A DNA stretch of 64,000 nt. Origin: Oscillospiraceae bacterium Zagget12 (GTDB lineage: Bacteria; Bacillota; Clostridia; UBA1381). The translations under genes and the position numbers were made by a program. This document shows, one piece after another, positions 1-64,000 of the stretch; positions within the stretch are counted from its first letter, which is position 1, and each line of letters starts with the position of its first letter. The notes beneath the pieces are model-generated. The model was not told where the DNA came from and searched no databases. It worked only from the letters and a program-made list of their open reading frames with translations. The stretch covers positions 1-64,000 of the forward strand of contig MSHM01000040.1 in NCBI GenBank assembly GCA_001941225.1. Direction: 5' to 3'.

Positions 1-104
1 TTCTTATATAATTATATAGCAAATTTCCATAAAAATCAAGGGTATTACCGCAGTTTATTTAAACGATTTGATGATAAAAAATCGAAAAGAACGGCGGTTT
101 GTTC

Positions 105-134
105 AAAAATCAGACTTTTTAACCACTGATTTTT
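105..134. terminator. Inverted repeat, possible terminator of an upstream gene
   Basis: Perfect 9-bp arms AAAAATCAG and CTGATTTTT are separated by 12 bases. Each strand ends its hairpin with a T-run, so it could terminate transcription in either direction. It sits just before the promoter of the secreted SGNH gene and probably closes a gene beyond the left edge. Confidence 0.5.
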
Positions 135-138
135 AATG

Positions 139-167
139 TTGTAATATGTCGGTAAATATTATATAAT
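139..167 (+). promoter_or_regulatory. Sigma-A-type promoter for the SGNH gene
   Basis: TTGTAA at 139-144 and TATAAT at 162-167 are separated by exactly 17 bases. The start codon follows about 70 bases downstream. Confidence 0.6.
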
Positions 168-239
168 AAATTCATAATAATGTATCGTGGCGTGCAGCGT
201 AAATTCCGCCGCGAAAAAGAAAGAGAGGAAGTTTTAAAG

Positions 240-3200
240 ATGAACAAAAAAAGAAAACTTTTGTCGCTGTTGACGGCTCTGTCGATAACGGCGACCGCGT
301 TCGCGGGATTTGCAATTCCGGCAAGCGCGGACGAGGTTGACGATGACGTCGAAACGTCGGAAATCGTTGAGCTTGCGGACACAACCGACGGCGACACGAC
401 CGACGGTGATACAACCGACGGCGATACAACCGATGGCGATACTACCGACGGCGATACTACCGACGGCGACACGACTGAAGATAATACAACCGAAGACGAT
501 ACGACAACGGATTCCGGAACAATAGAGGATTGGGATAACTCAATTAGTATAAGCGAGGATTTCGAGGACGACCCGGAAGACGGCGAGGGTTATGCATGGA
601 ATGTTACAACTACAACCGACTGGGGTGCAACAAACGGCGTTATTTCACTAACAGCCAACAGCGGTAACGATATTCTTACATTCTCTCAGGGCGTGGGCAG
701 CAAATCAAAGGATATTAAAATGTCTTTTAATTTGGGAACGATAAAGGGCTTTGGTCAGTCTGAGGCAACATGGGAAATGATATTCACAACAACTGACGGT
801 ACCGAGATGTTCAAGGTGCGCCTTGTAAGCGGCGGCTGGGCAAGAACGGCATCGCTTGTTGTAGGCGATGAGGTACAGGCGACAAGCTACTCATTCACCG
901 ATTCCGCGTATACGGCGATTAGCTTGTACGTTTCATTCGGCGCAGACGGCGGAAAAGTAACATTGGGAGATGTTTCCGCTGATTTTGAAACAGGCTCGGA
1001 TTTGGGAACAATATCGGTTACAAAGGACAGCGTAACGGACTGGGACAGACCGTATTTGCTTGATGATTTGACAATTCAGACGGTTGACAAGGAAAAGGTT
1101 ACGTTTAATATAACATCTTCAGAAGATGGTGAAAGCGTTGAAGGCGCTGTACTTACAATAGGCGATGATGAATACACGGTTCCTGCGAGCGGCATTGTTG
1201 AGGCGTATTACCTCACGGGTACATACAGCTACACTTTAAAGCTTGCAAAGCATAATGCTGCGGAGGGTAGCTTTGAAGTGGCGAAAGCCGGAGAAACTGT
1301 AACCGTAAATAAATTTACGAATATTGCAGAAGATGTTACAGCACCGGTACTGATAAATGCTTTATATGATTCAGAAACAAATGCGCTTAAGAGCGTTAAT
1401 GTTTCAAATGTCACACCGGAAAACGGCGAATATGTTATTTCAGACGCGGCAGACACTGAGGACGGCGTAACGCAGAAATATATGATGTGGACTTCGCTCA
1501 GCGAGATGGAGCCGGTCGGCGAATTTACGCAAACCTCTCAAGAGGCATCAAACGAATGTGATATAGAGCTTGAATATGTTGGAGAGGCTGTTCCTACGAA
1601 AATAGTAATAGACGGAGGAGATGAGTACATCTATCTTCCGGAATCGGGAACGGTTTCATCAACAGCGTTCACGGCTACGGTATATGATAACGCGGAGCTT
1701 GTTATGGAGGACGCGGAGGTTGAATGGACACTTCCGGGACAGCCTGACAGCATAAGCATCGATAACGGCGTTATAACGCTGTCATCAGAGTATCCGCTTA
1801 CGGACGATAACGGCGTTGACGTTACAATAAGAGTTACCGTCAAGGATACCGAGGTAAGCGAGGACACAACGATTCATATTCACAATATCGCAAGAGCGAC
1901 TACCTGGGATATTACGGGCCCGGCGGTAATTAAGGACGGCAGTGAGGCTGAATATTCGGTTTCTAATGTAAAGGATCAATACGGAAACGATTTCACAGGT
2001 GAGAATACATATACATTAAGCACCACGGAAACAAGCGCGACTGTAGACGGAATGAAGATTACACCGAATATCGGTACTTCACGTACAGCGGAGCTTACGC
2101 TTACTGTTGCGTCCGACGCAGACGCTACAAAGACGGTTGACAGAACAGTAACGGTTTACGGTTACGATTACTATGAGCCGGGCACGGTTGAATCCACCTA
2201 CGGCACACCGAGAATGGAAGAAGTAAACGGTGTAAGCTCGGTTGTATGGCCGAAGAGTGCGTCGGCAAACGCTACAACAACCATTACTTTGCCGACTCCT
2301 GTAGAGCTGTCGGCGGGAAGTGCCAAGATGATAACCTTTGACAATATCGCTACAACGAAAACGGTAGGTTCACAGGAAAGAAGTTTGACCTTTGTAAACT
2401 CCAACGGTGATACCGTTATCAGCATTGACTTTGCGGGAGAAAGCGTTGTTAAGGATTGGAGCAAGGTTGACGGAAACTACACGGGTACGGAAATAGGTAA
2501 GCTGAATGCTCTTAATGAATCGTCAAGCGCGGTATTCGTGCTAAAAACGGATTCCGTGGGAACTACATCGGCGGTATTGCAGTATAACGGTTCAACGCTT
2601 GCCGAATATGAAATCGGCGAGGTCGGCGATATTGCGGCGTATAAGCTTACAGGCGGAAACGGCGCTCCCGATGATAGACTTCTTACTCTTACAAATCTTA
2701 TAATATCCGATTCCGATGTGGCAGAGGTTGAAATTATAGGTGATGATTATCTTGCAAAGATTTCGGGCTTTACCGCAACGAAGAAGTTTAAGGGTTCAAT
2801 CTTCTCGCAGTCCGAGGGAGAAACCTTCACATGGTCGGTTGCTGACGCGGACGGAAACGAGATTAGCGGAGTATCAATAGATCAAACCGGTACGCTGTCG
2901 GTAGAGGATACCGTAACAGCCGATACGGTTGCGGTTATCTCATACACGAGCAGCTTAAGTACAGAGGAAAGTCCTAAGCTTGCGACACACGAAGTTACAA
3001 TTAAGGATTTCGCAAATGTAGCATCATTTGAAATAGACGGACCGATAGCTGTCAACGCGGGCGACACCGTAACATACGTGGCAAAGAACATCGTTGATGA
3101 ATACGGCGACACCGTTACAATGAATGTAACCTACGCTTTGACAGAGGGCGAAGGCACTATAGCTACAATAGATTCTGAAACCGGCGTGGTAACAACAACA

Positions 3201-4544
3201 GGAACATTGGGCAGCTACACTGTTTCCGTAACAGTTGGTAACCCGGATAAAACAATGACTCTCACGAAGACGGCTACCGTTGCAAACTACAGCGCGGTAG
3301 GCGATGCGACAGGCGACAGTGTAGAGGTAGATGTATCGGTACTTGCAAATTACGACGATGACACTGAATATCTTGTAACGACGGCAACAGCTGACGGAGT
3401 TATGGTAAGTCAAACCAAAACGACGGCAACAAACGGCAAAGTTACGGTTGATACAACAAACGCCGATAAATATGAGGTATCTCCGATTTACTCATACAGC
3501 GACGTTGGCAATGTAGCATCGGGCAAGGAAATTCCTCTTTGCGACGGCTTGTATGATTTCACATTCAAGAAGTCAAACGGTACAAGAGCCGATATATTTG
3601 TAAACAGTTATATGGTTGGTCAGAACGTAGACCAGTACGGTAAGGGCAGATCAACATCAGGCTCATACTATACGGCTAAGGACGTAAACGTAGAGGGCGG
3701 CAGCGCGGTAGTAACAATGAAGGATAACGACTCAAATATGGATTCGATTGTTATTAAGAAAGCGCCGACTATCGTTAACAGAAAAACTCACGTTTATATT
3801 CTCGGTGATTCGCTTGTAGCTAACTACTACGGTACATTTGCCGATGAGGACGGCGACGGCATACCGACAGCCGGCGATGCTCAGACCGGTTGGGGTCAGG
3901 TGTTTGACCTGTTTGTAACGGACGATATGAATGTGACAAACCTTGCTGAGAGCGGAAACTATGCTACAGGCTTGCAGTCGTCAACATTCCCGAGCGTTCT
4001 TGCAAATGCAAAGTCGGGCGACTATATGATTATGGAATGTGGTTATAACGATAAGAACTACAGCAGCGAAAGCGCTATGGCAACTGCTCTTGAGGAAATC
4101 GCTGATGATTGCGCGGCAGCGGGAATTACATTGATTCTTTCAACGCCTAACTTCGGACCGGCAAGGAGCGATACGGACAGCGCAAATGTTGTATTCGGTC
4201 CTAAGATTCTTGAGGTAGCTAAAGAGAAGGGCGTTCTCGGAGTAAACCTTTCGGGAATGGGTTATGCTGAATACACGGCAATGACCCGCACGGACAAGGC
4301 GGATTATTGGGCGCAGAACTTCAATGTTTATTATGACGGCGCTCAGCAGGATAATCTGCACCTGTCATACTTAGGCGCGATGAAGAACGCATCATATGTT
4401 GCTCAGGCTATTTATGACGCGCAGAACGATACCGAAAATACCGAATTGGCTGAGGCATTGGCAGGTCTGAAGATTAATACTCAGGCTTACGATATGACGG
4501 ATTCGGAGGGCGAAACAATTACAATTCAGGTAACAGCGGAATAA
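240..4544 (+). CDS. Large secreted multidomain SGNH/GDSL hydrolase (rhamnogalacturonan-acetylesterase-like)
   Basis: A 1434-residue exported protein. The ATG at 240 follows AGAGAGGAAG and begins a clear signal peptide with cleavage expected after ASA near residue 30; the in-frame ATG at 180 lacks a ribosome binding site. An acidic TDGD repeat at residues 47-78 acts as a linker. Several beta-sandwich, carbohydrate-binding-like and Ig-like modules follow, including a PEGA-like stretch near 290-360. The C-terminal 250 residues form an SGNH hydrolase: GDS with Ser1191, a Gly block in AESGNYATG, Asn1270 in GYND, and DNLH with Asp1371 and His1374. The block pattern and the preceding module resemble pectin-side-chain acetylesterases, but the substrate is inferred. 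It appears to be transcribed alone, between its own promoter and terminator. Confidence 0.8.
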   Translation: MNKKRKLLSLLTALSITATAFAGFAIPASADEVDDDVETSEIVELADTTDGDTTDGDTTDGDTTDGDTTDGDTTDGDTTEDNTTEDDTTTDSGTIEDWDNSISISEDFEDDPEDGEGYAWNVTTTTDWGATNGVISLTANSGNDILTFSQGVGSKSKDIKMSFNLGTIKGFGQSEATWEMIFTTTDGTEMFKVRLVSGGWARTASLVVGDEVQATSYSFTDSAYTAISLYVSFGADGGKVTLGDVSADFETGSDLGTISVTKDSVTDWDRPYLLDDLTIQTVDKEKVTFNITSSEDGESVEGAVLTIGDDEYTVPASGIVEAYYLTGTYSYTLKLAKHNAAEGSFEVAKAGETVTVNKFTNIAEDVTAPVLINALYDSETNALKSVNVSNVTPENGEYVISDAADTEDGVTQKYMMWTSLSEMEPVGEFTQTSQEASNECDIELEYVGEAVPTKIVIDGGDEYIYLPESGTVSSTAFTATVYDNAELVMEDAEVEWTLPGQPDSISIDNGVITLSSEYPLTDDNGVDVTIRVTVKDTEVSEDTTIHIHNIARATTWDITGPAVIKDGSEAEYSVSNVKDQYGNDFTGENTYTLSTTETSATVDGMKITPNIGTSRTAELTLTVASDADATKTVDRTVTVYGYDYYEPGTVESTYGTPRMEEVNGVSSVVWPKSASANATTTITLPTPVELSAGSAKMITFDNIATTKTVGSQERSLTFVNSNGDTVISIDFAGESVVKDWSKVDGNYTGTEIGKLNALNESSSAVFVLKTDSVGTTSAVLQYNGSTLAEYEIGEVGDIAAYKLTGGNGAPDDRLLTLTNLIISDSDVAEVEIIGDDYLAKISGFTATKKFKGSIFSQSEGETFTWSVADADGNEISGVSIDQTGTLSVEDTVTADTVAVISYTSSLSTEESPKLATHEVTIKDFANVASFEIDGPIAVNAGDTVTYVAKNIVDEYGDTVTMNVTYALTEGEGTIATIDSETGVVTTTGTLGSYTVSVTVGNPDKTMTLTKTATVANYSAVGDATGDSVEVDVSVLANYDDDTEYLVTTATADGVMVSQTKTTATNGKVTVDTTNADKYEVSPIYSYSDVGNVASGKEIPLCDGLYDFTFKKSNGTRADIFVNSYMVGQNVDQYGKGRSTSGSYYTAKDVNVEGGSAVVTMKDNDSNMDSIVIKKAPTIVNRKTHVYILGDSLVANYYGTFADEDGDGIPTAGDAQTGWGQVFDLFVTDDMNVTNLAESGNYATGLQSSTFPSVLANAKSGDYMIMECGYNDKNYSSESAMATALEEIADDCAAAGITLILSTPNFGPARSDTDSANVVFGPKILEVAKEKGVLGVNLSGMGYAEYTAMTRTDKADYWAQNFNVYYDGAQQDNLHLSYLGAMKNASYVAQAIYDAQNDTENTELAEALAGLKINTQAYDMTDSEGETITIQVTAE
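380..473 (+). repeat. 15-bp tandem repeat encoding TDGDT
   Basis: About six to seven copies of a 15-base unit (acaaccgacggcgat with third-position changes) encode an acidic Thr-Asp-Gly-Asp linker just after the signal peptide. The changes are mostly synonymous, so selection appears to act on the peptide. Copy number in such a repeat can vary by slippage. Confidence 0.9.
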
Positions 4545-4557
4545 TTAATCAAACGAA

Positions 4558-4587
4558 ATACACACTCTTCGGAGTGTGTATTTTTTT
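4558..4587 (+). terminator. Intrinsic terminator after the SGNH gene
   Basis: ACACACTC and GAGTGTGT form a stem around a stable TTCG tetraloop, followed by seven T residues. It begins 13 bases after the stop codon. Confidence 0.9.
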
Positions 4588-4646
4588 GTTCATATTTTAT
4601 TTAAAAATTTAATTTCAATTTTAAGGTTTATTTAAGAAAAAGGAAG

Positions 4647-4652
4647 TATAAT
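4647..4652 (+). promoter_or_regulatory. Possible -10 box for the Cthe_2159-like gene
   Basis: A TATAAT hexamer lies 64 bases before the start codon and after the preceding terminator. No convincing -35 hexamer is seen 17 bases upstream, so the assignment is weak. Confidence 0.3.
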
Positions 4653-4715
4653 GAAAACCGAAATAGAGGAAAAGAAAAATATTCCGATACCGATTAAAGG
4701 AAAGGGGATTTTAAA

Positions 4716-7226
4716 ATGAAAATAAAAAAGAAAATCATTAGCGCCATAGTGGCAATGTCGCTCGCGGCAACGCTCACCGGCGGCTTGGCGTCCGCGGCGG
4801 ACAGCGGCATAACGGTTATATATGACGGACAGACGGTTGAATTTGACGTTCAGCCCGAGATTACGGACGACAGCGTTATGGTTCCGATGCGTACCATATT
4901 CGAGCTTTTCGGCGCAAAGGTCAAGTGGGACGGCGATACGCAGACCATAACGGCAAAAAAGAAGTCAAAGACGATTACTATGACAATCGGCAGCAGCGAT
5001 ATAACAAAGAATGACGAAACCTACACCTATGCCGCATCTCCTATGATAGAGGACGGCAGAACGCTTGTTCCGATAAGAGCCGTAGGCGAGCTTTTGGGAT
5101 TGGACGTTGATTGGGACGCGGACACCAATACCGTTACGATAACAACTCCGACCGATGAGGACGACGATTCCTGGAAGGAAAACACCGGCACAATCGACCT
5201 TGACACGCTTGAAACCACCGGCGACGGCGTAAGCGTCGAGGACAATGTAATAACGATAACCGAGGGCGGCGACTTTGAGGTTACCGGCACCCTTGAGGAC
5301 GGTCAGATAGTAATAGATACCGATGATAAGGTAAAGCTGAGATTATCCGGTATGAGCCTTACGAACACAACCGGCTCGGCGATATACGTTAAGAACGCGG
5401 ATAAGGCGTATATCACCTTGACCGAGGACACCGAAAACGTGCTTACGGACGGTGAAACCTATACAAGCGGCGACGACAACGAAAAAGCGTGTATTACCTC
5501 GCGCGATAATCTGGAGATAAAGGGCAACGGCTCTCTCACGGTAAACGCCAATTACAATCACGGCATAGACAGCTCAGACAGTATTGAAATTTCAAACGGC
5601 TCTATCACAATTAACGCGAAAAACGACGGTATTCACGCGAACGAAACCCTGGCGGTAAGCGGCGGTACGCTGACCGTTACGGCTGAGGGCGACGGTTTGC
5701 AGGCTGATGAAATTGTTGACATCACCGGCGGTACATTGGATATTACCACCACCGGCGCTGTAGCGTCATCGTCCGGTGAGAGCTTTGGCGGTATGGGCGG
5801 CGGTCAAAGCGGTATGGGCGGCAGAGGTTCGCAAATGCAGTTCGGGGAGCAATCCGATACGCAAACCGAAATGACCGACGAGGAAATTCAGTCAATGCGT
5901 GAGGAAATGCAGCAGCAATTTGAGCAAATGCAGACCGCCGAAATCGAGCAGGATAATAGCGAGGACGTTACAAGCAAGGGCATAAAGGCGGATTGGCTGC
6001 TGGATATTTCCGGCGGTGAAATCACCGTAAATTCCACGGATCACGCCATTCACTGCGCGTCCGACATTAATATTTCCGGCGGCACAATAACGCTTGCGTC
6101 CGAGTCCGGCAAAGGTATTTCGGCTCACGGCGACCTCGTAATCGATGACGGAGAAATAACGATAACCAAAGCGACCGAGGGTATAGAATCAAAGCAGATT
6201 ATGACGATAAACGGCGGCGATATTGATATTACCGCAAGCGACGACGGTTTGAATGCCGGCGGAAACAGTATGGATAATATGGAGGAAAGAGTAAGAGATA
6301 CCGAGCGTTTTGAGCAGGCTCAGTCCGAGGATAGCGAGTACACGGACAGCACCGAGCAGACTGGTGAGCAAATGACGCCTCCGGAAATGTCTGACGGCAC
6401 CGCAAACGGTGATATGATGCAGCAAAGCGGCGGCATGCAAGGCGGCAGAGGCGGCATGGGCGGCGGTCAAATGATGCAGCAGGGCGGACAAATGACGATT
6501 CCGGGAATGCAGGACGGCAGCGATATGTCGGATATGCAAAGCGGCGAGCAAATGACGCCTCCGGATATGTCCGGTGACTTTGCGGGCGGCGATACGGCAC
6601 AGCAAGGTGGCGGTCAAGGCGGCGGTATGCAAGGCGGTATGGGCGGCAATGATTCAAATGAAATCGACAGCGACCATCATATTCAGATAAACGGCGGTAA
6701 TATAACAATAACGGCGGACAGCGACGGAATAGATTCAAACGGCTCGATATGTATCGAGGGCGGCACAATACTGGTGAACGCGCAGGCATCGGGAGCGGAA
6801 AGCGCATTTGACGCGGACGGAACGATTTTGTTCAACGGCGGCACAATTATGGGCGTAAGCGGACCGGGACTCGGCGAAACACCGAGCAGCTATTCGGCTC
6901 AAAATTCGATTATTGCTTATACCACCTCAACCATTGCCGCGGGCAGTGAGGTAACCATAGAAAATTCCGACGGAGAAACGATATTTGAGTTTACCGCGAC
7001 AAAGGGCGGAACGGTTATTATGTTCTCGTCCGACGAGCTTGAAATCGGCGAAACATATACGGTTTACGTGGGCGGCGAAGAGGTCGGCAGCGCGGAGATA
7101 CAGGATGTCGTAACGACGATAGGAACCGCTCAGAGCAGCCGCGGCGGCGGTCAAGACGGCGGCGGAATGAACGGCGGTCAAGGCGGCGGCAGAGGCGGCA
7201 TGGACGGTATGACCCAAGCGCAGTAG
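4716..7226 (+). CDS. Secreted Cthe_2159-like beta-helix protein with copper-amine-oxidase-like N-terminal domain
   Basis: An 836-residue exported protein with a signal peptide ending in LASA near residue 27. Residues 33-150 carry two copies of the stalk motif seen as VPMRTIFELFGAKVKWD and VPIRAVGELLGLDVDWD; this domain is named after copper amine oxidase N-termini but is not the enzyme. The rest is a run of short beta-helix rungs (such as ISGGTITLASESGKGISAHG) typical of the Cthe_2159 family, whose founding member binds polygalacturonate. Two Gly/Met/Gln-rich segments (roughly residues 350-410 and 530-650) interrupt the helix, and a Gly-rich tail ends the protein. A pectin-binding surface role is inferred from the family. 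Confidence 0.75.
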   Translation: MKIKKKIISAIVAMSLAATLTGGLASAADSGITVIYDGQTVEFDVQPEITDDSVMVPMRTIFELFGAKVKWDGDTQTITAKKKSKTITMTIGSSDITKNDETYTYAASPMIEDGRTLVPIRAVGELLGLDVDWDADTNTVTITTPTDEDDDSWKENTGTIDLDTLETTGDGVSVEDNVITITEGGDFEVTGTLEDGQIVIDTDDKVKLRLSGMSLTNTTGSAIYVKNADKAYITLTEDTENVLTDGETYTSGDDNEKACITSRDNLEIKGNGSLTVNANYNHGIDSSDSIEISNGSITINAKNDGIHANETLAVSGGTLTVTAEGDGLQADEIVDITGGTLDITTTGAVASSSGESFGGMGGGQSGMGGRGSQMQFGEQSDTQTEMTDEEIQSMREEMQQQFEQMQTAEIEQDNSEDVTSKGIKADWLLDISGGEITVNSTDHAIHCASDINISGGTITLASESGKGISAHGDLVIDDGEITITKATEGIESKQIMTINGGDIDITASDDGLNAGGNSMDNMEERVRDTERFEQAQSEDSEYTDSTEQTGEQMTPPEMSDGTANGDMMQQSGGMQGGRGGMGGGQMMQQGGQMTIPGMQDGSDMSDMQSGEQMTPPDMSGDFAGGDTAQQGGGQGGGMQGGMGGNDSNEIDSDHHIQINGGNITITADSDGIDSNGSICIEGGTILVNAQASGAESAFDADGTILFNGGTIMGVSGPGLGETPSSYSAQNSIIAYTTSTIAAGSEVTIENSDGETIFEFTATKGGTVIMFSSDELEIGETYTVYVGGEEVGSAEIQDVVTTIGTAQSSRGGGQDGGGMNGGQGGGRGGMDGMTQAQ

Positions 7227-7233
7227 GACTTAA

Positions 7234-7279
7234 ATAGGATAAAAGGGTAATTTAATATAGCTATAGGATAAAAGGGTAA
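7234..7279 (+). repeat. 17-bp direct repeat between convergent genes
   Basis: ATAGGATAAAAGGGTAA occurs at 7234-7250 and again at 7263-7279, 29 bases apart start to start, just after the stop codon of the Cthe_2159-like gene. No function is assigned. Confidence 0.8.
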
Positions 7280-7289
7280 AATACAAAAT

Positions 7290-7323
7290 AAATCCGAAAG
7301 GGGCGCGCGCCCTTTTCGGATTT
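7290..7323. terminator. Bidirectional terminator hairpin
   Basis: Arms beginning AAATCCGAAA and ending TTTCGGATTT enclose a GC-rich GGCGCGCGCC core, giving an almost perfect long palindrome between convergent genes. Confidence 0.7.
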
Positions 7324-7350
7324 AGGCGGTTGATAAGCTTGTCAGCGGCT

Positions 7351-7375
7351 AAAAAGGGCATACAATGCCCTTTTT
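7351..7375. terminator. Bidirectional terminator hairpin after ade
   Basis: AAAAAGGGCAT and ATGCCCTTTTT are perfect arms around a 3-base loop. On the minus strand it begins five bases after the ade stop codon, and it also backs up the 7290 hairpin on the plus strand. Confidence 0.85.
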
Positions 7376-7379
7376 GAAG

Positions 7380-9029
7380 TTACTGTATGAATTTAAATTC
7401 CGTCACATCAAAAAGACCTGAATCGGTAATTCGTATTTCGGGAATTACCGGCAGGGGCAGGAATGAAAGCGACAAAAACGGGTCGATTTTATCGGTTATG
7501 TTAAGCGTCTTTGCCGCGGCATAGAGCGCGTTATGCTCCTTTGTGACCTCGGCGGCACTTTTTGATGACATCAAACCGGCAATGCCAAGCTCCATAAATG
7601 ACAGGATTTTCCCATCGGAGCATACCGCGATGCCGCCGCTGTTTCCGAGAGCGTTGACGGCTAAAGCCATATCGGCGTCATTGTCGCCGATAACAATTAC
7701 GTTATGGCTGTCGTGGCCGATTGACGCGGCAACCGCACCGTTTTCGATGCCGTATCCGACAACGTAACCGATGCCCTTACAGCCGGTATTATGGTGGCGT
7801 TCTATAACGCAGACCTTTGACAGCTTGTCCGATTTATTGACAGTCACTTTTTTGGTGGCTATGCTTTTGGGAACAAGCTCAATGGCTGTTATAACGTCCG
7901 GCGGATTGTCCGCAAAGAAATCGGGACTTATTTTGGGAAGATGAACGGTGCGGGTAACCTTTGACGCGTCGGCTGTTTCGCAGTCGAAAAGCGCCGTGCC
8001 GTTTTCACATACGAGTACGCCGTTTTTATAAACCCGCGCTATGGAGCCGAGGCTTATGTCGTCCGCGACAACAAGGTCGGCTATGTAGGACGGAGCGACG
8101 GCGCCCTTGTTTTTCATACCGTACATCTCACAGGCGTTAAGCGTCGCCATTATTATGGCGTCAACGGCGTCAAGACCGAGTGAAACAGACTTGCGTATAC
8201 AATGATCGATGCTGCCGTCGCGGATAATTTCGCCTATAAAACGGTCGTCGGTGCAGAAAGCGCATCTTCTGAGAGTATGAGGAGTAACTCCGCCTATAAG
8301 CCTTGCCACATCAAGGGACAGCGTGCCTTCGCGCAGCAGGACATACATTCCTTTGCTGATTTTCTCGGTCATTTCCTCGACAATGCCGCATTCGTGGTCG
8401 GTTTTGATTCCGGCGCAAATGTACGCGTCAAGCTCGCGACCGGACAGGAGCGGCGCGTGGCCGTCGATAATATCCGAGCAGAGCTTGCCGAGCGTTTCAC
8501 TGTCGCAGGAGAGTATTCCGGGATAGTTCATCATTTCGCCTATGCCGAAAAACTCGGGCGCAAGGCGCTTTGTATCCTCTGCGGTAAGCACAGCGCCGCT
8601 ATGCTCAAAGGGCGCGGCGGGCACGCAGGAGGGCAGCATAAGATTGATGTCGAGAGGAACCTTTTCGGAGGACTCCTTCATAAAGCTAAGTCCGTCCTCT
8701 CCGCATACATTCGTTATTTCGTGCGGGTCGGCGATTACCGTGGTTATACCGTGCGGCATAACCGCCTTGGCGTATTCGCCCGGAGCGGTCATAGACGATT
8801 CTATATGCACATGCGCGTCAACAAAGCCGGGCATTATATATTTCCCGCTTACATCGGTTTCGTTTTTGCCGCTGTAAGTGCCCACACCGCATATTATGCC
8901 GTCCTTTATCGCGACATCGGCTTTCCTGACACCGCCGGTAAAAACGTCGATAACACTGCCGTTTTTCAAGATTAAATCGGGCTCGGTATGCCCCATGGCA
9001 GTGCTGATATATACATTGGGTTTGCTCAT
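7380..9029 (-). CDS. ade: Adenine deaminase
   Basis: A 549-residue amidohydrolase that converts adenine to hypoxanthine and ammonia in purine salvage. The N-terminus has the beta-sandwich edge followed by the metal-binding motif PGFVDAHVHIESS and then GITTVIADPHEI, both diagnostic of the Ade family. A later THxxECG motif and the C-terminal GHDSHNVIVIGDND segment also fit. The start was placed at the ATG at 9029 because GAGGTG lies seven bases upstream; an ORF start ten codons earlier overlaps the promoter. The gene is monocistronic, with a promoter leaving a leader of only about 12 bases, so there is no room for a purine riboswitch. Confidence 0.93.
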   Translation of the reverse strand: MSKPNVYISTAMGHTEPDLILKNGSVIDVFTGGVRKADVAIKDGIICGVGTYSGKNETDVSGKYIMPGFVDAHVHIESSMTAPGEYAKAVMPHGITTVIADPHEITNVCGEDGLSFMKESSEKVPLDINLMLPSCVPAAPFEHSGAVLTAEDTKRLAPEFFGIGEMMNYPGILSCDSETLGKLCSDIIDGHAPLLSGRELDAYICAGIKTDHECGIVEEMTEKISKGMYVLLREGTLSLDVARLIGGVTPHTLRRCAFCTDDRFIGEIIRDGSIDHCIRKSVSLGLDAVDAIIMATLNACEMYGMKNKGAVAPSYIADLVVADDISLGSIARVYKNGVLVCENGTALFDCETADASKVTRTVHLPKISPDFFADNPPDVITAIELVPKSIATKKVTVNKSDKLSKVCVIERHHNTGCKGIGYVVGYGIENGAVAASIGHDSHNVIVIGDNDADMALAVNALGNSGGIAVCSDGKILSFMELGIAGLMSSKSAAEVTKEHNALYAAAKTLNITDKIDPFLSLSFLPLPVIPEIRITDSGLFDVTEFKFIQ

Positions 9030-9047
9030 TTTAATCACCTCATATGT

Positions 9048-9076
9048 ATTATACAACAATTTTAAACAATTTACAA
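9048..9076 (-). promoter_or_regulatory. Sigma-A-type promoter of ade
   Basis: Read on the minus strand, TTGTAA (9071-9076) and TATAAT (9048-9053) are 17 bases apart. The ade start codon is 18 bases beyond the -10. Confidence 0.65.
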
Positions 9077-9125
9077 AGAAAATATGAATAAAGTGTAAAT
9101 TTACATTTTTATGAAGTTATATTTG

Positions 9126-9154
9126 TTGACTTTGAATATAACGGGTGGTAAAAT
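9126..9154 (+). promoter_or_regulatory. Sigma-A-type promoter of the exporter operon
   Basis: TTGACT and TAAAAT are separated by exactly 17 bases. It is the best promoter upstream of the HlyD-like adaptor gene and implies a leader of about 310 bases. Confidence 0.6.
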
Positions 9155-9175
9155 GTTTAAGAAATCAATACTTTG

Positions 9176-9198
9176 CCATATGCATGGGACGCATATGG
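9176..9198. promoter_or_regulatory. Operator-like palindrome downstream of the exporter promoter
   Basis: CCATATGC and GCATATGG form perfect 8-bp arms around seven bases, beginning about 15 bases after the predicted transcription start. This geometry suits a dimeric repressor (for example TetR or MarR type), though it could also be an RNA hairpin. No regulator gene is adjacent. Confidence 0.45.
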
Positions 9199-9472
9199 AG
9201 CAAATGCCCTTGGGGACGGCTATTTTGCAAAAGACAAACGAAAAAAGGATACATAAAGCGCAAATCGGTCAAAAGATAAGCGCACACTTAGTTATATTAT
9301 TGTTTTCAGGCGCGCGGCGTTTGAAAGGCAATGGCAATATAATATAAAATCAAATTTTAAGACATCGTTGCCGCCGGCGGCAGCGATTGTACGAAAAATT
9401 TGAAAAAGGCGGCTTGCATAGCGCAGAGCAAAGCAAGCGGTCTGCAAAATAATCGCTACAGGAGGTAGAACA
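9199..9472 (+). other. Long structured leader of the exporter operon
   Basis: No convincing gene lies here. The leader holds a nearly perfect 24-bp palindrome at 9364-9387 (ATCGTTGCCGCC against GGCGGCAGCGAT, one mismatch that is a G-U pair in RNA) and a weaker hairpin with GCTTGC (9412-9417) and GCAAGC (9433-9438). The AGGAGG ribosome binding site of the adaptor gene follows at about 9462. No known riboswitch consensus was recognised. Confidence 0.45.
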
Positions 9473-11863
9473 ATGGCAAAGTCAAAGAAAAAAGATGTTG
9501 CGGAAATACCCAATACCGCGGCAGAAAACGAGGAAAACGCATTTGCCGAACAGTTTGAAGAGAACGAGGAGGCTCCGCCGCAGGAGGGTTTCAGCGGCGA
9601 GGAGGACGATGATGCGGAGTACGCAAAGTACGAAAAGGAGCAAAAGAAAAAGCGCCGTAAGAAGATAATTATAATCGGCGCGGCAGGACTTGTAGTTTTG
9701 CTTATCGCGGGAATCTTTATCATAAAGACGATTATTGATTCTAAAAACGCGAATCAGATAAACTATACAGATGTTGCGGTGTCAAGACAGACTATTTCTA
9801 ACACCATAACCGGCTCGTCCTATGTTGAGCCAAACGATTCGTACAGTGTTATGACTATGACATCGGGTGAGATTACGGCGGACTACTTCAGTGAGGGCGA
9901 TACCGTTTCAAAGGACGATAAGCTCTATCAGTTTGAGGACGACGACGCTCAGGACAGCGTTACACAGGCTGAGAACAGTCTGCTTACGGCTCAGCAGAAT
10001 TACGCTGACGCGGTAAGAAGTAAGTCGGAAACTATTCAGTCCAACAGCAATAGTATGAAGAGCGCGCAGAACTCTCTTGAAAAAGCGCTTATTTCACTTA
10101 ACGAGGCGCAGGACACCGTTGACGATCAATACGTAACGGCGGACTTCTCGGGCAAGGTAAGCTCGGTAAGCGTTAAAGAGGGCGACGAGATAAATAACGG
10201 CTCGGCGATTGCTACGATATACGACGATTCTACGATGAAGATAAGACTTCCGTTTAACGAGTACGACGCGGCGGGCTTATATGTAGGCGCGGCGGCGGAG
10301 GTTTCTGTCGTAGGTACGGGAGAAACGATTTACGGAACCGTGACGGACGTGTCAAACGCGGCAGTTGCGTCAAGCTCAAACACAATGGTAATATACGCGA
10401 CGATTGAGGTTACAAACCCCGGCGCGCTTGATGAGGACGATACGGGAAGTGCCGTTGTAAACGGCGTGGCGTGCGCGGACACAGCAAAATTTGAATATAA
10501 GAGCGAAAAGACGATAACATCGAATGTGTCCGGCACCGTTAAAAATCTTTACGTAGACACCGGAAGTTCTGTATACGCTGGTCAGCAGATTGCGTACGTA
10601 TATTCTGAATCGGCTGAAAATTCGTTGAAGTCGGCACAGCTTTCCTACAGCGACGCTATATTGTCGATGCAAAATCAGGTTTTGAACGATAATACGTATT
10701 CACAGGATTCACAAATACTTTCGGCGCAGGTTTCGCTTGAAAACGCACAGCTTAATTTAAAGCAGGCACAGGAAAAGGTTGAGGATTACACCGTAACGTC
10801 GCCTATCGACGGAACGGTTGTTACAAAGAATGCCAAGGCGGGCGACACAATAGACTCATCGAACAGCTCCGAGGCACTTTGCGTAATCTACGACCTGTCG
10901 TGCATTAAGCTCTTTATAGAGGTTGACGAAACAGAGGTTGGACTTGTAAAGGTAGGACAGAAAGCGACAGTTACCGCATCGACCACGGACGACGTATTCG
11001 AGGGTGAGGTTATAAAGGTTCCGGTTGACGGTACATATTCAAACGGTGTTACGACGTATTTGGTTGAAATTCAGGTTGACGAATACGGCGATCTTCTTCC
11101 GGGTATGAATGTTGACGTTGCAATAACCGTTGAAGAATCGATTGATACTCTTGTAGTACCTTTGAACGCGGTCAACAGCGGCGACATAGTATTCGTTAAG
11201 GATACCGGCAAGACATATGAAAACGACGTTACCGATTTGCTCAATGCCGGCGCGGATGCGATAGCGGAGGCTGCGGAAAATGCCGCAGATGAGAAATCGG
11301 ACGGTAAGGATTCTAAGAATGATGAAGCCGATTCCGATGCGGAGCCTTCGGCAAGCGGAACACCCGAACGCGGTGAACGCGGTGAACGCGGCGGAATGCC
11401 TAACACAAGCGGAGCACCTGAGGGCGATATGCCTGAGGGCGGAATGCCTTTGGCAAGCGGAGCACCCGATATGAATGAAACCGGCGATTTGCAGGCGGGC
11501 ACCGAATACGCGGCAGGAGCAAGCGAAGATGATGAAGATGACGGCGTCTTTACGATAGATTACTCAAGTCTGCCGAGAAACCTTGAGGTTCCCGACGGCT
11601 ACAGAGCGGTAGTCGTTGAGCTTGGTATAAACGACGACGATTATATAGAAATACTTTCGGGTCTTGATGAAGGCGACGAGGTAAGAACCCTTGATACTAT
11701 GTCGTCCAGCGCGGGCGCGTCGTTCGGCGGCGGCAACAGCGAAGAAAGCGGCTTGTCCTTGCCTATTAGCGGCGGAATGTCCGGCGGCATGGGCGGCGGA
11801 ATGTCCGGCGGCGGCATGGGCGGCGGAATGTCCGGCGGCGGCATGGGCGGCGGCATGCGCTAA
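9473..11863 (+). CDS. HlyD/MacA-type membrane fusion protein of an ABC exporter
   Basis: A 796-residue adaptor with a charged cytoplasmic N-terminus, one membrane segment at residues 65-87 and a large extracellular part. That part contains biotinyl-lipoyl-like halves, a coiled-coil hairpin rich in Gln/Asn/Ser (about 155-215 and 380-430), and beta-barrel repeats seen in YTVTSPIDGTVVTKNAKAGD. It probably links the MacB-like ATPase and permease encoded immediately downstream to the surface. Its length well exceeds the usual 350-450 residues because of an Asp/Glu- and Pro/Gly/Met-rich insertion near 595-690 and a tail of GGM repeats at the C-terminus. The transported substrate cannot be read from the sequence. 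Confidence 0.85.
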   Translation: MAKSKKKDVAEIPNTAAENEENAFAEQFEENEEAPPQEGFSGEEDDDAEYAKYEKEQKKKRRKKIIIIGAAGLVVLLIAGIFIIKTIIDSKNANQINYTDVAVSRQTISNTITGSSYVEPNDSYSVMTMTSGEITADYFSEGDTVSKDDKLYQFEDDDAQDSVTQAENSLLTAQQNYADAVRSKSETIQSNSNSMKSAQNSLEKALISLNEAQDTVDDQYVTADFSGKVSSVSVKEGDEINNGSAIATIYDDSTMKIRLPFNEYDAAGLYVGAAAEVSVVGTGETIYGTVTDVSNAAVASSSNTMVIYATIEVTNPGALDEDDTGSAVVNGVACADTAKFEYKSEKTITSNVSGTVKNLYVDTGSSVYAGQQIAYVYSESAENSLKSAQLSYSDAILSMQNQVLNDNTYSQDSQILSAQVSLENAQLNLKQAQEKVEDYTVTSPIDGTVVTKNAKAGDTIDSSNSSEALCVIYDLSCIKLFIEVDETEVGLVKVGQKATVTASTTDDVFEGEVIKVPVDGTYSNGVTTYLVEIQVDEYGDLLPGMNVDVAITVEESIDTLVVPLNAVNSGDIVFVKDTGKTYENDVTDLLNAGADAIAEAAENAADEKSDGKDSKNDEADSDAEPSASGTPERGERGERGGMPNTSGAPEGDMPEGGMPLASGAPDMNETGDLQAGTEYAAGASEDDEDDGVFTIDYSSLPRNLEVPDGYRAVVVELGINDDDYIEILSGLDEGDEVRTLDTMSSSAGASFGGGNSEESGLSLPISGGMSGGMGGGMSGGGMGGGMSGGGMGGGMR

Positions 11864-11879
11864 ACCGGAGGTGATTTGA

Positions 11880-12644
11880 ATGCCTACACCATTGGTAGAA
11901 ATGAAGGACGTTTACAAAATTTATCATATGGGCGACACGGACGTTCACGCGCTTGACGGAATATCGATGACGATAAACAAGGGCGAGTTTGTGGCAATAG
12001 TCGGACAGTCCGGCTCCGGTAAATCGACCTGTATGAATATAATAGGCTGCCTTGACGTCGCTACAAAGGGCGAATATAAGCTCAACGGTCGTTCCATAAA
12101 GAATTATTCGCAAGACGAGCTTGCGGAAATAAGAAATAAGATGCTCGGATTTATATTCCAGCAGTACAATCTTTTGACAAAGCTTACCGTGCTTGAAAAT
12201 GTTAAGCTCCCGCTCCTATACGCAGGACTTAAGGAATCCGAACAGAGAAAGCGCGCTTTAAAGTCGCTCGAGAGAGTCGGCTTGAAGTCAAAGGCGGGTA
12301 ACTACCCGTCCCAGCTTTCCGGCGGTCAGCAGCAGAGAGTATCGATAGCGAGGGCGCTTGCGGGCGACCCCTCGGTTATCCTTGCCGACGAGCCTACGGG
12401 CGCGTTGGACTCGAGAACGGGTCGTGAGGTAATGCTATTCTTGCGGCAGCTCAACCGCGAGGGCAACACAATTATTCTTATAACACACGATAACTCAATC
12501 GCGGCAATCGCAAAAAGAGTTATAAGAATAACCGACGGCAGAATAGTTTACGACGGTCCCGCCGAGGGCGATTTGACAATAATGCATCAGCACGGTGCCG
12601 GCGAGGAATCCGTTGATGATGAAAAAGCAAAGGGGGCGACTTGA
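11880..12644 (+). CDS. MacB/LolD-type ABC transporter ATP-binding protein
   Basis: A 254-residue ATPase with Walker A GQSGSGKST at residues 42-50, a Q-loop in FIFQQYNLL, the signature LSGGQQQR near 143, Walker B ILADEPTGALD near 165 and a switch His in ITHDN. It belongs to the MacB/LolD/FtsE clade that powers mechanotransmission-type exporters. It starts 16 bases after the adaptor gene with GGAGGTGA upstream and is followed directly by the permease. The C-terminal 20 residues are an acidic extension. Confidence 0.93.
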   Translation: MPTPLVEMKDVYKIYHMGDTDVHALDGISMTINKGEFVAIVGQSGSGKSTCMNIIGCLDVATKGEYKLNGRSIKNYSQDELAEIRNKMLGFIFQQYNLLTKLTVLENVKLPLLYAGLKESEQRKRALKSLERVGLKSKAGNYPSQLSGGQQQRVSIARALAGDPSVILADEPTGALDSRTGREVMLFLRQLNREGNTIILITHDNSIAAIAKRVIRITDGRIVYDGPAEGDLTIMHQHGAGEESVDDEKAKGAT

Positions 12645-13820
12645 TTGTTTGCAAAATGTTTTGAAATGGCGCTCTCAAGTGTCCTCAGCAATAAATTGAG
12701 GTCGGCTCTTACGATGCTCGGTATCGTAATCGGTATCACGGCGGTTATCGCTCTTACGAGCCTTATGTCCGAACTTACCGGCACCGTTACCGAAGCCTTT
12801 GAGGAAATGGGAATGGAGTCGATAATGGTTTCGATACAGAGCCGTGCATCGACAAAGACACTTCCGATAGAGGACGTTGAGGAGCTTATGAATGAAAATT
12901 CGGATATTATCGCCGGATTTTCACCTACGGTATCTATGCCGGCATATATGAAAGATCCCGAGGATAACAGCACAATATCCTCAACGGCAACCGGTATAAA
13001 CGAGCAGTATCTCTCTCTTAAGGGTTATAACATAGAGTACGGACGCGAGCTTACCTATATTGATATAGAGCGTCAAATGAAGGTCTGCATTATAGGCACG
13101 TATGTCGCGCAGAATATGTTCGGCGGCGACGCGCTGGGACAGACGCTCCAGATTACGGGTACTCCGTATACGGTAGTCGGAATTATAGAGGAGCAGGACG
13201 ACTCAACCGAGGGTTCGTCCGATGACGTTATCTATGTTCCCTACACGCTTGCGATGCACACAACCAAAACAAACACCATCTCAAGCTATGTTATATACAC
13301 AACCTCGCAGGAAACTGTTGAGGAGGCGGAAACCTTGATAAAGAATATGTGCTATAAGGCAATCGGTGACGATGATTATTATACCGTTACGGCAATGAAA
13401 TCTGTTGCGGACAGCTTGATGGAAATCCTTGAGCGAATGCAGCTTATGCTTATAGCTATAGCGGGTATTTCGCTTGTGGTTGCGGGTATCGGAATAATGA
13501 ACATTATGCTTGTTTCGGTAACAGAGCGTACAAGAGAAATAGGTATCAGAAAAGCGCTTGGCGCAAAACAGGGAAGTATACTTACGCAGTTTGTAATCGA
13601 GGCGGGTATGCTGAGCTGCGTGGGCGGAGTTATAGGTATCGTGCTTGGCTCGATGCTCGCAATATTTGTCGGAAATCTGTTGGGAATGGAAGTTTTGCCG
13701 ACAGCGTCCTCAATCGCCGTATCGTTCTCGGTATCGACGGCGATAGGAGTATTCTTCGGCTTTATGCCCGCGAGAAAAGCAGCGGTATTGAACCCGATAG
13801 ATGCTTTGAGATATGATTAA
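12645..13820 (+). CDS. MacB/FtsX-type ABC transporter permease
   Basis: A 391-residue permease with the MacB layout: a first membrane helix at about residues 18-40, a periplasmic-core-like extracellular domain, then three helices near 265-295, 312-345 and 352-375. TREIGIRKALGAKQ before helix three and the closing NPIDALRYD are family hallmarks. The start is a TTG placed directly after the TGA of the ATPase gene (TGATTG), with AGGGGG about nine bases upstream; no ATG fits. The ATPase and permease would form a homodimeric exporter with the adaptor. Confidence 0.9.
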   Translation: MFAKCFEMALSSVLSNKLRSALTMLGIVIGITAVIALTSLMSELTGTVTEAFEEMGMESIMVSIQSRASTKTLPIEDVEELMNENSDIIAGFSPTVSMPAYMKDPEDNSTISSTATGINEQYLSLKGYNIEYGRELTYIDIERQMKVCIIGTYVAQNMFGGDALGQTLQITGTPYTVVGIIEEQDDSTEGSSDDVIYVPYTLAMHTTKTNTISSYVIYTTSQETVEEAETLIKNMCYKAIGDDDYYTVTAMKSVADSLMEILERMQLMLIAIAGISLVVAGIGIMNIMLVSVTERTREIGIRKALGAKQGSILTQFVIEAGMLSCVGGVIGIVLGSMLAIFVGNLLGMEVLPTASSIAVSFSVSTAIGVFFGFMPARKAAVLNPIDALRYD

Positions 13821-13838
13821 TTAGGAAGGAAAATGTAT

Positions 13839-16292
13839 ATGAAAAAGATAATTTCTATTATACTGACAGCCGTGATGCTGATAGCAGCCGTTCCGGTAAT
13901 GGCAGATTGGGACAATGACGAGGATATAATGTCACTGCTGTCGGAATTAAATATAATGGTCGGCGACAGCGACGGAAATCTGCGCTTGGACGATTACGTT
14001 TCCAGAGCGGAATTCGCAAAAATCGCGGTAGCGTCGTCAAGCTACAAAAACACCGTAGCGTCGGGACTTAAGGTATCGCCGTTTAAAGACGTTACCTATA
14101 GTCACTGGTCGGCTGCGTATGTAAAGGCGGCTGTTTCTGCGGGAATTGTTTCCGGATACCTTGACGGAACATTTAAACCCGATAACAGTGTTTCCTATGA
14201 GGAAGCAATTACAATGATACTTAAGGTATTGGGATACACCGATGATGATTTCGGAGTTTCCTATCCTTACGGACAAATAGGTCTTGCGGAAAATCTTGAG
14301 CTTACAAAGAATGTGGACGCGGTTCAGGGCGAGGCGCTTACAAGACGTCAAGTGGCAAACCTTGTATATAACGCGCTAAACACCAAAATGAAGGATTCCT
14401 CGAGTAAGCTTATCACCATTTTCGACTGCGAGGTTATAGAGGGCGTTACGATTATAGCGTCGCATAACGAGGACAGCTCGCTCGGAACCGATAAGATATA
14501 CACAACTGCGGGAACATATGAGTTTAACGATAATTTCGACAGCGATTATGTCGGCAGACGCGGAGATATAGTTATAAAGAACGGCGATGATTTCGTTTCG
14601 TTCACACCGCGCGACCAAACGGTGGAGGAATACACGGTTACAAACGTAATCGGTTCGGATACAATCCTTGACGGAGATATGTACGATATAAACTCAAACA
14701 CTACCGTTTACTATAAGTCAAGCACGCTTACATACGAATCGGCGGCGTCGGAGGCGTCTGCGGGAGATACGTTCAAGCTGTTCAAGAATTCAAGCGGCAG
14801 CGTTGATTACTGTATGCTGATTGCGCAGTCGTCGCAGCTTACAACGTCGGATTCCGTTAAGAAATATATCATCTATTCACTGCTTTCGGACGCTGTTATA
14901 TGCTATAATAACGGCAGCTTTGAACAGATAAATATTACGGACGGAACAACCTGCTATAAGGACAGCACAAAGAGCACATACGGCTCCGTAAAGAGCAGTA
15001 TGGCAATGGGCGATATACTTTACGTAAAGATGAACGGCAGCAGCATCGACTATGTAAGCTATGAAGAGGGCAATATGGAAGGTCCTATCAGAGTTACAAG
15101 CTCAAGCTGGTTGTCTAACTTCACAACCAACGGTTCAACCGCTATAATGCGCAACGGTACAAAGGTAACATCATCGGATATTCAGACGAATGATATTATC
15201 TATTACAGCGAGGATCTGAATATGATACTTGCTTACACGGATAAGGTAACGGGTATTTATGAAAAGGCATCGCCCACAAAGGATTCGCCGACAACAATTA
15301 CCGTTTCAGGCACAGAGTATACAATAGAGAGCGTAGAGGCGTTCAACGCGCTGTCATCAAGCGGCGACATCGCTTACGGCGATACGGTAACTCTCCTGCT
15401 CGGCAGAACCGGCGAGGTAGCGGGCGTAATAAGCGGAAACGACACAAGCATCACCGCCACCGGATTTGTTATCGAAACGGGTAAAAAGGACTTCTCCAAC
15501 TCGGACGGAACGACATATTCAAGCTATTACGTAAGGCTTGTCACACCTGACGGAACCGAGAACGAATACACAACAAGCTCCGATTGCAGCTCGCTTAAAT
15601 GCGCCGTTGTACGCGTAACCTTTAAAGACGGAAAAGCAAACCTGTCAAAACAAACAGGATATAATTCCGTATCGGGCAAGGTAAGCTATTCAAAGGGTAC
15701 AATAGGCAGTACGGAGCTGGCTGACGACGTTAATATTCTTGACACCGTCGGCACATACAGCGATGATGTTGCGATGTATTCCAAGATTTACACCCAAAGA
15801 ATCGACGGCGTAACAATAAGCACATCAAGCGTATTGTATTATTCAATGAATACAGCCGGCGAGATTGACGAGCTTATACTCAGAGATGTAACGGGCGACT
15901 CTTATGATTACGGTCTTGTTCTGAAAGCCGACACGACAAATAAGTCGTACACCATAGATATAGACGGCTCGCAGAGCACATACACAACGTCCTTCTCGAC
16001 AAGCACCACGGGACCGTATAAATTCAGAATGGACAGCTCGGGAATTGATTATATGATAGCGCTTACGCAACATTCAAGCAATATAAGCGAGCTTACCACC
16101 ACAACGGCTACAATATCAAAGCAGGAGTATCTTTTGAGCGATAAGGTTGTTGTATATGAAAAGACGGGAGTCAGCTCATATATGAAGATAAGCCTTAACG
16201 ACGCAATAAACGGAGATTACAGTAAGCTTACCGCGTATTACGATAAGGCTCAGACCTCCGGAGGAAGAATCCGTGTTATAATAGCTCAGTAA
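13839..16292 (+). CDS. SLH-domain surface protein in the exporter operon
   Basis: An 817-residue exported protein. The ATG at 13839 gives a compact signal peptide (MKKIISIILTAVML, cleaved near residue 22) and correct spacing from GGAAGG; an ATG at 13833 is too close to it. Residues 30-180 carry S-layer homology repeats, seen as DYVSRAEFAKIAV, FKDVTYSHWSAAYVKAAVSAGIVSG and GEALTRRQVANLVYNAL, which anchor proteins to pyruvylated wall polymers. The rest is beta-rich, Ser/Thr-rich and unassigned. The gene begins only 18 bases after the permease, so it is probably co-transcribed with the exporter. Confidence 0.85.
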   Translation: MKKIISIILTAVMLIAAVPVMADWDNDEDIMSLLSELNIMVGDSDGNLRLDDYVSRAEFAKIAVASSSYKNTVASGLKVSPFKDVTYSHWSAAYVKAAVSAGIVSGYLDGTFKPDNSVSYEEAITMILKVLGYTDDDFGVSYPYGQIGLAENLELTKNVDAVQGEALTRRQVANLVYNALNTKMKDSSSKLITIFDCEVIEGVTIIASHNEDSSLGTDKIYTTAGTYEFNDNFDSDYVGRRGDIVIKNGDDFVSFTPRDQTVEEYTVTNVIGSDTILDGDMYDINSNTTVYYKSSTLTYESAASEASAGDTFKLFKNSSGSVDYCMLIAQSSQLTTSDSVKKYIIYSLLSDAVICYNNGSFEQINITDGTTCYKDSTKSTYGSVKSSMAMGDILYVKMNGSSIDYVSYEEGNMEGPIRVTSSSWLSNFTTNGSTAIMRNGTKVTSSDIQTNDIIYYSEDLNMILAYTDKVTGIYEKASPTKDSPTTITVSGTEYTIESVEAFNALSSSGDIAYGDTVTLLLGRTGEVAGVISGNDTSITATGFVIETGKKDFSNSDGTTYSSYYVRLVTPDGTENEYTTSSDCSSLKCAVVRVTFKDGKANLSKQTGYNSVSGKVSYSKGTIGSTELADDVNILDTVGTYSDDVAMYSKIYTQRIDGVTISTSSVLYYSMNTAGEIDELILRDVTGDSYDYGLVLKADTTNKSYTIDIDGSQSTYTTSFSTSTTGPYKFRMDSSGIDYMIALTQHSSNISELTTTTATISKQEYLLSDKVVVYEKTGVSSYMKISLNDAINGDYSKLTAYYDKAQTSGGRIRVIIAQ

Positions 16293-16296
16293 ATTC

Positions 16297-16330
16297 AAAA
16301 AAGGCGTTCACATCTGTGAGCGCCTTTTTT
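16297..16330 (+). terminator. Terminator of the exporter-SLH operon
   Basis: AAAAAAGGCGTTCACA and TGTGAGCGCCTTTTTT form a long stem with a T-tract, starting four bases after the stop codon. Confidence 0.92.
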
Positions 16331-16356
16331 CTGTTGATAAATTGCCAAAGACGGAA

Positions 16357-16384
16357 ATGTTACAATATGTTACAAAATGTTACA
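16357..16384 (+). repeat. Three helically phased ATGTTACA repeats
   Basis: ATGTTACA occurs at 16357, 16367 and 16377, exactly 10 bases apart and therefore on one face of the helix. The last copy ends 36 bases before the -35 hexamer of the HD-gene promoter, a position suited to an activator. No binding factor is identified. Confidence 0.7.
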
Positions 16385-16420
16385 GAAGATTAAAAATAAA
16401 TAAATTAATAAGTCAAATTA

Positions 16421-16449
16421 TTGACATATTCGGGTCTTGATATTATAAT
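16421..16449 (+). promoter_or_regulatory. Consensus sigma-A promoter of the HD-domain operon
   Basis: TTGACA and TATAAT, both perfect hexamers, are separated by exactly 17 bases. The HD-domain gene starts about 58 bases further on. Confidence 0.85.
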
Positions 16450-16507
16450 AAGGGGTGTGGAAAAATATCGAAAATTGCTATCCTGCATATAAAGGCGGTA
16501 TAAATAA

Positions 16508-17014
16508 ATGAATTCTGTTTCGTATTGCTTACGCAATCTGTCCGAGAAGTCAAAGCTGCGCCGAATGGAGCGGTTTATTCAGCATGGAAATACCACCTGC
16601 CTTAAGCATACAATCGCGGTGGCATATTACAGCGTAAAGCTGGCAAACTTTTTCGGTATCGAATATAATAAGCACGCTCTTATACGCGGCGCGCTGCTGC
16701 ACGATTATTTTCTGTATGACTGGCACGACGGAGCAAAGGGCAGAAAAATACACGGATTTACTCATTCCGCAGCGGCTCTTTTTAATGCCGAGAGGGACTA
16801 TTTGCTCACCGATATTGAGCGCGATATTATAAAAAAGCATATGTTTCCGCTTACACCGGTTCCGCCGATGTGCCGAGAGGCGTGGATAGTATGCGCGGTG
16901 GATAAGCTATGCACGCTGTATGAAACCATTAAAAGACGGGACGCGTACTATGCGTTGGAAACCAAAAGAATAGGGGACTATGCGGAATTGTATAATGAGA
17001 TACGAATGATTTGA
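16508..17014 (+). CDS. HD-domain phosphohydrolase-like protein
   Basis: A 168-residue cytoplasmic protein with the HD-superfamily metal motif: a first His in CLKHTIAVA near residue 35, the HD pair in RGALLHDYFLYDWHD near 69, later His in IHGFTHSAA and IIKKHMFPL, and a final Asp in IVCAVDKLC. Members hydrolyse phosphate esters or nucleotides, but the substrate cannot be named. AAAGGCGG precedes the ATG. The next gene starts 16 bases downstream, so they form a two-gene operon. Confidence 0.8.
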   Translation: MNSVSYCLRNLSEKSKLRRMERFIQHGNTTCLKHTIAVAYYSVKLANFFGIEYNKHALIRGALLHDYFLYDWHDGAKGRKIHGFTHSAAALFNAERDYLLTDIERDIIKKHMFPLTPVPPMCREAWIVCAVDKLCTLYETIKRRDAYYALETKRIGDYAELYNEIRMI

Positions 17015-17030
17015 TTGGGGGAGATTAAAA

Positions 17031-17633
17031 ATGAATATATGCCGATATTTCCTGTGTTTTGCCGTATTCAGTTTTATAGGCTGGGCATATGAAACGGTAT
17101 ATTACACAATACAGCAGAGAAGATTTGTAAACGGCGGATTTTTAAGCACCTGCTTTTGTCCTATATACGGAATAGGCGCATTGCTTGACCTTATCCTGCT
17201 CGGCTGGATTGAAAACTCGTTCCTGCTCTTTTTGGCGGGAATGTTTGTGACAGGCTCTTTGGAATACTTCGTTTCATATTTACTGGAAAGACTGTTTCAC
17301 AAGCGTTGGTGGGATTACACAGGTTGGCCCTTGAACATAAACGGACGCGTTTGCATTTTCGGAGTGACGGCGTTCGGATTGTTCACGGTCGCACTGATTA
17401 AGGTTATTTTCCCGTTTACGATGGAAATTATAAATAATATGGGAATTTTGTCCGTATATATTATGTCGGCGGCGGTGGCGTTTGTAATGATAGCCGACAC
17501 GATAAAAACGATAAAGGATATGGACACCTCAAAGCTTTGGTATGTCGAGAAACAGTCGGAGATATTCTCAAATATCAAAACAGGTGAGGAAAGCGGCGTT
17601 GTGAGAAGAATAAAGGACGCGCTGAAAAGATAA
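17031..17633 (+). CDS. Putative ABC-transporter type IV family membrane protein (PF06541-like)
   Basis: A 200-residue membrane protein with about five helices. The N-terminal FSFIGWAYETVYY and the central WWDYTGWPLNINGRVC motifs identify the CmpB/PF06541 family, which is called a putative type IV ABC transporter although no substrate or ATPase is established. The cytoplasmic C-terminal tail is charged. GGGGGAG precedes the ATG. It is paired with the HD-domain gene, and the two products may act together on a small molecule, which is only inference. Confidence 0.75.
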   Translation: MNICRYFLCFAVFSFIGWAYETVYYTIQQRRFVNGGFLSTCFCPIYGIGALLDLILLGWIENSFLLFLAGMFVTGSLEYFVSYLLERLFHKRWWDYTGWPLNINGRVCIFGVTAFGLFTVALIKVIFPFTMEIINNMGILSVYIMSAAVAFVMIADTIKTIKDMDTSKLWYVEKQSEIFSNIKTGEESGVVRRIKDALKR

Positions 17634-17640
17634 GAAATAA

Positions 17641-17688
17641 AGCTGCCCATAGGTATATCAAAGGATATATCTGCGGGCAGCTGTTTTT
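17641..17688. terminator. Bidirectional terminator between convergent genes
   Basis: AGCTGCCC (17641-17648) pairs with GGGCAGCT (17675-17682), and GGTATATC with GATATATC inside, followed by a T-run. It lies between the PF06541-like gene and the recombinase gene and overlaps the latter's stop codon by two bases. Confidence 0.85.
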
Positions 17689-18736
17689 ATTGCCTTGACC
17701 CTTTTATGTCAAAGCCGCGCATAACCTCTTTGCGTTTTTCTATCGCGTATTGGGTGTAGTATTTGTGAGTGACCTCGATGTTTTTGTGTCCCATAAGCTC
17801 AGCCACCATTTTTATATCCACTCCGTCGGCAATCATATTGCAGGCGAAAGTACGCCTCAAGGCGTGCGGACGCGCCTTGTCGGGATCGTATATTCCGACG
17901 GTGTGACAGTATTTTTTCAGTATTTTTTCAACTCCCTGCGCCGTCATACGCGTGCCGAGCCTGCTTATAAAGAGGGCGTTGTCCTTTGCCTTTTCGTTTT
18001 CTGTTCTTTCCTGCATATATGCGAATAATTCATTTTCCACCTGAACCGGCATAAAAACCTCCTGCTCGTCGCCGCCCTTGCGCGTGACAACGAAGGACGA
18101 GGTGTCAAAGCAAACATCGTGCATATCGAGATTTATAAGCTCGCTTACGCGGCAGCCCGTGCCGAGGTAGGCGGTAAACAGAGCGATGTCGCGCTGTTTT
18201 CTGTTTTTGTATTCTGCAAGGTCGCGTCCGGTGTAGTATTTTTCGCCGTTATAGATAACGTCAAGCAGATTTACGGTTTCCTGAGTTGTGAGCGGACGTT
18301 TCATCTTTTGATGCACCTTTTTGAAATCCACCTTGTCGGTAATGTTCTGCGAAATGAGGTCGTTTTTGTAAAGGTACGCGAATAATCCGCGTATGCCGGA
18401 CAGCTTGCGGTTTATTCCGTAGGCGCTGTTTCGGCGCACGCGCTTTACGTGCTTGCCGTCAATGGTTACGGTGTCGGTTTCATATTCCTTGAGGTACGCG
18501 GTGAATCCGTTTAAATCGCGCAAAGTTACCTGCTCCATATGCTCCACCGTGAAATCCTCCGTGTTTGCTACGTCCTTAAAATGAAATTTCTGCAAATATT
18601 CAAGAAAGGTTTTTATATCGATGCTGTAGCCTATCTGCGTGTTTATGCTTTCGCCGTTGTAGGCGATTTCTATGTAATCGAATACAAAATCGGGAAGATT
18701 TGAAAGAAAATTCATAAGCTTGGTGTGCTTGCTCAT
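17687..18736 (-). CDS. XerS-like tyrosine recombinase
   Basis: A 349-residue site-specific recombinase. All catalytic residues are visible: Arg196 in CRVSEL, Lys220 in TRKGGD, His291 and Arg294 in HALRR, His317 in GHKN and Tyr326 or Tyr327 in YYTQ. The length and N-terminal layout (LPDFVFDYI, TLRDLNGFTAYL, a stretch linking to RKQRDIAL) match streptococcal XerS, the single recombinase that resolves chromosome dimers, better than the roughly 300-residue XerC or XerD. The start at 18736 follows AGGAGATGG; the longer ORF overlaps the promoter. No attachment site, excisionase or phage gene is nearby, so a housekeeping role is more likely than an integrated element. Confidence 0.8.
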   Translation of the reverse strand: MSKHTKLMNFLSNLPDFVFDYIEIAYNGESINTQIGYSIDIKTFLEYLQKFHFKDVANTEDFTVEHMEQVTLRDLNGFTAYLKEYETDTVTIDGKHVKRVRRNSAYGINRKLSGIRGLFAYLYKNDLISQNITDKVDFKKVHQKMKRPLTTQETVNLLDVIYNGEKYYTGRDLAEYKNRKQRDIALFTAYLGTGCRVSELINLDMHDVCFDTSSFVVTRKGGDEQEVFMPVQVENELFAYMQERTENEKAKDNALFISRLGTRMTAQGVEKILKKYCHTVGIYDPDKARPHALRRTFACNMIADGVDIKMVAELMGHKNIEVTHKYYTQYAIEKRKEVMRGFDIKGSRQ

Positions 18737-18757
18737 AATACCATCTCCTATAGAGCC

Positions 18758-18786
18758 ATTATATAATGAAATCAAATTCAATGCAA
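18758..18786 (-). promoter_or_regulatory. Promoter of the XerS-like recombinase gene
   Basis: On the minus strand TTGCAT (18781-18786) and TATAAT (18758-18763) are 17 bases apart. The -10 lies inside a perfect 12-bp palindrome CATTATATAATG at 18757-18768. Confidence 0.65.
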
Positions 18787-18804
18787 GCGTTGTAAAAGAA
18801 AAAT

Positions 18805-18840
18805 AAAGTACTTTTTTTTGTACTTTGCTTGTGTTATAAT
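18805..18840 (+). promoter_or_regulatory. addB promoter with an operator-like inverted repeat
   Basis: An extended -10 (TGTTATAAT, TATAAT at 18835-18840) is preceded by AAAGTAC, eight T residues and GTACTTT (18805-18826). The perfect 7-bp arms cover the -35 region, where no good hexamer is seen, which suggests a regulator site. Confidence 0.5.
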
Positions 18841-18870
18841 AGAATAAATACGATGAAAGGATATATTCTT

Positions 18871-21800
18871 ATGGGTATAAGTATTATAAGAGGCGCAATT
18901 TCCTCCGGCAAGAGCAAGATGTGCCTTGACGAAATTGAAAAACTGCATAAAGAAAATCCAAACGCCAAATGTATAATGATAGTGCCCGACCACTATTCAT
19001 ACGAAACGGAAAAAAAGTTTGTCGAAAAATTCGGCGGAACGGGTTTGAATAATATAGAGGTGCTGACATTGCGCCGTATGGCGATAAATAATCTCAGTAT
19101 GAATCAGCTCTGTCATCTTACCGAATCGGGAAAGCAAATGCTGATATATAAGGCGGTGAACGCCGCCGCGCATGAGCTTGGCGATGCGGACGGTATGGAT
19201 ATGAAACTCATAACGGCAATGCGGCGGCAGGGATTTCTTGACGTTATGGCGTCGCTTATAAGCGAGCTTAAGAGGTATCTTATAACGCCGCAGATTTTAA
19301 AGGAGCGTATGGACGGCTCCGAAGGCAACGCCACATTAAAAAATAAGCTGAGAGTTCTTTACGCGGTGTATGAAAAATACTGCGCCTATGTGGAGGAATC
19401 GCAGTGCACCGACAGCGAGGACGATTTGTATATGCTCTCTCGGTGCATTGAAGATACCGATGAATTTAATGATAATACATATGTTTGGGTAAACCGCTTT
19501 GATAAGTTTATGCCTCAGCAGATAAGCGTTTTGGAGGCACTCCTCAAAAAGGGCGTGCATATGACAATCAGCGTGTGCTGTCCCGTCGCGGAGGACGAAA
19601 CGGAAAGGGAGCTGTATATTCAGACGGAAAAAACCCTGGACAGCGTAATGAAATTGGCGGAGTGCTACGGACTTGACGGAGAGTACCGCGCGGGAGCGGG
19701 CTTGTCGCATTTAAGGGATAAGCCCGATTTATACAAGCTTTTTCGGTATTGGACGGAGGACTTTGTATATGATGAAAAGCCGAGTAATTTGGCGCTGTTC
19801 CAAAGCCGCGACACCTACGGAGAAATAGAGAGAATAGCGTGCAGGATCACGGATTTGGTGCGCGACGACGGCTACCGTTTCCACGACATCGCGCTTTTAT
19901 GCGGAAATGAGGAGGAATACCGCCATCTTATCGAGGCGGTGTTCACGGAGTATGAAATACCGTATTTTACCGACAGAAAAATAATACTCAGCGATCACCC
20001 CATAGCAATGCAGATTTTGTCACTCTTTTCGGTGATAGACGAGGATTGGAGCTACGATTCGGTATTCCGCTGTCTGCGCGCGGGATTTATATACAGAAAG
20101 AAAACTGCGGGCAAATACACCTTTTATAATCCTATCAATCAGGACGAGGTTGACGCGCTTGAAAATTTCGTCTTGAAATACGGAATACGCGGCGCGAAAA
20201 GATGGCTCGGCGAAGAAAATTGGTCGGGCGCGAACGATATAGTCGCCGCGGCGTTCGGCTTGGAGGAAAATGACGCGGCGGACGAGCGGATTGAAAGGCT
20301 GCGCCGCGAAATATCCGCGCCGATTGCCAAATTTGCCGAATCGGTAAAGGGCAAAAAGACGGCGGCGGAGTTTGCCGAGGCATTATTTGAATATCTCGGC
20401 GACATACACCTTTACGAGGGACTGAAAACGGATATAGCCGACTTCAAGAAAAAGGGAATGGTAAACGAGGCGGAGCAGTTTACAAAGATATGGAATTTAA
20501 TCCTTGACGTGCTCGACCAAACTACAACCGCTCTTTCCGGCGATAAGATAAAAATAGACGAGTTCGCCGAGTATATGAGCGTGGGACTTTCAAAATGCGA
20601 AATACGCACAATACCGTCCGGAATTGACCGCGTGTATGTGGGAAGTGTGGAGCGCAGCAGCCACGCGAACGTTAAGGCTATGTTTGTTGTCGGCGCGAAA
20701 AACGGAACCTTTCCAACGAGCGTAAAATCAAAGGGATTTTTGTCCGATAATGACAGAAACATTCTTAATGATGAATACGGAATAACAATAGCGCCGGACA
20801 CCAAACGAAAAACGGACGAGCAGTATTTTAAGGTTTACCGCGCTTTATGCTCGGTAAGCGATAAGCTGTTTTTAAGCTATTCCGTGCAGGACGAGGAGGG
20901 CAGACTTCAAACGCCGTCGCATATGATACTGGATATATACCGCAAATTCCCGAATATGCGCGTTTCGGATAATCTGATTTCCGACGCGTCAAAGGACGGC
21001 GTGTATATATCGTCGCCGAAAGCGACTATTCACAAAATGCTTATAAACCGCTCATCAAGGTATGACGGGCAGAAAAATCCGCTTTGGGATATTGTGTACG
21101 ATTGGTATAAGGAAAGCCCGCGCTTTCGCACGGTGCTGTCGCTTACGGAAAGCGCGGATTATTATAACCGGCGCGGTATAATGCTTGACAGCGATATTGC
21201 CGGTATGCTTTATAACGGCAAAATAATCTACAGCGCAAGCAGGATAAACACCTTTGCAAGCTGTCCGTTCGAGTATTTTTTGAAATACGGCTTGGGCGCG
21301 CGCGAAAGGGAGGAATGGCAGGTAACGCCCGCGAATATGGGAACCTACGCGCACCGCGTAATAAATGATTTTTGCGTTGCCGTTGAGGACGGAGCAAAAA
21401 CCAATGCCGAAAAAATAGACGCGTGGCGCGCGCTTGACGATGACAGACGAGAGGAAATTTTAAGTGGCATCATAAATACGACGTGTGAGAATATGCTCTC
21501 ATCAGACGTCCGCGATAAGGAGCGCACGGCGAGCATATTCAGGCGAATGGGTAAAACGGTGTCCGACGCGGCAAAGCTTGTGCAGAAAAGCCTTTCGGCG
21601 GGTAATTTTGCCGAAAACGGTATGGAATGTGAATTTGAAATCGACTTGACGGAAAATGTCGCACTGCGCGGACTTATAGACAGGATAGACACCTGCGAAA
21701 CGCCGGACGGCAAATCATATATGCGCATAATAGATTATAAAACCGGCAGGACGGAGTTTAACATCGTTAATATCGCCGGCGGCTACGATATGCAAATGGT

Positions 21801-22377
21801 TATATACGCAATCGCGGCGGCGCGGATAATGAGGGACAACGGCAGGAACGCGGACGTGACGGGTATTTATTACACCGCCGTGCGGAGCAAATACAGAAAT
21901 TTAACCTCGAAGATTACGGAGGAAAATATAAAGCAACAAAATATCAAGGATATGATTCTTGACGGAGTGACCTTCGCGTCCGAGACGGAGGAGGACCGCG
22001 CAAAAATGATTTACAGTATGGACAACGGATTTTTTAAAAACGGAGAAAGCGTTTTCACCGGCGTGAAAATAGATAAGTACGGAGAAATAAAGGGCATAGG
22101 CAGTCTGGACGAAATCAACGGACTTATGGCGCACGTAAGGGACACGGTTATAGATATGGACTTGCGCGCGAGAAACGGCGAAATAGGGCTTAAGCCCTAC
22201 AATCCAAACGGCAGAGGCGGAGTGTGCGACTATTGCTCATACAGCGGAGTATGCAAATTCGACGAGAATAAAAAGGAACCGCGCGTTCCGAAAGGCACTC
22301 CCGAAGGAATTTGGGAAACGATGAAGGTTAAAGGAGCGGCCGCGAGAGGAGTGAAGAAAAATGGCGATGTGGACTGA
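18871..22377 (+). CDS. addB: ATP-dependent helicase/nuclease subunit B
   Basis: A 1168-residue partner of AddA in the double-strand-break resection complex that replaces RecBCD in Bacillota. The N-terminus has a P-loop-like RGAISSGKSK. The C-terminal third holds the RecB-type nuclease with GLIDRID and RIIDYKTGR. The iron-sulfur cysteines typical of AddB are present: one in ASCPFEYFLKYG near residue 798 and three in CDYCSYSGVC near 1119-1126. The start at 18871 was chosen for AAAGGA nine bases upstream, rather than ATGs 14 and 6 codons earlier. Its end overlaps addA by 17 bases, indicating translational coupling. Confidence 0.95.
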   Translation: MGISIIRGAISSGKSKMCLDEIEKLHKENPNAKCIMIVPDHYSYETEKKFVEKFGGTGLNNIEVLTLRRMAINNLSMNQLCHLTESGKQMLIYKAVNAAAHELGDADGMDMKLITAMRRQGFLDVMASLISELKRYLITPQILKERMDGSEGNATLKNKLRVLYAVYEKYCAYVEESQCTDSEDDLYMLSRCIEDTDEFNDNTYVWVNRFDKFMPQQISVLEALLKKGVHMTISVCCPVAEDETERELYIQTEKTLDSVMKLAECYGLDGEYRAGAGLSHLRDKPDLYKLFRYWTEDFVYDEKPSNLALFQSRDTYGEIERIACRITDLVRDDGYRFHDIALLCGNEEEYRHLIEAVFTEYEIPYFTDRKIILSDHPIAMQILSLFSVIDEDWSYDSVFRCLRAGFIYRKKTAGKYTFYNPINQDEVDALENFVLKYGIRGAKRWLGEENWSGANDIVAAAFGLEENDAADERIERLRREISAPIAKFAESVKGKKTAAEFAEALFEYLGDIHLYEGLKTDIADFKKKGMVNEAEQFTKIWNLILDVLDQTTTALSGDKIKIDEFAEYMSVGLSKCEIRTIPSGIDRVYVGSVERSSHANVKAMFVVGAKNGTFPTSVKSKGFLSDNDRNILNDEYGITIAPDTKRKTDEQYFKVYRALCSVSDKLFLSYSVQDEEGRLQTPSHMILDIYRKFPNMRVSDNLISDASKDGVYISSPKATIHKMLINRSSRYDGQKNPLWDIVYDWYKESPRFRTVLSLTESADYYNRRGIMLDSDIAGMLYNGKIIYSASRINTFASCPFEYFLKYGLGAREREEWQVTPANMGTYAHRVINDFCVAVEDGAKTNAEKIDAWRALDDDRREEILSGIINTTCENMLSSDVRDKERTASIFRRMGKTVSDAAKLVQKSLSAGNFAENGMECEFEIDLTENVALRGLIDRIDTCETPDGKSYMRIIDYKTGRTEFNIVNIAGGYDMQMVIYAIAAARIMRDNGRNADVTGIYYTAVRSKYRNLTSKITEENIKQQNIKDMILDGVTFASETEEDRAKMIYSMDNGFFKNGESVFTGVKIDKYGEIKGIGSLDEINGLMAHVRDTVIDMDLRARNGEIGLKPYNPNGRGGVCDYCSYSGVCKFDENKKEPRVPKGTPEGIWETMKVKGAAARGVKKNGDVD

Positions 22378-25300
22378 CGCGCAGAAGAAAGCGATATATG
22401 AGCCGTCCGGCGAGGGCAATATATTTGTATCGGCGGCGGCGGGCTCCGGCAAAACCGCGGTGCTTGTGGAGCGTATCGCAAATATGGTCACCGAAAAAAA
22501 CGTACCCGTTGATTCTCTTTTGGTTGTAACCTTTACCGAGGCGGCGGCAGCGGAAATGAAGGAGCGAATTATAGACCGCATAAATCAATCATACCGCGGC
22601 GCGCTGAAAAGCGGCAGCGCAAGGAGCAAATATTTCAAGGAGCAGATGCACCTCACCGCGAACGCGGACATCAATACGATAGATTCCTTTTGTATGAACG
22701 CGGTAAGAAATAACTTTCATATACTCGGCATCGACCCGAATTTCAGCATTATCGATAAAAAAGAGGGCGAAATGCTGATGGACGATACGGTGTCGGAGAT
22801 GTTTATGTCGCTGTACGCGTCCGAGGATGCCGAGGATAAGGAACGCTTTACAAGGCTTGTAAGCACATACGCGTCAAACCGCGACGACGAGGGCTTAAAG
22901 AGCATTGTATACAAGGTGTATAATTTCATACAGTCCTTTCCGGAGCCGTTGGAATGGCTTTGCAAAAAGGCGGATATGTACAGCGCGGATATGACGGAAA
23001 GCGTATGGGTACGGGAAATAATCCTAAAAAGACACGTAAACAAAATAATAAACAAGCACGAGCGTTTCTGGGACGAGCTTACGGAGCAAATGCTGTCAAT
23101 CGTATCCGAGGAATGCGGCGTCGACTTTGAAGATGAGCCGGTATACGAGGCTATAGGCGAGGCGGCGGATTACTGGGGCAAGATATGGAAAAACGTGTGT
23201 ATGTGCCGCGAGGCTGTGCAAACGCTTAAAAAGGCGCAGACATGGGAGGATTTTTACGACTTCCGCGAAAGGTATATAGAAAAGAAATCCTTTCTCGGCA
23301 ACGCGATAAAAATCGTGCCGCTAAAAAAGCAGGCGTCCGACGAGGAATGGCAAAAATTCTACAACGAATATGACTATATGCGCGACGATTTCCGCGAGGA
23401 ATGTATGATTCTTCCGTCCGAGAGCAGGGAGGATTTTAACAAAGAGCTGCATTCCGAGGAGCTTAAGCAATCGGTTGACGATATTGCTTGGCTTGTAACG
23501 CTGTTTTCGGAAAAGTACGAGGAAAAGAAAACAAAAAGGAACGTAAAATCCTTTTCCGATATAGAGCATCTGACCTACAGGCTGTTTCGCGATAATGAAA
23601 ATATACGCGGCGAGTACGCGCAAAAATACGAGGAGATACTCATAGACGAGTATCAGGATACAAACAGCTTGCAGGACGCGATATTCACGCTTATTTCAAG
23701 GGATAATAAAAATATGTTTATGGTCGGCGACCTAAAGCAGAGCATTTACCGTTTTCGCGGCGGCGACCCGACCGTGTTCAAGGGTAAAAGCCGCCTGTAT
23801 GCCGACGGAAAGCAGGGCAAAAAAATAATGCTTTCCCAGAATTTCAGGAGCCGCCGAGAGGTTCTCGAAAGTATAAACGCCGTATTCGGCGCGATGATGT
23901 CGGACAATGTCGGCGATGTCGAATACAACGATGATGAGGCGCTTAAGCGCAGCGCGGAAAGAGAATGTTATATTGACGGCAAAAATCTCGAGAATGAGGA
24001 AAACATAAAAAACGGCTACAATTCGGAATTATACAAAATTGCCGTTGTAAAGGAAACTTCCGAAACGGACGAGGAAATCACCGCCGAAACGGCTGAGGCG
24101 GCGTGTGTGGCGGACAGAATAAGGGAATTGATTGACGGCCGCTTTCAAGTCAGCGCCGGAGGCGGCGAATACCGCGATATACAGTACCGCGACATAGTTA
24201 TTCTGATGCGCTCGGTAAAAAGCGCCGGCGTTATGCGCGATATGCTTGAAAGCCGTGCTATTCCGGTCTATGTGCAAAAGGACGAGTATTTTGAACGCCG
24301 CGAGATAAAGCTGATGCTCACCTTGATTTCACTTATAAATAATCATATGCAGGATATACCGCTTGCGGCGGTTATGCGTTCGCCGATAGGCGGCTTTACG
24401 GAGAACGAGCTTGCTCTTATCAGAGCGGAGCATAAGGGCGGCTCCTTTTACGGTGCGGTAAAGCACTATAAAGAGAACGGCGCGGATATGAACGCAAAGG
24501 AAAAGCGTTTAAAGGATAAGTGCCGCCGTTTCTTTGACGACCTTGACCGTTGGAGAGGATATGTTAAAATCAAGTCGATAGCGTCGCTGATATGGACGCT
24601 GTACGAGGAAACGGGATTTTATGACTTTATGGGCGCGTTGGAGGGCGGCGAGGAGGCTCAGGCAAATCTAAAGCTGCTCTATGAGCGCGCCAAAAGGTAT
24701 GAGGAATCGGGTTTTAAGGGAATATTTAATTTTATACGGTATATCGAGCGTATGGAAAGCCGAAACGACGATATAAGCGGCGCAAGACTTGTGAATGAAA
24801 GTCACAATGTTGTCAGAATTATGACTATACACAAGAGCAAGGGACTTGAATTTCCCGTGGTGTTCCTTGCCCGCACAACAAAGAGAATAGCCTCGGGCGG
24901 CAGCGGCGCGGACGGCAGAATACTCCTCCATAAGGATATGGGTATCGGAATTGATTATTACAATTACGAGGATATGTATTGCAAAAAGCTTATCTTCAAT
25001 AAATACATCAAGGAGGAGATTGACGCGGAGAGCCGCTCCGAGGAGCTGCGCCTTATGTATGTCGCGATGACGCGCGCGAAGGAAAAGCTCATTGTCACGG
25101 CGGCAAGGGCGTATAAAAGCAGGGAGGGCTGCGAAAAGGCGCTTTCCGCGTTAAAGAGCAAAAAAGACAAAAACACGCTGAAATATATCGACGCAAAAAA
25201 CGCGAAAACATATTCCGACTGGATAATACCCGCTGTCAGCAGCAGAGGCAGATGCTGGAACGCGTATGAAAGAATTGTTTCGTCCCTGGAGCACGAAAGC

Positions 25301-26083
25301 GGCGCAAAGGCTCAAAAAGAGGATATAGTAATTGAAAATCCCGAGGAAATACGCTCCTTGGTACGGAAAATACTTGAATTTAAGTATAAGTATTCCGAAA
25401 GCGGAGCCATTCCGTCAAAAACCTCCGTTACCGCCATAAAGGAAATGGAGGATATGGAGCATACTCACGAGGACGACCCGATATATATGGTTCGCAAGCC
25501 TAAGTTTTTGCAAACCGAAAAGCAGGGCGCGCAGATAGGTACCGCTCAGCATCAGATTATGGCGTATATCAATATAGAAAAAATGCGCTCGATTGATAAA
25601 AGCGAATACGAGAGCTTTGCGGCGGAGGAAATAAAGCGAATTGCCGCCGAAGGACAGATAGAGCGGGATATTGCCTCCGATGACAAAATTATCGATATGC
25701 TGTGCGCGAATGTATGCGCCTTTTTCAAGAGCGATATGGGCAGACAGGTGCTTAATGCGGAGCGCGTGCATCGCGAACGTCCGTTTGAGATAGAAATATC
25801 CGCGCGCGAATATGACGGCAGTCTTGACAGCGTCTATGATGATGAAAGGATTGTAGTTCAGGGAATTATCGACCTATATTTTGAGGATAAGGACGGCAAT
25901 ATAACTCTTGTGGACTACAAAACCGACAGATGCTCCACAAGGGAGGAACAGCTTGCCGTCGCGGCAAGATATAAAAAGCAGCTCGAGCTTTATGAAAGGG
26001 CTATGGAAACGATATTAAAAAAATCGATAAAAAATAAATATTTGTATTTATTTTCGGCGCGAAGTGTGGTAGAATTAGATTGA
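22361..26083 (+). CDS. addA: ATP-dependent helicase/nuclease subunit A
   Basis: A 1240-residue UvrD-family helicase fused to a RecB-type nuclease. Walker A is AAAGSGKTAVL near residue 30. ILIDEYQDTN is the helicase motif II, GDLKQSIYRFRGGDP motif III, MTIHKSKGLEFPVVF motif V, and LMYVAMTRAK motif VI. The nuclease motif LVDYKTDR lies near residue 1184. With AddB it degrades ends until a Chi site and loads RecA. The ribosome binding site GAGGAG lies inside the end of addB. Confidence 0.96.
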   Translation: MAMWTDAQKKAIYEPSGEGNIFVSAAAGSGKTAVLVERIANMVTEKNVPVDSLLVVTFTEAAAAEMKERIIDRINQSYRGALKSGSARSKYFKEQMHLTANADINTIDSFCMNAVRNNFHILGIDPNFSIIDKKEGEMLMDDTVSEMFMSLYASEDAEDKERFTRLVSTYASNRDDEGLKSIVYKVYNFIQSFPEPLEWLCKKADMYSADMTESVWVREIILKRHVNKIINKHERFWDELTEQMLSIVSEECGVDFEDEPVYEAIGEAADYWGKIWKNVCMCREAVQTLKKAQTWEDFYDFRERYIEKKSFLGNAIKIVPLKKQASDEEWQKFYNEYDYMRDDFREECMILPSESREDFNKELHSEELKQSVDDIAWLVTLFSEKYEEKKTKRNVKSFSDIEHLTYRLFRDNENIRGEYAQKYEEILIDEYQDTNSLQDAIFTLISRDNKNMFMVGDLKQSIYRFRGGDPTVFKGKSRLYADGKQGKKIMLSQNFRSRREVLESINAVFGAMMSDNVGDVEYNDDEALKRSAERECYIDGKNLENEENIKNGYNSELYKIAVVKETSETDEEITAETAEAACVADRIRELIDGRFQVSAGGGEYRDIQYRDIVILMRSVKSAGVMRDMLESRAIPVYVQKDEYFERREIKLMLTLISLINNHMQDIPLAAVMRSPIGGFTENELALIRAEHKGGSFYGAVKHYKENGADMNAKEKRLKDKCRRFFDDLDRWRGYVKIKSIASLIWTLYEETGFYDFMGALEGGEEAQANLKLLYERAKRYEESGFKGIFNFIRYIERMESRNDDISGARLVNESHNVVRIMTIHKSKGLEFPVVFLARTTKRIASGGSGADGRILLHKDMGIGIDYYNYEDMYCKKLIFNKYIKEEIDAESRSEELRLMYVAMTRAKEKLIVTAARAYKSREGCEKALSALKSKKDKNTLKYIDAKNAKTYSDWIIPAVSSRGRCWNAYERIVSSLEHESGAKAQKEDIVIENPEEIRSLVRKILEFKYKYSESGAIPSKTSVTAIKEMEDMEHTHEDDPIYMVRKPKFLQTEKQGAQIGTAQHQIMAYINIEKMRSIDKSEYESFAAEEIKRIAAEGQIERDIASDDKIIDMLCANVCAFFKSDMGRQVLNAERVHRERPFEIEISAREYDGSLDSVYDDERIVVQGIIDLYFEDKDGNITLVDYKTDRCSTREEQLAVAARYKKQLELYERAMETILKKSIKNKYLYLFSARSVVELD

Positions 26084-26107
26084 TAATTTCTTTACGAGGT
26101 GAATACG

Positions 26108-26473
26108 ATGGCGTCATACGGCAATTTCAATATGAACAAGAAAAGGAAGGGCAAAAAGGTTATAATTACCGTAGTATGCGTTGTCGTGCTTTTGCTTGCG
26201 GCGGTGTTCGCGATAGGCATCATCGCCGGAGGCGGCGGTGAGGAGGCGGAGAGAATATCCTCCGCGGTACAGGAGAATACTCAGCTTAAGCAGCAGATAA
26301 GCGAGCTTAACGACGAGATTGAAAATATGCAAGCCGTGATAGACGATCTGCGCGCGGAGCTTGACGCGCGCCCGACTGTCGCGCCCACTCCGTCCGAAAC
26401 GGCGCCCGCCGCGTCCGCCGAGCCGACGAATTCTCCGTTGTCAACAAATTCGCCCCGCGCGGGCTTGAGATAA
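26108..26473 (+). CDS. Small membrane-anchored coiled-coil protein
   Basis: A 121-residue protein of unknown function. The N-terminus is basic, one helix spans about residues 15-38 (VVCVVVLLLAAVFAIGIIAG), a short coiled coil covers about 46-82, and the tail is rich in Pro, Thr, Ser and Ala, as in wall-spanning linkers. GAGGTG lies six bases before the ATG at 26108, so the GTG within it was not used as the start. It begins 24 bases after addA and may be co-transcribed with it. Confidence 0.7.
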   Translation: MASYGNFNMNKKRKGKKVIITVVCVVVLLLAAVFAIGIIAGGGGEEAERISSAVQENTQLKQQISELNDEIENMQAVIDDLRAELDARPTVAPTPSETAPAASAEPTNSPLSTNSPRAGLR

Positions 26474-26538
26474 CGCGTATCTTGTACAAATGCCTTTGCG
26501 GGTCTGCAAAAAAAAAGCATAAAAATAAAAGATTAGTC

Positions 26539-26567
26539 TTGACAAACTTTTTTTACTATGCTACAAT
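26539..26567 (+). promoter_or_regulatory. Strong sigma-A promoter of glnA
   Basis: TTGACA and TACAAT are exactly 17 bases apart. Transcription should start near 26574, directly at the attenuator. Confidence 0.85.
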
Positions 26568-26571
26568 AAAA

Positions 26572-26614
26572 AGGAGCAAAGGTGTTTCTTCCGTAGGGAT
26601 AGGAGCGCCTTTTT
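26572..26614 (+). promoter_or_regulatory. glnA leader attenuator with candidate ANTAR hairpin
   Basis: The leader can fold in two exclusive ways. One is a small hairpin (26572-26590) with hexaloop AAGGTG, carrying the A1 and G4 that ANTAR proteins recognise; its stem pairs AGGAG-A with T-TTCTT around one bulged C. The other is a terminator in which AAAGGTGTTTCT pairs with AGGAGCGCCTTT over 12 base pairs including G-U, followed by a T-run. The hexaloop bases form the terminator's 5' arm. The predicted start lies at the edge of the small hairpin, so its first pairs are uncertain. Readthrough would favour glnA expression. Confidence 0.6.
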
Positions 26615-26656
26615 ATAGTATTGGATTTTGATATTATAAATGAAAGGAAAATCGTT

Positions 26657-27985
26657 ATGCTGACAAAACAGGATATTTTTGATTTGGTTGAAGAAGAGGA
26701 CGTAAGGTTTATACGTCTGCAATTTACGGATATGCTCGGAGCTATGCGGAATATGGCAGTCACAACGTCAAAGCTTGAGGACGCGCTGAATAATTTGTGT
26801 ATGTTTGACGGCTCGTCGATAAAGGGATTTGTAAGCGTTGAGGAAGGCGACCTTTATCTGCACCCCGACCTTGATACATTTTCGATTTTTCCGTGGAGAC
26901 CGCATCAGGGCAAGGTTGCAAGGCTTATATGCGACGTGTACACGCCCGACGGCAGACGTTTGGAAAGCGACCCGAGATATATTCTGCAAAACGCCGTAAA
27001 AGAGGCGGAGGAAATGGGCTACAGCTTTGAAGTCGGACCCGAATGTGAGTTCTTTCTGTTTAATACGGACGAAAGAGGAAATCCCACCGTGGAGCCGCAT
27101 GACAACGCGGGATATTTTGACCTTGCCCCGCTGGATAACGGCGAAAACTGCCGCCGTGAAATATGCCTTACCCTTGAGGAAATGGGATATAAGGTTGAGG
27201 CGTCGCACCACGAAATGGCGCCGGGACAGCACGAAATCACGTTCAGATATGACGACGCGCTAAAGACGGCGGACAGAATAGTAACCTTCAGAACGGTTGT
27301 AAAAACAATCGCGAAAAGGAACGGACTTCACGCCACGTTTATGCCAAAGCCTATGGCGGGCGTAAGCGGCAGCGGAATGCACCTCACAATGTCCCTAAAA
27401 AAGGACGGCAAAAATGTTTTCTATAATGAAAGCGACCCTGCAAAGCTTTCGGATACCGCGGCTAAATTTGCGGCGGGACTGCTTAAATATACGCCGGATA
27501 TGGCGTGCTTTACCAATCCCACGGTAAACTCATATAAGCGTTTCACGCCCGGATATGAGGCGCCGTGCTATATATCGTGGTCGGAAAGCAACAGGAGTCT
27601 GCTTTTGAGAGTGCCGTCCGTTAAGGACGGTCAGGACGCGCGCATAGAGCTGCGCTCACCCGACCCGACGGCAAATCCGTATCTTGCGCTGGCGGCGTGC
27701 CTCAAAGCCGGACTTAGGGGCATAAAGGACAACGAACAGCTGCCGCCGAGCATAGATGTGAATATATACAGTCTTTCAGACAAGGAGAGAGAATCTCTGG
27801 GAATAAAGAGTCTTCCGATAAGTCTTAACGAGGCAATAAAAATTGCAAGAAAATCGGATTTTGTAAAAGAGCTTTTGGGAGAAAAATTCGCCGCAAGTTA
27901 TTTTGAATCAAAAGAACAGGAATATGGAGAGTATCGTCAGACTATAAATCAATGGGAGATTGAAAAATATTTGATAGCTTATTAA
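26657..27985 (+). CDS. glnA: Glutamine synthetase type I
   Basis: A 442-residue GSI-alpha-type enzyme that makes glutamine from glutamate, ammonia and ATP. Conserved parts are visible: CMFDGSSIKGF near residue 53, the metal ligands in EVGPECEFFLF, the ASHHEMAPGQHEI block, HATFMPKPMAGVSGSGMH, and the ARIELRSPDPTANPYLA segment. The Tyr adenylylation loop of GSI-beta enzymes is absent, as expected for Bacillota. The start at 26657 has AAAGGA nine bases upstream. It is followed 27 bases later by the ANTAR regulator gene and is controlled by the leader attenuator. Confidence 0.97.
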   Translation: MLTKQDIFDLVEEEDVRFIRLQFTDMLGAMRNMAVTTSKLEDALNNLCMFDGSSIKGFVSVEEGDLYLHPDLDTFSIFPWRPHQGKVARLICDVYTPDGRRLESDPRYILQNAVKEAEEMGYSFEVGPECEFFLFNTDERGNPTVEPHDNAGYFDLAPLDNGENCRREICLTLEEMGYKVEASHHEMAPGQHEITFRYDDALKTADRIVTFRTVVKTIAKRNGLHATFMPKPMAGVSGSGMHLTMSLKKDGKNVFYNESDPAKLSDTAAKFAAGLLKYTPDMACFTNPTVNSYKRFTPGYEAPCYISWSESNRSLLLRVPSVKDGQDARIELRSPDPTANPYLALAACLKAGLRGIKDNEQLPPSIDVNIYSLSDKERESLGIKSLPISLNEAIKIARKSDFVKELLGEKFAASYFESKEQEYGEYRQTINQWEIEKYLIAY

Positions 27986-28012
27986 ATTTCCCGATAAGGA
28001 GGGGGTCAGGCG

Positions 28013-28537
28013 GTGGAGCGAGTAGTACTGGCATTTTCAAAAGACGCAACGGCTGATAAAATAAAAATGATGCTTGACGGCAGCGGCTATGATGTTTATA
28101 CGGTTTGCCACTCCAAGGCGGAATTGCTGCGTTCCATAGCGGATATTGACGAGGTGCTTGTAATTATGGGTTATAAGCTGCCCGACGGTGTCGCGGACGA
28201 CGTTTTTGACGACCTGCGGGAGGGTCAAAAGCTGATGAGCATAGTCAAAGCCGACAGGCAAAACGAAATATATAATGAGGATATTTTCGTTGTTACTCTT
28301 CCCGTAAACAGGCAGACTATGATAAATTCCATAGAAACCTTTGTCGGAATTATAGAACGCAGAAAGCACAGAGTAAAGCGGACGCCGGAGGAGGAGAAAA
28401 TCATAAACGACGCGAAAGCGTATCTTATGGAAAACCATATGATGACCGAGGAGCAGGCGCATCGTTTTATACAAAAACGCAGTATGGACATAGGCGCCAA
28501 ATTTATCGATACGGCAAGAGCGATATTAAATATTTAA
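28013..28537 (+). CDS. ANTAR-domain response-regulator-like antiterminator
   Basis: A 174-residue protein with a degenerate receiver-like N-terminal domain (about residues 1-95) and a C-terminal ANTAR domain (about 115-172). The ANTAR pattern is clear: EEEKIINDAKAYLMENHMMTEEQAHRFIQ, followed by a helix with RSMDIGAKFIDTARAIL. ANTAR proteins bind hairpins with an A1/G4 hexaloop and prevent terminator formation. The start is a GTG with AAGGAGGGGG upstream. Its place after glnA, and the matching leaders before glnA and gltB, make it the likely nitrogen antiterminator. The receiver lacks a typical acidic phosphorylation pocket, so activation may be phosphorylation-independent. Confidence 0.88.
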   Translation: MERVVLAFSKDATADKIKMMLDGSGYDVYTVCHSKAELLRSIADIDEVLVIMGYKLPDGVADDVFDDLREGQKLMSIVKADRQNEIYNEDIFVVTLPVNRQTMINSIETFVGIIERRKHRVKRTPEEEKIINDAKAYLMENHMMTEEQAHRFIQKRSMDIGAKFIDTARAILNI

Positions 28538-28567
28538 TACTTAATTTACGGAGGATAATATTAACAG

Positions 28568-29410
28568 ATGCAGACATTTAAATTTTCAAAAATGCACGGA
28601 GCGGGAAACGATTATATATACGTAAACTGCTTTGAGGAAAAGGTTGAGGATATAAACGCCACAGCGAAGGCTGTCAGCGACAGGCATTTCGGAATAGGCT
28701 CGGACGGACTTGTGCTTATATGCCCGTCGGACAAAGCGGATTTCAGAATGGATATGTATAACAGCGACGGCTCACAGGCGGAAATGTGCGGAAACGCCAC
28801 GCGGTGCGTGGGTAAGTACGTCTATGACAGAGGTCTTACGGACAAAACGCAAATTACGCTTGAAACGCTTGCGGGAATTAAGGTTCTCGACCTTAACGTA
28901 AAGGACGGCGAGGTTGAAACGGTATGCGTGAATATGGGAAGTCCGGAGCTTATTCCGAAAAATATTCCCATCGATTCCGAGCTTGACCGTTTTATAAGCG
29001 AGGACGTGGAGGTTCAAGGCAAAACGTACAAGGTAACGGGCGTGTCGATGGGAAATCCGCACGCGGTCACGTTTATCGACGATACCGACAGTCTTGAGAT
29101 AGAAAAGCTCGGTCCCGACTTTGAAACGCATAAGCTGTTTCCGAGAAAAATCAATACCGAGTTCGCCCAAATTGTTGACAGAAAGACAATAAAAATGCGC
29201 GTATGGGAAAGAGGAGCGGGCGAAACGCTTGCCTGCGGTACCGGCGCCTGCGCGACGCTTGTCGCGGCGAGCCTGAATAATCTTACCGACGACGAGGCGG
29301 ATATTGTACTTCTCGGCGGAACACTTCACATACGCTGGGACAAGACCGAAAACAAGGTATATATGACCGGTCCGGCAAAGTTTGTGTTTGACGGAGTAAT
29401 AACACTGTAA
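28568..29410 (+). CDS. dapF: Diaminopimelate epimerase
   Basis: A 280-residue enzyme that converts LL- to meso-diaminopimelate for lysine and peptidoglycan. The two catalytic cysteines are Cys74 in EMCGNATRC and Cys223 in ETLACGTGAC, and the N-terminal KMHGAGNDYIYV is typical. It precedes dapL, which supplies its substrate, and follows the ANTAR gene by 30 bases, so it may share the glnA transcript. Confidence 0.96.
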   Translation: MQTFKFSKMHGAGNDYIYVNCFEEKVEDINATAKAVSDRHFGIGSDGLVLICPSDKADFRMDMYNSDGSQAEMCGNATRCVGKYVYDRGLTDKTQITLETLAGIKVLDLNVKDGEVETVCVNMGSPELIPKNIPIDSELDRFISEDVEVQGKTYKVTGVSMGNPHAVTFIDDTDSLEIEKLGPDFETHKLFPRKINTEFAQIVDRKTIKMRVWERGAGETLACGTGACATLVAASLNNLTDDEADIVLLGGTLHIRWDKTENKVYMTGPAKFVFDGVITL

Positions 29411-29436
29411 ATTATATTTGAAAGGATAAATGAAAA

Positions 29437-30648
29437 ATGGCAAAAATTAACGACAATTATTTAAAGCTGCCGGGAAGTTATCTGTTCTCGACAATCGCTA
29501 AAAAGGTTGCCGCGTATTCGGCGGCAAATCCCGATAAGAAAGTTATAAAAATGGGTATCGGCGATGTTACAAAGCCGCTTGCGCCCGCCGTTATCGAGGC
29601 TATGCACAAGGCGGTTGACGAAATGGGCACCGCGGAGGGATTTCGCGGCTACGGACCCGAGCAGGGCTATGACTTTTTAAGGGAAAAAATAGTTGAAAAG
29701 GATTATAAGGCAAGGGGCATAGATATTGCCGCCGATGAAATATTCGTTTCCGACGGCGCAAAGTCAGACTGCGGAAATATCGGCGATATTTTCTCCGTTG
29801 ATAATAAGGTAGCCGTATGCGACCCCGTATATCCCGTGTATGTTGACACAAACGCGATGGCGGGCAGAGCCGGCGACTTCATAGGCGAGCGTTGGTCAAA
29901 TCTGTATTATATGCCCTGCACCGAGGAGAACGGCTTTATGCCGCAGCTCCCGACGGAAAAGGTCGATATGATTTATCTTTGCTTTCCCAATAACCCGACG
30001 GGCGTAAGCGCCACAAGGGAACAGCTTAAGCCGTGGGTAGACTACGCTAAGGAAAACGGCGCGGTTATCCTTTACGACAGCGCGTATGAGGCGTTTATAA
30101 CAAATCCCGACGTGCCTCACAGTATATACGAAATCGAGGGCGCGAAAGAGGTTGCCATTGAATTCCGCAGCTTTTCAAAGACTGCCGGATTTACCGGTAC
30201 AAGATGCGCTTACACGGTGGTGCCGCACGAATTAAAGCTTGACGGGGTTGAGCTTAACGGTCTTTGGAACAGACGTCAATGCACAAAGTTCAACGGCGTG
30301 CCGTATATAATTCAAAAGGCTGCGGCGGCTGTTTATTCCGACGAGGGCTATAAGCAGACAAGGGACGCTATTGCGTATTATCTTGAAAACGCGAAGATTA
30401 TCCGCGAGGCGCTCACGGAGGCGGGACTCAGCGTGTACGGCGGCGAAAACGCTCCGTATATCTGGGCAAAAACGCCGAACGGTATGAAGTCTTGGGATTT
30501 CTTTGATAAATTGCTTGAGGAGGCAAATGTGGTAACAACTCCCGGCGCGGGATTCGGACCGAGCGGAGAGGGATATATAAGACTGACAGCGTTCTCTACT
30601 AAGGAAAATACCATAAAAGCAATGGAAAAAATTAAAGCAATTTTGTAA
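29437..30648 (+). CDS. dapL: LL-diaminopimelate aminotransferase
   Basis: A 403-residue class I/II PLP aminotransferase that converts tetrahydrodipicolinate directly to LL-diaminopimelate using glutamate. The N-terminal [10 protein letters not shown] and [17 protein letters not shown], the central [16 protein letters not shown] and the PLP lysine Lys248 in [14 protein letters not shown] are characteristic of DapL. It lies 26 bases after dapF. The enzyme uses the glutamate that GOGAT, encoded next, provides. Confidence 0.95.
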
Positions 30649-30657
30649 AATATACAG

Positions 30658-30686
30658 TAGACAAAACCGAAAATATATGTTATACT
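30658..30686 (+). promoter_or_regulatory. Sigma-A-type promoter of gltBD
   Basis: TAGACA and TATACT are exactly 17 bases apart, only ten bases after the dapL stop codon. The predicted start is near 30693, about 27 bases before the ANTAR-type hairpin. Confidence 0.7.
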
Positions 30687-30719
30687 ATGTTTTAGCGTAA
30701 GATAACAAAATATTTTCGG

Positions 30720-30788
30720 CGAAACAAGGGCGTTTCGGTTGGTACATATTCTCTTTTTGGATATATGTGCTAATTGGAGCGCCTTTTT
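30720..30788 (+). promoter_or_regulatory. gltB leader attenuator with ANTAR hairpin and overlapping terminator
   Basis: CGAAAC and GTTTCG form a perfect 6-bp stem around hexaloop AAGGGC (30720-30737), with the A1 and G4 expected for ANTAR recognition. Starting inside that loop, 30726-30749 can instead pair with 30763-30786 in an uninterrupted 24-bp helix (including G-U pairs) with a 13-base loop, followed by TTTTT: a strong terminator. The structures are mutually exclusive. The terminator's 3' arm GGAGCGCCTTTTT is identical to that of the glnA leader. A second upstream ANTAR hairpin, usual in described targets, is not convincing here. Confidence 0.72.
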
Positions 30789-30816
30789 GGTTATAACGTG
30801 AAAAATAAACTGCGCG

Positions 30817-30873
30817 GTAAGTTGCTATGCAACTTAGCCCAAAGGGCTTGACTGCAAAGCAGTCAACACTTAC
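30817..30873. repeat. 57-bp branched palindromic element before gltB
   Basis: Three perfect hairpins lie back to back: AGTTGC-tat-GCAACT (30820-30834), AGCCC-aaa-GGGCT (30836-30848) and TTGACTGC-aaa-GCAGTCAA (30848-30866). They are enclosed by GTAAGT (30817-30822) and ACTTAC (30868-30873). The shape is cloverleaf-like but does not match a tRNA. It may be a small mobile palindromic element or an mRNA structure; no second full copy was seen in the window. Confidence 0.75.
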
Positions 30874-31011
30874 TATTATTCAAGACTAGGAGTATATTTA
30901 TACGCCGTCGTCTTTCATAACAGCAATCTGCTTGTTTCTTTTCCGCGTTATGATTTGTGCCGCCGCGAGGCGGCGGAATGGCGATTAAAATGAGTGAAAG
31001 GATTGAAGGAA

Positions 31012-34000
31012 ATGGAGTACAACGGATTACCTGAGAAACAGGGTCTTTATGACCCGCAATTTGAGCATGATGCCTGCGGTATAGGCTTTATCGCCAATAT
31101 TAAGGGTAAAACCTCCCATGACATTATAAATCAGGCTATTCAGATTTTAAAAAATCTCGCGCACCGCGGCGGTGTCGGCAGTGAGCCGGATACGGGTGAC
31201 GGCGCGGGTATTCTTATTCAGATGCCTCATACCTTTATGGAAAAGGTATGTAAAAATGAGGACATTAAGCTCCCGAAAAAGGGCGATTACGGCGTAGGTA
31301 TGCTGTTTTTGTCGCCGGACGAGGATACAAGAGCCGAGAGCCTTAAAAAGCTGACCGCGATTATAGACGGCGAGGGTCAAAAGCTTTTGGGAATAAGAGA
31401 GGTTCCCGTTTACGAGGTATGTATCGGCAACAGCGCCCGCGAGGCAATGCCGCATATCGTTCAGGTATTTATCGGCAAAGGCTCGGACAGCCTTGACGCG
31501 GACTCCTTTGAGAGAAAGCTGTATATAATAGGAAAGATAGCGGAAAAGGAGATAAGAAAGAGCGGAATCGATAATTATTTCTATTTCGCGTCGTTGTCCG
31601 CGAGAACGCTTGTTTATAAGGGTATGCTTACGCCCGATCAGGTAAATGAATTTTACCTTGACCTAAAGGACGTTGATATGAAAACCGCAATCGCGCTTGT
31701 TCATTCGCGTTTTTCAACCAACACGTTCCCGTCGTGGGAGAGAGCACACCCGAACAGATATATTATTCATAACGGCGAAATCAACACGATACGCGGCAAT
31801 GAAAACTGGGTTAAGGCAAGGGAAAGAATGTTTGCCACACCCGAATTTGAGGGCGATATGGATAAAATTCTGCCCGTTATCAATGAGGACGGCTCAGACT
31901 CCGCAATGCTCGACAATTATCTTCAATTCCTGCACCTGTCGGGATTTTCTCTGCCGAGAGCGGTTATGATGACCATTCCGGAGCCGTGGGAAAACAATAA
32001 GGATATGGATCCCGCTCTGAAGTCGTTTTACGAGTATCATTCCTGTATCACGGAGCCGTGGGACGGCCCCGCCGCGGTCGCATTCACGGACGGACGTCTT
32101 GTCGGCGCGACTCTTGACAGGAACGGTTTAAGACCGGCGCGTTACTACGTCACTTCTGACGATATGATTATTCTTTCGTCGGAGGTCGGTGTTACCGACA
32201 TCGACAACGCGAAAATTATAAAGAAAGAGCGTCTGCACCCGGGTAAGATGCTCCTTATCGACACGGAACAGGGCAAGATTATTTCCGACGAGGAGATAAA
32301 GAAAGAGGAGGCACTCCATAAGCCGTATGCGGAATGGGTAAAAAAGACGCTTGTAGAGCTTGACGACCTCCCCGCGGACACCGGAAAAACGGGCGACACC
32401 TGGCACGACCTTGTGCGCCGTCTTAAGGATAACGCAAAGGGCAATGTGAACGAGCATCTTCTATTGAAGAATTTCATCGTTCTTGAAAATATGTTTGTGA
32501 ACCGCGAAAACAGCGAGGATACACTTCCGCTTTTGACGCGCCAAAAGGCGTTCGGATATACCTGGGAGGATATAAACACAACAATTAAAGCGATAGTTGA
32601 AAAGGCTGACGACCCAATCGGCGCAATGGGTACGGATATACCTCTTGCGGTGCTTTCGGAAAAACCGCAGCTTTTGTATAACTACTTCAAGCAGCTTTTC
32701 GCGCAGGTAACGAATCCGCCTATCGACGCAATCCGCGAGCAGATTGTAACCTCAACCTACACGCTTTTCGGCTGCGAGCAGAATTTGCTTACATCATCGG
32801 AGCTTAACTGCCGTAAGGTAAGAGCACTCAGTCCGATACTGACGAACGAGGAGCTTAAAAAGCTGAGAAATATCAACCTTGAGGGATTTAAGTCAATCAC
32901 AATTCCGTCGCTCTTTAACAAAAACCAGGAGAACGATATGGAAACGGCTATGGAAACAATCTTCGAGGCGGCGGACATAGCTATTGAAAACGGATATAAT
33001 ATAATAATACTTTCCGATAAGGGTATAGACAAGGATAAAGCACCGATTCCGGCATTGCTTGTGGCATCGGGACTGCATCATCACCTTATAAGGCGCGGCA
33101 CAAGAATGAAGGTTTCAATCGTTCTTGAATCGGGCGAGCCGAGAGAGGTACATCATTTCGCCTGCCTCATCGGCTACGGCGTAAACGGCGTGAACCCGTA
33201 TATGGCATATGAGGCTATAGAGGAGCTTGTCAATGATAAGCTTGTGGAGTACAGCTATGAGGAGGGTGTAAAGCGTTTCAATAAGGCTTGCACCAAGGGC
33301 ATAGTAAAGGTTATGTCTAAAATGGGTATTTCAACAATTCAGTCGTACCAGGGCGCGCAGATATTCGAGGCGCTCGGCATAGCGCAGAGCGTTGTTGAGA
33401 AGTACTTCACGGGCACAACCACCAGAATAGGCGGTATCGGTCTTGAGCATATTCAAAAAGAGGTGCTTTTGCGCCACGCAGAGGCATTTGATAAGGTAAG
33501 CGGCAAAAAGGCGCTTAAAACAGGCGGCGAGTACAAGTGGAGAGCAAAGGGCGAATATCATATGTTTAACCCCGAGTCAATCTACAAGCTGCAAATGGCG
33601 TGCCGCACAGGCAATTATAAGCTGTATAAGGAATACGCCAAGGAAATGGACGAACACCAGCAGCACCAGTGCACAATCCGCGGTATGCTTGATATAAAGA
33701 CGATAGATAAGCCGATTGCCATAGATAAGGTTGAGAGCGTGGAAAGCATCGTAAAGCGTTTCAAAACGGGCGCGATGTCATACGGCTCGATTTCGCAGGA
33801 GGCTCACGAGTGCCTCGCGGTCGCTATGAACAGGCTCGGCGGTAAGTCGAACAGCGGCGAGGGCGGCGAAAATCCGGAGAGATACATTCTTGACGAAAAC
33901 GGCGACAGCCGCTCGAGCGCGATTAAGCAGGTCGCGTCGGGACGTTTCGGCGTTCATATTCATTACCTTCAGAATGCAAAGGAAATTCAGATAAAAATGG

Positions 34001-35709
34001 CGCAGGGCGCAAAGCCGGGCGAGGGCGGACATTTGCCGGGCGGCAAGGTGTACCCGTGGATTGCAAAGGCAAGACATTCAACGCCGGGCGTGGGACTTAT
34101 CTCACCTCCGCCGCACCATGACATATACTCAATCGAGGATTTGGCTCAGCTTATCCACGACCTCAAAAACGCGAACCGCAACGCGAGAGTTACCGTAAAG
34201 CTCGTTTCCGAGGCGGGCGTCGGCACAATCGCCGTCGGCGTTGCAAAGGGCAGAGCTGACGTTATCCTTGTATCGGGCTATGACGGCGGTACGGGCGCGG
34301 CTCCGAGAACCAGCGTTCGCCACGCGGGACTGCCGTGGGAGCTTGGCGTTGCCGAAACGCATCAGGCGCTTTTGATGAATAATCTCCGTAACAGAGTTGT
34401 TATAGAAACGGACGGTAAGCTTTTGACCGGACGCGATGTCGCGGTCGCGGCGCTTTTGGGCGCGGAGGAATTCGGCTTTGCCACGGGTCCGCTGATTTCG
34501 ATAGGCTGCGTAATGATGAGAGTATGTAACCTTGATACCTGTCCCGTCGGCGTTGCCACGCAGAATCCGAAACTCAGAAAGCGTTTCTGCGGCAGACCGG
34601 AATACGTTGAAAACTTTATGCGCTTTATCGCTCAGGATTTGAGAGAGTGGATGGCAAAAATCGGCGTAAAAACGGTTGACGAGATGATAGGACACGTTGA
34701 AAGACTGAGCCAAAAAACAATCGAGGATAACTGGAAAGCGAAAGAGGTTGACCTGTCGTCACTTCTGTACCAGCCGAAAATCTGTTCGAACGATTATGAG
34801 AGATACCATAACGTGATGCAGGATCACGAGCTTTATAAAACTCTCGATATGAACACATTGCTTAAGCTTTGCGAGCCGGCTATAAGAGGCGGCAAGAAGA
34901 TTGAGGCAAAGCTTGAAATAACAAATATAAACCGTGTAACGGGCACAATACTCTCCTCGGAAATCGCGAGAGAGCACGGCGAAGAGGGACTTCCGGAGGA
35001 CAGCATAAAGCTTTGCTTTGTGGGCAGCGCGGGACAGAGTTTCGGCGCGTTCCTTGCTCCGGGCGTCACAATGAGGCTTGAGGGCGACAGCAACGACTAT
35101 ATCGGAAAGGGACTGTCGGGCGGCAAGATTGTCATTGTTCCTCCGTCGGACGCCGTATTCAATCCGAGCGAAAACGTCATCATAGGCAACGTGGCGTTCT
35201 ACGGCGCGATAAAGGGCGAGGCGTATATACGCGGCACCGCGGGTGAGCGTTTCTGCGTAAGAAACTCCGGTATGACGGCGGTTGTCGAGGGCATCGGCGA
35301 CCACGGCTGCGAGTATATGACCGGCGGCTGCGTCGCGGTAATCGGCAAAACCGGCAGAAACTTTGCCGCGGGTATGTCGGGCGGTATCGCGTATGTCTAC
35401 GATAAGGACGGAAACCTTGAGCGCAGCTGCAACAAGGAGCTTGTATCCCTTGAGGGTATGGAGGATAAGGACGCGGCAAGGCTGAAGGAAATGCTTGAAA
35501 AGCATTTTGAATACACCGCGAGCGACGTTGCGGAGAATATCCTAAACAACTGGGACAGCGAGCTGGGCAGCTTTGTAAAGGTAATTCCGAATGACTATAA
35601 AAAGGTTATAACCGTTCTTGAAGAGGAATTGGAAAAGGGAACGGACAGAGATGAGGCAATGCTGATAGCATTTGAAAATGTAACAGGTAAAAAGGTAGAG
35701 GTAGCGTAA
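31012..35709 (+). CDS. gltB: Glutamate synthase large subunit
   Basis: A 1565-residue alpha subunit of NADPH-GOGAT, which transfers the glutamine amide to 2-oxoglutarate. The class II glutaminase domain begins with Cys22 in [15 protein letters not shown]; a short propeptide is expected to be removed to expose it. The central and FMN domains carry [13 protein letters not shown] and [10 protein letters not shown]. The 3Fe-4S cysteines lie in [15 protein letters not shown]. The C-terminal beta-helix has [21 protein letters not shown]. The ATG at 31012 has AAAGGA ten bases upstream; an in-frame GTG at 30994 lacks one. It pairs with gltD and is preceded by the ANTAR-type attenuator. Confidence 0.96.
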
Positions 35710-35723
35710 GGAGGATTGTAACA

Positions 35724-37178
35724 ATGGGAAAACCAACAGGATTTTTAGAATATAAAAGACAACTTCCCGAGGACAGACCTCCGAAGGAAAGAATGAAGGA
35801 CTGGGACGAGTTCCATACGCATTTCGACCTGAAAACCCTACAACTTCAGGGCGCGAGATGTATGGACTGCGGAGTGCCGTTCTGTCATACGGGTAAGCAG
35901 ATTGGAAGAACATCTATAGGCTGTCCTTTGAATAATCTTATTCCGGAGTGGAATGATTTGGTGTACAGAGGCGATATGGACGAGGCATACAGACGTCTTT
36001 CGCTCACAAACAACTTTCCGGAATTTACGGGCAGAGTTTGTCCGGCGTTATGCGAGGGCTCATGCACGCTTGGTATGCACGACCCCGCGGTGACTATAAA
36101 GAATATCGAGTGTCACATTATAGATACTATGTTCGAGGAGGGCAAGGTAAAGCCGAGAATACCCGAAAAATCGACCGAAAAGCGTGTCGCGGTAGTCGGC
36201 AGCGGACCGGCGGGACTTGCGTGCGCCGACCAGCTCAATCAGATGGGACACAGAGTAACCGTGTTTGAGAGGGCCGACAGAGCCGGCGGACTGCTTATGT
36301 ACGGTATTCCGAATATGAAACTTGACAAAAGGGTTGTACAACGCAGAGTTGAGCTTATGGAAAAAGAGGGAGTTACCTTTAAACTGAACACGGAAATCGG
36401 CAAGAATTATCCGGCTGTAAAGCTGGTAAACGAGTTTGACGCGGTTGTGCTTTGCTGCGGCTCCACAAAGCCGAGAGCGCTTACCGTTGAGGGCGCGGAC
36501 TTAAAGGGTGTGCATTACGCGGTGGATTTCCTCAAGGCGAATACAAAGAGCCTGCTTGACTCAAACCTTGAGGACAGAATGTATATCAATGCCGAGGGCA
36601 AGAATGTCATTGTTGTCGGCGGCGGCGATACGGGTACCGACTGCGTCGGCACGTCTATAAGACACGGCTGCAACAGCGTTACTCAGCTTGAAATAATGCC
36701 GGAGCTTTCCGAGGAAAGACTTCCGAGCAATCCCTGGCCCGAATGGCCGAGAGTTAAAAAGACCGATTACGGTCAGGAGGAGGCAATCGAGCTTTACGGA
36801 CATGACCCGAGAGAATACCTTACCACGGTCACGAAAATCGAGGGTGACGAAAAGGGCAGAGTTAAGGCTGTTCATACGGTAGAGGTTGATTGGTCCACGG
36901 GCTCGCCCGTTCCTGTAAAGGGCACGGAAAAGGTAAGACCATGCGAGCTTGTTCTTATAGCAATGGGATTTTTGGGACCCGAGCAGGAGCTTTTAAACCA
37001 GCTTACGCTTGACACCGACGCGAGAAGTAATATTCACGCGAGCGAGGACGATTATAAAACAAGCCTCAGAGGCGTATTTGCGGCGGGCGACTGCCGCAGA
37101 GGTCAAAGCCTTGTTGTATGGGCAATTCGCGAGGGACGCCGCGCGGCTGACGCGGTTGACGAATTCCTGATGAAGTAA
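35724..37178 (+). CDS. gltD: Glutamate synthase small subunit
   Basis: A 484-residue FAD- and NADPH-binding subunit that feeds electrons to GltB. The N-terminal cysteines for 4Fe-4S clusters are seen in CMDCGVPFC and [12 protein letters not shown]. The FAD motif is [14 protein letters not shown] and the NADPH motif [11 protein letters not shown]. The C-terminal [19 protein letters not shown] closes the FAD site. It starts 14 bases after gltB with AAGGAGG, and a strong terminator follows. Confidence 0.97.
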
Positions 37179-37219
37179 ACAGAGATAAACCGCAAGTAAG
37201 TTTGCCGTTAATATGAGAG

Positions 37220-37244
37220 CCTGCCGCAAAGCGGCAGGTTTTTT
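37220..37244 (+). terminator. Terminator of gltBD
   Basis: CCTGCCGC and GCGGCAGG pair around a 3-base loop and are followed by six T residues. Confidence 0.95.
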
Positions 37245-37293
37245 GTGCGAAAGAATAACACTTAAAAAGATTTGCTTTTATTTTTTAAAGATA

Positions 37294-37323
37294 TGGACAA
37301 AAAGTCCGTAAAAGGTGTATAAT
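37294..37323 (+). promoter_or_regulatory. Promoter of radC
   Basis: TGGACA and a perfect TATAAT are 18 bases apart. GGAC and GTCC form a small inverted repeat across the -35. Confidence 0.65.
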
Positions 37324-37360
37324 ATGCTATGAGGAACAAAAACGGTGGTGAGGGTTAAAA

Positions 37361-38053
37361 GTGAATGATAAGAATTCTCATAAAAATCATAGGCAGAGAA
37401 TGAGAGAGGATTTTAGAAATACCGGTTTTGAGCATTGGCATGAGCATAAGGTGCTTGAGTATCTGCTGTTCCGCGCGCGTCCCAGGGTGGACACGAACGA
37501 GCTTGCGCATAATCTTATAGACGCCTGCGGAAGTTTTGTGGACGTATTCAGAGCGCCCAAGGAAAAGCTTACGGGCATACCGGGAATAGGGAAAGAAACC
37601 GCTGAGTATGTAAAAGAAATGGGCGAGTTTGTGCGGTATTACAACGGAAAGAGGTTTGACGCGAACAGGCTTGTTTTGAACAGCGAAAATTGCGAGAATT
37701 ATCTTCTTAATCTGTTTGACGGAAAAGAACGGGAATACTTTTATATGGTTTGCCTTGACGCGAGAAACCGCATATTATACCGCGACCTTATTTTTGAGGG
37801 CAGCTTTGAAAGTATGGATTTGGACATTTCAAAAATAATCAGACTTGCCGTAAAATGCGACGCGTCGTATGTTGTGCTTGCGCATAATCACCCGAGCGGA
37901 GTCGCGAAACCTTCCGCCGCGGACATATCATCTACGCAGATGGTGGAGGGCGTGCTGCAAATGTGCGGCATAAGGCTGCTTGACCATATAATTGTCGCGG
38001 GAGGAAAATGCGCGAGTATGAATAAATACCTCAGAGCAAACCGCGGAAAATAA
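37361..38053 (+). CDS. radC: RadC-family JAMM-domain protein
   Basis: A 230-residue protein with an N-terminal helix-hairpin-helix region (KLTGIPGIGKETAEYV, about residues 66-81) and a C-terminal MPN/JAMM domain carrying LAHNHPSGVAKPSAAD, the zinc-binding HxH-S-D set. Despite its name it is not needed for recombination in several bacteria, and the biochemical role is unsettled. The start is a GTG with GAGGG upstream. It appears monocistronic. Confidence 0.92.
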   Translation: MNDKNSHKNHRQRMREDFRNTGFEHWHEHKVLEYLLFRARPRVDTNELAHNLIDACGSFVDVFRAPKEKLTGIPGIGKETAEYVKEMGEFVRYYNGKRFDANRLVLNSENCENYLLNLFDGKEREYFYMVCLDARNRILYRDLIFEGSFESMDLDISKIIRLAVKCDASYVVLAHNHPSGVAKPSAADISSTQMVEGVLQMCGIRLLDHIIVAGGKCASMNKYLRANRGK

Positions 38054-38132
38054 CCGCGCGCGGTGCCGGTTATCGGGTTAATTTATACAAAAGAATTTTG
38101 ATAAATTATGGTATATTTGGCGGTTGATAATA

Positions 38133-38161
38133 TTGACTTTATCATATTGATGTGGTAATAT
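38133..38161 (+). promoter_or_regulatory. Promoter of the threonine operon, with overlapping inverted repeat
   Basis: TTGACT and TAATAT are exactly 17 bases apart. TGATAA (38125-38130) and TTATCA (38139-38144) form an inverted repeat flanking the -35, which may be an operator. No T-box or amino-acid leader peptide was seen in the following 75 bases. Confidence 0.6.
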
Positions 38162-38235
38162 AAAGTATCGTAGGAATAATCATATATACATATATAAATA
38201 AATATATAAAAAAACAATACAGGGGAGGCAAAAGA

Positions 38236-39447
38236 ATGGCTAAGGTTGCAATAATGGGCTACGGTACCGTCGGCAGCGGTGTTTATGACATCATAAAAAA
38301 CAATGCGGACCGACTCAGCCGCAATGCGAACGGAGAGGAAATCGAGCTGAAACATATTCTTGATATTCGCGATTTTGACGACCATCCCGAGAAAGAGCTT
38401 TTTACAAAGGAATTCAACGATATATTGAATGACGGCGAGGTAAGCGTTGTTGCCGAGGTAATGGGCGGACTTCATCCGGCGTATGAATTCACAAAAAGCC
38501 TTTTGGAGGCGGGAAAGAGCGTTGTAACGTCCAATAAGGAGCTTGTCGCCACATACGGCACGGAGCTTTTGGAGATTGCCCGCGGGAAAAATGTGAATTA
38601 TCTTTTTGAGGCGAGCGTAGGCGGCGGTATTCCGATTATAAGACCTATGCATCAGTGCCTTACAGCAAATAATATATTGAAAATAGCGGGAATACTTAAC
38701 GGTACCACCAACTATATCTTAAATCAGATGATTAAGAACGGCAAACCGTTTGAAACGGCTCTTAAGGACGCTCAAAACAAGGGCTTTGCCGAAAGAAATC
38801 CCGCCGCCGACATCGAGGGTCACGACGCGTGCAGAAAGATTGCAATATTGGCGTCGCTTGCGTCCGGCAAAATGGTGGATTACAACGATATAGACACCGA
38901 GGGTATTACCGCCGTAACTCTTGACGACGTTAAATACGCGGACGAGATGGACGCGGTTGTCAAGCTCATAGGCTACGCGGAGTTTGATAAGGACGGAAAG
39001 GTTTATTCTATAGTATCGCCGATGGTGATAAAGAAGGACAGCCCTCTTTCGGGCGTTGACGGAGTTATGAACGCCATTATGGTAACGGGCGACTGCGTGG
39101 GCGACGTAATGTTTTACGGCGCGGGCGCGGGCAAGCTCCCGACGGCAAGCGCGGTTGTCGCAGATATTGTAGATGCCGTTAAGCATAGTGAAAGAAGTAA
39201 AAAAATATTCTGGGAAAAGCCGTCGGAAAATATTATGGCGGACAGGGATTCAAAGAAGTTCTCATACTTTGTGAGAACAACGGATTCCGCCGAGAATGTT
39301 CAGAAAATATTCGGAAAGTGCGAGTTTGTGGACAACATTGTGGATAATGAATCAGCATTTGTAACATCGCCTCTTACGCGGTCTGAGGCGGAGGAAAAAT
39401 TGGAAAAGCTGTCAGATGTTGTGACAAATATTCGCGTAATGGCATAA
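38236..39447 (+). CDS. hom: Homoserine dehydrogenase
   Basis: A 403-residue enzyme reducing aspartate semialdehyde to homoserine. The NAD(P) motif is MGYGTVGSGVYD at the N-terminus, and the catalytic block is GILNGTTNYILNQM followed by GFAERNPAADIEGHDACRK. A short C-terminal regulatory region follows, weaker than a full ACT domain. AGGGGAGG precedes the ATG. Its stop codon overlaps the thrB start (TAATG), which implies coupled translation. Confidence 0.96.
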   Translation: MAKVAIMGYGTVGSGVYDIIKNNADRLSRNANGEEIELKHILDIRDFDDHPEKELFTKEFNDILNDGEVSVVAEVMGGLHPAYEFTKSLLEAGKSVVTSNKELVATYGTELLEIARGKNVNYLFEASVGGGIPIIRPMHQCLTANNILKIAGILNGTTNYILNQMIKNGKPFETALKDAQNKGFAERNPAADIEGHDACRKIAILASLASGKMVDYNDIDTEGITAVTLDDVKYADEMDAVVKLIGYAEFDKDGKVYSIVSPMVIKKDSPLSGVDGVMNAIMVTGDCVGDVMFYGAGAGKLPTASAVVADIVDAVKHSERSKKIFWEKPSENIMADRDSKKFSYFVRTTDSAENVQKIFGKCEFVDNIVDNESAFVTSPLTRSEAEEKLEKLSDVVTNIRVMA

Positions 39448-40343
39448 TGATAAAATTAAGAGTACCCGCGAGCAGCGCGAATATGGGAGCGGGATTTGAT
39501 ACTCTCGGAGTGGCTGTGGGCTTGTATAACCGTATAATGATTGATGAAATCCCCGAGGGACTTCAGGTAATCAACAGAGATACTCAAAGCTTTGTGCCGA
39601 GGGATAAAAACAATCTCATTTACCGCGCTATGACAGAGCTTTTCGCTCACGTAGGGTACGAGCCAAAGGGATACCGAATCGAGCAAAACAGTCAAATACC
39701 GATGACGCGCGGATTGGGCAGCTCCAGCGCCTGCATAATAGGCGGAATGCTTGCCGCGAATATTATTTCGGGAAGAACGCTTTCATATGATGAAATAATA
39801 CACCTCGCGGCGAAAATGGAGGGGCACCCCGATAATGTGGGTCCGGCTTTGTTCGGCGGGTTTTGCGTGTCGCTTACGGACGGCGATAAAACAATAATTA
39901 AAAGCAGTAAAATAGACAGCAATATAAAATTCGCCGTTATAATTCCCGATTTCTTTGTCGCGACCAAGAAATCGAGAAAGGTGCTGCCGTCAAAGGTGGA
40001 CTTCAAGGACGCCGTTTACAACATAGGTCACGCGTCTATGTTTCAGGCGGCGATGCTGTCCGGCGATATGGAGGCGCTCGGTATGGGCGTTAAAGACGCT
40101 ATGCATCAGCGTTACCGCAAGAATTACGTGGACGGTATGGAGGATATATTTGAAAAGACGTATTCTCTCGGCTCACACGCGACGTATTTAAGCGGCAGCG
40201 GACCGACAATACTTTCGGTTTTGAGCGGCGGCTATGAGAAATTCAGAGAGGGTATGCGCTCTTATTTCAGAGAAAACTCTCTTAAATGGAAATGTATGAT
40301 ACTGCCGATTGATAATGTGGGTGCGGTAGTTTCGGTTATTTAG
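39447..40343 (+). CDS. thrB: Homoserine kinase
   Basis: A 298-residue GHMP-family kinase that phosphorylates homoserine for threonine synthesis. The N-terminal VPASSANMGAGFDTLG and the ATP loop TRGLGSSSACIIGG near residue 90 are diagnostic, as is YLSGSGPTILS near the C-terminus. It overlaps hom by one base and is followed 22 bases later by aspartokinase. Confidence 0.96.
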   Translation: MIKLRVPASSANMGAGFDTLGVAVGLYNRIMIDEIPEGLQVINRDTQSFVPRDKNNLIYRAMTELFAHVGYEPKGYRIEQNSQIPMTRGLGSSSACIIGGMLAANIISGRTLSYDEIIHLAAKMEGHPDNVGPALFGGFCVSLTDGDKTIIKSSKIDSNIKFAVIIPDFFVATKKSRKVLPSKVDFKDAVYNIGHASMFQAAMLSGDMEALGMGVKDAMHQRYRKNYVDGMEDIFEKTYSLGSHATYLSGSGPTILSVLSGGYEKFREGMRSYFRENSLKWKCMILPIDNVGAVVSVI

Positions 40344-40365
40344 ATAAAAAGGAAGGGAAATAAAG

Positions 40366-41574
40366 ATGGGACTTATAGTTCAAAAGTATGGCGGTACTTC
40401 CGTTAAAGACGCCGAAAGAGTAATGAACGTCGCAAGACGCATTACGGACGCGTATAAGGAAGGAAACGATTTGGTTGTTGCGGTCAGCGCACAGGGCGAT
40501 ACCACGGACGACCTTATAGAAAAGACAAAGGAAATAAATCCCAAAGCGTCAAAGCGCGAGATGGATATGCTCCTTTCAACGGGCGAACAGATTTCAATAT
40601 CATTGCTTGCAATGGCGATTGAAAAAATAGGCTGTCCGGTGATTTCGCTTACCGGTTGGCAGGCGGGAATGAAAACCGACTCCAAATACGGCGCGGCGAG
40701 AATAAAAACCATAGACACCGAAAGAATACAGACCGAGCTTGACAGAAGAAGAATAGTTATCGTCGCGGGATTCCAGGGAATAAACAAGTACGACGATATA
40801 ACCACTCTCGGCAGAGGCGGCTCGGACACGTCGGCAGTCGCGCTTGCGGCGGCGCTGCACGCGGACGTATGCGAAATTTATACGGACGTTGACGGCGTAT
40901 ACACAGCCGACCCGAGATTTGTAAAGAACGCGTATAAGCTCACCGATATTTCTTATGATGAAATGCTTGAGCTTGCGTCACTGGGCGCGAACGTGCTCCG
41001 CAACAGGAGCGTTGAAATGGCAAAGAAGTACAATGTAAAGCTGTCGGTAAGATCAAGTCTTAATAATAACGAGGGCACATATGTTAAGGAGGTAGAACAA
41101 GTGGAAAAGATGCTTGTAAGAGGTGTGACAAGGGATAATGACGTTGCGAGAATCGCTCTTTGCGGCGTGGAGGATACTCCGGGTAAGGCGTTTACGGTGT
41201 TCAGAATGTTGGCTAAGCACGGAATCAGCGTGGACCTTATCATTCAGTCAATCGGAAATAACGGCAAAAAGGATATAAGCTTTACGGTTACCGAGGCTGA
41301 CCTTCAGCCTGTGCTTGACCTTCTTGAGGAGAATAAGGCAATCGTTAAGGCTGATGAGGTTAAGTGGACAAAGGACGTTTCAAAGGTTTCGATAGTAGGA
41401 GCGGGAATGGTTAATAATTCCGGCGTTGCGGCTACAATGTTCGAGGCTCTTTATGATGCTCATATAAATATCAATATGATTGCCACATCGGAGATAAAAA
41501 TATCCGTTCTTGTTGACAGAAAGGACGCAGAGGCGGCGGTTGTTGCGATTCACGACAAGTTTATGCTGAAATAA
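40366..41574 (+). CDS. lysC: Aspartokinase
   Basis: A 402-residue monofunctional aspartate kinase, the first step of the aspartate pathway to lysine, threonine and methionine. KYGGTSVKDAERV at the N-terminus and FQGINKYDDITTLGRGGSDTSA near residue 140 are kinase motifs. Two ACT domains (about 260-400) should bind feedback inhibitors. Its placement with hom and thrB suggests service to threonine, while its products also feed the dapL-dapF pair upstream. Confidence 0.95.
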   Translation: MGLIVQKYGGTSVKDAERVMNVARRITDAYKEGNDLVVAVSAQGDTTDDLIEKTKEINPKASKREMDMLLSTGEQISISLLAMAIEKIGCPVISLTGWQAGMKTDSKYGAARIKTIDTERIQTELDRRRIVIVAGFQGINKYDDITTLGRGGSDTSAVALAAALHADVCEIYTDVDGVYTADPRFVKNAYKLTDISYDEMLELASLGANVLRNRSVEMAKKYNVKLSVRSSLNNNEGTYVKEVEQVEKMLVRGVTRDNDVARIALCGVEDTPGKAFTVFRMLAKHGISVDLIIQSIGNNGKKDISFTVTEADLQPVLDLLEENKAIVKADEVKWTKDVSKVSIVGAGMVNNSGVAATMFEALYDAHININMIATSEIKISVLVDRKDAEAAVVAIHDKFMLK

Positions 41575-41593
41575 TATCGATTCAATAATAGCT

Positions 41594-41659
41594 CGAACCA
41601 CAAGGGCGTGGCAGTTGACGGATATTGCATCTATTTTCTGTACTCGCATTTGTGGTTCG
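41594..41659 (+). other. Long imperfect hairpin between lysC and rlmB
   Basis: Perfect 10-bp arms CGAACCACAA (41594-41603) and TTGTGGTTCG (41650-41659) enclose further pairing of GCG with CGC, GCAG with CTGT and GGAT with ATCT, giving a 66-base hairpin. No T-run follows, so it is not a plain terminator. It could be an mRNA processing or stability element, or a small structured RNA. Confidence 0.6.
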
Positions 41660-41683
41660 TACTGTAAATAGAGGAGAAAGCCA

Positions 41684-42421
41684 GTGGAAGATAAAATTAT
41701 AGGAAGAAATCCGATTCTTGAGGCAATCCGCAGCGGCCGCGGTATAGAAAAAATCCTTGTAAAAAAGGGCAAATACGAAGGCTCCATAGTCCCGATAATA
41801 AAAAAGGCAAAGGACGCAGGCATTGTTATTCAAGAGGTAGACAAGGCAAAGCTTGACGCGGCTGCCGAGGGCGGCAATCATCAAGGCGTGGTCGCGTATG
41901 TAAGCGCGCATGAGTATTCGAGCGTAAACGATATACTTGACAGAGCGAGGGAAAAGGGCGAGCCGCCGTTTGTTATCATATGCGACAAGATAACCGACCC
42001 GCATAATTTGGGCGCGATATTGAGAACGGCGAACTGCGTCGGAGCGCACGGCGTGATTATACCGAAAAGAAATTCTGCGGGACTTACCGGAGTTGTCGCA
42101 AAGACGTCTGCCGGAGCTGTGGAGTATACTCCCGTGGCAAAGGTCACAAATATCGCGTCGGCCATAGATTCTCTCAAAAAGGAGGGTCTGTGGATAGCGG
42201 CGGCGGATATGGACGGCGAAGAAATGTATAAAATCGACCTCAAAGGCGCCCTGGGACTCGTAATCGGCAGCGAGGGAGAGGGCATAAGCAGACTTGTAAA
42301 GGAAAAATGCGATTTCATCGCGAGTATCCCGATGTCGGGCGAGATAAACTCTCTTAATGCGTCGGTCGCGGCGGGCGTGCTTATGTATGAGGCGCTCAGA
42401 CAGCGCAGAATCACGGAATAA
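41684..42421 (+). CDS. rlmB: 23S rRNA 2'-O-methyltransferase RlmB (TrmH/SpoU family)
   Basis: A 245-residue SPOUT methyltransferase expected to methylate a guanosine in 23S rRNA. The N-terminal IIGRNPILEAIRSG is the substrate-binding domain start. The three SpoU motifs are DKITDPHNLGAILRTA, LGLVIGSEGEGISRLV and SIPMSGEINSLNASVAAG. The start is a GTG with GAGGAG seven bases upstream. The specific target is assigned from family resemblance. Confidence 0.9.
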   Translation: MEDKIIGRNPILEAIRSGRGIEKILVKKGKYEGSIVPIIKKAKDAGIVIQEVDKAKLDAAAEGGNHQGVVAYVSAHEYSSVNDILDRAREKGEPPFVIICDKITDPHNLGAILRTANCVGAHGVIIPKRNSAGLTGVVAKTSAGAVEYTPVAKVTNIASAIDSLKKEGLWIAAADMDGEEMYKIDLKGALGLVIGSEGEGISRLVKEKCDFIASIPMSGEINSLNASVAAGVLMYEALRQRRITE

Positions 42422-42444
42422 TCTAAGGATAGGAGAACAGACGA

Positions 42445-42714
42445 ATGAAAGCGGTAGTTACAGTTATCGGAAAAGACCAAAAAGGAATAATTGCAAAGGT
42501 AAGCAATATTTTATACGAGAACGACGTGAATATCCTTGATATTTCACAAACGATAATGCAGGATATGTTCACAATGATAATGCTTGTGGATTTTGAAAGC
42601 GAAACGGTTACGCTAAAGCAGGTGGTTGATAAGCTTGAAGAGGCTGAAAAGGAAATCGGACTTTCAATACACGTGCAGCGTGAAGAGATATTCACATCAA
42701 TGCACAGAATATAA
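42445..42714 (+). CDS. ACT-domain protein (UPF0237 family)
   Basis: An 89-residue stand-alone ACT domain beginning MKAVVTVIGKDQKGIIAKVSN, the usual amino-acid-binding fold start. It lies 15 bases before the DUF711 gene, a pairing common in Clostridia and suggesting that it senses a ligand for its neighbour. No ligand is established. Confidence 0.9.
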   Translation: MKAVVTVIGKDQKGIIAKVSNILYENDVNILDISQTIMQDMFTMIMLVDFESETVTLKQVVDKLEEAEKEIGLSIHVQREEIFTSMHRI

Positions 42715-42729
42715 GGGGAGGGAAAATAG

Positions 42730-44097
42730 ATGATAAATCCCTTTGAAGTAATCGAAACCATAAAGATGATTGACGAGGAAAACCTCGATATAAGAACAAT
42801 CACGATGGGCATATCGCTTAAAAGCTGCGCGGGACCCGACGTGGACACGGTATGCGAAAAGATTTACGATAAAATCACGACCTACGCCAAGGACCTTGTT
42901 AAAACCGGCGAGGATATTGAGGAGCAATTCGGTATTCCGATTATAAACAAGAGAATTTCTGTGACGCCGATTGCAACCCTTGTGGACGCCCTCGAAAATC
43001 CGACGGTTGAGAAATGCGTTAAAATAGCAAAAACGCTTGACAGAGCCGCAAAGACGACGGGAGTTAATTTCATAGGCGGCTACACGGCTCTTGTGCATAA
43101 GGACTATACGAACGGCGAAAGAATACTTATAGAATCCATTCCGGAGGCGCTTGCCTCAACCGAGCTTGTATGCTCAAGCGTGAATGTAGGCTCCACAAGA
43201 GCCGGCATAAATATGAACGCCGTAAAGCAGATGGGTCAGGTCGTAAAAAAGGCGGCGGAGCTGACCGCCGATACGCAGGGCTTTGCCTGCGCCAAGCTGG
43301 TGGTGTTCTGTAACGCGGTCGAGGATAATCCGTTTATGGCGGGCGCGTTCCTCGGCGAGGGCGAGGGCGAATGTGTAATAAATGTGGGCGTTTCGGGTCC
43401 GGGCGTTGTGAAGTGCGCTCTTAAAAAGGTTAAGGGCGAGGACTTCGGCGTCGTTGCCGAAACGATTAAAAAGACCGCGTTCAAGATTACGAGAATGGGT
43501 CAGCTTGTGGCACAGGAGGCATCGAAACGTCTCGGAGTGCCGTTTGGAATTGTCGATTTATCGCTTGCGCCGACTCCGGCAGTCGGCGACAGCGTTGCAT
43601 ATATACTGGAGGAAATGGGACTCGAAAAGTGCGGTACGCACGGCACGACAGCCGCTCTCGCTCTGCTTAACGATGCGGTTAAGAAGGGCGGAATTATGGC
43701 GTCGGGCTATGTGGGCGGACTTTCGGGCGCGTTTATCCCCGTAAGCGAGGACGCGGGAATGATTGCCGCGGCAAAGGACGGCGTCCTCACAATCGAAAAG
43801 CTTGAGGCTATGACCTGCGTATGCTCGGTGGGACTCGATATGATAGTTATACCGGGCGATACAAGCGCCGAAACGATTTCCGCCATTATCGCGGACGAGG
43901 CGGCGATAGGTATGGTAAATACAAAGACTACCGCAGTCAGGGTAATACCCGCACCCGGAAAGTCGGAAGGAGATGTTGTTGAATTTGGCGGATTGCTCGG
44001 AACGGGACCTGTAATGCCCGTAAAGGGATATTCCAGTGCCGAGTTTATAAACAGAGGCGGACGTATACCGGCGCCGCTGCAAAGTCTTAAAAATTAA
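42730..44097 (+). CDS. PFL-like family protein (DUF711/UPF0210)
   Basis: A 455-residue protein of the DUF711 family, which has a fold related to pyruvate formate-lyase but no demonstrated activity. Recognisable features are the N-terminal [27 protein letters not shown] near residue 117 and the conserved GVSGPGVVK and [11 protein letters not shown] segments. GGGGAGG precedes the ATG. It is co-transcribed with the ACT protein. Confidence 0.88.
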
Positions 44098-44130
44098 AAA
44101 TTCCGAAAAAAGAAAGGGATGTTTACAACA

Positions 44131-44442
44131 ATGGAAGATTTGATTATGAAAATAATCGACATCGAGGACAGAGCTCAGGAGGTCATTAAGGACGCGAAAA
44201 TGGCGGATAAGGAGCTTGATAAGCGTATTAAGGACGAAAGCCGTAAGCTCCACGATGACATCATCAGAAAGATGGAGGCGAAAAACGCGACTCTTCGCGA
44301 GATGGAGGAAAAGGACGCCGATAAAAGGATTGAGACTGTAACGCTTGATATGGAAAAGCATTTGTCCGAGCTTGAAGGAAAGTATGCTGAAAATAAAGAC
44401 CGATGGGTAAACGATATAGTGGAAAACATAATCGGCAGATAA
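44131..44442 (+). CDS. V-type ATPase peripheral stalk subunit G/H
   Basis: A 103-residue, almost wholly helical charged protein (about residues 8-90) that would form the peripheral stalk with subunit E. The ATG at 44131 was preferred because AAAGGG lies upstream of it, while the ATG at 44119 abuts that box; the 12-base spacing is slightly long, so the start is uncertain. It opens the ATPase operon, 33 bases after the DUF711 gene. Confidence 0.75.
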   Translation: MEDLIMKIIDIEDRAQEVIKDAKMADKELDKRIKDESRKLHDDIIRKMEAKNATLREMEEKDADKRIETVTLDMEKHLSELEGKYAENKDRWVNDIVENIIGR

Positions 44443-44454
44443 GAGGTAATGATA

Positions 44455-45501
44455 ATGAGTGTGGAATACAGTGCGGTTGCCGCAAAGCTGAAGGCAATGC
44501 ATTCAAAATTTCTTACCTATGAGGACTATGAGGAGCTGCTCGCAAAAAAGAGCGTAAACGATATTTGCGGTTATCTCAAGACCACCGCGGGATACGGCGA
44601 GGTTCTGTCCGGCGTAAACGAGCGCGACGCTCACAGAGGCGCGATGGAGGTTCTGCTGGACAGTGAGCTTGTGAACGAATATGTAAGGCTGTATAATTTT
44701 ATGGACCATTCAAAGCGCTCTCTTATGGAGCTGTGGTTTATGCGTTATGAGGTGGAGTTTTTAAAACGCGCGATACGTCATATATACACGCACGAGGAAA
44801 ACAGCGACGATGAGATTGACCGAGGAAAATTCAACGCCTTTTTTGAAACTCACACAAAGATAAACCGTGAGGTAATGATGAACGCGAAGTCCTTGTCGGA
44901 CTGCATCGAGGCGTGTAAGGATACACCCTTTGCAAAGACGTTGCAAAGAGCGGAAAATCTTGACGCGGACTTCTTTTCGATGGGTATGATGCTTGACTGG
45001 CGGTATTACTCCGCGACATGGCGCGCGATAGGCAAAAATCTTAACGGCGATAAGGAAAAGCTGTTTAAAAAGCTCATAGGCAGCGAGATTGATATGCTTA
45101 ATCTTATGTGGATTTACAGAGGAAAGAAATATTTTAAATTCCCGAATGAAATAATTTTCACGTATATTCTGCCGATACGCTACAGAATTTCGGAGGAGGT
45201 TATGCGCCAGCTTGTAAACGCCGAAAGCATTGAAAAATTTACGGATACGGTCAACCGCTCAACCATATACGGCGCGTTGTTTGAGGGCTGCGGAGAGGGA
45301 AGATTTCCCGAGGAAAATTACAGGTATATTTATAATAAATTATCCAAAAGCATATTCGTAAATCACAGCGAGTCTATGGTTGCGGTATACACGTACTTAA
45401 ATTTAAAGGAAACTGAGCTGAAAAATATTACTACCATAATCGAAGGGATAAGATACAGTATTAACACCGAATCTATCCGCGGACATATCGGTATAAAGTA
45501 G
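44455..45501 (+). CDS. ntpC: V-type ATPase subunit C (d)
   Basis: A 348-residue all-helical subunit that sits at the end of the rotor and couples it to the membrane ring. The N-terminal SAVAAKLKAMHSKFLTYEDY and the repeat-like helices match the AtpC/NtpC family. The ATG at 44455 was chosen for AGAGG eight bases upstream. It lies between the stalk subunit and subunit I. Confidence 0.87.
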   Translation: MSVEYSAVAAKLKAMHSKFLTYEDYEELLAKKSVNDICGYLKTTAGYGEVLSGVNERDAHRGAMEVLLDSELVNEYVRLYNFMDHSKRSLMELWFMRYEVEFLKRAIRHIYTHEENSDDEIDRGKFNAFFETHTKINREVMMNAKSLSDCIEACKDTPFAKTLQRAENLDADFFSMGMMLDWRYYSATWRAIGKNLNGDKEKLFKKLIGSEIDMLNLMWIYRGKKYFKFPNEIIFTYILPIRYRISEEVMRQLVNAESIEKFTDTVNRSTIYGALFEGCGEGRFPEENYRYIYNKLSKSIFVNHSESMVAVYTYLNLKETELKNITTIIEGIRYSINTESIRGHIGIK

Positions 45502-45513
45502 AGGAGGGATAAA

Positions 45514-47412
45514 ATGTCAATAACTAAGATGAAAGCCGTGACAATATCCGGTCAGATAACCGAGTTTGACACTATCGTGGAAAAGTATGTATACGGCAGA
45601 GATATTCATCTGGAAAATGCTATGTCTGTTATTACCAACAGAGGCAGGCTTGAAAGCTTTGAGGACAATAACGAGTATGATATGATTGCCAAAAACGCAC
45701 AGAGCATTATAAAGCTGGCAAATTATACCGTCAAGGATAAAATAACCGCGCCGGAAACGACAACGCTTAAGGAAATGCGGGATTTTCTTGATGATATAAA
45801 TATTCATATAGAGGCGGAAACAAAGCAGGACGAGGAGCTTACGGAAAAAATCAACGCGAACGACGCGGCGATAGCACAGCTCGATTTGATGCAGTCGGTT
45901 GAGGTGGACTTGTCGAGAATTTTGAATTTTGAATTTATCCGCTGCAAATTCGGGCATATTCCGAAGGCGGGATATAAAACGCTTGTAACGTATCTTGACG
46001 ACCTCGAAACCTTTTTTGTAAAAACGGCGGAGGACGCCACCGACGTATGGGGATTTTATTTCGCGCCGCTTTTAAAGGAAAGGAAAATCGAGGAGGTTTT
46101 CAACTCGCTTTATTTTGAGCCTGTCGATATTTCGCGGGAATATGTCGGCACTCCGTATGAGATAAAGCAGTCGCTTGAAAAGCAAAATCGGGAGCTTAGA
46201 GCGCAAATTGAGGAAAACAGCAAAAAAACCGCCGATATGCTCTCAAGCATAGCCGATAAAATTTGCGGCATATATAATCTTGCCCGAAAGAGGCATCAAT
46301 TCGCCGAGGTAAGACGAAACGCGATACACGGAGATATGTTCTTCTATGTGGTCGGTTGGATGGACGAAAAGAGCGCCAAGGCGCTTGAAAAGGAAATCAC
46401 CGCGTCCGGCGATACGGTGATGTTCTATATGGAAAATCCCGAAACCGTCAGAAACATACAGCCGCCGACCAAGCTCAAGAACAATCCGGTGTTCAAGCCG
46501 TTTGAAATGTTCGTAAAAATGTACGGACTTCCGAGCTATAACGAAATCGACCCGACCGGAATACTGGCGGTAACGTACATTTTGTTTTTCGGTATAATGT
46601 TCGGCGACGTCGGACAGAGCCTTGTGCTCGCCATACTGGGCTTTATAGTATACAAGGTAAGAAAGTGGGACCTTGCCGGAATAGTCGGCTGGGTTGGACT
46701 TTCCGGTACCGTGTTCGGATTTGTGTACGGCAGCTTTTTCGGTGACGAGGAAATAATTCCCGCCCTGTTCCATACGCCGTCGCTTAATCCTATGAATCAG
46801 ATAGCGCTGATGCTCGGCGGCACAATCGCGATGGGTGTTATTATAATTATATTCGGTATGGTACTGAATATTATAAATTCCGTAAAGAGCCGTGACAAGG
46901 GCGAGGCTCTCTTCGGGCATAACGGCGCGGCGGGACTTGTGTTCTATTTAAGCGTGCTGCTGCTTGTCGGAAATATGTTCCTGTCATGGGGAATACCGAA
47001 TTTTGTATTTGTAACGCTTATAGTGATAGCACTGCTCGCAATGTACTTATGCGAGCCGCTCGGAAAGCTTGTAAACGGCAAAAAGAACTGGCTGCCGAAA
47101 TCCGGTATGTTCTTTGTGGAAAATCTGTTTGAAATGTTCGAGGTTGTTTTGAGCTTTTTCACAAACACAATCTCGTTCCTGAGAATAGGCGCGTTCGCCA
47201 TAGTCCACGTCGGTATGATGATGGTTGTGGCGATATTGTCCCAGGGCGGCGGAGTAGGCGGAGTCATCGTGCAGATAATCGGCAATGCGCTGGTTATGGT
47301 GCTTGAGGGACTTATCGTCGGAATACAGGTTCTGCGTCTTGAATATTACGAAATGTTCTCAAGATACTTTACCGGCCGCGGCAGGGAATTTACATCATTG
47401 AAGGATAAATAA
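45514..47412 (+). CDS. ntpI: V-type ATPase subunit I (a)
   Basis: A 632-residue stator subunit. The first 330 residues are a cytoplasmic helical hairpin arm; about seven membrane helices follow from IDPTGILAVTYILFFGIMFGDVG onward. The conserved Arg of the ion path is probably in FTNTISFLRIGAFAIVH near residue 560. It forms the half-channels with the K ring. Confidence 0.93.
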   Translation: MSITKMKAVTISGQITEFDTIVEKYVYGRDIHLENAMSVITNRGRLESFEDNNEYDMIAKNAQSIIKLANYTVKDKITAPETTTLKEMRDFLDDINIHIEAETKQDEELTEKINANDAAIAQLDLMQSVEVDLSRILNFEFIRCKFGHIPKAGYKTLVTYLDDLETFFVKTAEDATDVWGFYFAPLLKERKIEEVFNSLYFEPVDISREYVGTPYEIKQSLEKQNRELRAQIEENSKKTADMLSSIADKICGIYNLARKRHQFAEVRRNAIHGDMFFYVVGWMDEKSAKALEKEITASGDTVMFYMENPETVRNIQPPTKLKNNPVFKPFEMFVKMYGLPSYNEIDPTGILAVTYILFFGIMFGDVGQSLVLAILGFIVYKVRKWDLAGIVGWVGLSGTVFGFVYGSFFGDEEIIPALFHTPSLNPMNQIALMLGGTIAMGVIIIIFGMVLNIINSVKSRDKGEALFGHNGAAGLVFYLSVLLLVGNMFLSWGIPNFVFVTLIVIALLAMYLCEPLGKLVNGKKNWLPKSGMFFVENLFEMFEVVLSFFTNTISFLRIGAFAIVHVGMMMVVAILSQGGGVGGVIVQIIGNALVMVLEGLIVGIQVLRLEYYEMFSRYFTGRGREFTSLKDK

Positions 47413-47437
47413 AAATGTATTATTGGAGGTAATCAAA

Positions 47438-47854
47438 ATGTTAATGAAAATATTATTCGCCTTAATCGCACTTACAGTTATAGTACCCGTAGTATTATAC
47501 TACAAGACAGGCAAGAGAAAGGGCAAGGAATGTCTTTTGATGAACGCGATTTCATTCTTTTCCGTTCTCGGCGTCGCGGTGATTTGCACGCTCGGCGGCG
47601 GAGTTACCGCTCTTGCGGCAGGTGAAACGGCAGGTCTTACGGTAGGCGAGGGACTTAAGTTTATCGGCGCGGCTCTTTCAACGGGACTGAGCGGCGTCGG
47701 CGGCGGTATCGCCGTTGCGTCTGCGGCATCGGCTGCTATCGGCGCGATGAGCGAAAACGAGAAAATTATGGGTAAAACGCTTATATTCGTTGCTCTTGCC
47801 GAGGGTATCGCTCTTTACGGTCTTGTAATTTCTATACTTATCCTTAATAGCTGA
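47438..47854 (+). CDS. ntpK: V-type ATPase membrane ring subunit K
   Basis: A 138-residue proteolipid. Residues 70-130 form the usual c-type helical hairpin with a Gly/Ala-rich helix (STGLSGVGGGIAVASAASAA) and the ion-binding Glu in FVALAEGIALYG. Two further hydrophobic helices lie before it (about 2-25 and 34-58), linked by a basic loop, and they lack an ion-binding acid. The subunit thus offers one binding site per four helices. The ATG at 47438 follows GGAGGT; a TTG five codons earlier lies inside that box. Confidence 0.9.
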   Translation: MLMKILFALIALTVIVPVVLYYKTGKRKGKECLLMNAISFFSVLGVAVICTLGGGVTALAAGETAGLTVGEGLKFIGAALSTGLSGVGGGIAVASAASAAIGAMSENEKIMGKTLIFVALAEGIALYGLVISILILNS

Positions 47855-47885
47855 CAAAAATCAGCCCGAAAGGAATGACGGTTTT

Positions 47886-48194
47886 ATGAAAATGTATTTA
47901 ATCAGCGATAACATAGACACGCAAATCGGTATGCGACTTGTCGGTATTGAGGGCTGCGTCGCGCACGACGCCCAAACAATTACCGAGGAAATAAAAAAGG
48001 CTGTCGAGGACCCCGAGCTGGGTATTCTGATATTCACGGAAAAGGCGGCTGCAATGGTAAAGGACTATCTTAATAATCTGAAAATCACGCTGCATACTCC
48101 GCTGATAATAGAGATACCCGACCGTCACGGAAGTCGTGATATTGCCGGCAGTATCAACAGTATGGTTCAGGAGTCTATCGGCTTAAAGCTGTAA
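47886..48194 (+). CDS. ntpG: V-type ATPase subunit F
   Basis: A 102-residue central-stalk subunit with a Rossmann-like fold, recognised by YLISDNIDTQIGMRLVGIEG at the N-terminus and PLIIEIPDRHG near residue 80. It binds subunit D in the rotor. AAAGGA precedes the start, and subunit E follows 17 bases later. Confidence 0.88.
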   Translation: MKMYLISDNIDTQIGMRLVGIEGCVAHDAQTITEEIKKAVEDPELGILIFTEKAAAMVKDYLNNLKITLHTPLIIEIPDRHGSRDIAGSINSMVQESIGLKL

Positions 48195-48211
48195 TTGGGA
48201 GGTAAAAAATT

Positions 48212-48820
48212 GTGGACAGCAATAATTTAACGGAAAAACTGAATAATTTTACATCTCTTGTGCTTAAGGACGCTCAGGATAAACGCGATAAATTGCTTGA
48301 TAATGTGCAGAGAGAGTATTCGGAAAGGCTTGACGCAAAGGAAAACGAGTATTTGCAGGACGCGTATGAGCATATACAGCAAAATATTCAGGATTCGCAG
48401 AAGGACGCGAATGAGCGAGTTCTTCATGCGGAGCTTGATGCAAAGAAAAAGCTTATATTAAGACGCGAGGAAATTATAAACGAAGTAATGAAAGCGTCGA
48501 GCGAAAAATTGGTTGAATTTATAAAAAGCGGCGAGTATGAGGAATGGCTGCTTTCAAAAATCGAAAAGGCATTGTTCGAGGTGGGAAAGGGAGCAAAAAC
48601 CATTTATATCTCCTCCGACGACATTAAGCTTAAGGGAAAAATAGAACAAATTCCGGAAACGTCAAGGCTGACGGTTGAGGCATCGCCGGAGCGCGACTTT
48701 ATCGGCGGCGCGAAGGTGCTGAACACGGACAGAAAGGTTTCCGTGGACTATTCGTTCAAGGAAATGCTTTCGGAGCAGAAACAGAAATTCCTGCAAACGA
48801 GCGGGTTGGCGCTCAGCTAA
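48212..48820 (+). CDS. ntpE: V-type ATPase subunit E
   Basis: A 202-residue peripheral stalk subunit with a long N-terminal helix (about residues 5-105) and a small globular C-terminus beginning near KTIYISSDD. It pairs with the G/H subunit to hold the catalytic head. The start is a GTG with GGGAGG nine bases upstream. Confidence 0.86.
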   Translation: MDSNNLTEKLNNFTSLVLKDAQDKRDKLLDNVQREYSERLDAKENEYLQDAYEHIQQNIQDSQKDANERVLHAELDAKKKLILRREEIINEVMKASSEKLVEFIKSGEYEEWLLSKIEKALFEVGKGAKTIYISSDDIKLKGKIEQIPETSRLTVEASPERDFIGGAKVLNTDRKVSVDYSFKEMLSEQKQKFLQTSGLALS

Positions 48821-48844
48821 GACAAATGAAAGGGATGAGTTTAG

Positions 48845-50617
48845 ATGGATAATACAGAAGGTCAGATATTCGGTATAAACGGTCCGGTTGTAAAGGTAAA
48901 GGGTTCGGATTCCTTTGAAATGCAGGAAATGGTATACGTCGGCGACGAGGAGCTTATCGGCGAGGTAATCGGCGTAACCTCCGATACCACCGTTGTTCAG
49001 GTTTACGAGGAAACAACGGGACTTAAAAAGGGTGAAAAGGTTGTCGGCACGGGCGGACCGCTGTCAATAACGCTTGCTCCGGGCATACTTTCCGATATTT
49101 TCGACGGTATCGAAAGACCGCTTAAGGAAATAAGAGGCATTTCCGGCTCATTTATAGAGCGCGGAGTAAAGGTTAATAATATTGACGAAGAAAAGAAATG
49201 GAAAGTGCAATTTAAGATGAGCGCCGGCGACTACGTCACCGCAGGCGACGTTATAGGCGTGACGCAGGAAACAAGCCTTATCGAGCATAGAATAATGATT
49301 CCGCCGAATGTAAAGGGCAAGCTCGACTGGATTGCTCCGGACGGCGATTATACCATAGCGGACGTGATTGCAAAGGTAAAGTACGATGACGAGATTATCG
49401 ACATCACAATGAAACAGAGGTGGCCGATAAAGCAGGCAAGACCGTATTCAAAGCGTCAGCCTATTTCAAAGCCGCTTGTGACCGGTCAGAGAGTTATGGA
49501 CGCGATGTTTCCGCTGGCAAAGGGCGGCACCGCGGCTATTCCGGGCGGATTCGGAACGGGAAAGACTATGAATCAGCATCAGCTTGCGAAGTGGTGTGAC
49601 GCCGATATTATAGTATATATCGGCTGCGGAGAGCGCGGCAACGAAATGACGCAGGTTCTTGACGAATTTTCGGAGCTTATCGACCCGAAATCAAACAGAC
49701 CCCTGCTTGACAGAACGGTACTTATAGCAAACACCTCAAATATGCCGGTTGCGGCGCGTGAGGCGAGCATATACACGGGCGTGACCATAGCGGAATATTA
49801 CCGCGATATGGGTTACGACGTGGCTCTTATGGCGGACTCGACATCGCGTTGGGCGGAGGCGCTGCGTGAAATATCGGGACGTCTTGAGGAAATGCCCGCG
49901 GAGGAGGGCTTTCCGGCTTATCTTGCGTCAAGACTTTCGGCGTTTTACGAAAGAGCGGGTTATGTGACAAATCTTAACGGAACGGAGGGCTCCGTTTCTA
50001 TTATAGGCGCGGTATCACCGCAGGGCGGCGACTTTTCTGAGCCGGTAACGCAGAATACAAAGCGTTTTATCCGCTGTTTCTGGGCGCTTGATAAGTCCCT
50101 TGCTTACGCGCGCCATTATCCGGCTATACAGTGGCTCAACAGCTACAGCGAGTATATAGACGACCTCACCGACTGGTACGCGAAGAATGTATCTCACGAT
50201 TTTATCGCCAAGAGAAATAAGATTATGGCGATATTGCAGGAGGAATCGAGCCTTATGGAGATAGTTAAGCTTATCGGCGCGGACGTTCTTCCGGACAGTC
50301 AGAAGGCGACTCTTGAGGTTGCGAGAATAATCAGAGTGGGATTTTTGCAGCAAAACGCGTTCCACGCGGACGACACATATGTTCCTCTTGAAAAACAGAA
50401 TAAAATGATGGATATAATACTTCTGTTTGACAAGAGAATAAGGGAATGTGTCGAAAAGGGCATAGTGCTTTCAAAGGTAAGCGAAAGCGGAATTGCCGAT
50501 GATATAATAAGAATTAAGTACAGCATAGGAAACGAGAACATAGACGCTCCGTTCCACGAGCTTGCAAGAAAAATCAATGAAACATTTGATAATTTGGTAT
50601 ACAATCACGAGAGCTAA
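48845..50617 (+). CDS. ntpA: V-type ATPase catalytic subunit A
   Basis: A 590-residue catalytic subunit. Walker A is GGFGTGKTM near residue 236, and Walker B is in DVALMADSTSRWAEAL near 325. The non-homologous region characteristic of A subunits (about 115-200) is present. AAAGGGATG precedes the start. With subunit B it forms the A3B3 head. Confidence 0.97.
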   Translation: MDNTEGQIFGINGPVVKVKGSDSFEMQEMVYVGDEELIGEVIGVTSDTTVVQVYEETTGLKKGEKVVGTGGPLSITLAPGILSDIFDGIERPLKEIRGISGSFIERGVKVNNIDEEKKWKVQFKMSAGDYVTAGDVIGVTQETSLIEHRIMIPPNVKGKLDWIAPDGDYTIADVIAKVKYDDEIIDITMKQRWPIKQARPYSKRQPISKPLVTGQRVMDAMFPLAKGGTAAIPGGFGTGKTMNQHQLAKWCDADIIVYIGCGERGNEMTQVLDEFSELIDPKSNRPLLDRTVLIANTSNMPVAAREASIYTGVTIAEYYRDMGYDVALMADSTSRWAEALREISGRLEEMPAEEGFPAYLASRLSAFYERAGYVTNLNGTEGSVSIIGAVSPQGGDFSEPVTQNTKRFIRCFWALDKSLAYARHYPAIQWLNSYSEYIDDLTDWYAKNVSHDFIAKRNKIMAILQEESSLMEIVKLIGADVLPDSQKATLEVARIIRVGFLQQNAFHADDTYVPLEKQNKMMDIILLFDKRIRECVEKGIVLSKVSESGIADDIIRIKYSIGNENIDAPFHELARKINETFDNLVYNHES

Positions 50618-50633
50618 AGGAGATGGATAAAAT

Positions 50634-52022
50634 ATGGCAATAGAATATATGGGTCTTAATAATATTCAGGGTCCTTTGGCGGTTATAGACGGAGTAAGCG
50701 ACGCCTTTTATGAGGAAATGGTAACGGTTACTCTTGACGACGGCACTAAAAGAATAGGACGCGTTATTGAGATAGCGGGCGACAAGGCGGTTATACAGGT
50801 ATTTGAGGGCACATCGAACCTGTCGCTTACCAATACAAAAACAAAATTTATGGGAGAGCCTATGCGTCTGCCGCTTTCAAAGGAAATGCTGGGCAGAACG
50901 CTTGACGGCGTGGGCAGACCTATAGACGGACTGGGCGAATACTTCGCGGACGAGGTGTGCGATGTAAACGGTCAGCCGATAAATCCTGTTTCGAGAGAGT
51001 ATCCGAACAACTTTATTCAAACGGGAATTTCATCAATCGACTGCCTTGCGACGCTTATCAGAGGACAAAAGCTGCCAATCTTTTCCGGCGACGGTATGCC
51101 GCATGATGATTTGGCGGTGCAGATTGCGCGTCAGGCTAAGGTGGTTGACGCCGATGATGAAAACGGCGATAAATTCGCGATAGTATTCGCGGCGATGGGA
51201 GTTAAGCATGACGTCGCGAATTATTTCAAAAAATCCTTCGAGGAGAGCGGAGTTTTGGGAAAGGTTGTAATGTTCCTGAATCTTTCAAACGACCCTGTCG
51301 TGGAAAGAATTATCACTCCCCGCTGCGCGCTTACAGCCGCTGAATATCTCGCGTTTAAGCATAATATGCACGTTCTTGTAATACTTACCGATATGACGTC
51401 CTACGCGGAGGCACTGCGCGAGGTTTCGTCGTCAAAGGGCGAAATCCCGTCAAGAAAGGGATTCCCGGGCTATTTGTATTCCGACCTTGCGTCGCTGTAT
51501 GAGCGCGCGGGCATTATAAAGGACGCGAAAGGCTCCGTTACGCAGGTGCCTATACTTACGATGCCGAATGATGATATTACGCACCCCGTCCCCGACCTTA
51601 CCGGATATATCACGGAGGGACAGATTGTTTTGGGCAGAGATTTGCACTTGAAGGGCGTTTATCCGCCGGTGTCGATTCTGCCGTCGCTGTCGCGTCTGAT
51701 GAAGGACGGCATAGGCAAGGGCTTTACAAGGGAGGATCATCCGGATTTGTCAAATCAGCTTTTCGCGGCGTACTCAAAGGTTGAGGATGCGAAGAGCCTT
51801 GCATCCGTCATAGGCGAGGATGAGCTTTCCGATATGGATAAGAAATATATCGCGTTCGGCAGAGCCTTTGACGAGAAATTCCTTTCGCAGGGTAAAAACG
51901 AAAACAGAAGTATCGAGGAAACTCTCGATCTCGGCTGGCAGCTTTTGGGTATGCTGCCTAAGAGCGAGCTTGACAGAGTGAGCGACGAGATGCTTGAAAA
52001 GTATTATAAACCGGCGGAGTAA
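50634..52022 (+). CDS. ntpB: V-type ATPase subunit B
   Basis: A 462-residue non-catalytic nucleotide-site subunit. In place of a P-loop it has [18 protein letters not shown] near residue 150, and it carries the Arg-finger region in [28 protein letters not shown], shown here only by its ends. AAAGGAG lies before the ATG. It follows subunit A by 16 bases. Confidence 0.97.
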
Positions 52023-52064
52023 ACAAACGCGCGTTTGAATATTAAAAGAAAGGATATGATTGAT

Positions 52065-52694
52065 ATGCAGAAAAACTTAGCGCCTACCAAAGGAAATCTG
52101 ATGATGGCAAAAAACACGCTGCGTCTTTCCAAACAGGGCTATGAAATGCTTGATAAAAAAAGAAATATCCTTATAAGAGAAATGATGCTTTTGATAGAGG
52201 AGGCAAAGGAGGTCGAGGCGCAAATCGAGGAAACCTTTGCCGCGGCGTATAAGGCGCTTGAATCGGCAAACGTAATTATGGGAGTAAACGCCGTTCAGAG
52301 TCTTGCGCGCTCCGCCGTGATTGAGGAAAGCATAAGGATAGATTTACGCAGCGTTATGGGCGTTGAAATTCCGGTTGTCAAAGCCGATAAGCCGGAGGGC
52401 AGACCCGCTTACGCGTTTCGCGGCACCTCGGCGGCTCTTGACGAGGCAAGCGTAAAATTCAATGAAGTAAAGGTGATGACAATACGCCTTACCGAAATTG
52501 AAAACGCCGTATACCGTTTGGCAATGAATATCAAAAAGACGCAGAAAAGAGCGAACGCTCTTGAAAATATCACTATACCTCTTTATGAGAGCTTGGCAAA
52601 GGATATTCAAAACGCCCTTGAGGAAAAGGAGCGCGAAGAACACACAAGGCTGAAAATCATAAAGAGAACAAAAGAAAACGAAACCGCACAATAG
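52065..52694 (+). CDS. ntpD: V-type ATPase subunit D
   Basis: A 209-residue central rotor shaft made mainly of two long helices. The N-terminal APTKGNLMMAKNTLRLSKQGYE, of which the first residues are typical of the family, is followed by a C-terminal helix ending in a charged tail. The ATG at 52065 was chosen for AAAGGA ten bases upstream; an upstream TTG and a nearer ATG are poorly spaced. It ends the ATPase operon. Confidence 0.92.
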   Translation: MQKNLAPTKGNLMMAKNTLRLSKQGYEMLDKKRNILIREMMLLIEEAKEVEAQIEETFAAAYKALESANVIMGVNAVQSLARSAVIEESIRIDLRSVMGVEIPVVKADKPEGRPAYAFRGTSAALDEASVKFNEVKVMTIRLTEIENAVYRLAMNIKKTQKRANALENITIPLYESLAKDIQNALEEKEREEHTRLKIIKRTKENETAQ

Positions 52695-52702
52695 GGACAC
52701 TA

Positions 52703-52733
52703 AAAAGGGACACTAAATTTTAGTGTCCCTTTT
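52703..52733. terminator. Bidirectional terminator after the V-ATPase operon
   Basis: Perfect 15-bp arms, beginning AAAAGGGACACTAAA and ending in CCCTTTT, surround one base. It lies between convergent genes. An extra GGGACACTA just upstream makes a partial direct repeat. Confidence 0.93.
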
Positions 52734-52735
52734 GC

Positions 52736-53233
52736 TTAGGCAAATAATTGTTTTAAAATACCGAATGACAGCAGCGACATAACAAGTCCGGCAGTTAAAA
52801 CACCGAGGAAAACCACAAAAAAGGATTTTTTCGGCTTTAGTCCCAACAGCACGGAAAGCAGAGTTCCCGTCCACGCGCCGGTGCCCGGAAGAGGTATCGC
52901 GACGAAGAGAAACAGTCCGAAGTATCCGTATTTCTCTATTTGGGCGGATTTTGAAAGCGCCTTTTTCTCAATCCATTCGGGAATTTTATGCAGACGCGTC
53001 TTTTTAAGCCACGAAAAAATTTTCTTTATAAACAGCAGTATAAACGGTATCGGCAGCATATTGCCGATTACCGCGGCTATATATGTGGGCAAGAAATCCA
53101 TTTGCAGAATACCCGCCGCCAAAATACTTCCTCTAAGCTCCAGTATCGGAATCATTGACACCAAAAATACAATAAATTCCTTTGATATTTTTCCGCTCAG
53201 CGCGGCTACGATTGATTGTACAACAGAACTCAT
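52736..53233 (-). CDS. Small export-type membrane protein (COG2426/PF06695)
   Basis: A 165-residue membrane protein with about four helices. The conserved pieces are SMIPILELRGSILAAGIL near residue 30 and LFVAIPLPGTGAWTGTLLS near residue 112, both signatures of the small multidrug-export protein family. Its cargo is not established. On the minus strand AGGAGA precedes the start. It stands alone between two opposite-strand or separate units. Confidence 0.85.
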   Translation of the reverse strand: MSSVVQSIVAALSGKISKEFIVFLVSMIPILELRGSILAAGILQMDFLPTYIAAVIGNMLPIPFILLFIKKIFSWLKKTRLHKIPEWIEKKALSKSAQIEKYGYFGLFLFVAIPLPGTGAWTGTLLSVLLGLKPKKSFFVVFLGVLTAGLVMSLLSFGILKQLFA

Positions 53234-53321
53234 AAATTTTCTCCTTAAAATAAACTATGAAAATCATTATATACTATATTAATCAAAAATGCAAATATTA
53301 CATTTGAAAAATTCGCCGAAA

Positions 53322-54245
53322 TTATTCTGACAGCGGCGGCTCGGCGCTTTTCTCCACAATGTACGTCACGGCTGAGGGCAGCACGCGCACAACCGCGCTT
53401 GCGGGATCGCCGCCGTATTCTCCGTCGAGCGTCCATTTGATATTTTCATCGCAAATAAATTCAAATTCCGAGGATTTCGCTATCATATATCCGTCGCCGG
53501 AGGTTTGTCCTTTCATAAGTCCGGTCAAAACCGACTGAAATTCTATTATGTTTGTAGGACGCTTAAATATAAGCAGCTCAAAAAGTCCGTCGTTTAAGTC
53601 CACGTCCATAATTTTTCCGGCGCTGTGCATTCCCGCGACTGAGGTCGCGTTTAAGACTATGCACAAAAATACATCGTCCTCAATCAAGCCGCTGTCGTAT
53701 TTGATTTTTACGTGATAGAACTGCAAATTCGGCAGGCGTTTTATTCCCTCCCATACGTAAGCAAGATGCCCGAGCGCGTTTTTTGTTTCCTGGGAGGTGT
53801 CATAGGACACGTCCGTAAACGCTCCGAACGCGGCGACATAGTTAAAGGTCTTGCCGTTAAACGTACCTATATCGCATTTAAACTCCTCGCCGTCCGCGGC
53901 TATCCGAGCCGCCTGAATCATATTTTTGGGCAGGTTAAGAGTCGAGGCAAAGTCGTTTGCCGTTCCTGCGGGAATATATCCGAGAGCCTTTCTGTCGCTC
54001 TCCTCAAAGCACATAATTCCATTTACAGCCTCGTTAAGCATACCGTCGCCGCCCGAAACAACAATCCTGTCATACTCGTTTCCGTTGCGCTTTATATACT
54101 CGTAGGCGTCAAGAGGCGCCTGCGTCGGACGGACGGTGACGTCATAACCCGATTTTGTGAAGATGTCGATAATTTCCGATAAATAATTCTTTATTTGTCC
54201 CTTGCCCGAATGAGGATTAAAAATAAAAAGTAATTTTTCAGTCAT
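53322..54245 (-). CDS. Diacylglycerol kinase family lipid kinase
   Basis: A 307-residue YegS/DgkB-type kinase. The N-terminus FIFNPHSGKGQIKN and the nucleotide motif VVSGGDGMLNEAVNG (canonical GGDGTLNE, here Met for Thr) are visible, as is GYIPAGTANDFAS near residue 90. It probably phosphorylates diacylglycerol or a related lipid in the membrane cycle. It is divergently transcribed from ruvX with its own promoter. Confidence 0.9.
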   Translation of the reverse strand: MTEKLLFIFNPHSGKGQIKNYLSEIIDIFTKSGYDVTVRPTQAPLDAYEYIKRNGNEYDRIVVSGGDGMLNEAVNGIMCFEESDRKALGYIPAGTANDFASTLNLPKNMIQAARIAADGEEFKCDIGTFNGKTFNYVAAFGAFTDVSYDTSQETKNALGHLAYVWEGIKRLPNLQFYHVKIKYDSGLIEDDVFLCIVLNATSVAGMHSAGKIMDVDLNDGLFELLIFKRPTNIIEFQSVLTGLMKGQTSGDGYMIAKSSEFEFICDENIKWTLDGEYGGDPASAVVRVLPSAVTYIVEKSAEPPLSE

Positions 54246-54273
54246 AATAAAAAACCTCCCTGCGCTTTATTAA

Positions 54274-54302
54274 ATTATACAATCTATCTCAAAAATAGTC
54301 AA
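54274..54302 (-). promoter_or_regulatory. Promoter of the lipid kinase gene
   Basis: On the minus strand TTGACT (54297-54302) and TATAAT (54274-54279) are exactly 17 bases apart. Confidence 0.75.
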
Positions 54303-54310
54303 GAAAAGTC

Positions 54311-54339
54311 TTGCCTTTCCGCGAAAATCAATATATAAT
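54311..54339 (+). promoter_or_regulatory. Promoter of ruvX
   Basis: TTGCCT and TATAAT are exactly 17 bases apart. Its -35 is only eight bases from the -35 of the divergent lipid kinase promoter. Confidence 0.7.
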
Positions 54340-54377
54340 AAATACATTGCTGCAAACACATTGAACGGAGGGGAAAT

Positions 54378-54791
54378 ATGAGGATACTCGGAATAGATTA
54401 CGGCGACGCGCGCGTGGGCGTAGCCGTCAGCGATATGCTCGGCTTTACGGCGCAGGGAGTGCGTACAATAAAAAATCAAGGTATAAAAAAGCTTTTATCG
54501 GAGCTTAAAACGATAATTGACGAATACAATCCCGAAAAAATCGTAATCGGTCTGCCGAAAAATATGGACGGCAGCGAGGGATTCAGAGTGGACGCCACGC
54601 GCAAATTCGCGTCCGCGCTGAAAACGATATATAAGGGAGAAATCGTATTCTGGGACGAAAGACTTTCATCGGTAGGCGCGTCGAGATTTCTTAACGAAAC
54701 AAACACGCGCGGAAAAAAACGAAAAAATGTATTGGATACGGTGGCGGCGTGCATAATACTTGAAGGATATTTAAGCTCGCAAAAGAAATAG
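54378..54791 (+). CDS. ruvX: Holliday junction resolvase-like protein RuvX (YqgF)
   Basis: A 137-residue RNase H-fold nuclease, also linked to 16S rRNA 5' maturation. The acidic residues appear in ILGIDYGDARVGVAVSD at the N-terminus, VIGLPKNMDGSEG near residue 58 and FWDERLSS near 93. The YqgF family usually lies next to a DUF1292 gene, as here. Confidence 0.94.
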   Translation: MRILGIDYGDARVGVAVSDMLGFTAQGVRTIKNQGIKKLLSELKTIIDEYNPEKIVIGLPKNMDGSEGFRVDATRKFASALKTIYKGEIVFWDERLSSVGASRFLNETNTRGKKRKNVLDTVAACIILEGYLSSQKK

Positions 54792-54792
54792 A

Positions 54793-54821
54793 TTGACTTT
54801 TTTCCCGCCATATATTACAAT
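54793..54821 (+). promoter_or_regulatory. Promoter of the DUF1292 gene
   Basis: TTGACT and TACAAT are exactly 17 bases apart, overlapping nothing but the end region of ruvX. The gene starts 35 bases later. Confidence 0.75.
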
Positions 54822-54855
54822 ATAGATAAATCAAAACAGAAAGGAATATTTTATA

Positions 54856-55128
54856 ATGGAAAACAACATAATAATGTTAGAGGACGAACACGGCTGTATG
54901 ATCGAATTTGAAACAATAGATGTTTTTGAATTTGAGGGAGTCACATACTTCGCGCTGCTTGAGGTACTGCCCGAGGGTCAGGAAAGCGACGAGGTGCTTA
55001 TAATGCAGGTTGAGGGCGACATTGAAAGCGAGGAGGCTGAGCTTGTAATGGTTGACGATGAGGCGCAGCTTGAGGCGGCGTTTAACGAGTTCCTCAGACG
55101 TGACGAGGAAATGGCTGAAGAAGAATAA
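54856..55128 (+). CDS. DUF1292 family protein
   Basis: A 90-residue very acidic protein of the YrzB family, recognised by EDEHGCMIEFETIDVFEFEG at the N-terminus (pattern of a small beta-rich domain) and an Asp/Glu-rich tail. The function is unknown. AAAGGA precedes the ATG. The order ruvX then DUF1292 is conserved in Bacillota. Confidence 0.9.
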   Translation: MENNIIMLEDEHGCMIEFETIDVFEFEGVTYFALLEVLPEGQESDEVLIMQVEGDIESEEAELVMVDDEAQLEAAFNEFLRRDEEMAEEE

Positions 55129-55168
55129 TTCAATGTAAAAAAATTTTTATAAAAACTTATTTTACCTA

Positions 55169-55197
55169 TTGAAATTTTCTTTGAAATATGCTATTAT
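55169..55197 (+). promoter_or_regulatory. Promoter of the structured ncRNA candidate
   Basis: TTGAAA and TATTAT are exactly 17 bases apart and lie 40 bases after the DUF1292 stop codon. No open reading frame follows before a terminator. Confidence 0.65.
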
Positions 55198-55203
55198 AAA
55201 TAT

Positions 55204-55452
55204 AGAAAAAGTGAATAGCTAATTACCCTGAGATTTCGCGTCGAAAAGTCTTTTTTTTACCAACACTTATTAAAAGGGATAATCTCTCCGGCTGCGGCGT
55301 ATACGCCTCCTTTCCTTCGGGAATGCCAGTGGACATATAAAGCAATCGGGATTTAACCCACCTGCATGAGCAGGTAGAAACTCGGCTTTTCAAAACGGTT
55401 ATTTTGGGGTTTTTATTTTTTACCGAAACCGCCTTAAGGCGGTTATTTTTTT
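55204..55452 (+). ncRNA. Structured ncRNA candidate with 6S-RNA-like architecture
   Basis: A transcript of about 250 bases between a promoter and an intrinsic terminator, with no plausible reading frame. GAAAAGTC (55243-55250) pairs with GGCTTTTC (55384-55391) as a closing stem. An open region follows on both sides, about 30 bases each; the 3' side contains a small hairpin ACCTGC-atga-GCAGGT. AATCTC (55281-55286) pairs with GGGATT (55348-55353) to start an apical arm with GGCGTATACGCC and TTCC-TTCG-GGAA hairpins. A closing stem, a large bubble with a 3' hairpin and an apical arm is the 6S RNA plan, but no diagnostic sequence was matched, so the identity is tentative. Confidence 0.5.
55427..55452 (+). 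terminator. Terminator of the ncRNA candidate
   Basis: AACCGCC and GGCGGTT pair around TTAA and are followed by ATTTTTTT. It separates the ncRNA from the spoIIA control region. Confidence 0.92.
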
Positions 55453-55463
55453 GCATTAAAATA

Positions 55464-55518
55464 TTTCGACAAAGGTTATCAAAATACAACAAAGGATTTT
55501 TTAAATAAACAGAGAAAT
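55464..55518 (+). promoter_or_regulatory. spoIIA control region: Spo0A box and sigma-H-like promoter
   Basis: TTTCGACAAA at 55464-55473 is, on the other strand, TTTGTCGAAA, a full match to the Spo0A-box core. Twenty bases on, AGGATTT (55493-55499) and GAAAT (55514-55518), 14 bases apart, resemble sigma-H -35 and -10 elements; the -10 is one base off GAAT. In Bacillus subtilis spoIIA is transcribed by sigma-H and activated by phosphorylated Spo0A, so the layout fits. Confidence 0.6.
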
Positions 55519-55554
55519 ATTAATAAATACAAAAATATACAGGAGGAGAAAAAT

Positions 55555-55902
55555 ATGGAATTACTTTTATCGGGCAAATACAAGACGCTGATAGTAAAGA
55601 TTTACGGAGAGCTTGACGACCGCGCGGCGAAGGACGTCAAGGAAAATGTGGACAGAGAACTTGCCAGAACGGGCGCGGTAAATGTCGCGTTTGATTTCGG
55701 CGCCGCTACTTTTATGGATTCCTCGGGGATAGGAGTCATTATAGGCAGGTACAAGGTGGCGCGGGCATTGGGCGGAAAGGTTATAATATACGGCGCGTCC
55801 GATACGGTAAAGCGCATAATAGCTATGAGCGGCATCGGCGATATTGTCGTTGTAGCGGACAGCCTGGAGGACGGAATTAAGGAGGCGGCTTTAAATGTAT
55901 AA
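55555..55902 (+). CDS. spoIIAA: Anti-sigma F factor antagonist
   Basis: A 115-residue STAS-domain protein. The phosphorylatable serine is in FMDSSGIGVIIGRY near residue 58. When dephosphorylated by SpoIIE in the forespore it binds SpoIIAB and frees sigma-F. AGGAGGAG precedes the ATG, and its end overlaps spoIIAB by eight bases. Confidence 0.96.
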   Translation: MELLLSGKYKTLIVKIYGELDDRAAKDVKENVDRELARTGAVNVAFDFGAATFMDSSGIGVIIGRYKVARALGGKVIIYGASDTVKRIIAMSGIGDIVVVADSLEDGIKEAALNV

Positions 55903-56314
55903 GAACAATATGAAGATAGAATTTACAACCGTTTCCGATAACGAGAGATTCGCGAGAACCGTGGCGGCGGCGTTCGTGCTTGAGCTTGACCCGACAATCG
56001 ACCAGATTTCGGAAATAAAAACGGCGGTGTCGGAGGCGGTCACAAACGCCATAATTCACGGCTATGACGGCGGCGAGGGCATCGTTACGATGGAGGGAAG
56101 TATCTATGACGACACGGTTGAATTCGCAATATCCGACAGCGGCGTGGGTATTCCCGATATACGCAGAGCGCGAGAGCCGCTGTTCACGGGAAAGCCGGAG
56201 ATGGAGCGCTCGGGTATGGGATTTACCATAATGGAAACTTTTATGGACAGCGTGGACGTCGAGAGCGAGGTGGGAAAGGGTACGCGTATTACGATGAGTA
56301 AGCGTTTAAAGTAG
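55895..56314 (+). CDS. spoIIAB: Anti-sigma F factor, serine kinase
   Basis: A 139-residue GHKL-fold kinase that holds sigma-F inactive and phosphorylates SpoIIAA. The N-box is SEAVTNAIIHGYDG, the G1 box DSGVGI and the G2 box RSGMGFTIM. AAGGAGG lies within the end of spoIIAA, and the gene is coupled to sigF. Confidence 0.96.
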   Translation: MYKNNMKIEFTTVSDNERFARTVAAAFVLELDPTIDQISEIKTAVSEAVTNAIIHGYDGGEGIVTMEGSIYDDTVEFAISDSGVGIPDIRRAREPLFTGKPEMERSGMGFTIMETFMDSVDVESEVGKGTRITMSKRLK

Positions 56315-56323
56315 GTGAAAACA

Positions 56324-57037
56324 GTGCGTGATAATGCTGCTTTAATAGAACGCGTGCGCGAGGGGGACAAGCAGGCGGAAAATATTATGGTGGAGGAAAA
56401 TATGGGATTGGTGTACAGCATAGTCAAACGATTTACAAACCGCGGCTATGACGCGGAGGATTTGGTTCAGATAGGTGCGATAGGACTTATCAAAGCGGTC
56501 AAGAAATTCAATCCTGAGTTTAACGTGCAGTTTTCTACATACGCGGTACCGATGATAACGGGAGAAATAAAGCGCTTTCTGCGCGACGACGGAGCGGTTA
56601 AGATAAGCCGAACTCTAAAGGAAAACGCGATGAAAGGCAGGCGGAGCGAGGAAATTTTAAGGAAAAAACTGAACAGACAGCCTACAATAAAGGAAATATC
56701 CCAAGAATGCGGCATTGAGGCTGAAAATTTGCTTGAGGCGTTCGAGGCGGCTGCGCCGCCGGAGAGTATATATGAAAGCATATACGATAACGGCGACAAG
56801 GAAATTCATCTTCTTGACACAATCGCGGGAGAGGAAATAGAGGAAAGCGTAATAAACAAGGTGATGATAGACGATATATTAAAGCGTCTTAAGCCGAGGG
56901 AAAAGGAGGTAATTCTTCTGCGGCATTTCAGAGGAAAAACCCAGACGGAGATAGCGGCTGTAATGGGCGTGTCACAGGTACAGATTTCAAGAATAGAGAA
57001 AAAAGCGATAGAGAGAATAAGAGGGCAGATGCCGTAA
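56324..57037 (+). CDS. sigF: RNA polymerase sigma-F factor
   Basis: A 237-residue early forespore sigma factor. Region 2 includes MGLVYSIVKRFTNRGYDAEDLVQIGAIG (shown as a motif span near residues 30-57) and FSTYAVPMITGEIKRFLRDDG follows; region 4 has the helix-turn-helix GKTQTEIAAVMGVSQVQISR. The GTG at 56324 is preferred because AGGTG is spaced five bases before it; the GTG at 56315 overlaps that box. The spoIIAA-spoIIAB-sigF order is the canonical operon. Confidence 0.95.
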   Translation: MRDNAALIERVREGDKQAENIMVEENMGLVYSIVKRFTNRGYDAEDLVQIGAIGLIKAVKKFNPEFNVQFSTYAVPMITGEIKRFLRDDGAVKISRTLKENAMKGRRSEEILRKKLNRQPTIKEISQECGIEAENLLEAFEAAAPPESIYESIYDNGDKEIHLLDTIAGEEIEESVINKVMIDDILKRLKPREKEVILLRHFRGKTQTEIAAVMGVSQVQISRIEKKAIERIRGQMP

Positions 57038-57061
57038 TTTCGGAAAAAATGTAAATATGCA

Positions 57062-57109
57062 CAAAAAAACGTCCTCGGATTGATGAAATCTGACGATGTT
57101 TTTTTTGTT
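57062..57109 (+). terminator. Terminator of the spoIIA operon
   Basis: AACGTC and GACGaTGTT pair with one bulge, GATT and AATC pair inside, and eight T residues follow. Confidence 0.75.
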
Positions 57110-57185
57110 AGCAAAGCGCAAAATCGTGGTATATATTAAGTATGTTGAATATGCACGAATATAAATACAAGGAGGTTTTGTTATA

Positions 57186-59255
57186 ATGAAAGCATACGCA
57201 ATGGACGCGATACGGAATATCGCTGTTATGGGTCACGGCAAGAGCGGCAAGACAACGCTTACGGAGGCGATGCTGTTTAACGCCAAAGCGACCGACAGAA
57301 TAGGCCGTGTCGCGGACGGAAATACCGTTACGGACTTTGACAGCGAGGAAACAAAGAGAAAGTTCAGCATTTCAACCGCGATAGCGTCTATCGAGTGGAA
57401 GGATATGAAGTACAATATGATAGACACGCCGGGATTTTTTGATTTTGTCGGCGGAGTTAAGGAGGGCCTCAGAGCGGCAGATTCGGCTCTTGTGGTTCTG
57501 AGCGGCAGGAGCGGAGTAAGCGTCGGCACGGAAAACGTGTTTAAATACGCCAAGCAAAAGGGCGTGCCTACGATGTTCTTTGTAAACAAAATTGACGATG
57601 ACAGAGCGGATTATCAGAGAACTCTCGAACAGATGAAGGAGGTATTCGGAAAAGCCGTAACGCCTTTTGTTTATCCGATACGCGAGGGCGAGGAGTTTAA
57701 GGGCTTTGTTGACGTGGTGGATATGACCGCAAGACGGTACGAGGGACAGGACAGAATAGATATTCCCGTGCCGGACGGTATGGCGGAGGTCGTGGCACCG
57801 CTGAGAGAAATGATAATGGAGGCTGTAGCTGAAACCGACGAGGCTCTTATGGTTAAATATTTCAACGGCGAGGAATTTACGTTTGACGAAATAAAGCAGG
57901 CGATAAGAAAGGGCGTTAAGGACGGAAGTATCTATCCGGTATACTGCGGCAGCGGACAGGATAATATAGGTGTGCGCTCACTTATGGACGGTATGGGCAA
58001 ATATCTTCCGGCGCCGTCCGAGATAGAGGAAATCGCGAGAGTGGCGGATACCGGCGAACCCGTGGAGCTTGTTCAGACGGAGGAGGAAACCACGGCGGCG
58101 GTTGTGTTCAAGACGATAGCCGACCCGTATGTGGGCAAAATGTCGCTTTTCCGCGTATATTCGGGAGAGGTAAAGAGCGACAGCACGCTCTATAATCCAA
58201 ACAAGGACGCGTATGAAAAGATAGGCAAAGTCTTCAATATGTGCGGAAAGAAACAGCTTGACACCAAGTCAATCAAGGCGGGCGACATAGGAGGAACCGC
58301 AAAGCTCGAGGCGACAAAAACGGGCGATACTCTTTGCGAAAAGGGCAAAAACATCATTCTTACGGGAATTGAATTTCCCGCTCCTGTTTTGTCAATGGCG
58401 GTTAAGCCGCAGGCAAAGGGTGATGAGGAAAAAATTATAAGCGGTCTTACAAAGCTTATGGAGGAGGATCCGACCTTCTCGCTTACAAACAACACGGAAA
58501 CCAAGCAGACGCTTATTAACGGTCAGGGCGAGCAGCATATTGACGTTATCGTTAGCAGACTGAAAAATAAATACGGAGTCAATGTTATACTTGATGACCC
58601 GATTGTGCCGTACCGTGAAACGATAAAGGGCAAAGCCACAGTTGAGGGAAAGCATAAGAAACAGTCGGGCGGTCACGGTCAGTACGGTCACGTTAAGATT
58701 GAGTTTGAGCCGGGCATATCCGAGGAAATGATATTTGAAGAAAACGTGTTCGGCGGCGCTGTGCCGAAGAATTATTTTCCGGCGGTTGAAAAGGGCTTGC
58801 GCGACAGCTGCCGTAAGGGCGTGCTGGCGGGTTATCCCGTTGTGAACCTTAAAGCCACCTTGCTTGACGGCTCATATCATCCGGTTGACTCGTCGGAAAT
58901 GGCGTTTAAAACCGCGGCGTCAATCGCGTACAAGGAGGGACTTAAGCAGGCAAAGCCGGTACTCCTTGAGCCTATAGGCTATCTGAAGGTGTATATACCC
59001 GAAAAAATAATGGGCGATGTAATAGGCGATATTAATAAAAGACGCGGTCAGATAATGGGTATGGGCGAGAGCGACAAGGAAGGACTTAATATGGTTGAGG
59101 CTGAGGTGCCTATGTCCGAGATGTTTAAATACGCGACGGATTTGCGCTCTATGAGCCAGGGACGCGGAATGTTCTCGTTCGAGTTCACCAGATACGAGCA
59201 GGCTCCGCCGAACGTGGCGGAAAAGGTTATCGCCGCCGCGAAAAACAACGAATAA
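57186..59255 (+). CDS. EF-G-like translational GTPase (EF-G paralogue)
   Basis: A 689-residue GTPase with the full domain set of elongation factor G. The P-loop reads GHGKSGKTTL instead of the canonical AHIDAGKTT, and the switch region reads ISTAIASIEW in place of the usual ITI-SAAT segment. DTPGFFDF and NKID are G3 and G4. The C-terminal EF-G domains IV and V are present (RGQIMGMG, FEFTRYEQAP). This pattern marks the EF-G-like group found beside a genuine fusA in many Bacillota; the role is unclear. GGAGG precedes the start. Confidence 0.88.
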   Translation: MKAYAMDAIRNIAVMGHGKSGKTTLTEAMLFNAKATDRIGRVADGNTVTDFDSEETKRKFSISTAIASIEWKDMKYNMIDTPGFFDFVGGVKEGLRAADSALVVLSGRSGVSVGTENVFKYAKQKGVPTMFFVNKIDDDRADYQRTLEQMKEVFGKAVTPFVYPIREGEEFKGFVDVVDMTARRYEGQDRIDIPVPDGMAEVVAPLREMIMEAVAETDEALMVKYFNGEEFTFDEIKQAIRKGVKDGSIYPVYCGSGQDNIGVRSLMDGMGKYLPAPSEIEEIARVADTGEPVELVQTEEETTAAVVFKTIADPYVGKMSLFRVYSGEVKSDSTLYNPNKDAYEKIGKVFNMCGKKQLDTKSIKAGDIGGTAKLEATKTGDTLCEKGKNIILTGIEFPAPVLSMAVKPQAKGDEEKIISGLTKLMEEDPTFSLTNNTETKQTLINGQGEQHIDVIVSRLKNKYGVNVILDDPIVPYRETIKGKATVEGKHKKQSGGHGQYGHVKIEFEPGISEEMIFEENVFGGAVPKNYFPAVEKGLRDSCRKGVLAGYPVVNLKATLLDGSYHPVDSSEMAFKTAASIAYKEGLKQAKPVLLEPIGYLKVYIPEKIMGDVIGDINKRRGQIMGMGESDKEGLNMVEAEVPMSEMFKYATDLRSMSQGRGMFSFEFTRYEQAPPNVAEKVIAAAKNNE

Positions 59256-59265
59256 ATTTGAAAAT

Positions 59266-59293
59266 CCGAAACGGCGGATTTCGCCGTTTTCGG
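59266..59293 (+). terminator. Hairpin after the EF-G-like gene
   Basis: CCGAAACGGCG and CGCCGTTTTCGG pair around GATTT, 11 bases after the stop codon. The following T-tract is weak, so it may act as a 3' stabiliser as well as a terminator. Confidence 0.6.
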
Positions 59294-59392
59294 GTTGAAA
59301 AAATGCAAACTCGAATATGTTTAGTTATTTTTACTAAAGAATAAAAAGTTTTTTTGTGAATTATACGACTAACATTTTTTGAGCAAATATGT

Positions 59393-59483
59393 TATTATAT
59401 ATTTAACGAAAATAAATAAAAATTATTTTGCGAAATGATTCGCCGACGGAAAGAACCGTATAGCTTTCCGCGAATGCTTTCGC
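59393..59483 (+). promoter_or_regulatory. Promoter -10 and twin-hairpin leader of the sugar ATPase gene
   Basis: An extended -10 (TGTTATTAT, ending 59398) is followed by three close hairpins: GCGAA-ATGA-TTCGC (59430-59443), CGGAAAG with CTTTCCG (59447-59470) and GCGAA-TGCT-TTCGC (59470-59483). The first and third have identical stems. The third abuts the ribosome binding site AGAGAGGGG, so it may affect translation or mRNA stability. No known riboswitch was matched. Confidence 0.5.
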
Positions 59484-59504
59484 AGAGAGAGGGGATTTAA
59501 TAAA

Positions 59505-60614
59505 ATGGCAGATTTACAACTAAAACACATTTACAAGAGATACGCAGGCGGTGTTACGGCTGTAAGCGACTTCACTCTTGACATCGAAGACAAGGAATTT
59601 ATTATCCTTGTAGGTCCTTCGGGCTGCGGTAAGTCCACAACTCTTAGAATGGTAGCCGGTCTTGAGGAAATCTCAGAGGGTGAATTGTACATAGGCGGAC
59701 GCCTTATGAACGATGTAGCTCCTAAGGACAGAGATATTGCAATGGTTTTCCAGAACTATGCTCTTTATCCGCATATGACTGTATTTGACAATATGGCATT
59801 TGGTCTTAAGCTGAGAAAGACTCCCAAAGATGAAATCAAAAAGCGCGTTACCGAGGCTGCAAGAATTCTTGACATCGAGCATCTTCTTGACAGAAAGCCG
59901 AAGGCTCTTTCGGGCGGTCAAAGACAGCGTGTTGCTATGGGACGTGCGATAGTCCGCGATCCTAAGGTATTCCTTATGGACGAACCTCTTTCAAACCTTG
60001 ACGCTAAGTTGAGAGTTGCGATGAGAACAGAGATTAAGAAACTTCATAATAAACTTCAGACAACATTTATCTACGTTACTCATGACCAGACAGAGGCTAT
60101 GACGATGGGTACAAGAATCGTTGTTATAAAGGACGGAATTGTTCAGCAGGTTGACACTCCGGCAAATCTTTACTCAAAGCCGGTTAATGTATTCGTTGCA
60201 GGCTTTATCGGTTCACCGCAGATGAACTTTATCACAGCTACTCTCAGCAAAGAGGGTGACGGTGTATACGCATCATTCGGCGATAACAAGATTAAGATTC
60301 CTGAAGGAAAGGTAACAGCTGAGCTTAAGGGTTACATAGGCAAAGAGGTTGTTCTCGGTATCAGACCTGAGGATATTCACGATGACGAGGCGTTTATCTC
60401 AAGCAGACCCGAGGCGGTATGTAACGCATACGTTGAAGTTACCGAAATGATGGGTGCGGAAACATATCTGTATCTTGAAATTGCCGGCGAGCAGTTCACA
60501 GCAAGAGTTAATCAGCGTTCAACAGCTCAGTTGGGCGATACGATTAAGGTTGCGTTTGAAACAAATAAGCTGCATATCTTCGATAAGGATACAGAGCTTG
60601 CTCTTGTTCATTAA
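59505..60614 (+). CDS. Sugar ABC transporter ATPase, UgpC/MsmX type
   Basis: A 369-residue CUT1-family ATPase with Walker A GPSGCGKST, signature LSGGQRQRVAMGRA, Walker B FLMDEPLSNLD and a C-terminal OB-fold regulatory domain (about residues 240-369). Such orphan ATPases energise many carbohydrate importers encoded elsewhere, as MsmX does in Bacillus subtilis. No permease or binding protein is adjacent. Its codon use is visibly biased (AGA, CTT, AAG, GGT) and less GC-rich than neighbouring genes, consistent with high expression. Confidence 0.92.
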   Translation: MADLQLKHIYKRYAGGVTAVSDFTLDIEDKEFIILVGPSGCGKSTTLRMVAGLEEISEGELYIGGRLMNDVAPKDRDIAMVFQNYALYPHMTVFDNMAFGLKLRKTPKDEIKKRVTEAARILDIEHLLDRKPKALSGGQRQRVAMGRAIVRDPKVFLMDEPLSNLDAKLRVAMRTEIKKLHNKLQTTFIYVTHDQTEAMTMGTRIVVIKDGIVQQVDTPANLYSKPVNVFVAGFIGSPQMNFITATLSKEGDGVYASFGDNKIKIPEGKVTAELKGYIGKEVVLGIRPEDIHDDEAFISSRPEAVCNAYVEVTEMMGAETYLYLEIAGEQFTARVNQRSTAQLGDTIKVAFETNKLHIFDKDTELALVH

Positions 60615-60636
60615 TTTGAAAGCAATACTAATGCAA

Positions 60637-60670
60637 AAAAGGTCATACTCCGTTGGGAGTGTGACCTTTT
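60637..60670 (+). terminator. Terminator of the sugar ATPase gene
   Basis: AAAAGGTCA and TGACCTTTT form the outer stem, with ACTCC and GGAGT inside. Confidence 0.92.
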
Positions 60671-60695
60671 CATATTAACCGATGTAAAGATGTTC

Positions 60696-60830
60696 CTAAA
60701 GGCGGCACGAATTTTTTATGATTTTTTCCAATGCCAACGCTTTTTCGACAACCTCTTTATCCGTCAGATTAAAGTTTTTTGAGATTAAAACTCTTTCAAA
60801 TTCTTTTCTTTCCTGTTCGATATTATTCAT
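60696..60830 (-). CDS. Spo0E-like small regulator (divergent)
   Basis: A 44-residue protein. The C-terminal half (SKNFNLTDKEVVEKALALEKII) follows the layout of Spo0E-family aspartyl-phosphate phosphatases, in which a SQELDKLI motif dephosphorylates Spo0A. Here that motif reads ALALEKII, with Glu where the family has the key Asp, so activity may be lost or altered. The ATG at 60830 was chosen for AAAGGGAG on the minus strand; an ORF start 19 codons earlier lacks one. Confidence 0.65.
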   Translation of the reverse strand: MNNIEQERKEFERVLISKNFNLTDKEVVEKALALEKIIKNSCRL

Positions 60831-60901
60831 ATGTATTTTCTCCCTTTCGCATTTTGACATTTTCTTTCGGTTTATTTCATAAACCACTGCCTGTTGTATT
60901 T

Positions 60902-60948
60902 ATTTTACAATAAATAACAAAAAATGTCAATATATTGTGGTCGAAAAA
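60902..60948 (-). promoter_or_regulatory. Promoter of the Spo0E-like gene with an upstream Spo0A-box-like site
   Basis: On the minus strand TTGACA (60925-60930) and TAAAAT (60902-60907) are exactly 17 bases apart. On the plus strand TGGTCGAAAAA at 60938-60948 is one base from a Spo0A box and lies eight bases upstream of the -35. Confidence 0.6.
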
Positions 60949-60979
60949 CGGCAAGTTTCGTATGACAGGAAAACAGAAT

Positions 60980-60989
60980 ATTCGACAAA
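60980..60989. promoter_or_regulatory. Second Spo0A-box-like site at the end of lgt
   Basis: ATTCGACAAA is, on the other strand, TTTGTCGAAT, a near match to the Spo0A-box core. It ends at the lgt stop codon and about 50 bases upstream of the Spo0E-like promoter. Confidence 0.4.
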
Positions 60990-61787
60990 TCACTTGTTTT
61001 CACTTTTCGATGGTTTCAGCTGCAAATATACAAAGCACACCGCTGAGGCTATTATAAGCACTGCGGCGACAAGCTGCGATATGCCGAGCACATTCGGTAT
61101 AACGTACAGTATATATGTCGGATTTCTCATACCCTCAAGGAAAATTCTGCCCAGCGAGTACCAGAAAATATAGAAACAGAATACCTGTCCGTCGTTCTTT
61201 TTCCTGTCGCGGAAAATTAAAAGGATAATAAGTCCCAATATGTTCCACACCGATTCATACAGAAATACAGGGTGAACCGCCGCCGCGCCGTTTATGGACA
61301 TAGCGAACAAGTTATCCGTTTCGCCGCCGAAAACCTCGGCATTGACAAAGTTGCCGAATCTGCCTATTGCCTGACCGATTAAAAGTCCGGGCGCGCACAC
61401 GTCAAAAACCTTTGCCGTATCGAGCTTTTTAATGCGGCAGTAGATAAAGGCGGAAATCGCCGCGCCTATAATGCCGCCGTAAATGGCAAGACCGCCGTTC
61501 CATATCTTGAACATATCCGCAACGGAGTCGAACTCGTCCAAAGCAAACAGCACATAATATATTCTTGCGCCTATAATGCCGGCTATAAGCCCGATAAGCG
61601 CTATGTCCCATATATTATCCTTGTTCACTCCGCGCTTGCCGCAGGTCTTGTAAACGAACAACAGTCCAAAAAGAAATCCGGTCAGAATTATAAGCGCGTA
61701 CCAATATATCGGCTTGGAGCCGATATGAAACGCGACGGGATTTATATTAAAGGTAATGCCCAAATTCGGAAAGGAAATTACATTCAT
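60990..61787 (-). CDS. lgt: Prolipoprotein diacylglyceryl transferase
   Basis: A 265-residue membrane enzyme that attaches diacylglycerol to the lipobox Cys of prelipoproteins. The signature GQAIGRFGNFVNAEVFG near residue 140 contains the essential Arg and Asn, and HPVFLYES and GRIFLEGMR also fit. About seven membrane helices are visible. It starts five bases after tex, and its ribosome binding site lies in the end of that gene. Confidence 0.95.
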   Translation of the reverse strand: MNVISFPNLGITFNINPVAFHIGSKPIYWYALIILTGFLFGLLFVYKTCGKRGVNKDNIWDIALIGLIAGIIGARIYYVLFALDEFDSVADMFKIWNGGLAIYGGIIGAAISAFIYCRIKKLDTAKVFDVCAPGLLIGQAIGRFGNFVNAEVFGGETDNLFAMSINGAAAVHPVFLYESVWNILGLIILLIFRDRKKNDGQVFCFYIFWYSLGRIFLEGMRNPTYILYVIPNVLGISQLVAAVLIIASAVCFVYLQLKPSKSENK

Positions 61788-61792
61788 ATTAT

Positions 61793-63955
61793 TTATGCCT
61801 CCTTTATGGAAAGTGAAATTCGTTTTTTCTTCGCGTCAACCTCAAGCACGCGAACCTTTACAATATCGCCGACCGAAAGCACATCTGTGGGGTGCTTGAT
61901 ATATCTGTCGCAAATCTGCGATATATGAACCAGTCCGTCCTGATGCACGCCGATGTCAACAAACGCTCCGAAATCTATGACGTTTCGCACGGTGCCTGTC
62001 AGCACCATATCGGGTTTTAAGTCCTCCATTGACAGAATATCGCTGCGAAGTATCGGCTGCGGCAGCTCCTCGCGCGGGTCGCGCCCTTTCTTCATAATGC
62101 TGTCGGCAATGTCGTTAAGGGTTATTTCGCCTATGCCGAGCCTTTCGGCAAGCTCGGCGGAGCTTACGCGGGAGAGCTTTTTCTTTAAATCGCTTATATT
62201 TCCGCTTTGCACGTCCTCATCGGTATAGCCGAGGAATTTCAGCAGCTCCTCAGCCGCGGCATAGCTTTCCGGATGTACCGAGGTGTTGTCGAGCGGGTTG
62301 GCGCCGTCCGTAATTCTCAGAAATCCCGCGCATTGCTCAAACGCCTTCGCTCCGAGCTTGGGAACCTTAAGCAAATCCCTTCGCGTGTTGAATTTTCCGT
62401 TTTCCTCACGGTAGGTGATAATGTTTTTTGAAACGGTCTTGTTTATACCGGCGACGTATGCGAGCAGCGACGGCGACGCGGTATTGAGGTCAACGCCGAC
62501 GCTGTTTACGCAGCTTTCGACCACTCCGCCCAAAGCCTCGCCCAATCGCTTTTGGTTCATATCGTGCTGATATTGTCCCACGCCTATTGATTTCGGGTCT
62601 ATCTTCACAAGCTCCGCCAGCGGATCCTGCACGCGGCGCGCGATTGACACGGCGCTCCTCAAGGCTACGTCGTACTGCGGAAATTCCTCCGTGGCGAGCT
62701 TTGACGCGCTGTAAACGGACGCGCCCGCCTCGTTGGTCATAATGTAATAAACCTCTCTGTCAAGTCCCTTTAAAAGCTCGGAAATGAATATTTCGCTTTC
62801 CTTGGACGCGGTTCCGTTTCCTATTGAAATCAGGTTTACATTATTTTTCACAATCATACCGGTGAGCTGCTTTTTTGCTTTATCCTTGTCGTGATGAGGG
62901 AGAGTGCAGTATACCACGCTTGTGTCAAGCACCTTGCCCGTTTCGTCAACCACGGCGACCTTGCAGCCCGTTCTGTAGCCCGGGTCAAACCCCATTACGA
63001 TTTTGCCCTTTATCGGCGGCTGCAGCAAAAGACCCGAAAGATTTTGATTAAATACCTTTATGGACGCCTCCTCGGCATTTTCCGTGAGCATATTGCGGAT
63101 TTCGGTGGCTATGGACGGAGCTATAAGACGCTTGTAGCTGTCCGCGGCGGCACTTTTTACGTAGCGCGTTGACGGCGCCTCGATTTTCGGTGTGAGGCGG
63201 CGGAAAAGATAATTGTGTATCTTATCCTCGTCCATATCTATTTTAACCGAGAGAAAGCCCTCCTTTTCGCCGCGGTTGACAGCCAAAACCCTATGGTTGG
63301 CTATTCTTTTTATCGGCTCCGCGAAATCGTAATAAAGGCGGTATACGCTGTCCTCCTCGGCAGCCGCTTTTGACACAAGAAGTCCCTCGTTTACGGTTCT
63401 TGTTCTTATATCCTTGCGGTATTCGGCGTTGTCGCTTATGTCCTCGGCGATTATGTCCATCGCACCGGCTATTGTGTCCTCCGCTGTTTCAACGCCCTTT
63501 TCGGCATCGATAAAATCAAGCGCGAGGGATTCGATATTGTCGCCCCTGTTTTGCGCCGCGATAATCTCGGCTAACGATTCAAGTCCCTTTTCCTTAGCTA
63601 TTGTCGCTCTCGTGCGGCGTTTCGGACGGAACGGACGGTATATATCCTCCAGCTCCGACAGCGTTGCGGCATTGTCTATAGCCGCGCAAATCTCGTCCGT
63701 GAGCTTTCCTTGCTCATTGATAAGACGTGAAATTTCCTCTTTTTTGTTTTCGAGATTACGCAGATAGTTAAGACGCTCGTATAAATCGCGCAGCACCTCG
63801 TCGCTCAGCGACCCCGTAGCCTCTTTTCTGTACCGAGCGATAAACGGTATCGTATTGCCGTCGTCGATAAGCTTTACGGTGTTTTCCGCCTGAGCCTTAT
63901 GCAGATTGAATTCCGACATAAGAAGTGAGATAATTTTGCTTTCAGAATTGCCCAT
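61793..63955 (-). CDS. tex: Tex-family S1 RNA-binding protein
   Basis: A 720-residue transcription accessory protein. The N-terminal Tex domains (ENTVKLIDDGNTIPFIARYR) lead into a YqgF-like RNase H fold (GFDPGYRTGCKVAVVDETG), a helix-hairpin-helix stretch (VGVDLNTASPSLLAYVAGI) and a C-terminal S1 domain (MVLTGTVRNVIDFGAFVDIG). GGAGG lies before the start at 63955. The remaining 45 bases to the right edge hold only its leader. Confidence 0.95.
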   Translation of the reverse strand: MGNSESKIISLLMSEFNLHKAQAENTVKLIDDGNTIPFIARYRKEATGSLSDEVLRDLYERLNYLRNLENKKEEISRLINEQGKLTDEICAAIDNAATLSELEDIYRPFRPKRRTRATIAKEKGLESLAEIIAAQNRGDNIESLALDFIDAEKGVETAEDTIAGAMDIIAEDISDNAEYRKDIRTRTVNEGLLVSKAAAEEDSVYRLYYDFAEPIKRIANHRVLAVNRGEKEGFLSVKIDMDEDKIHNYLFRRLTPKIEAPSTRYVKSAAADSYKRLIAPSIATEIRNMLTENAEEASIKVFNQNLSGLLLQPPIKGKIVMGFDPGYRTGCKVAVVDETGKVLDTSVVYCTLPHHDKDKAKKQLTGMIVKNNVNLISIGNGTASKESEIFISELLKGLDREVYYIMTNEAGASVYSASKLATEEFPQYDVALRSAVSIARRVQDPLAELVKIDPKSIGVGQYQHDMNQKRLGEALGGVVESCVNSVGVDLNTASPSLLAYVAGINKTVSKNIITYREENGKFNTRRDLLKVPKLGAKAFEQCAGFLRITDGANPLDNTSVHPESYAAAEELLKFLGYTDEDVQSGNISDLKKKLSRVSSAELAERLGIGEITLNDIADSIMKKGRDPREELPQPILRSDILSMEDLKPDMVLTGTVRNVIDFGAFVDIGVHQDGLVHISQICDRYIKHPTDVLSVGDIVKVRVLEVDAKKKRISLSIKEA

Positions 63956-64000
63956 ATGTAATATCCTCCAAAAATTTAAGTGTCTTAATGAAATTATTTT

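Follow-up and report, generated by a model that had tools for sequence, protein, structure and literature searches.

A 10-bp-phased TGTTACA array upstream of an HD-domain/PF06541 gene pair as a candidate response-regulator operator

The window analysed here, a 64,000-nucleotide stretch of contig MSHM01000040.1 of Oscillospiraceae bacterium Zagget12 (genome G000), carries a pair of genes encoding an HD-domain protein and a membrane protein. In the intergenic region (29% G+C) that separates this pair from an SLH-domain protein gene ending upstream at 16292, three copies of ATGTTACA lie on the forward strand with a period of 10 bp, and the order of elements is GGAA-ATGTTACA-AT-ATGTTACA-AA-ATGTTACA-GA-AGATTAAAAATAAATAAATTAATAAGTCAAATTA-TTGACA-N17-TATAAT. 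The features are as follows (G numbers denote genomes, L numbers loci).

16357–16364, forward strand: half-site 1, ATGTTACA; register shared with G004 and, in the form TGTTA, with G009 and G012
16367–16374, forward strand: half-site 2, ATGTTACA; TATTA in G004, TGTTA in G009, G010, G012 and G015
16377–16384, forward strand: half-site 3, ATGTTACA; best conserved register, with TTA there in 10 of 12 genus orthologues
16387–16396, forward strand: possible weak fourth half-site, GATTAAAAAT, in phase; 5 of 12 orthologues have TTA here
16421–16426, forward strand: −35 hexamer TTGACA; in 12 of 12 genus orthologues
16444–16449, forward strand: −10 hexamer TATAAT; kept with the N17 spacing in 12 of 12 genus orthologues
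16508–17014, forward strand: gene for the HD-domain protein (PF01966, 168 aa), downstream of the promoter
17031–17633, forward strand: gene for the membrane protein (PF06541, putative ABC-transporter type IV, 200 aa), adjoining the HD gene in 12 of 12 genus orthologues

Half-site 3 is separated from the −35 hexamer by 36 bases (16385–16420), and the core promoter (16421–16449) matches the consensus at 12 of 12 positions, in agreement with a preliminary description of three repeats recurring every 10 bases and ending 36 bases before TTGACA-N17-TATAAT. That description had also named an HD-domain and membrane-protein pair as the genes controlled here; the pair itself is borne out by the family assignments and the adjoining order of the genes. 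The weak fourth unit, GATTAAAAAT, opens an AT-rich stretch. Judging from the position of the −10 hexamer, transcription would start near 16456, placing the array at about −99 to −72. A tyrosine recombinase gene (window positions 17687–18781, reverse strand) is convergent with the pair; its best NCBIfam match, XerS, scores 172 bits, below the cut-off of 267. A literature search pairing “HD domain” with “PF06541” returned nothing.

The repeat is markedly over-represented, with seven occurrences of ATGTTACA in the window against 1.45 expected, a count reached in none of 100 shuffles. A first-order Markov model of the window predicts about 2e-7 occurrences of the exact triple TGTTACA-N3-TGTTACA-N3-TGTTACA per 1.9 Mb. 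The genome-wide search proposed in the preliminary description returned a single exact triple in G000, at this promoter, and none was found in the other 69 of the 70 family genomes searched. In 16 genomes of the genus, TGTTA-N5-TGTTA-N5-TGTTA with at most one mismatch occurs at nine places, six of which are this promoter, and the three exact TGTTA triples all lie at the HD-gene promoter. The reversed control also gave nine matches, so that the total is not raised and only the concentration at the HD-gene promoter stands out; by these matches the TGTTA triple is nearly private to that promoter across the 16 genomes.

HD-gene orthologues occur in 12 of the 16 genus genomes, all with TTGACA-N17-TATAAT upstream. 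Relative to the −35 hexamer, TGTTA lies at −63, −53 and −43 in G000, at −63 and −43 in G004 (with TATTA as the middle copy), at −64, −54 and −44 in G009 and G012, and at −54 and −44 in G010 and G015; single TGTTA units occur at −43 in G011 and −55 in G013, and the one at −11 in G006 falls outside the array. When the period-10 triple score was tested against 2000 dinucleotide shuffles per orthologue, P was ≤0.0005 in G000, G004, G009, G010, G012 and G015 and 0.0035–0.03 in G011, G005 and G001, and the array was weak or not significant in G006 (P 0.11), G003 (0.12) and G013 (0.69). Since the promoters of G009, G010, G012, G013 and G015 are alike and amount to about one lineage, and those of G000 and G004 likewise to one, the strong array is present in two lineages. 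A single register (−42/−41) holds TTA in 10 of the 12 genomes, against a maximum of seven in 2000 shuffles, and in five of seven when one genome is taken per lineage, as grouped by promoter similarity (P 0.005).

Of the 54 genomes outside the genus, 23 encode an HD orthologue. Eight of these lack TTGACA-N16-18-TAnnnT in the stretch and were left out of position scoring; the 15 scorable orthologues keep a TTGACA-N17-TAnnnT promoter and none carries the array (best triple 9–12 of 21, P ≥0.08). The core promoter is thus the older element and the array a genus-level feature. The preliminary description had staked its reading on conservation of the repeats in orthologous promoters: they are absent from all 15 beyond the genus and conserved within it.

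A reading with no regulator site, in which the array bends as phased AT-rich DNA or serves RNA polymerase as an UP element, accommodates the base composition of the region, the AT-rich stretch before −35 that several genus orthologues keep, and the survival of the core promoter without the array outside the genus. Bending does not require the G in TGTTA; two lineages nevertheless hold TGTTA in register. Moreover, the array is 0.63–0.70 identical to that of G000 in G009, G010, G012 and G015, against only 0.25–0.38 for the stretch adjoining −35 (for G009, 0.70 in the array and 0.28 and 0.38 in its two flanks). We consider this reading unlikely.

TGTTACA almost coincides with its reverse complement (TGTAACA), and a direct repeat is therefore indistinguishable from overlapping inverted half-sites in the window sequence alone; comparison of the orthologues decides for a direct repeat. 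With at least two direct half-sites in helical phase (10–11 bp), the array conforms to the general pattern of OmpR/PhoB-family operators. Together, the concentration of near-matches, the register kept in the genus and the fit to published boxes favour a response-regulator operator, and we hold it probable that the array is a tandem half-site operator of an OmpR/PhoB-family (winged-helix) response regulator, modulating the HD/PF06541 promoter. Against this stand the lack of a visible 10-bp regulon, the 11-bp spacing of WalR sites, the lack of an array beside the genome's seven Trans_reg_C genes, the consensus core promoter, the weakness of the array in G003, G006 and G013 and its absence from the 15 scorable orthologues outside the genus.

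The near-privacy of the triple in 16 genomes, unlike the site of a global regulator, would suit a DNA-binding protein outside the response regulators, with a site of its own at the HD-gene promoter. The half-site, the direct orientation and the 10-bp phase nevertheless all fit the OmpR/PhoB family, and the window neighbours scanned (a transporter, the SLH protein, the recombinase and AddB) include no dedicated regulator gene beside the pair, and such a protein seems quite unlikely.

A PhoP/PhoB phosphate box is very unlikely. It would explain tandem repeats of TTACA type, and the genome encodes a PhoB-like regulator (L216) and pst genes; the pstS-type promoters of the genus (L016–L026), however, carry TTTTACA/TTAACA units without the G and mostly about 11 bp apart (by eye), differing from the array in both unit and spacing. 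These units are probable Pho boxes in their own right. A PstS-like protein of G000 (C44, 2636–3412; L022, L039) has the halves of TIGR02136 swapped, with 161–294 first and then about 33–157, as if circularly permuted; the swapped form also occurs in G004, G001, G006 and G007 (L023, L024, L025 and L026), and the open reading frames, of about 301–306 aa, have a lipoprotein-like start.

A nitrogen operator of the TnrA/GlnR type (MerR family) is highly improbable: the overlapping 17-mers 16358–16374 and 16368–16384 both fit TGTNANAWWWTNTNACA, which we take to be its consensus, as a consequence of the near-palindromic TGTTACA, and the inverted TGTNA/TNACA halves are not kept in orthologues, G009 and G012 retaining TGTTA and losing the TNACA end of the first 17-mer (TGTTAAAAATTGTTATG), as befits a direct repeat and not a palindrome.

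The exact triple also occurs elsewhere. A scan of genome contigs returned 49 stretches, a mixed lot; in viral contigs, 74 stretches carried the triple and 12 the reversed pattern. We read five delta-proteobacterial-type stretches (L089, L098, L099, L110 and L113) further, picking them for their downstream genes, and they serve as support, not as a blind count. In L098 (Desulfobacterales), L099 (Desulfobacteraceae) and L113 (Thermodesulfobacteriota), the triple precedes a gene encoding an LTXXQ-motif protein; a response-regulator gene comes next, with one other gene in between in L113. The regulator consists of a receiver and Trans_reg_C in L098 and L113, both of which also have a histidine kinase gene, and L099 ends after the receiver; L089 has the LTXXQ gene alone before the locus ends, and L110 contains neither LTXXQ protein nor regulator in the locus. 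The triple in L098, L099 and L113 is likely an autoregulatory box. In Bacteroidota-type stretches (L069, L075, L076, L081, L083, L086 and L094), intergenic arrays of TGTTACA and of TGTAACA face each other; these are probably a different kind of element, possibly hairpin or repeat elements.

Seven Trans_reg_C proteins are encoded in G000, four of which were included in an NCBIfam scan. The best match of L213 is YycF/WalR (271 bits, cut-off 340), followed by RpaB (241, cut-off 330), both scores falling below the cut-off; L213 occurs in all 16 genus genomes, with 86–100% identity. Among the four, no RpaB equivalog was found (L213 at 240.9 and L214 at 216.5 bits, below 330), and none had RstA as its best match. 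In the stretch of L213–L219 that we take to be the recognition helix of the family, R-T-V-D-V-x-x-x-R is present in L213, L214 and L215, and L216, L217, L218 and L219 differ. The pattern has the spacing of RstA residues Arg199, Val203 and Arg207, as reported in PMC4117788. This helix comparison, a weak criterion, would leave L213, L214 and L215 as candidates. Autoregulation by the genome's own OmpR-family genes was rejected, the 1.5-kb flanks of the seven Trans_reg_C loci containing no array (best triple 12–14 of 21).

Across the genus, the 11-bp form TGTWAHA-N4-TGTWAHA occurs 120 times against 76 in the reversed control, and the 10-bp form with two half-sites 46 times against 64; both sums count near-palindromic places on both strands. 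An earlier period-10 search for two half-sites in the 16 genomes gave 13 among the matches listed against 22 for the control, and TTACA triples with up to two mismatches showed no enrichment over the reversed control in G000 (7 vs 7) or G004 (3 vs 3). When the first one or two loci per genome were read, the site lay outside a long open frame in 24 of 28 loci with the 11-bp form and in 11 of 24 newly returned loci with the 10-bp form; this check took the hit nearest the locus centre, which in L258 was a neighbouring 10-bp match. The genus probably makes use of WalR-type half-sites, and the 10-bp array would be a special case, outside any visible 10-bp regulon.

Two further arrangements of these half-sites were observed. 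An intergenic TGTAACA-N3-TGTAAAA-N4-TGTAATA, a mixed 10/11-bp array, is kept in two species (L237, G000:C19:17449; L230, G004:C76:232), where it adjoins an FtsH-like gene (named from its N-terminus), with a divergent gene for an SLH-domain-like secreted protein opposite in G000. Apparently orthologous secreted-protein genes of three species (L229 in G001, L236 in G006 and L233 in G007) have a TGTWACA pair with a 10-bp period some 100 bp ahead of them.

If the array is an OmpR/PhoB-family operator, a response regulator would bind it with its DNA-binding domains head to tail on successive TGTTACA half-sites; the 10-bp period would set these on a single face of the helix, about 70–100 bp above the start. 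A phosphorylated dimer may occupy two neighbouring half-sites, with the third or fourth half-site extending the complex on the same face, and the bound regulator would modulate the strong sigma-70-type promoter of the HD/PF06541 pair, for example through contact with the alpha-CTD. With the array about 36–64 bp above −35 and a core promoter that matches the consensus perfectly, modulation is expected and not an all-or-none switch. Consensus promoters seldom need an activator. The 12 of 12 consensus matches, and the retention of the promoter in 15 distant orthologues without the array, indicate that it probably does not depend on one; binding may modestly stimulate the promoter rather than repress it. 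The preliminary description had proposed the site of an activator or response regulator, and the box match, the position in the genus and the triple before regulator operons support the response-regulator type of operator; the activator was an assumption, given a consensus promoter kept without the array.

Of the seven Trans_reg_C proteins, the WalR/RpaB-like L213 is the probable regulator. It is conceivable, though doubtful, that a genus-specific, near-private array (at least three TGTTA at 10 bp) puts the HD/PF06541 pair under this envelope-sensing regulator, and that the regulator, reading a 10-bp array at this promoter and 11-bp pairs at other sites, has two classes of target sorted by half-site spacing. 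The array would give the gene pair a precise, mutable operator of fixed geometry, with seven candidate regulators, one of them favoured. Binding by a WalR-like regulator would tie the pair to cell-envelope signalling, and 10- versus 11-bp spacing would offer a testable way of separating one regulator's targets.

In the literature consulted on TGTTACA with clostridial response regulators we found no mention of the array. The half-site TGTTACA is an instance of TGTWAHA, the half-site of WalR/YycF/VicR, whose boxes are given as TGTWAH-N5-TGTWAH for WalR (PMC9210968) and TGTWAHA-N4-TGTWAHA for VicR (PMC4168254); a YycF-like regulator is encoded in G000. Both boxes have an 11-bp period, in contrast to the 10 bp found here. 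In the RstA box, TACATNTNGTTACA, TACA sites recur in tandem at 10 bp, and the domains bind them head to tail along the same side of the DNA (PMC4117788); the period of this box equals that of the array, and two positions of TACATNTNGTTACA differ here (TACAATATGTTACA). A search pairing “RstA box” with “GTTACA” returned no literature. The HLR1 box of cyanobacterial RpaB, (G/T)TTACA(T/A)(T/A)-N2-(G/T)TTACA(T/A)(T/A), also has a 10-bp period (PMC9241938). Copies 1 and 2 of the array, GTTACAAT-AT-GTTACAAA, fit it exactly, and copies 2 and 3 fit with one departure. HLR1 belongs to a system of another phylum and has two copies, at −45 to −60 in that source, as against three at about −99 to −72 here. 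This kind of operator is already known and ordinary; the array is a well-placed example, conserved in its genus.

Follow-up and report, generated by a model that had tools for sequence, protein, structure and literature searches.

A one-hexaloop, NitR-type attenuator predicted at the transcription start of glnA and before gltB in Clostridia

The glnA leader of the window (the whole stretch of 64,000 nucleotides analysed here, from a Clostridia genome of 1.90 Mb that is 77% complete) is probably a protein-controlled transcription attenuator, at which NitR-type antitermination of the glutamine synthetase (GS) and glutamate synthase (GOGAT) genes would operate through a P2 hairpin alone. By default, the first approximately 41 nucleotides of glnA RNA would form an intrinsic terminator and transcription would stop; when nitrogen is limiting, a NitR-like protein, encoded downstream of glnA, would bind a single hexaloop hairpin formed by the nucleotides at the extreme 5' end of the RNA. 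The terminator could then not form, because the loop and 3' strand of the bound hairpin are its 5' arm, and glnA and nitR would be transcribed. Together they would form one regulon with gltB and glnN, which have this hairpin too, and with asnA, asnB, and others, which have it in relatives; P2 would suffice with no P1 upstream. We infer that antitermination is the outcome of binding; the signal would be nitrogen limitation, by analogy with NitR of Clostridium saccharobutylicum, for which antitermination of GS/GOGAT on nitrogen limitation was proposed (as cited in PMC6316151).

The glnA promoter (TTGACA-17-TACAAT, positions 26539-26567 on the forward strand) has 11 of 12 consensus matches and a TG before its -10 box. 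Folding and covariation define the antiterminator hairpin AGGAGC[AAAGGU]GUUUCU at 26572-26589 (forward strand), with the hexaloop AAAGGU at 26578-26583 and the closing pair C26577-G26584. These features agree with the ANTAR loop rule as published (A1, G4, and a C:G top pair; PMC3369931, PMC7496416), and the hairpin overlaps a terminator, as a P2 does. A sequence-only reading of this DNA had rightly described a hexaloop hairpin overlapping a terminator and had its span, 26572-26614, correct, but it gave the loop as AAGGTG, which is off by one and would need a C-T mismatch just below its closing pair. The intrinsic terminator (26578-26614, forward strand; folding, covariation, and a covariance-model match at E 1.8e-9) shares sequence with the hairpin, whose loop and 3' strand make up the terminator 5' arm (beginning at 26578-26580), so that the two structures are mutually exclusive; the terminator 3' arm, GGAGCGCC at 26602-26609, is followed by five T residues (26610-26614). 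The terminator fold reaches -18.8 kcal/mol (z -3.9; none of 200 shuffles was equally stable), and the leader folds as the short hairpin when the 3' arm is removed. Because the hairpin by itself has about -3.6 kcal/mol versus -18.8 kcal/mol for the terminator, termination should be the default and a binder required.

The leader serves glnA, a type I glutamine synthetase gene (26657-27985, forward strand, 442 amino acids; TIGR00653 at 510.6 bits, above cut-off). Directly 3' of it, as the sequence-only reading had it, lies an ANTAR gene (28013-28537, forward strand), the sole one found in this 77%-complete genome, and then dapF and a class I/II aminotransferase gene (28568-30648, forward strand), which are kept between nitR and gltB. 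The gltB promoter (TAGACA-17-TATACT, 30658-30686, forward strand, 10 of 12 consensus matches) is followed by the hairpin CGAAAC[AAGGGC]GUUUCG at 30720-30737 (forward strand; six pairs, A1, G4) and by a terminator overlapping it (30726-30788, forward strand; -34.1 kcal/mol, z -7.1; covariance-model match at E 0.002). Downstream are gltB itself, for the glutamate synthase large subunit (31012-35709, forward strand), and gltD, for the small subunit (35724-37178, forward strand; TIGR01317 at 725.6 bits). The gltB terminator 3' arm, GGAGCGCC at 30776-30783, is identical to that of glnA, as had been claimed: the longer GGAGCGCCTTTTT has exactly two copies in the window, 26602-26614 (glnA) and 30776-30788 (gltB), each preceding its gene. 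At up to two mismatches there are nine matches in the window versus 2.7 expected, a number reached by none of 100 shuffles.

The gltB region has several further peculiarities. Between its attenuator and the gene, at 30793-30951, lies a MITE-like repeat with 18-nucleotide inverted ends (83% complementary); searched against the genome, 30795-30960 matches 22 sites, including its own. A stretch like GATAACAAAATA between promoter and hairpin (30690-30719 in the window) is kept in five species (the window's and those of L034, L036, L037, and L046). In L035 and L051 the gltB terminator loop holds an insert of about 100 nucleotides with inverted repeats, and the hairpin and terminator arms are intact.

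A close NitR is present in 46 of 61 family genomes (the window's own counted), the named relatives being mostly MAGs, including Candidatus Ornithomonoglobus. The gene order glnA-nitR-dapF-aminotransferase-gltB is conserved in the family, and glnA adjoins nitR in 45 of the 46 loci; L064, where it does not, lies at a contig end. Leaders of glnA were readable in 44 loci (L047, too short, and L064, without glnA, were left out), and in every one of them a C[RNNGGY]G motif overlaps an arm of a terminator; 42 show at least seven terminator pairs in an ungapped scan, the terminators of L048 and L049 being bulged. A strict scan (stem of at least four pairs) finds hairpin and overlapping terminator together in 30 of the 44, versus 0.1 expected from Markov shuffles. 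The motif is likewise found in 24 of 32 gltB leaders (rows read by eye, with a chance match in L075 left out).

Both helices covary. The antiterminator alignment comprises 62 glnA and gltB hairpins, and the closing C-G was required by the search pattern; 87.7% of its cells are paired versus 78.3% after shuffling (slid versions of the helix give 39-70%), and 28 cells are changed on both sides versus 12.0 in shuffles, a value that none of 500 shuffles reached. The inner four pairs are kept in 62, 62, 59, and 52 of the 62 hairpins and the fifth in 37. The terminator helix is 95.8% paired, with 35 double changes versus 7.6 in shuffles (again none of 500 reached it), and loop position 3 covaries, within that helix, with the base after CC (A-U, G-C, U-A). 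Because the 5' strand of the hairpin lies outside the terminator, its covariation supports the hairpin independently.

The -10 box of the window's glnA ends at 26567, so the predicted transcription start falls at about 26573-26575, the foot of the hairpin; this agrees with the earlier remark that the hairpin begins almost at the predicted transcript 5' end, an unusual place, and that position is the most interesting part of the sequence-only reading. For an assumed start at 26574, the hairpin ends at nucleotide 16, the terminator 3' arm at nucleotide 36, and the T run at nucleotide 41. The computed hairpin energy varies with the start that is assumed: -3 to -4 kcal/mol for 26572-26573, approximately -0.1 to -0.8 kcal/mol for 26574, and no hairpin from 26575 onward. 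Since any start among 26572-26575 is possible with a -10 box ending at 26567, the glnA hairpin hangs on the exact base; within the window, the reading of glnA is weakest on this point. The promoter geometry recurs in the leaders of relatives. Their -10 box lies 9-17 nucleotides before loop position 1 in 40 of the 44 glnA leaders (L075 taken from the strict scan), mostly at 11-13 nucleotides versus 10 in the window, so the hairpins of relatives gain one to three more bases. The exceptions are L057, L058, and L060 (54-55 nucleotides) and L067 (31 nucleotides, with a poor promoter call); the first three have about 45 nucleotides of extra glnA leader with another stem, whose loop is not A1/G4 and which could be a different recruitment element.

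That 40 of 44 glnA leaders have the motif at their predicted start, and that the hairpin energy varies with the start base, would also be expected if the conserved bases at +1 acted in initiation (start selection, or as the initial transcribed sequence) and the hairpin were incidental. We regard that explanation as very improbable: the motif lies 35-40 nucleotides from the -10 box in several gltB leaders and 36-53 nucleotides from it in several glnN leaders, and these distant gltB and glnN motifs show compensatory pair changes and an overlapping terminator every time.

The attenuator proposed here departs from published ANTAR targets, which are described as P1 plus P2 with a linker of 5-12 nucleotides; loss of P1 or a change of linker is reported to abolish EutV control (PMC3369931), and P1 is called essential for EutV (PMC3369931, PMC8934654). 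At glnA in the window there is no second, upstream hexaloop hairpin at such a linker distance, and in the 40 leaders with the -10 box 9-17 nucleotides before the loop the hairpin is the first RNA nucleotides, so a P1 has no room. An ordinary dual-hairpin target in which the second hexaloop was missed, either as a degenerate upstream P1 or as the apical loop of the terminator, is accordingly an unlikely account. It could draw on the gltB and glnN leaders, which often have 35-55 nucleotides before the hairpin, and on sporadic apical loops with A1 and G4 (L039, UCC[AAAGGG]GGA; the 3' flank of asnA in L123; the minus strand of L143). However, P1-like hairpins (at least three pairs) in 23 longer glnA, gltB, and glnN leaders are at chance level (4 of 23 versus 3.9 by chance), and the apical A1/G4 loop is absent in the window. 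The terminator apex was ruled out as a second ANTAR hairpin, since its A1/G4 loop is not conserved. The window is also without the dual-hairpin motif, none being found on either strand at four pairs and none on the forward strand at three. The same kind of scan found at L329 a textbook P1, 10 nucleotides, and a P2 with an overlapping terminator; L329 is a single positive control, and the scan total over ten loci, 2, is not above shuffles (3.6). Upstream of this dual motif are genes for an ANTAR regulator and a kinase, a pair that we take to be eutVW. A search of eight loci with Rfam at gathering scores returned only a T-box in L329, so that the dual ANTAR motif of L329 is also uncovered by Rfam. 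L123:1398-1450, between asnA and the gene that follows it, holds another hairpin-terminator built like the one before asnA; the apex of its terminator bears an A1/G4 loop as well.

The one-hairpin form extends beyond the family. The strict scan finds it, with no P1, in 13 of 31 Oscillospiraceae-type leaders, and a class-wide sample has it in 11 of 35 leaders, again with no P1, the attenuator being undetected at 24 of the 35 glnA-ANTAR loci of the class. L068 and 8 of the 13 Oscillospiraceae-type leaders have G in place of A at loop position 1; such G1 loops fit with the description of the EutV dimer as contacting a single hexaloop through G4 and not through A1 (PMC8934654).

In the source genome, the covariance model matched, besides glnA, sites at gltB, before glnN (encoding GSIII; L140), before a class-III aminotransferase gene (L141), before a gene for a circularly permuted ATP-grasp protein (L142), and at 16291; these five are individually weak (E 0.001-0.007). 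The sequence-only reading had suggested looking for the motif in the rest of the genome near ammonium transporter and PII genes: no ammonium transporter was found in the 77%-complete genome, and the one PII gene has no model match. The match at 16291-16329 was rejected: it follows a stop codon, has an A-tract and no C-closed hexaloop, and is an ordinary terminator; L149, L151, L152, L158, L160, and L161 are likewise ordinary terminators without a C-closed hexaloop, and L139, L144, L154-L156, and similar matches were set aside as chance or unassigned. The switch precedes glnN in 12 of 37 family genomes searched, and in relatives it also stands before asnA (L123), asnB (L150), the gene of an amino-acid ABC binding protein (L131), and, in L143 and L159, a GATase-2 gene that resembles the one for the GOGAT amidotransferase subunit. 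Among 40 fetched model matches, chosen mainly away from glnA, 25 have a C[ANNGNN]G hairpin with at least four pairs. Eighteen of these 25 precede genes for glutamine, glutamate, asparagine, or amino-acid uptake; the remaining seven are four before ATP-grasp or aminotransferase genes and three unassigned.

A different reader of the hairpin, whether a small ligand or another RNA-binding protein, or a constitutive terminator that lowers expression, would make the ANTAR gene a bystander. In favour of such readings, the terminator by itself explains part of the conservation of the GG and A-tract bases in the loop, but we consider them improbable. The 5' strand of the hairpin covaries although it lies outside the terminator; both the loop and the pair that closes it obey the ANTAR rule; the glnA-ANTAR gene linkage extends across many families of the class; and the hairpin is absent from all four of the 40 fetched matches that come from genomes without a detected ANTAR gene. 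No Rfam family matches the leaders: a search of window positions 12-40 kb at E up to 10 gave three matches, each weak, attributable to chance, and located away from the leaders.

The proposed reader of the hairpin, for which the NitR-like product is the presumed binder, is a protein of 174 amino acids (28013-28537) with a pseudo-receiver and a C-terminal ANTAR domain (PF03861, E 1.3e-13; 51.0 bits versus a cut-off of 27.3). Its predicted receiver fold (pLDDT 86) has Rv1626 and EutV as best structure matches, followed by AmiR. The phospho-Asp position is not Asp in any of the 20 NitR-like rows of the alignment (VIMGYKLPD in the window; ADADLPG at the Asp column in L077), so phosphorylation at that position cannot be the NitR signal; judged from sequence, the NitR-like receiver is a pseudo-receiver, as in AmiR. 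Sensing would then presumably rely on another protein that partners the pseudo-receiver, in the way that AmiC serves AmiR. Judged by spacing from the conserved Met, His150 of NitR appears to take the place of the EutV residue that stacks on G4, Tyr164. The earlier suggestion that one RNA-binding protein could switch GS and GOGAT together thus remains the best reading of these leaders, given the same hairpin and terminator at both, the sole ANTAR gene found adjoining glnA, the family-wide conservation, and the regulon.

Control of nitrogen genes by ANTAR proteins, glutamine synthetase genes included, is already on record (PMC3369931, PMC3369936), and the same antitermination has been suggested for C. 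thermocellum (PMC4676874). The linkage of glnA and GOGAT genes to an ANTAR gene is seen here. Work by Stutz in 2007 reportedly tied NitR of C. saccharobutylicum to glnA and the GOGAT genes, and in this the two systems are alike; the present analysis defines an RNA element with its single hexaloop and its start-site position, and a regulon that reaches glnN, asnA, and asnB. EutV leaders of Enterococcus faecalis share the A1/G4 hexaloop, the C-G top pair, and a loop and 3' strand that are the terminator 5' arm (PMC3369931, PMC8934654), but EutV is described as using P1 and P2 with a set linker and as activated by phosphorylation, whereas the system described here has no P1 and a receiver without the phospho-Asp. 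NasR at the Klebsiella nasF leader follows the same loop rule and is reported to bind a single P2 weakly, at 12 versus 1 uM; it differs in having two hairpins and a NIT sensor domain (PMC7496416). AmiR of Pseudomonas aeruginosa likewise combines a pseudo-receiver with ANTAR and is described as controlled by a partner, not by phosphate (PMC3369931, PMC3369936); it differs in the two hairpins of the amiE leader and in its partner AmiC. The glnA switch would work like an ANTAR attenuator yet lacks the two-hairpin feature. In the literature searched (mostly open-access papers) we found no description of single-hexaloop ANTAR attenuators on glnA; GS/GOGAT antitermination by NitR is known in outline, and the single-hexaloop, transcription-start form and its regulon were not found in print.

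We lean slightly toward a broader view, in which many Clostridia run a nitrogen-assimilation regulon by natural one-hexaloop ANTAR attenuators, the glnA antiterminator is the first approximately 16 nucleotides, NitR works without a recruitment hairpin, and start choice is a second input. With an antiterminator that short, NitR would have only about 10-20 nucleotides of synthesis in which to act, and a choice of start site by one or two bases would decide whether the glnA switch can be thrown. The authors of PMC8934654 asked why there are two hexaloops, proposed that P1 recruits the protein in time, and suggested that sites with a single hexaloop might occur where no transcribing polymerase sets a time limit, calling for work on them; conserved one-hexaloop attenuators at the transcript start would answer that question with termination control by P2 alone. 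For the control of GS/GOGAT in gut Clostridia they would also provide a regulon and an element that is short and testable, and search models that require two hairpins would miss them.

Fifteen family genomes are without the close NitR. Ten of them are devoid of ANTAR genes, and this glnA is missing from nine of the ten; the other six of the 15 keep this glnA, five with a different ANTAR gene and the sixth (G047) with glnA near a contig end. In L242 and L243, which have a second type of glnA and a different ANTAR gene, the ribosome-binding site, immediately ahead of the start codon, is overlapped by a motif-like AAAAGGG stretch, which perhaps serves translational control.

Follow-up and report, generated by a model that had tools for sequence, protein, structure and literature searches.

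NitR of solvent-forming clostridia is an ANTAR-type regulator whose gene is linked to glnA, and it has been proposed as an antiterminator for ammonia assimilation. This glnA-linked regulator is cited in PMC4676874. ANTAR targets have been defined as dual hairpins, and removal of the upstream hairpin (P1) abolishes induction by EutV (PMC3369931). Both hexaloops were reported as needed for EutV; an ANTAR dimer was shown to bind one hexaloop at a time, and the single hexaloop was redefined as the unit of binding; the role of lone hexaloops was left open, with the supposition that they serve where transcription imposes no time pressure, and bioinformatic work on them was urged (PMC8934654). The current model requires two hexaloops, one recruiting the protein and the second blocking the terminator. 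Dual-hairpin targets were predicted before Desulfotomaculum glutamate synthase genes (PMC3369931), and another target search again demanded two stem-loops (PMC8164766). Leaders with one hexaloop could therefore not be found by either search. We found no description of one-hexaloop antiterminators in the openly readable literature, and subscription papers on clostridial NitR may hold one.

The gltB leader described here, located in a 64,000-nt stretch of DNA analysed as a whole (the window), resembles Enterococcus faecalis eut, Klebsiella oxytoca nasF and Pseudomonas aeruginosa amiE in that a hexaloop with A1 and G4 sits on a short stem over the 5' arm of a terminator. Further likenesses are a cognate ANTAR protein and nitrogen-related genes, with glutamate and glutamine synthase among the earlier predictions (PMC3369931, PMC8934654). 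Those systems have two hexaloops, whereas the leaders here appear to have one, frequently positioned right where the predicted transcript begins. As for NitR, the ANTAR gene lies directly downstream of glnA; what differs is that a candidate site, a regulon and a one-hairpin layout are described here. From sequence comparison, we consider it likely (probability of roughly 0.8) that the gltB leader attenuates transcription in a protein-dependent manner, as part of a nitrogen regulon controlled by one-hexaloop ANTAR antitermination.

Two exclusive folds in the gltB and glnA leaders

Table 1. Genes, predicted promoters and RNA elements of the glnA and gltB operons (window positions).
Feature	Position	Strand	Evidence
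Predicted glnA promoter, TTGACA-17-TACAAT	26539..26567	+	consensus
Hexaloop hairpin GGAGC[AAAGGT]GTTTC, glnA leader, at predicted transcript 5' end	26573..26588	+	sequence
Terminator of glnA leader, overlaps hairpin	26578..26614	+	fold
glnA, glutamine synthetase, operon with ANTAR gene	26657..27985	+	Pfam
NitR-like ANTAR protein, likely regulator; ANTAR domain after a receiver-like domain that lacks the phosphoacceptor Asp	28013..28537	+	Pfam, model
Predicted gltB promoter, TAGACA-17-TATACT (-35 30658-30663, -10 30681-30686)	30658..30686	+	consensus, spacing 17, shared by relatives' gltB leaders
Weak upstream hairpin AAGAUA[ACAAAA]UAUUUU, gltB leader; no G4, not a canonical P1	30699..30716	+	sequence
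ANTAR-type hexaloop hairpin (candidate antiterminator) CGAAAC[AAGGGC]GTTTCG, gltB leader	30720..30737	+	sequence, conservation, covariation
Intrinsic terminator 5' arm, gltB leader; overlaps hairpin loop and 3' arm	30726..30749	+	fold, covariation
Terminator 3' arm (30763-30786) and U-tract, gltB leader	30763..30788	+	fold, covariation
gltB, glutamate synthase large subunit (ATG 31012)	31012..35709	+	Pfam GATase_2, Glu_synthase, GXGXG
gltD, glutamate synthase small subunit	35724..37178	+	Pfam

An earlier note on this DNA had claimed a 6-bp stem with hexaloop AAGGGC, carrying A1 and G4, an uninterrupted 24-bp terminator helix followed by a U-tract, and the incompatibility of these two folds. 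All three claims stood: the elements lie where they had been placed (Table 1), 7 of the 24 terminator pairs are G·U, and bases 30726-30737 are common to both structures, making them mutually exclusive. The leader folds at -38.8 kcal/mol (z = -7.4), a value equalled in none of 200 shuffles. Energy alone favours the terminator (-34.1 kcal/mol, vs -20.1 kcal/mol with the hairpin forced), as would be expected if a protein must hold the hairpin. A hairpin with a stem of at least 6 bp overlapping a terminator of at least 20 bp arose in none of 3,000 dinucleotide shuffles, and a relaxed scan (stem of at least 5 bp, terminator of at least 13 bp) returned three places in the 64 kb, namely the gltB leader, the glnA leader and one other. 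The sole match in the window at Rfam gathering thresholds was a 6S RNA (RF00013, 55222-55414, 65 bits), so the gltB leader falls under no known riboswitch.

From the promoter consensus, the gltB transcript is predicted to start near 30693. The earlier note had overlooked that the glnA-nitR operon carries the same switch (26573-26614); its hairpin begins 5 nt past the -10 box, at about the first transcribed base if the predicted promoter is right. Between the ANTAR gene and gltB lie dapF and a dapL-like aminotransferase gene (28568-30648), the latter also found 5' of gltB in several relatives. An interspersed repeat of ~190 nt separates the gltB terminator from the gltB start (30796-30985); it has 23 more partial copies elsewhere in the genome at 79-100% identity, and this position is empty in a near-identical relative (G006, L033). 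Four gltB leaders of relatives (L039, L040, L042 and L047) carry big insertions rich in inverted repeats inside the terminator loop (spans of 135-193 nt), with the hairpin and terminator stem undisturbed.

Covariation of both folds and conservation of the loop

Leaders were collected from relatives, mostly of gltB and glnA with a few of glnN and gdhA, giving 64 sites with 62 distinct 30-nt cores. Over these 62 leaders the hairpin stem was 93.5% paired with 40 both-sides changes, a level reached by none of 500 shuffles, and for the 43 sequences comprising hairpin plus terminator the terminator was 96.1% paired with 61 both-sides changes (the leaders are related, and shuffle counts here are not probabilities). 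No shuffle among 500 attained either the percentage paired or the covariation score of the terminator, and slid pairing partners performed far worse. The same strand thus covaries with two different partners, which is the signature of a two-state switch.

Within the loop, A1 and G4 were conserved while position 3 and the stems varied. As the first collection had used an A..G.. loop pattern, the glnA leaders were rescanned without it, and A1 was recovered in 27 and G4 in 28 of 31. The earlier note had made its reading depend on conservation of the stem and of A1 and G4 in relatives, and these figures bear it out. Most pattern-free exceptions proved by eye to be mis-registered (L088, L093, L111 and L112); in L093 the loop is ACAGGC, with position 2 changed and A1 and G4 kept, and one glnA leader (L084, loop GAAGGT) is a genuine G1 exception. 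Some hairpin stems have just 3 bp, in agreement with a report that EutV touches the three closing pairs (PMC8934654). Weighing against the reading as a switch under NitR, the arrangement was absent from several gltB genes of the family (L050, L060, L061, L105 and L106).

Hairpins at the 5' end generally stabilise transcripts, and some conservation of the hexaloop bases is due to their second role in terminator pairs. Both points would fit a terminator, regulated or constitutive, preceded by a 5'-end hairpin acting in RNA stability or with another factor, the ANTAR protein being uninvolved. We regard this as improbable, since loop position 4 never covaries away from G (40 GC and 3 GU in its terminator pair) whereas the adjacent terminator pairs do covary, and since the sites co-occur with ANTAR genes and nitrogen genes, the regulator gene itself lying inside one target operon. 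Still less probable, in our judgement, is that NitR binds the single hexaloop and acts otherwise than by antitermination, for example through sequestration or repression. Precedents for such roles exist, in that single hexaloops have been suggested for the sequestration of EutV by EutX (PMC8934654) and mycobacterial ANTAR targets affect translation (PMC8164766), but in the collected sites the hairpin overlaps the terminator 5' arm, both folds covary, and the hairpin lies tens to hundreds of nucleotides from start codons.

Space for a second hexaloop

The earlier note had suspected a variant with one hairpin, and the suspicion gained support mainly from promoter positions. The best promoter was located for 96 sites, of which 86 were strong, almost all resembling TTGACA-17-TATAAT, and transcript starts were predicted from these. 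Of the 86 leaders with a strong predicted promoter, 58 leave less than 12 nt of transcript 5' of the hairpin stem, and in all 30 glnA leaders the hairpin lies at -2 to +6 nt from the predicted start. If the predicted promoters are right, a second hexaloop (P1) and its linker cannot fit into so short a space. The remaining 28 leaders have room for more RNA upstream, including the gltB leader of this genome, where, as in its closest relatives, ~27 nt would precede the hexaloop hairpin. Only three of these 28 hold any A..G.. hexaloop on at least 3 bp, which we take as chance. A second A1/G4 hexaloop a short linker upstream was accepted neither in the gltB leader of the window nor in the promoter-placed leaders. 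Main texts of papers on Clostridium difficile and Clostridium cellulolyticum gave no mapped glnA or gltB transcript starts.

As a positive control, the same scan recovered two hexaloops in a eut operon from Clostridia (L222:6066), where GGAGTAC[AATGAA]GTACTCT is followed by GGC[AAAGAA]GCC and a 24-bp terminator adjoining a gene for an EutV-type regulator; the control consists of this one locus, no dual hexaloop being trusted in other eut loci.

The leaders could nevertheless be ordinary dual-hexaloop targets whose P1 is degenerate or unrecognised, at 30699-30716 in the gltB leader and hidden in glnA, for example in the terminator 3' arm. A 6-bp hexaloop hairpin with A1 does end 3 nt 5' of the gltB hexaloop hairpin, and four relatives (L034-L037) retain part of its sequence, A(A/G)GATAACAAAATAA. 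Pairing between the terminator 3' arm and the U-tract can also produce an A..G.. hexaloop in some glnA leaders. However, the upstream gltB loop has A4 in place of G4 and its stem is broken in those relatives; the glnA, gdhA, amtB and archaeal-type gltB leaders offer no transcribed space if the predicted promoters are right; and the 3'-arm candidate (GGAGA[AGCGCC]UUUUU), rejected as a second site, occurs in a minority of the 96 sites and does not retain G4 (e.g. ACGTCT, ATACCC, AGCACC). We therefore think a concealed second hexaloop unlikely, if less so than the two alternatives weighed above, and we read the arrangement as an apparent variant of ANTAR antitermination that uses a single hexaloop. 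Another candidate, a 3-bp UUU[AGCGUA]AGA 5' of the gltB hairpin, was rejected as absent from relatives. Two longer leaders of glnN (type III glutamine synthetase) carry a pentaloop hairpin 5' of the single hexaloop (CAGTTG-GGGTT-CAACTG and GTTAGTT-AAGAC-AACTAAC, in L135 and L184).

Lone hexaloops that overlap terminators occur naturally in large number here, many of them at the predicted start of transcription, and make it directly testable whether one hexaloop suffices during transcription.

The NitR-like protein as likely regulator and its candidate regulon

The earlier note had pointed to an ANTAR protein encoded upstream of gltB as the likely regulator, and the 28013-28537 product indeed matches Pfam ANTAR (PF03861) at 1.3e-13 (51 bits, against a cut-off of 27.3). 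It is the sole ANTAR gene found in this genome, in an assembly that is 77% complete, and orthologues occur through the genus and family. As in AmiR, NasT, EutV and Rv1626, a receiver-like domain is joined to an ANTAR domain; the protein model (pLDDT 86.7) has its best matches in Rv1626 and EutV, and its N-terminal half adopts the receiver fold. Unlike EutV, this NitR lacks the phosphoacceptor Asp (LVIMGYKLPD, with MG for MD, vs LVLMDVKMP in an EutV-type protein), so activation is probably not via phosphorylation. Several RNA-contact residues are also changed: K149, E160 and M172 of EutV are kept, whereas R142, R168 and R175 are replaced by E, Q and G, and the Tyr164 position is His. This His was considered as a mark of a one-hairpin clade and rejected, AmiR having His too. 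Given a receiver without Asp and the analogy with AmiC-AmiR and NasS-NasT, we speculate that the most likely nitrogen sensor for NitR is a partner protein, for example glutamine synthetase itself.

A covariance model (R1, E-values rough) was built from 43 glnA and gltB leaders, and target genes were named by reading translated sequences. Within this genome it matched sites before glnA (3e-7) and gltB (3e-4) and four further candidates, two of them significant, before a circularly permuted (CP) ATP-grasp gene (1e-4) and the type III glutamine synthetase gene (5e-4), and two weak, before a putrescine aminotransferase-like gene (0.13) and gatC (1.5). Across 101 relatives, matches outside the training set lay mostly before glnN, and also before amtB, gdhA, asnA, purC, a puuD-like gene, an archaeal-type glutamate synthase gene (gltB) and the ATP-grasp gene. 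Similar leaders were also seen in Lachnospiraceae and Oscillospiraceae assemblies and in Yanshouia hominis. In 148 genomes across Clostridia, R1 matches occurred in 21 of 73 with an ANTAR gene vs 2 of 75 without (p = 7e-6), and the association held with the own family and training genomes removed (p = 2e-4). Matches in ANTAR-less genomes G070, G079 and G080 do not precede nitrogen genes and were taken as chance. G053 has a site before the CP-ATP-grasp gene with no ANTAR gene found in an assembly that is 69% complete.

We propose that the nascent gltB leader alone would fold into the 24-bp terminator, halting transcription before gltBD. Under nitrogen shortage, the NitR-like protein from the glnA operon would become active, perhaps through a partner such as glutamine synthetase acting as sensor, and would bind the single AnnGnn hexaloop hairpin as it emerges from the polymerase. 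The bound hairpin would hold the strand of the terminator 5' arm and permit read-through, with no need for an upstream recruiting hairpin, unlike EutV or NasR targets. Since the same switch precedes glnA-nitR, glnN and further nitrogen genes, the result would be a regulon, here outlined for many uncultured Clostridia, whose regulator would reinforce its own expression. With rather less assurance, we lean towards a broader picture in which a clostridial nitrogen regulon operates through one-hexaloop ANTAR antiterminators at the transcript start, the two-hairpin model is not general, and a partner, whether glutamine synthetase or some other protein, controls the Asp-less NitR receiver. In two members of other Clostridia families (L117 and L122), a glutamate dehydrogenase gene lies directly 3' of the ANTAR gene, and a single-hexaloop switch sits between the two.
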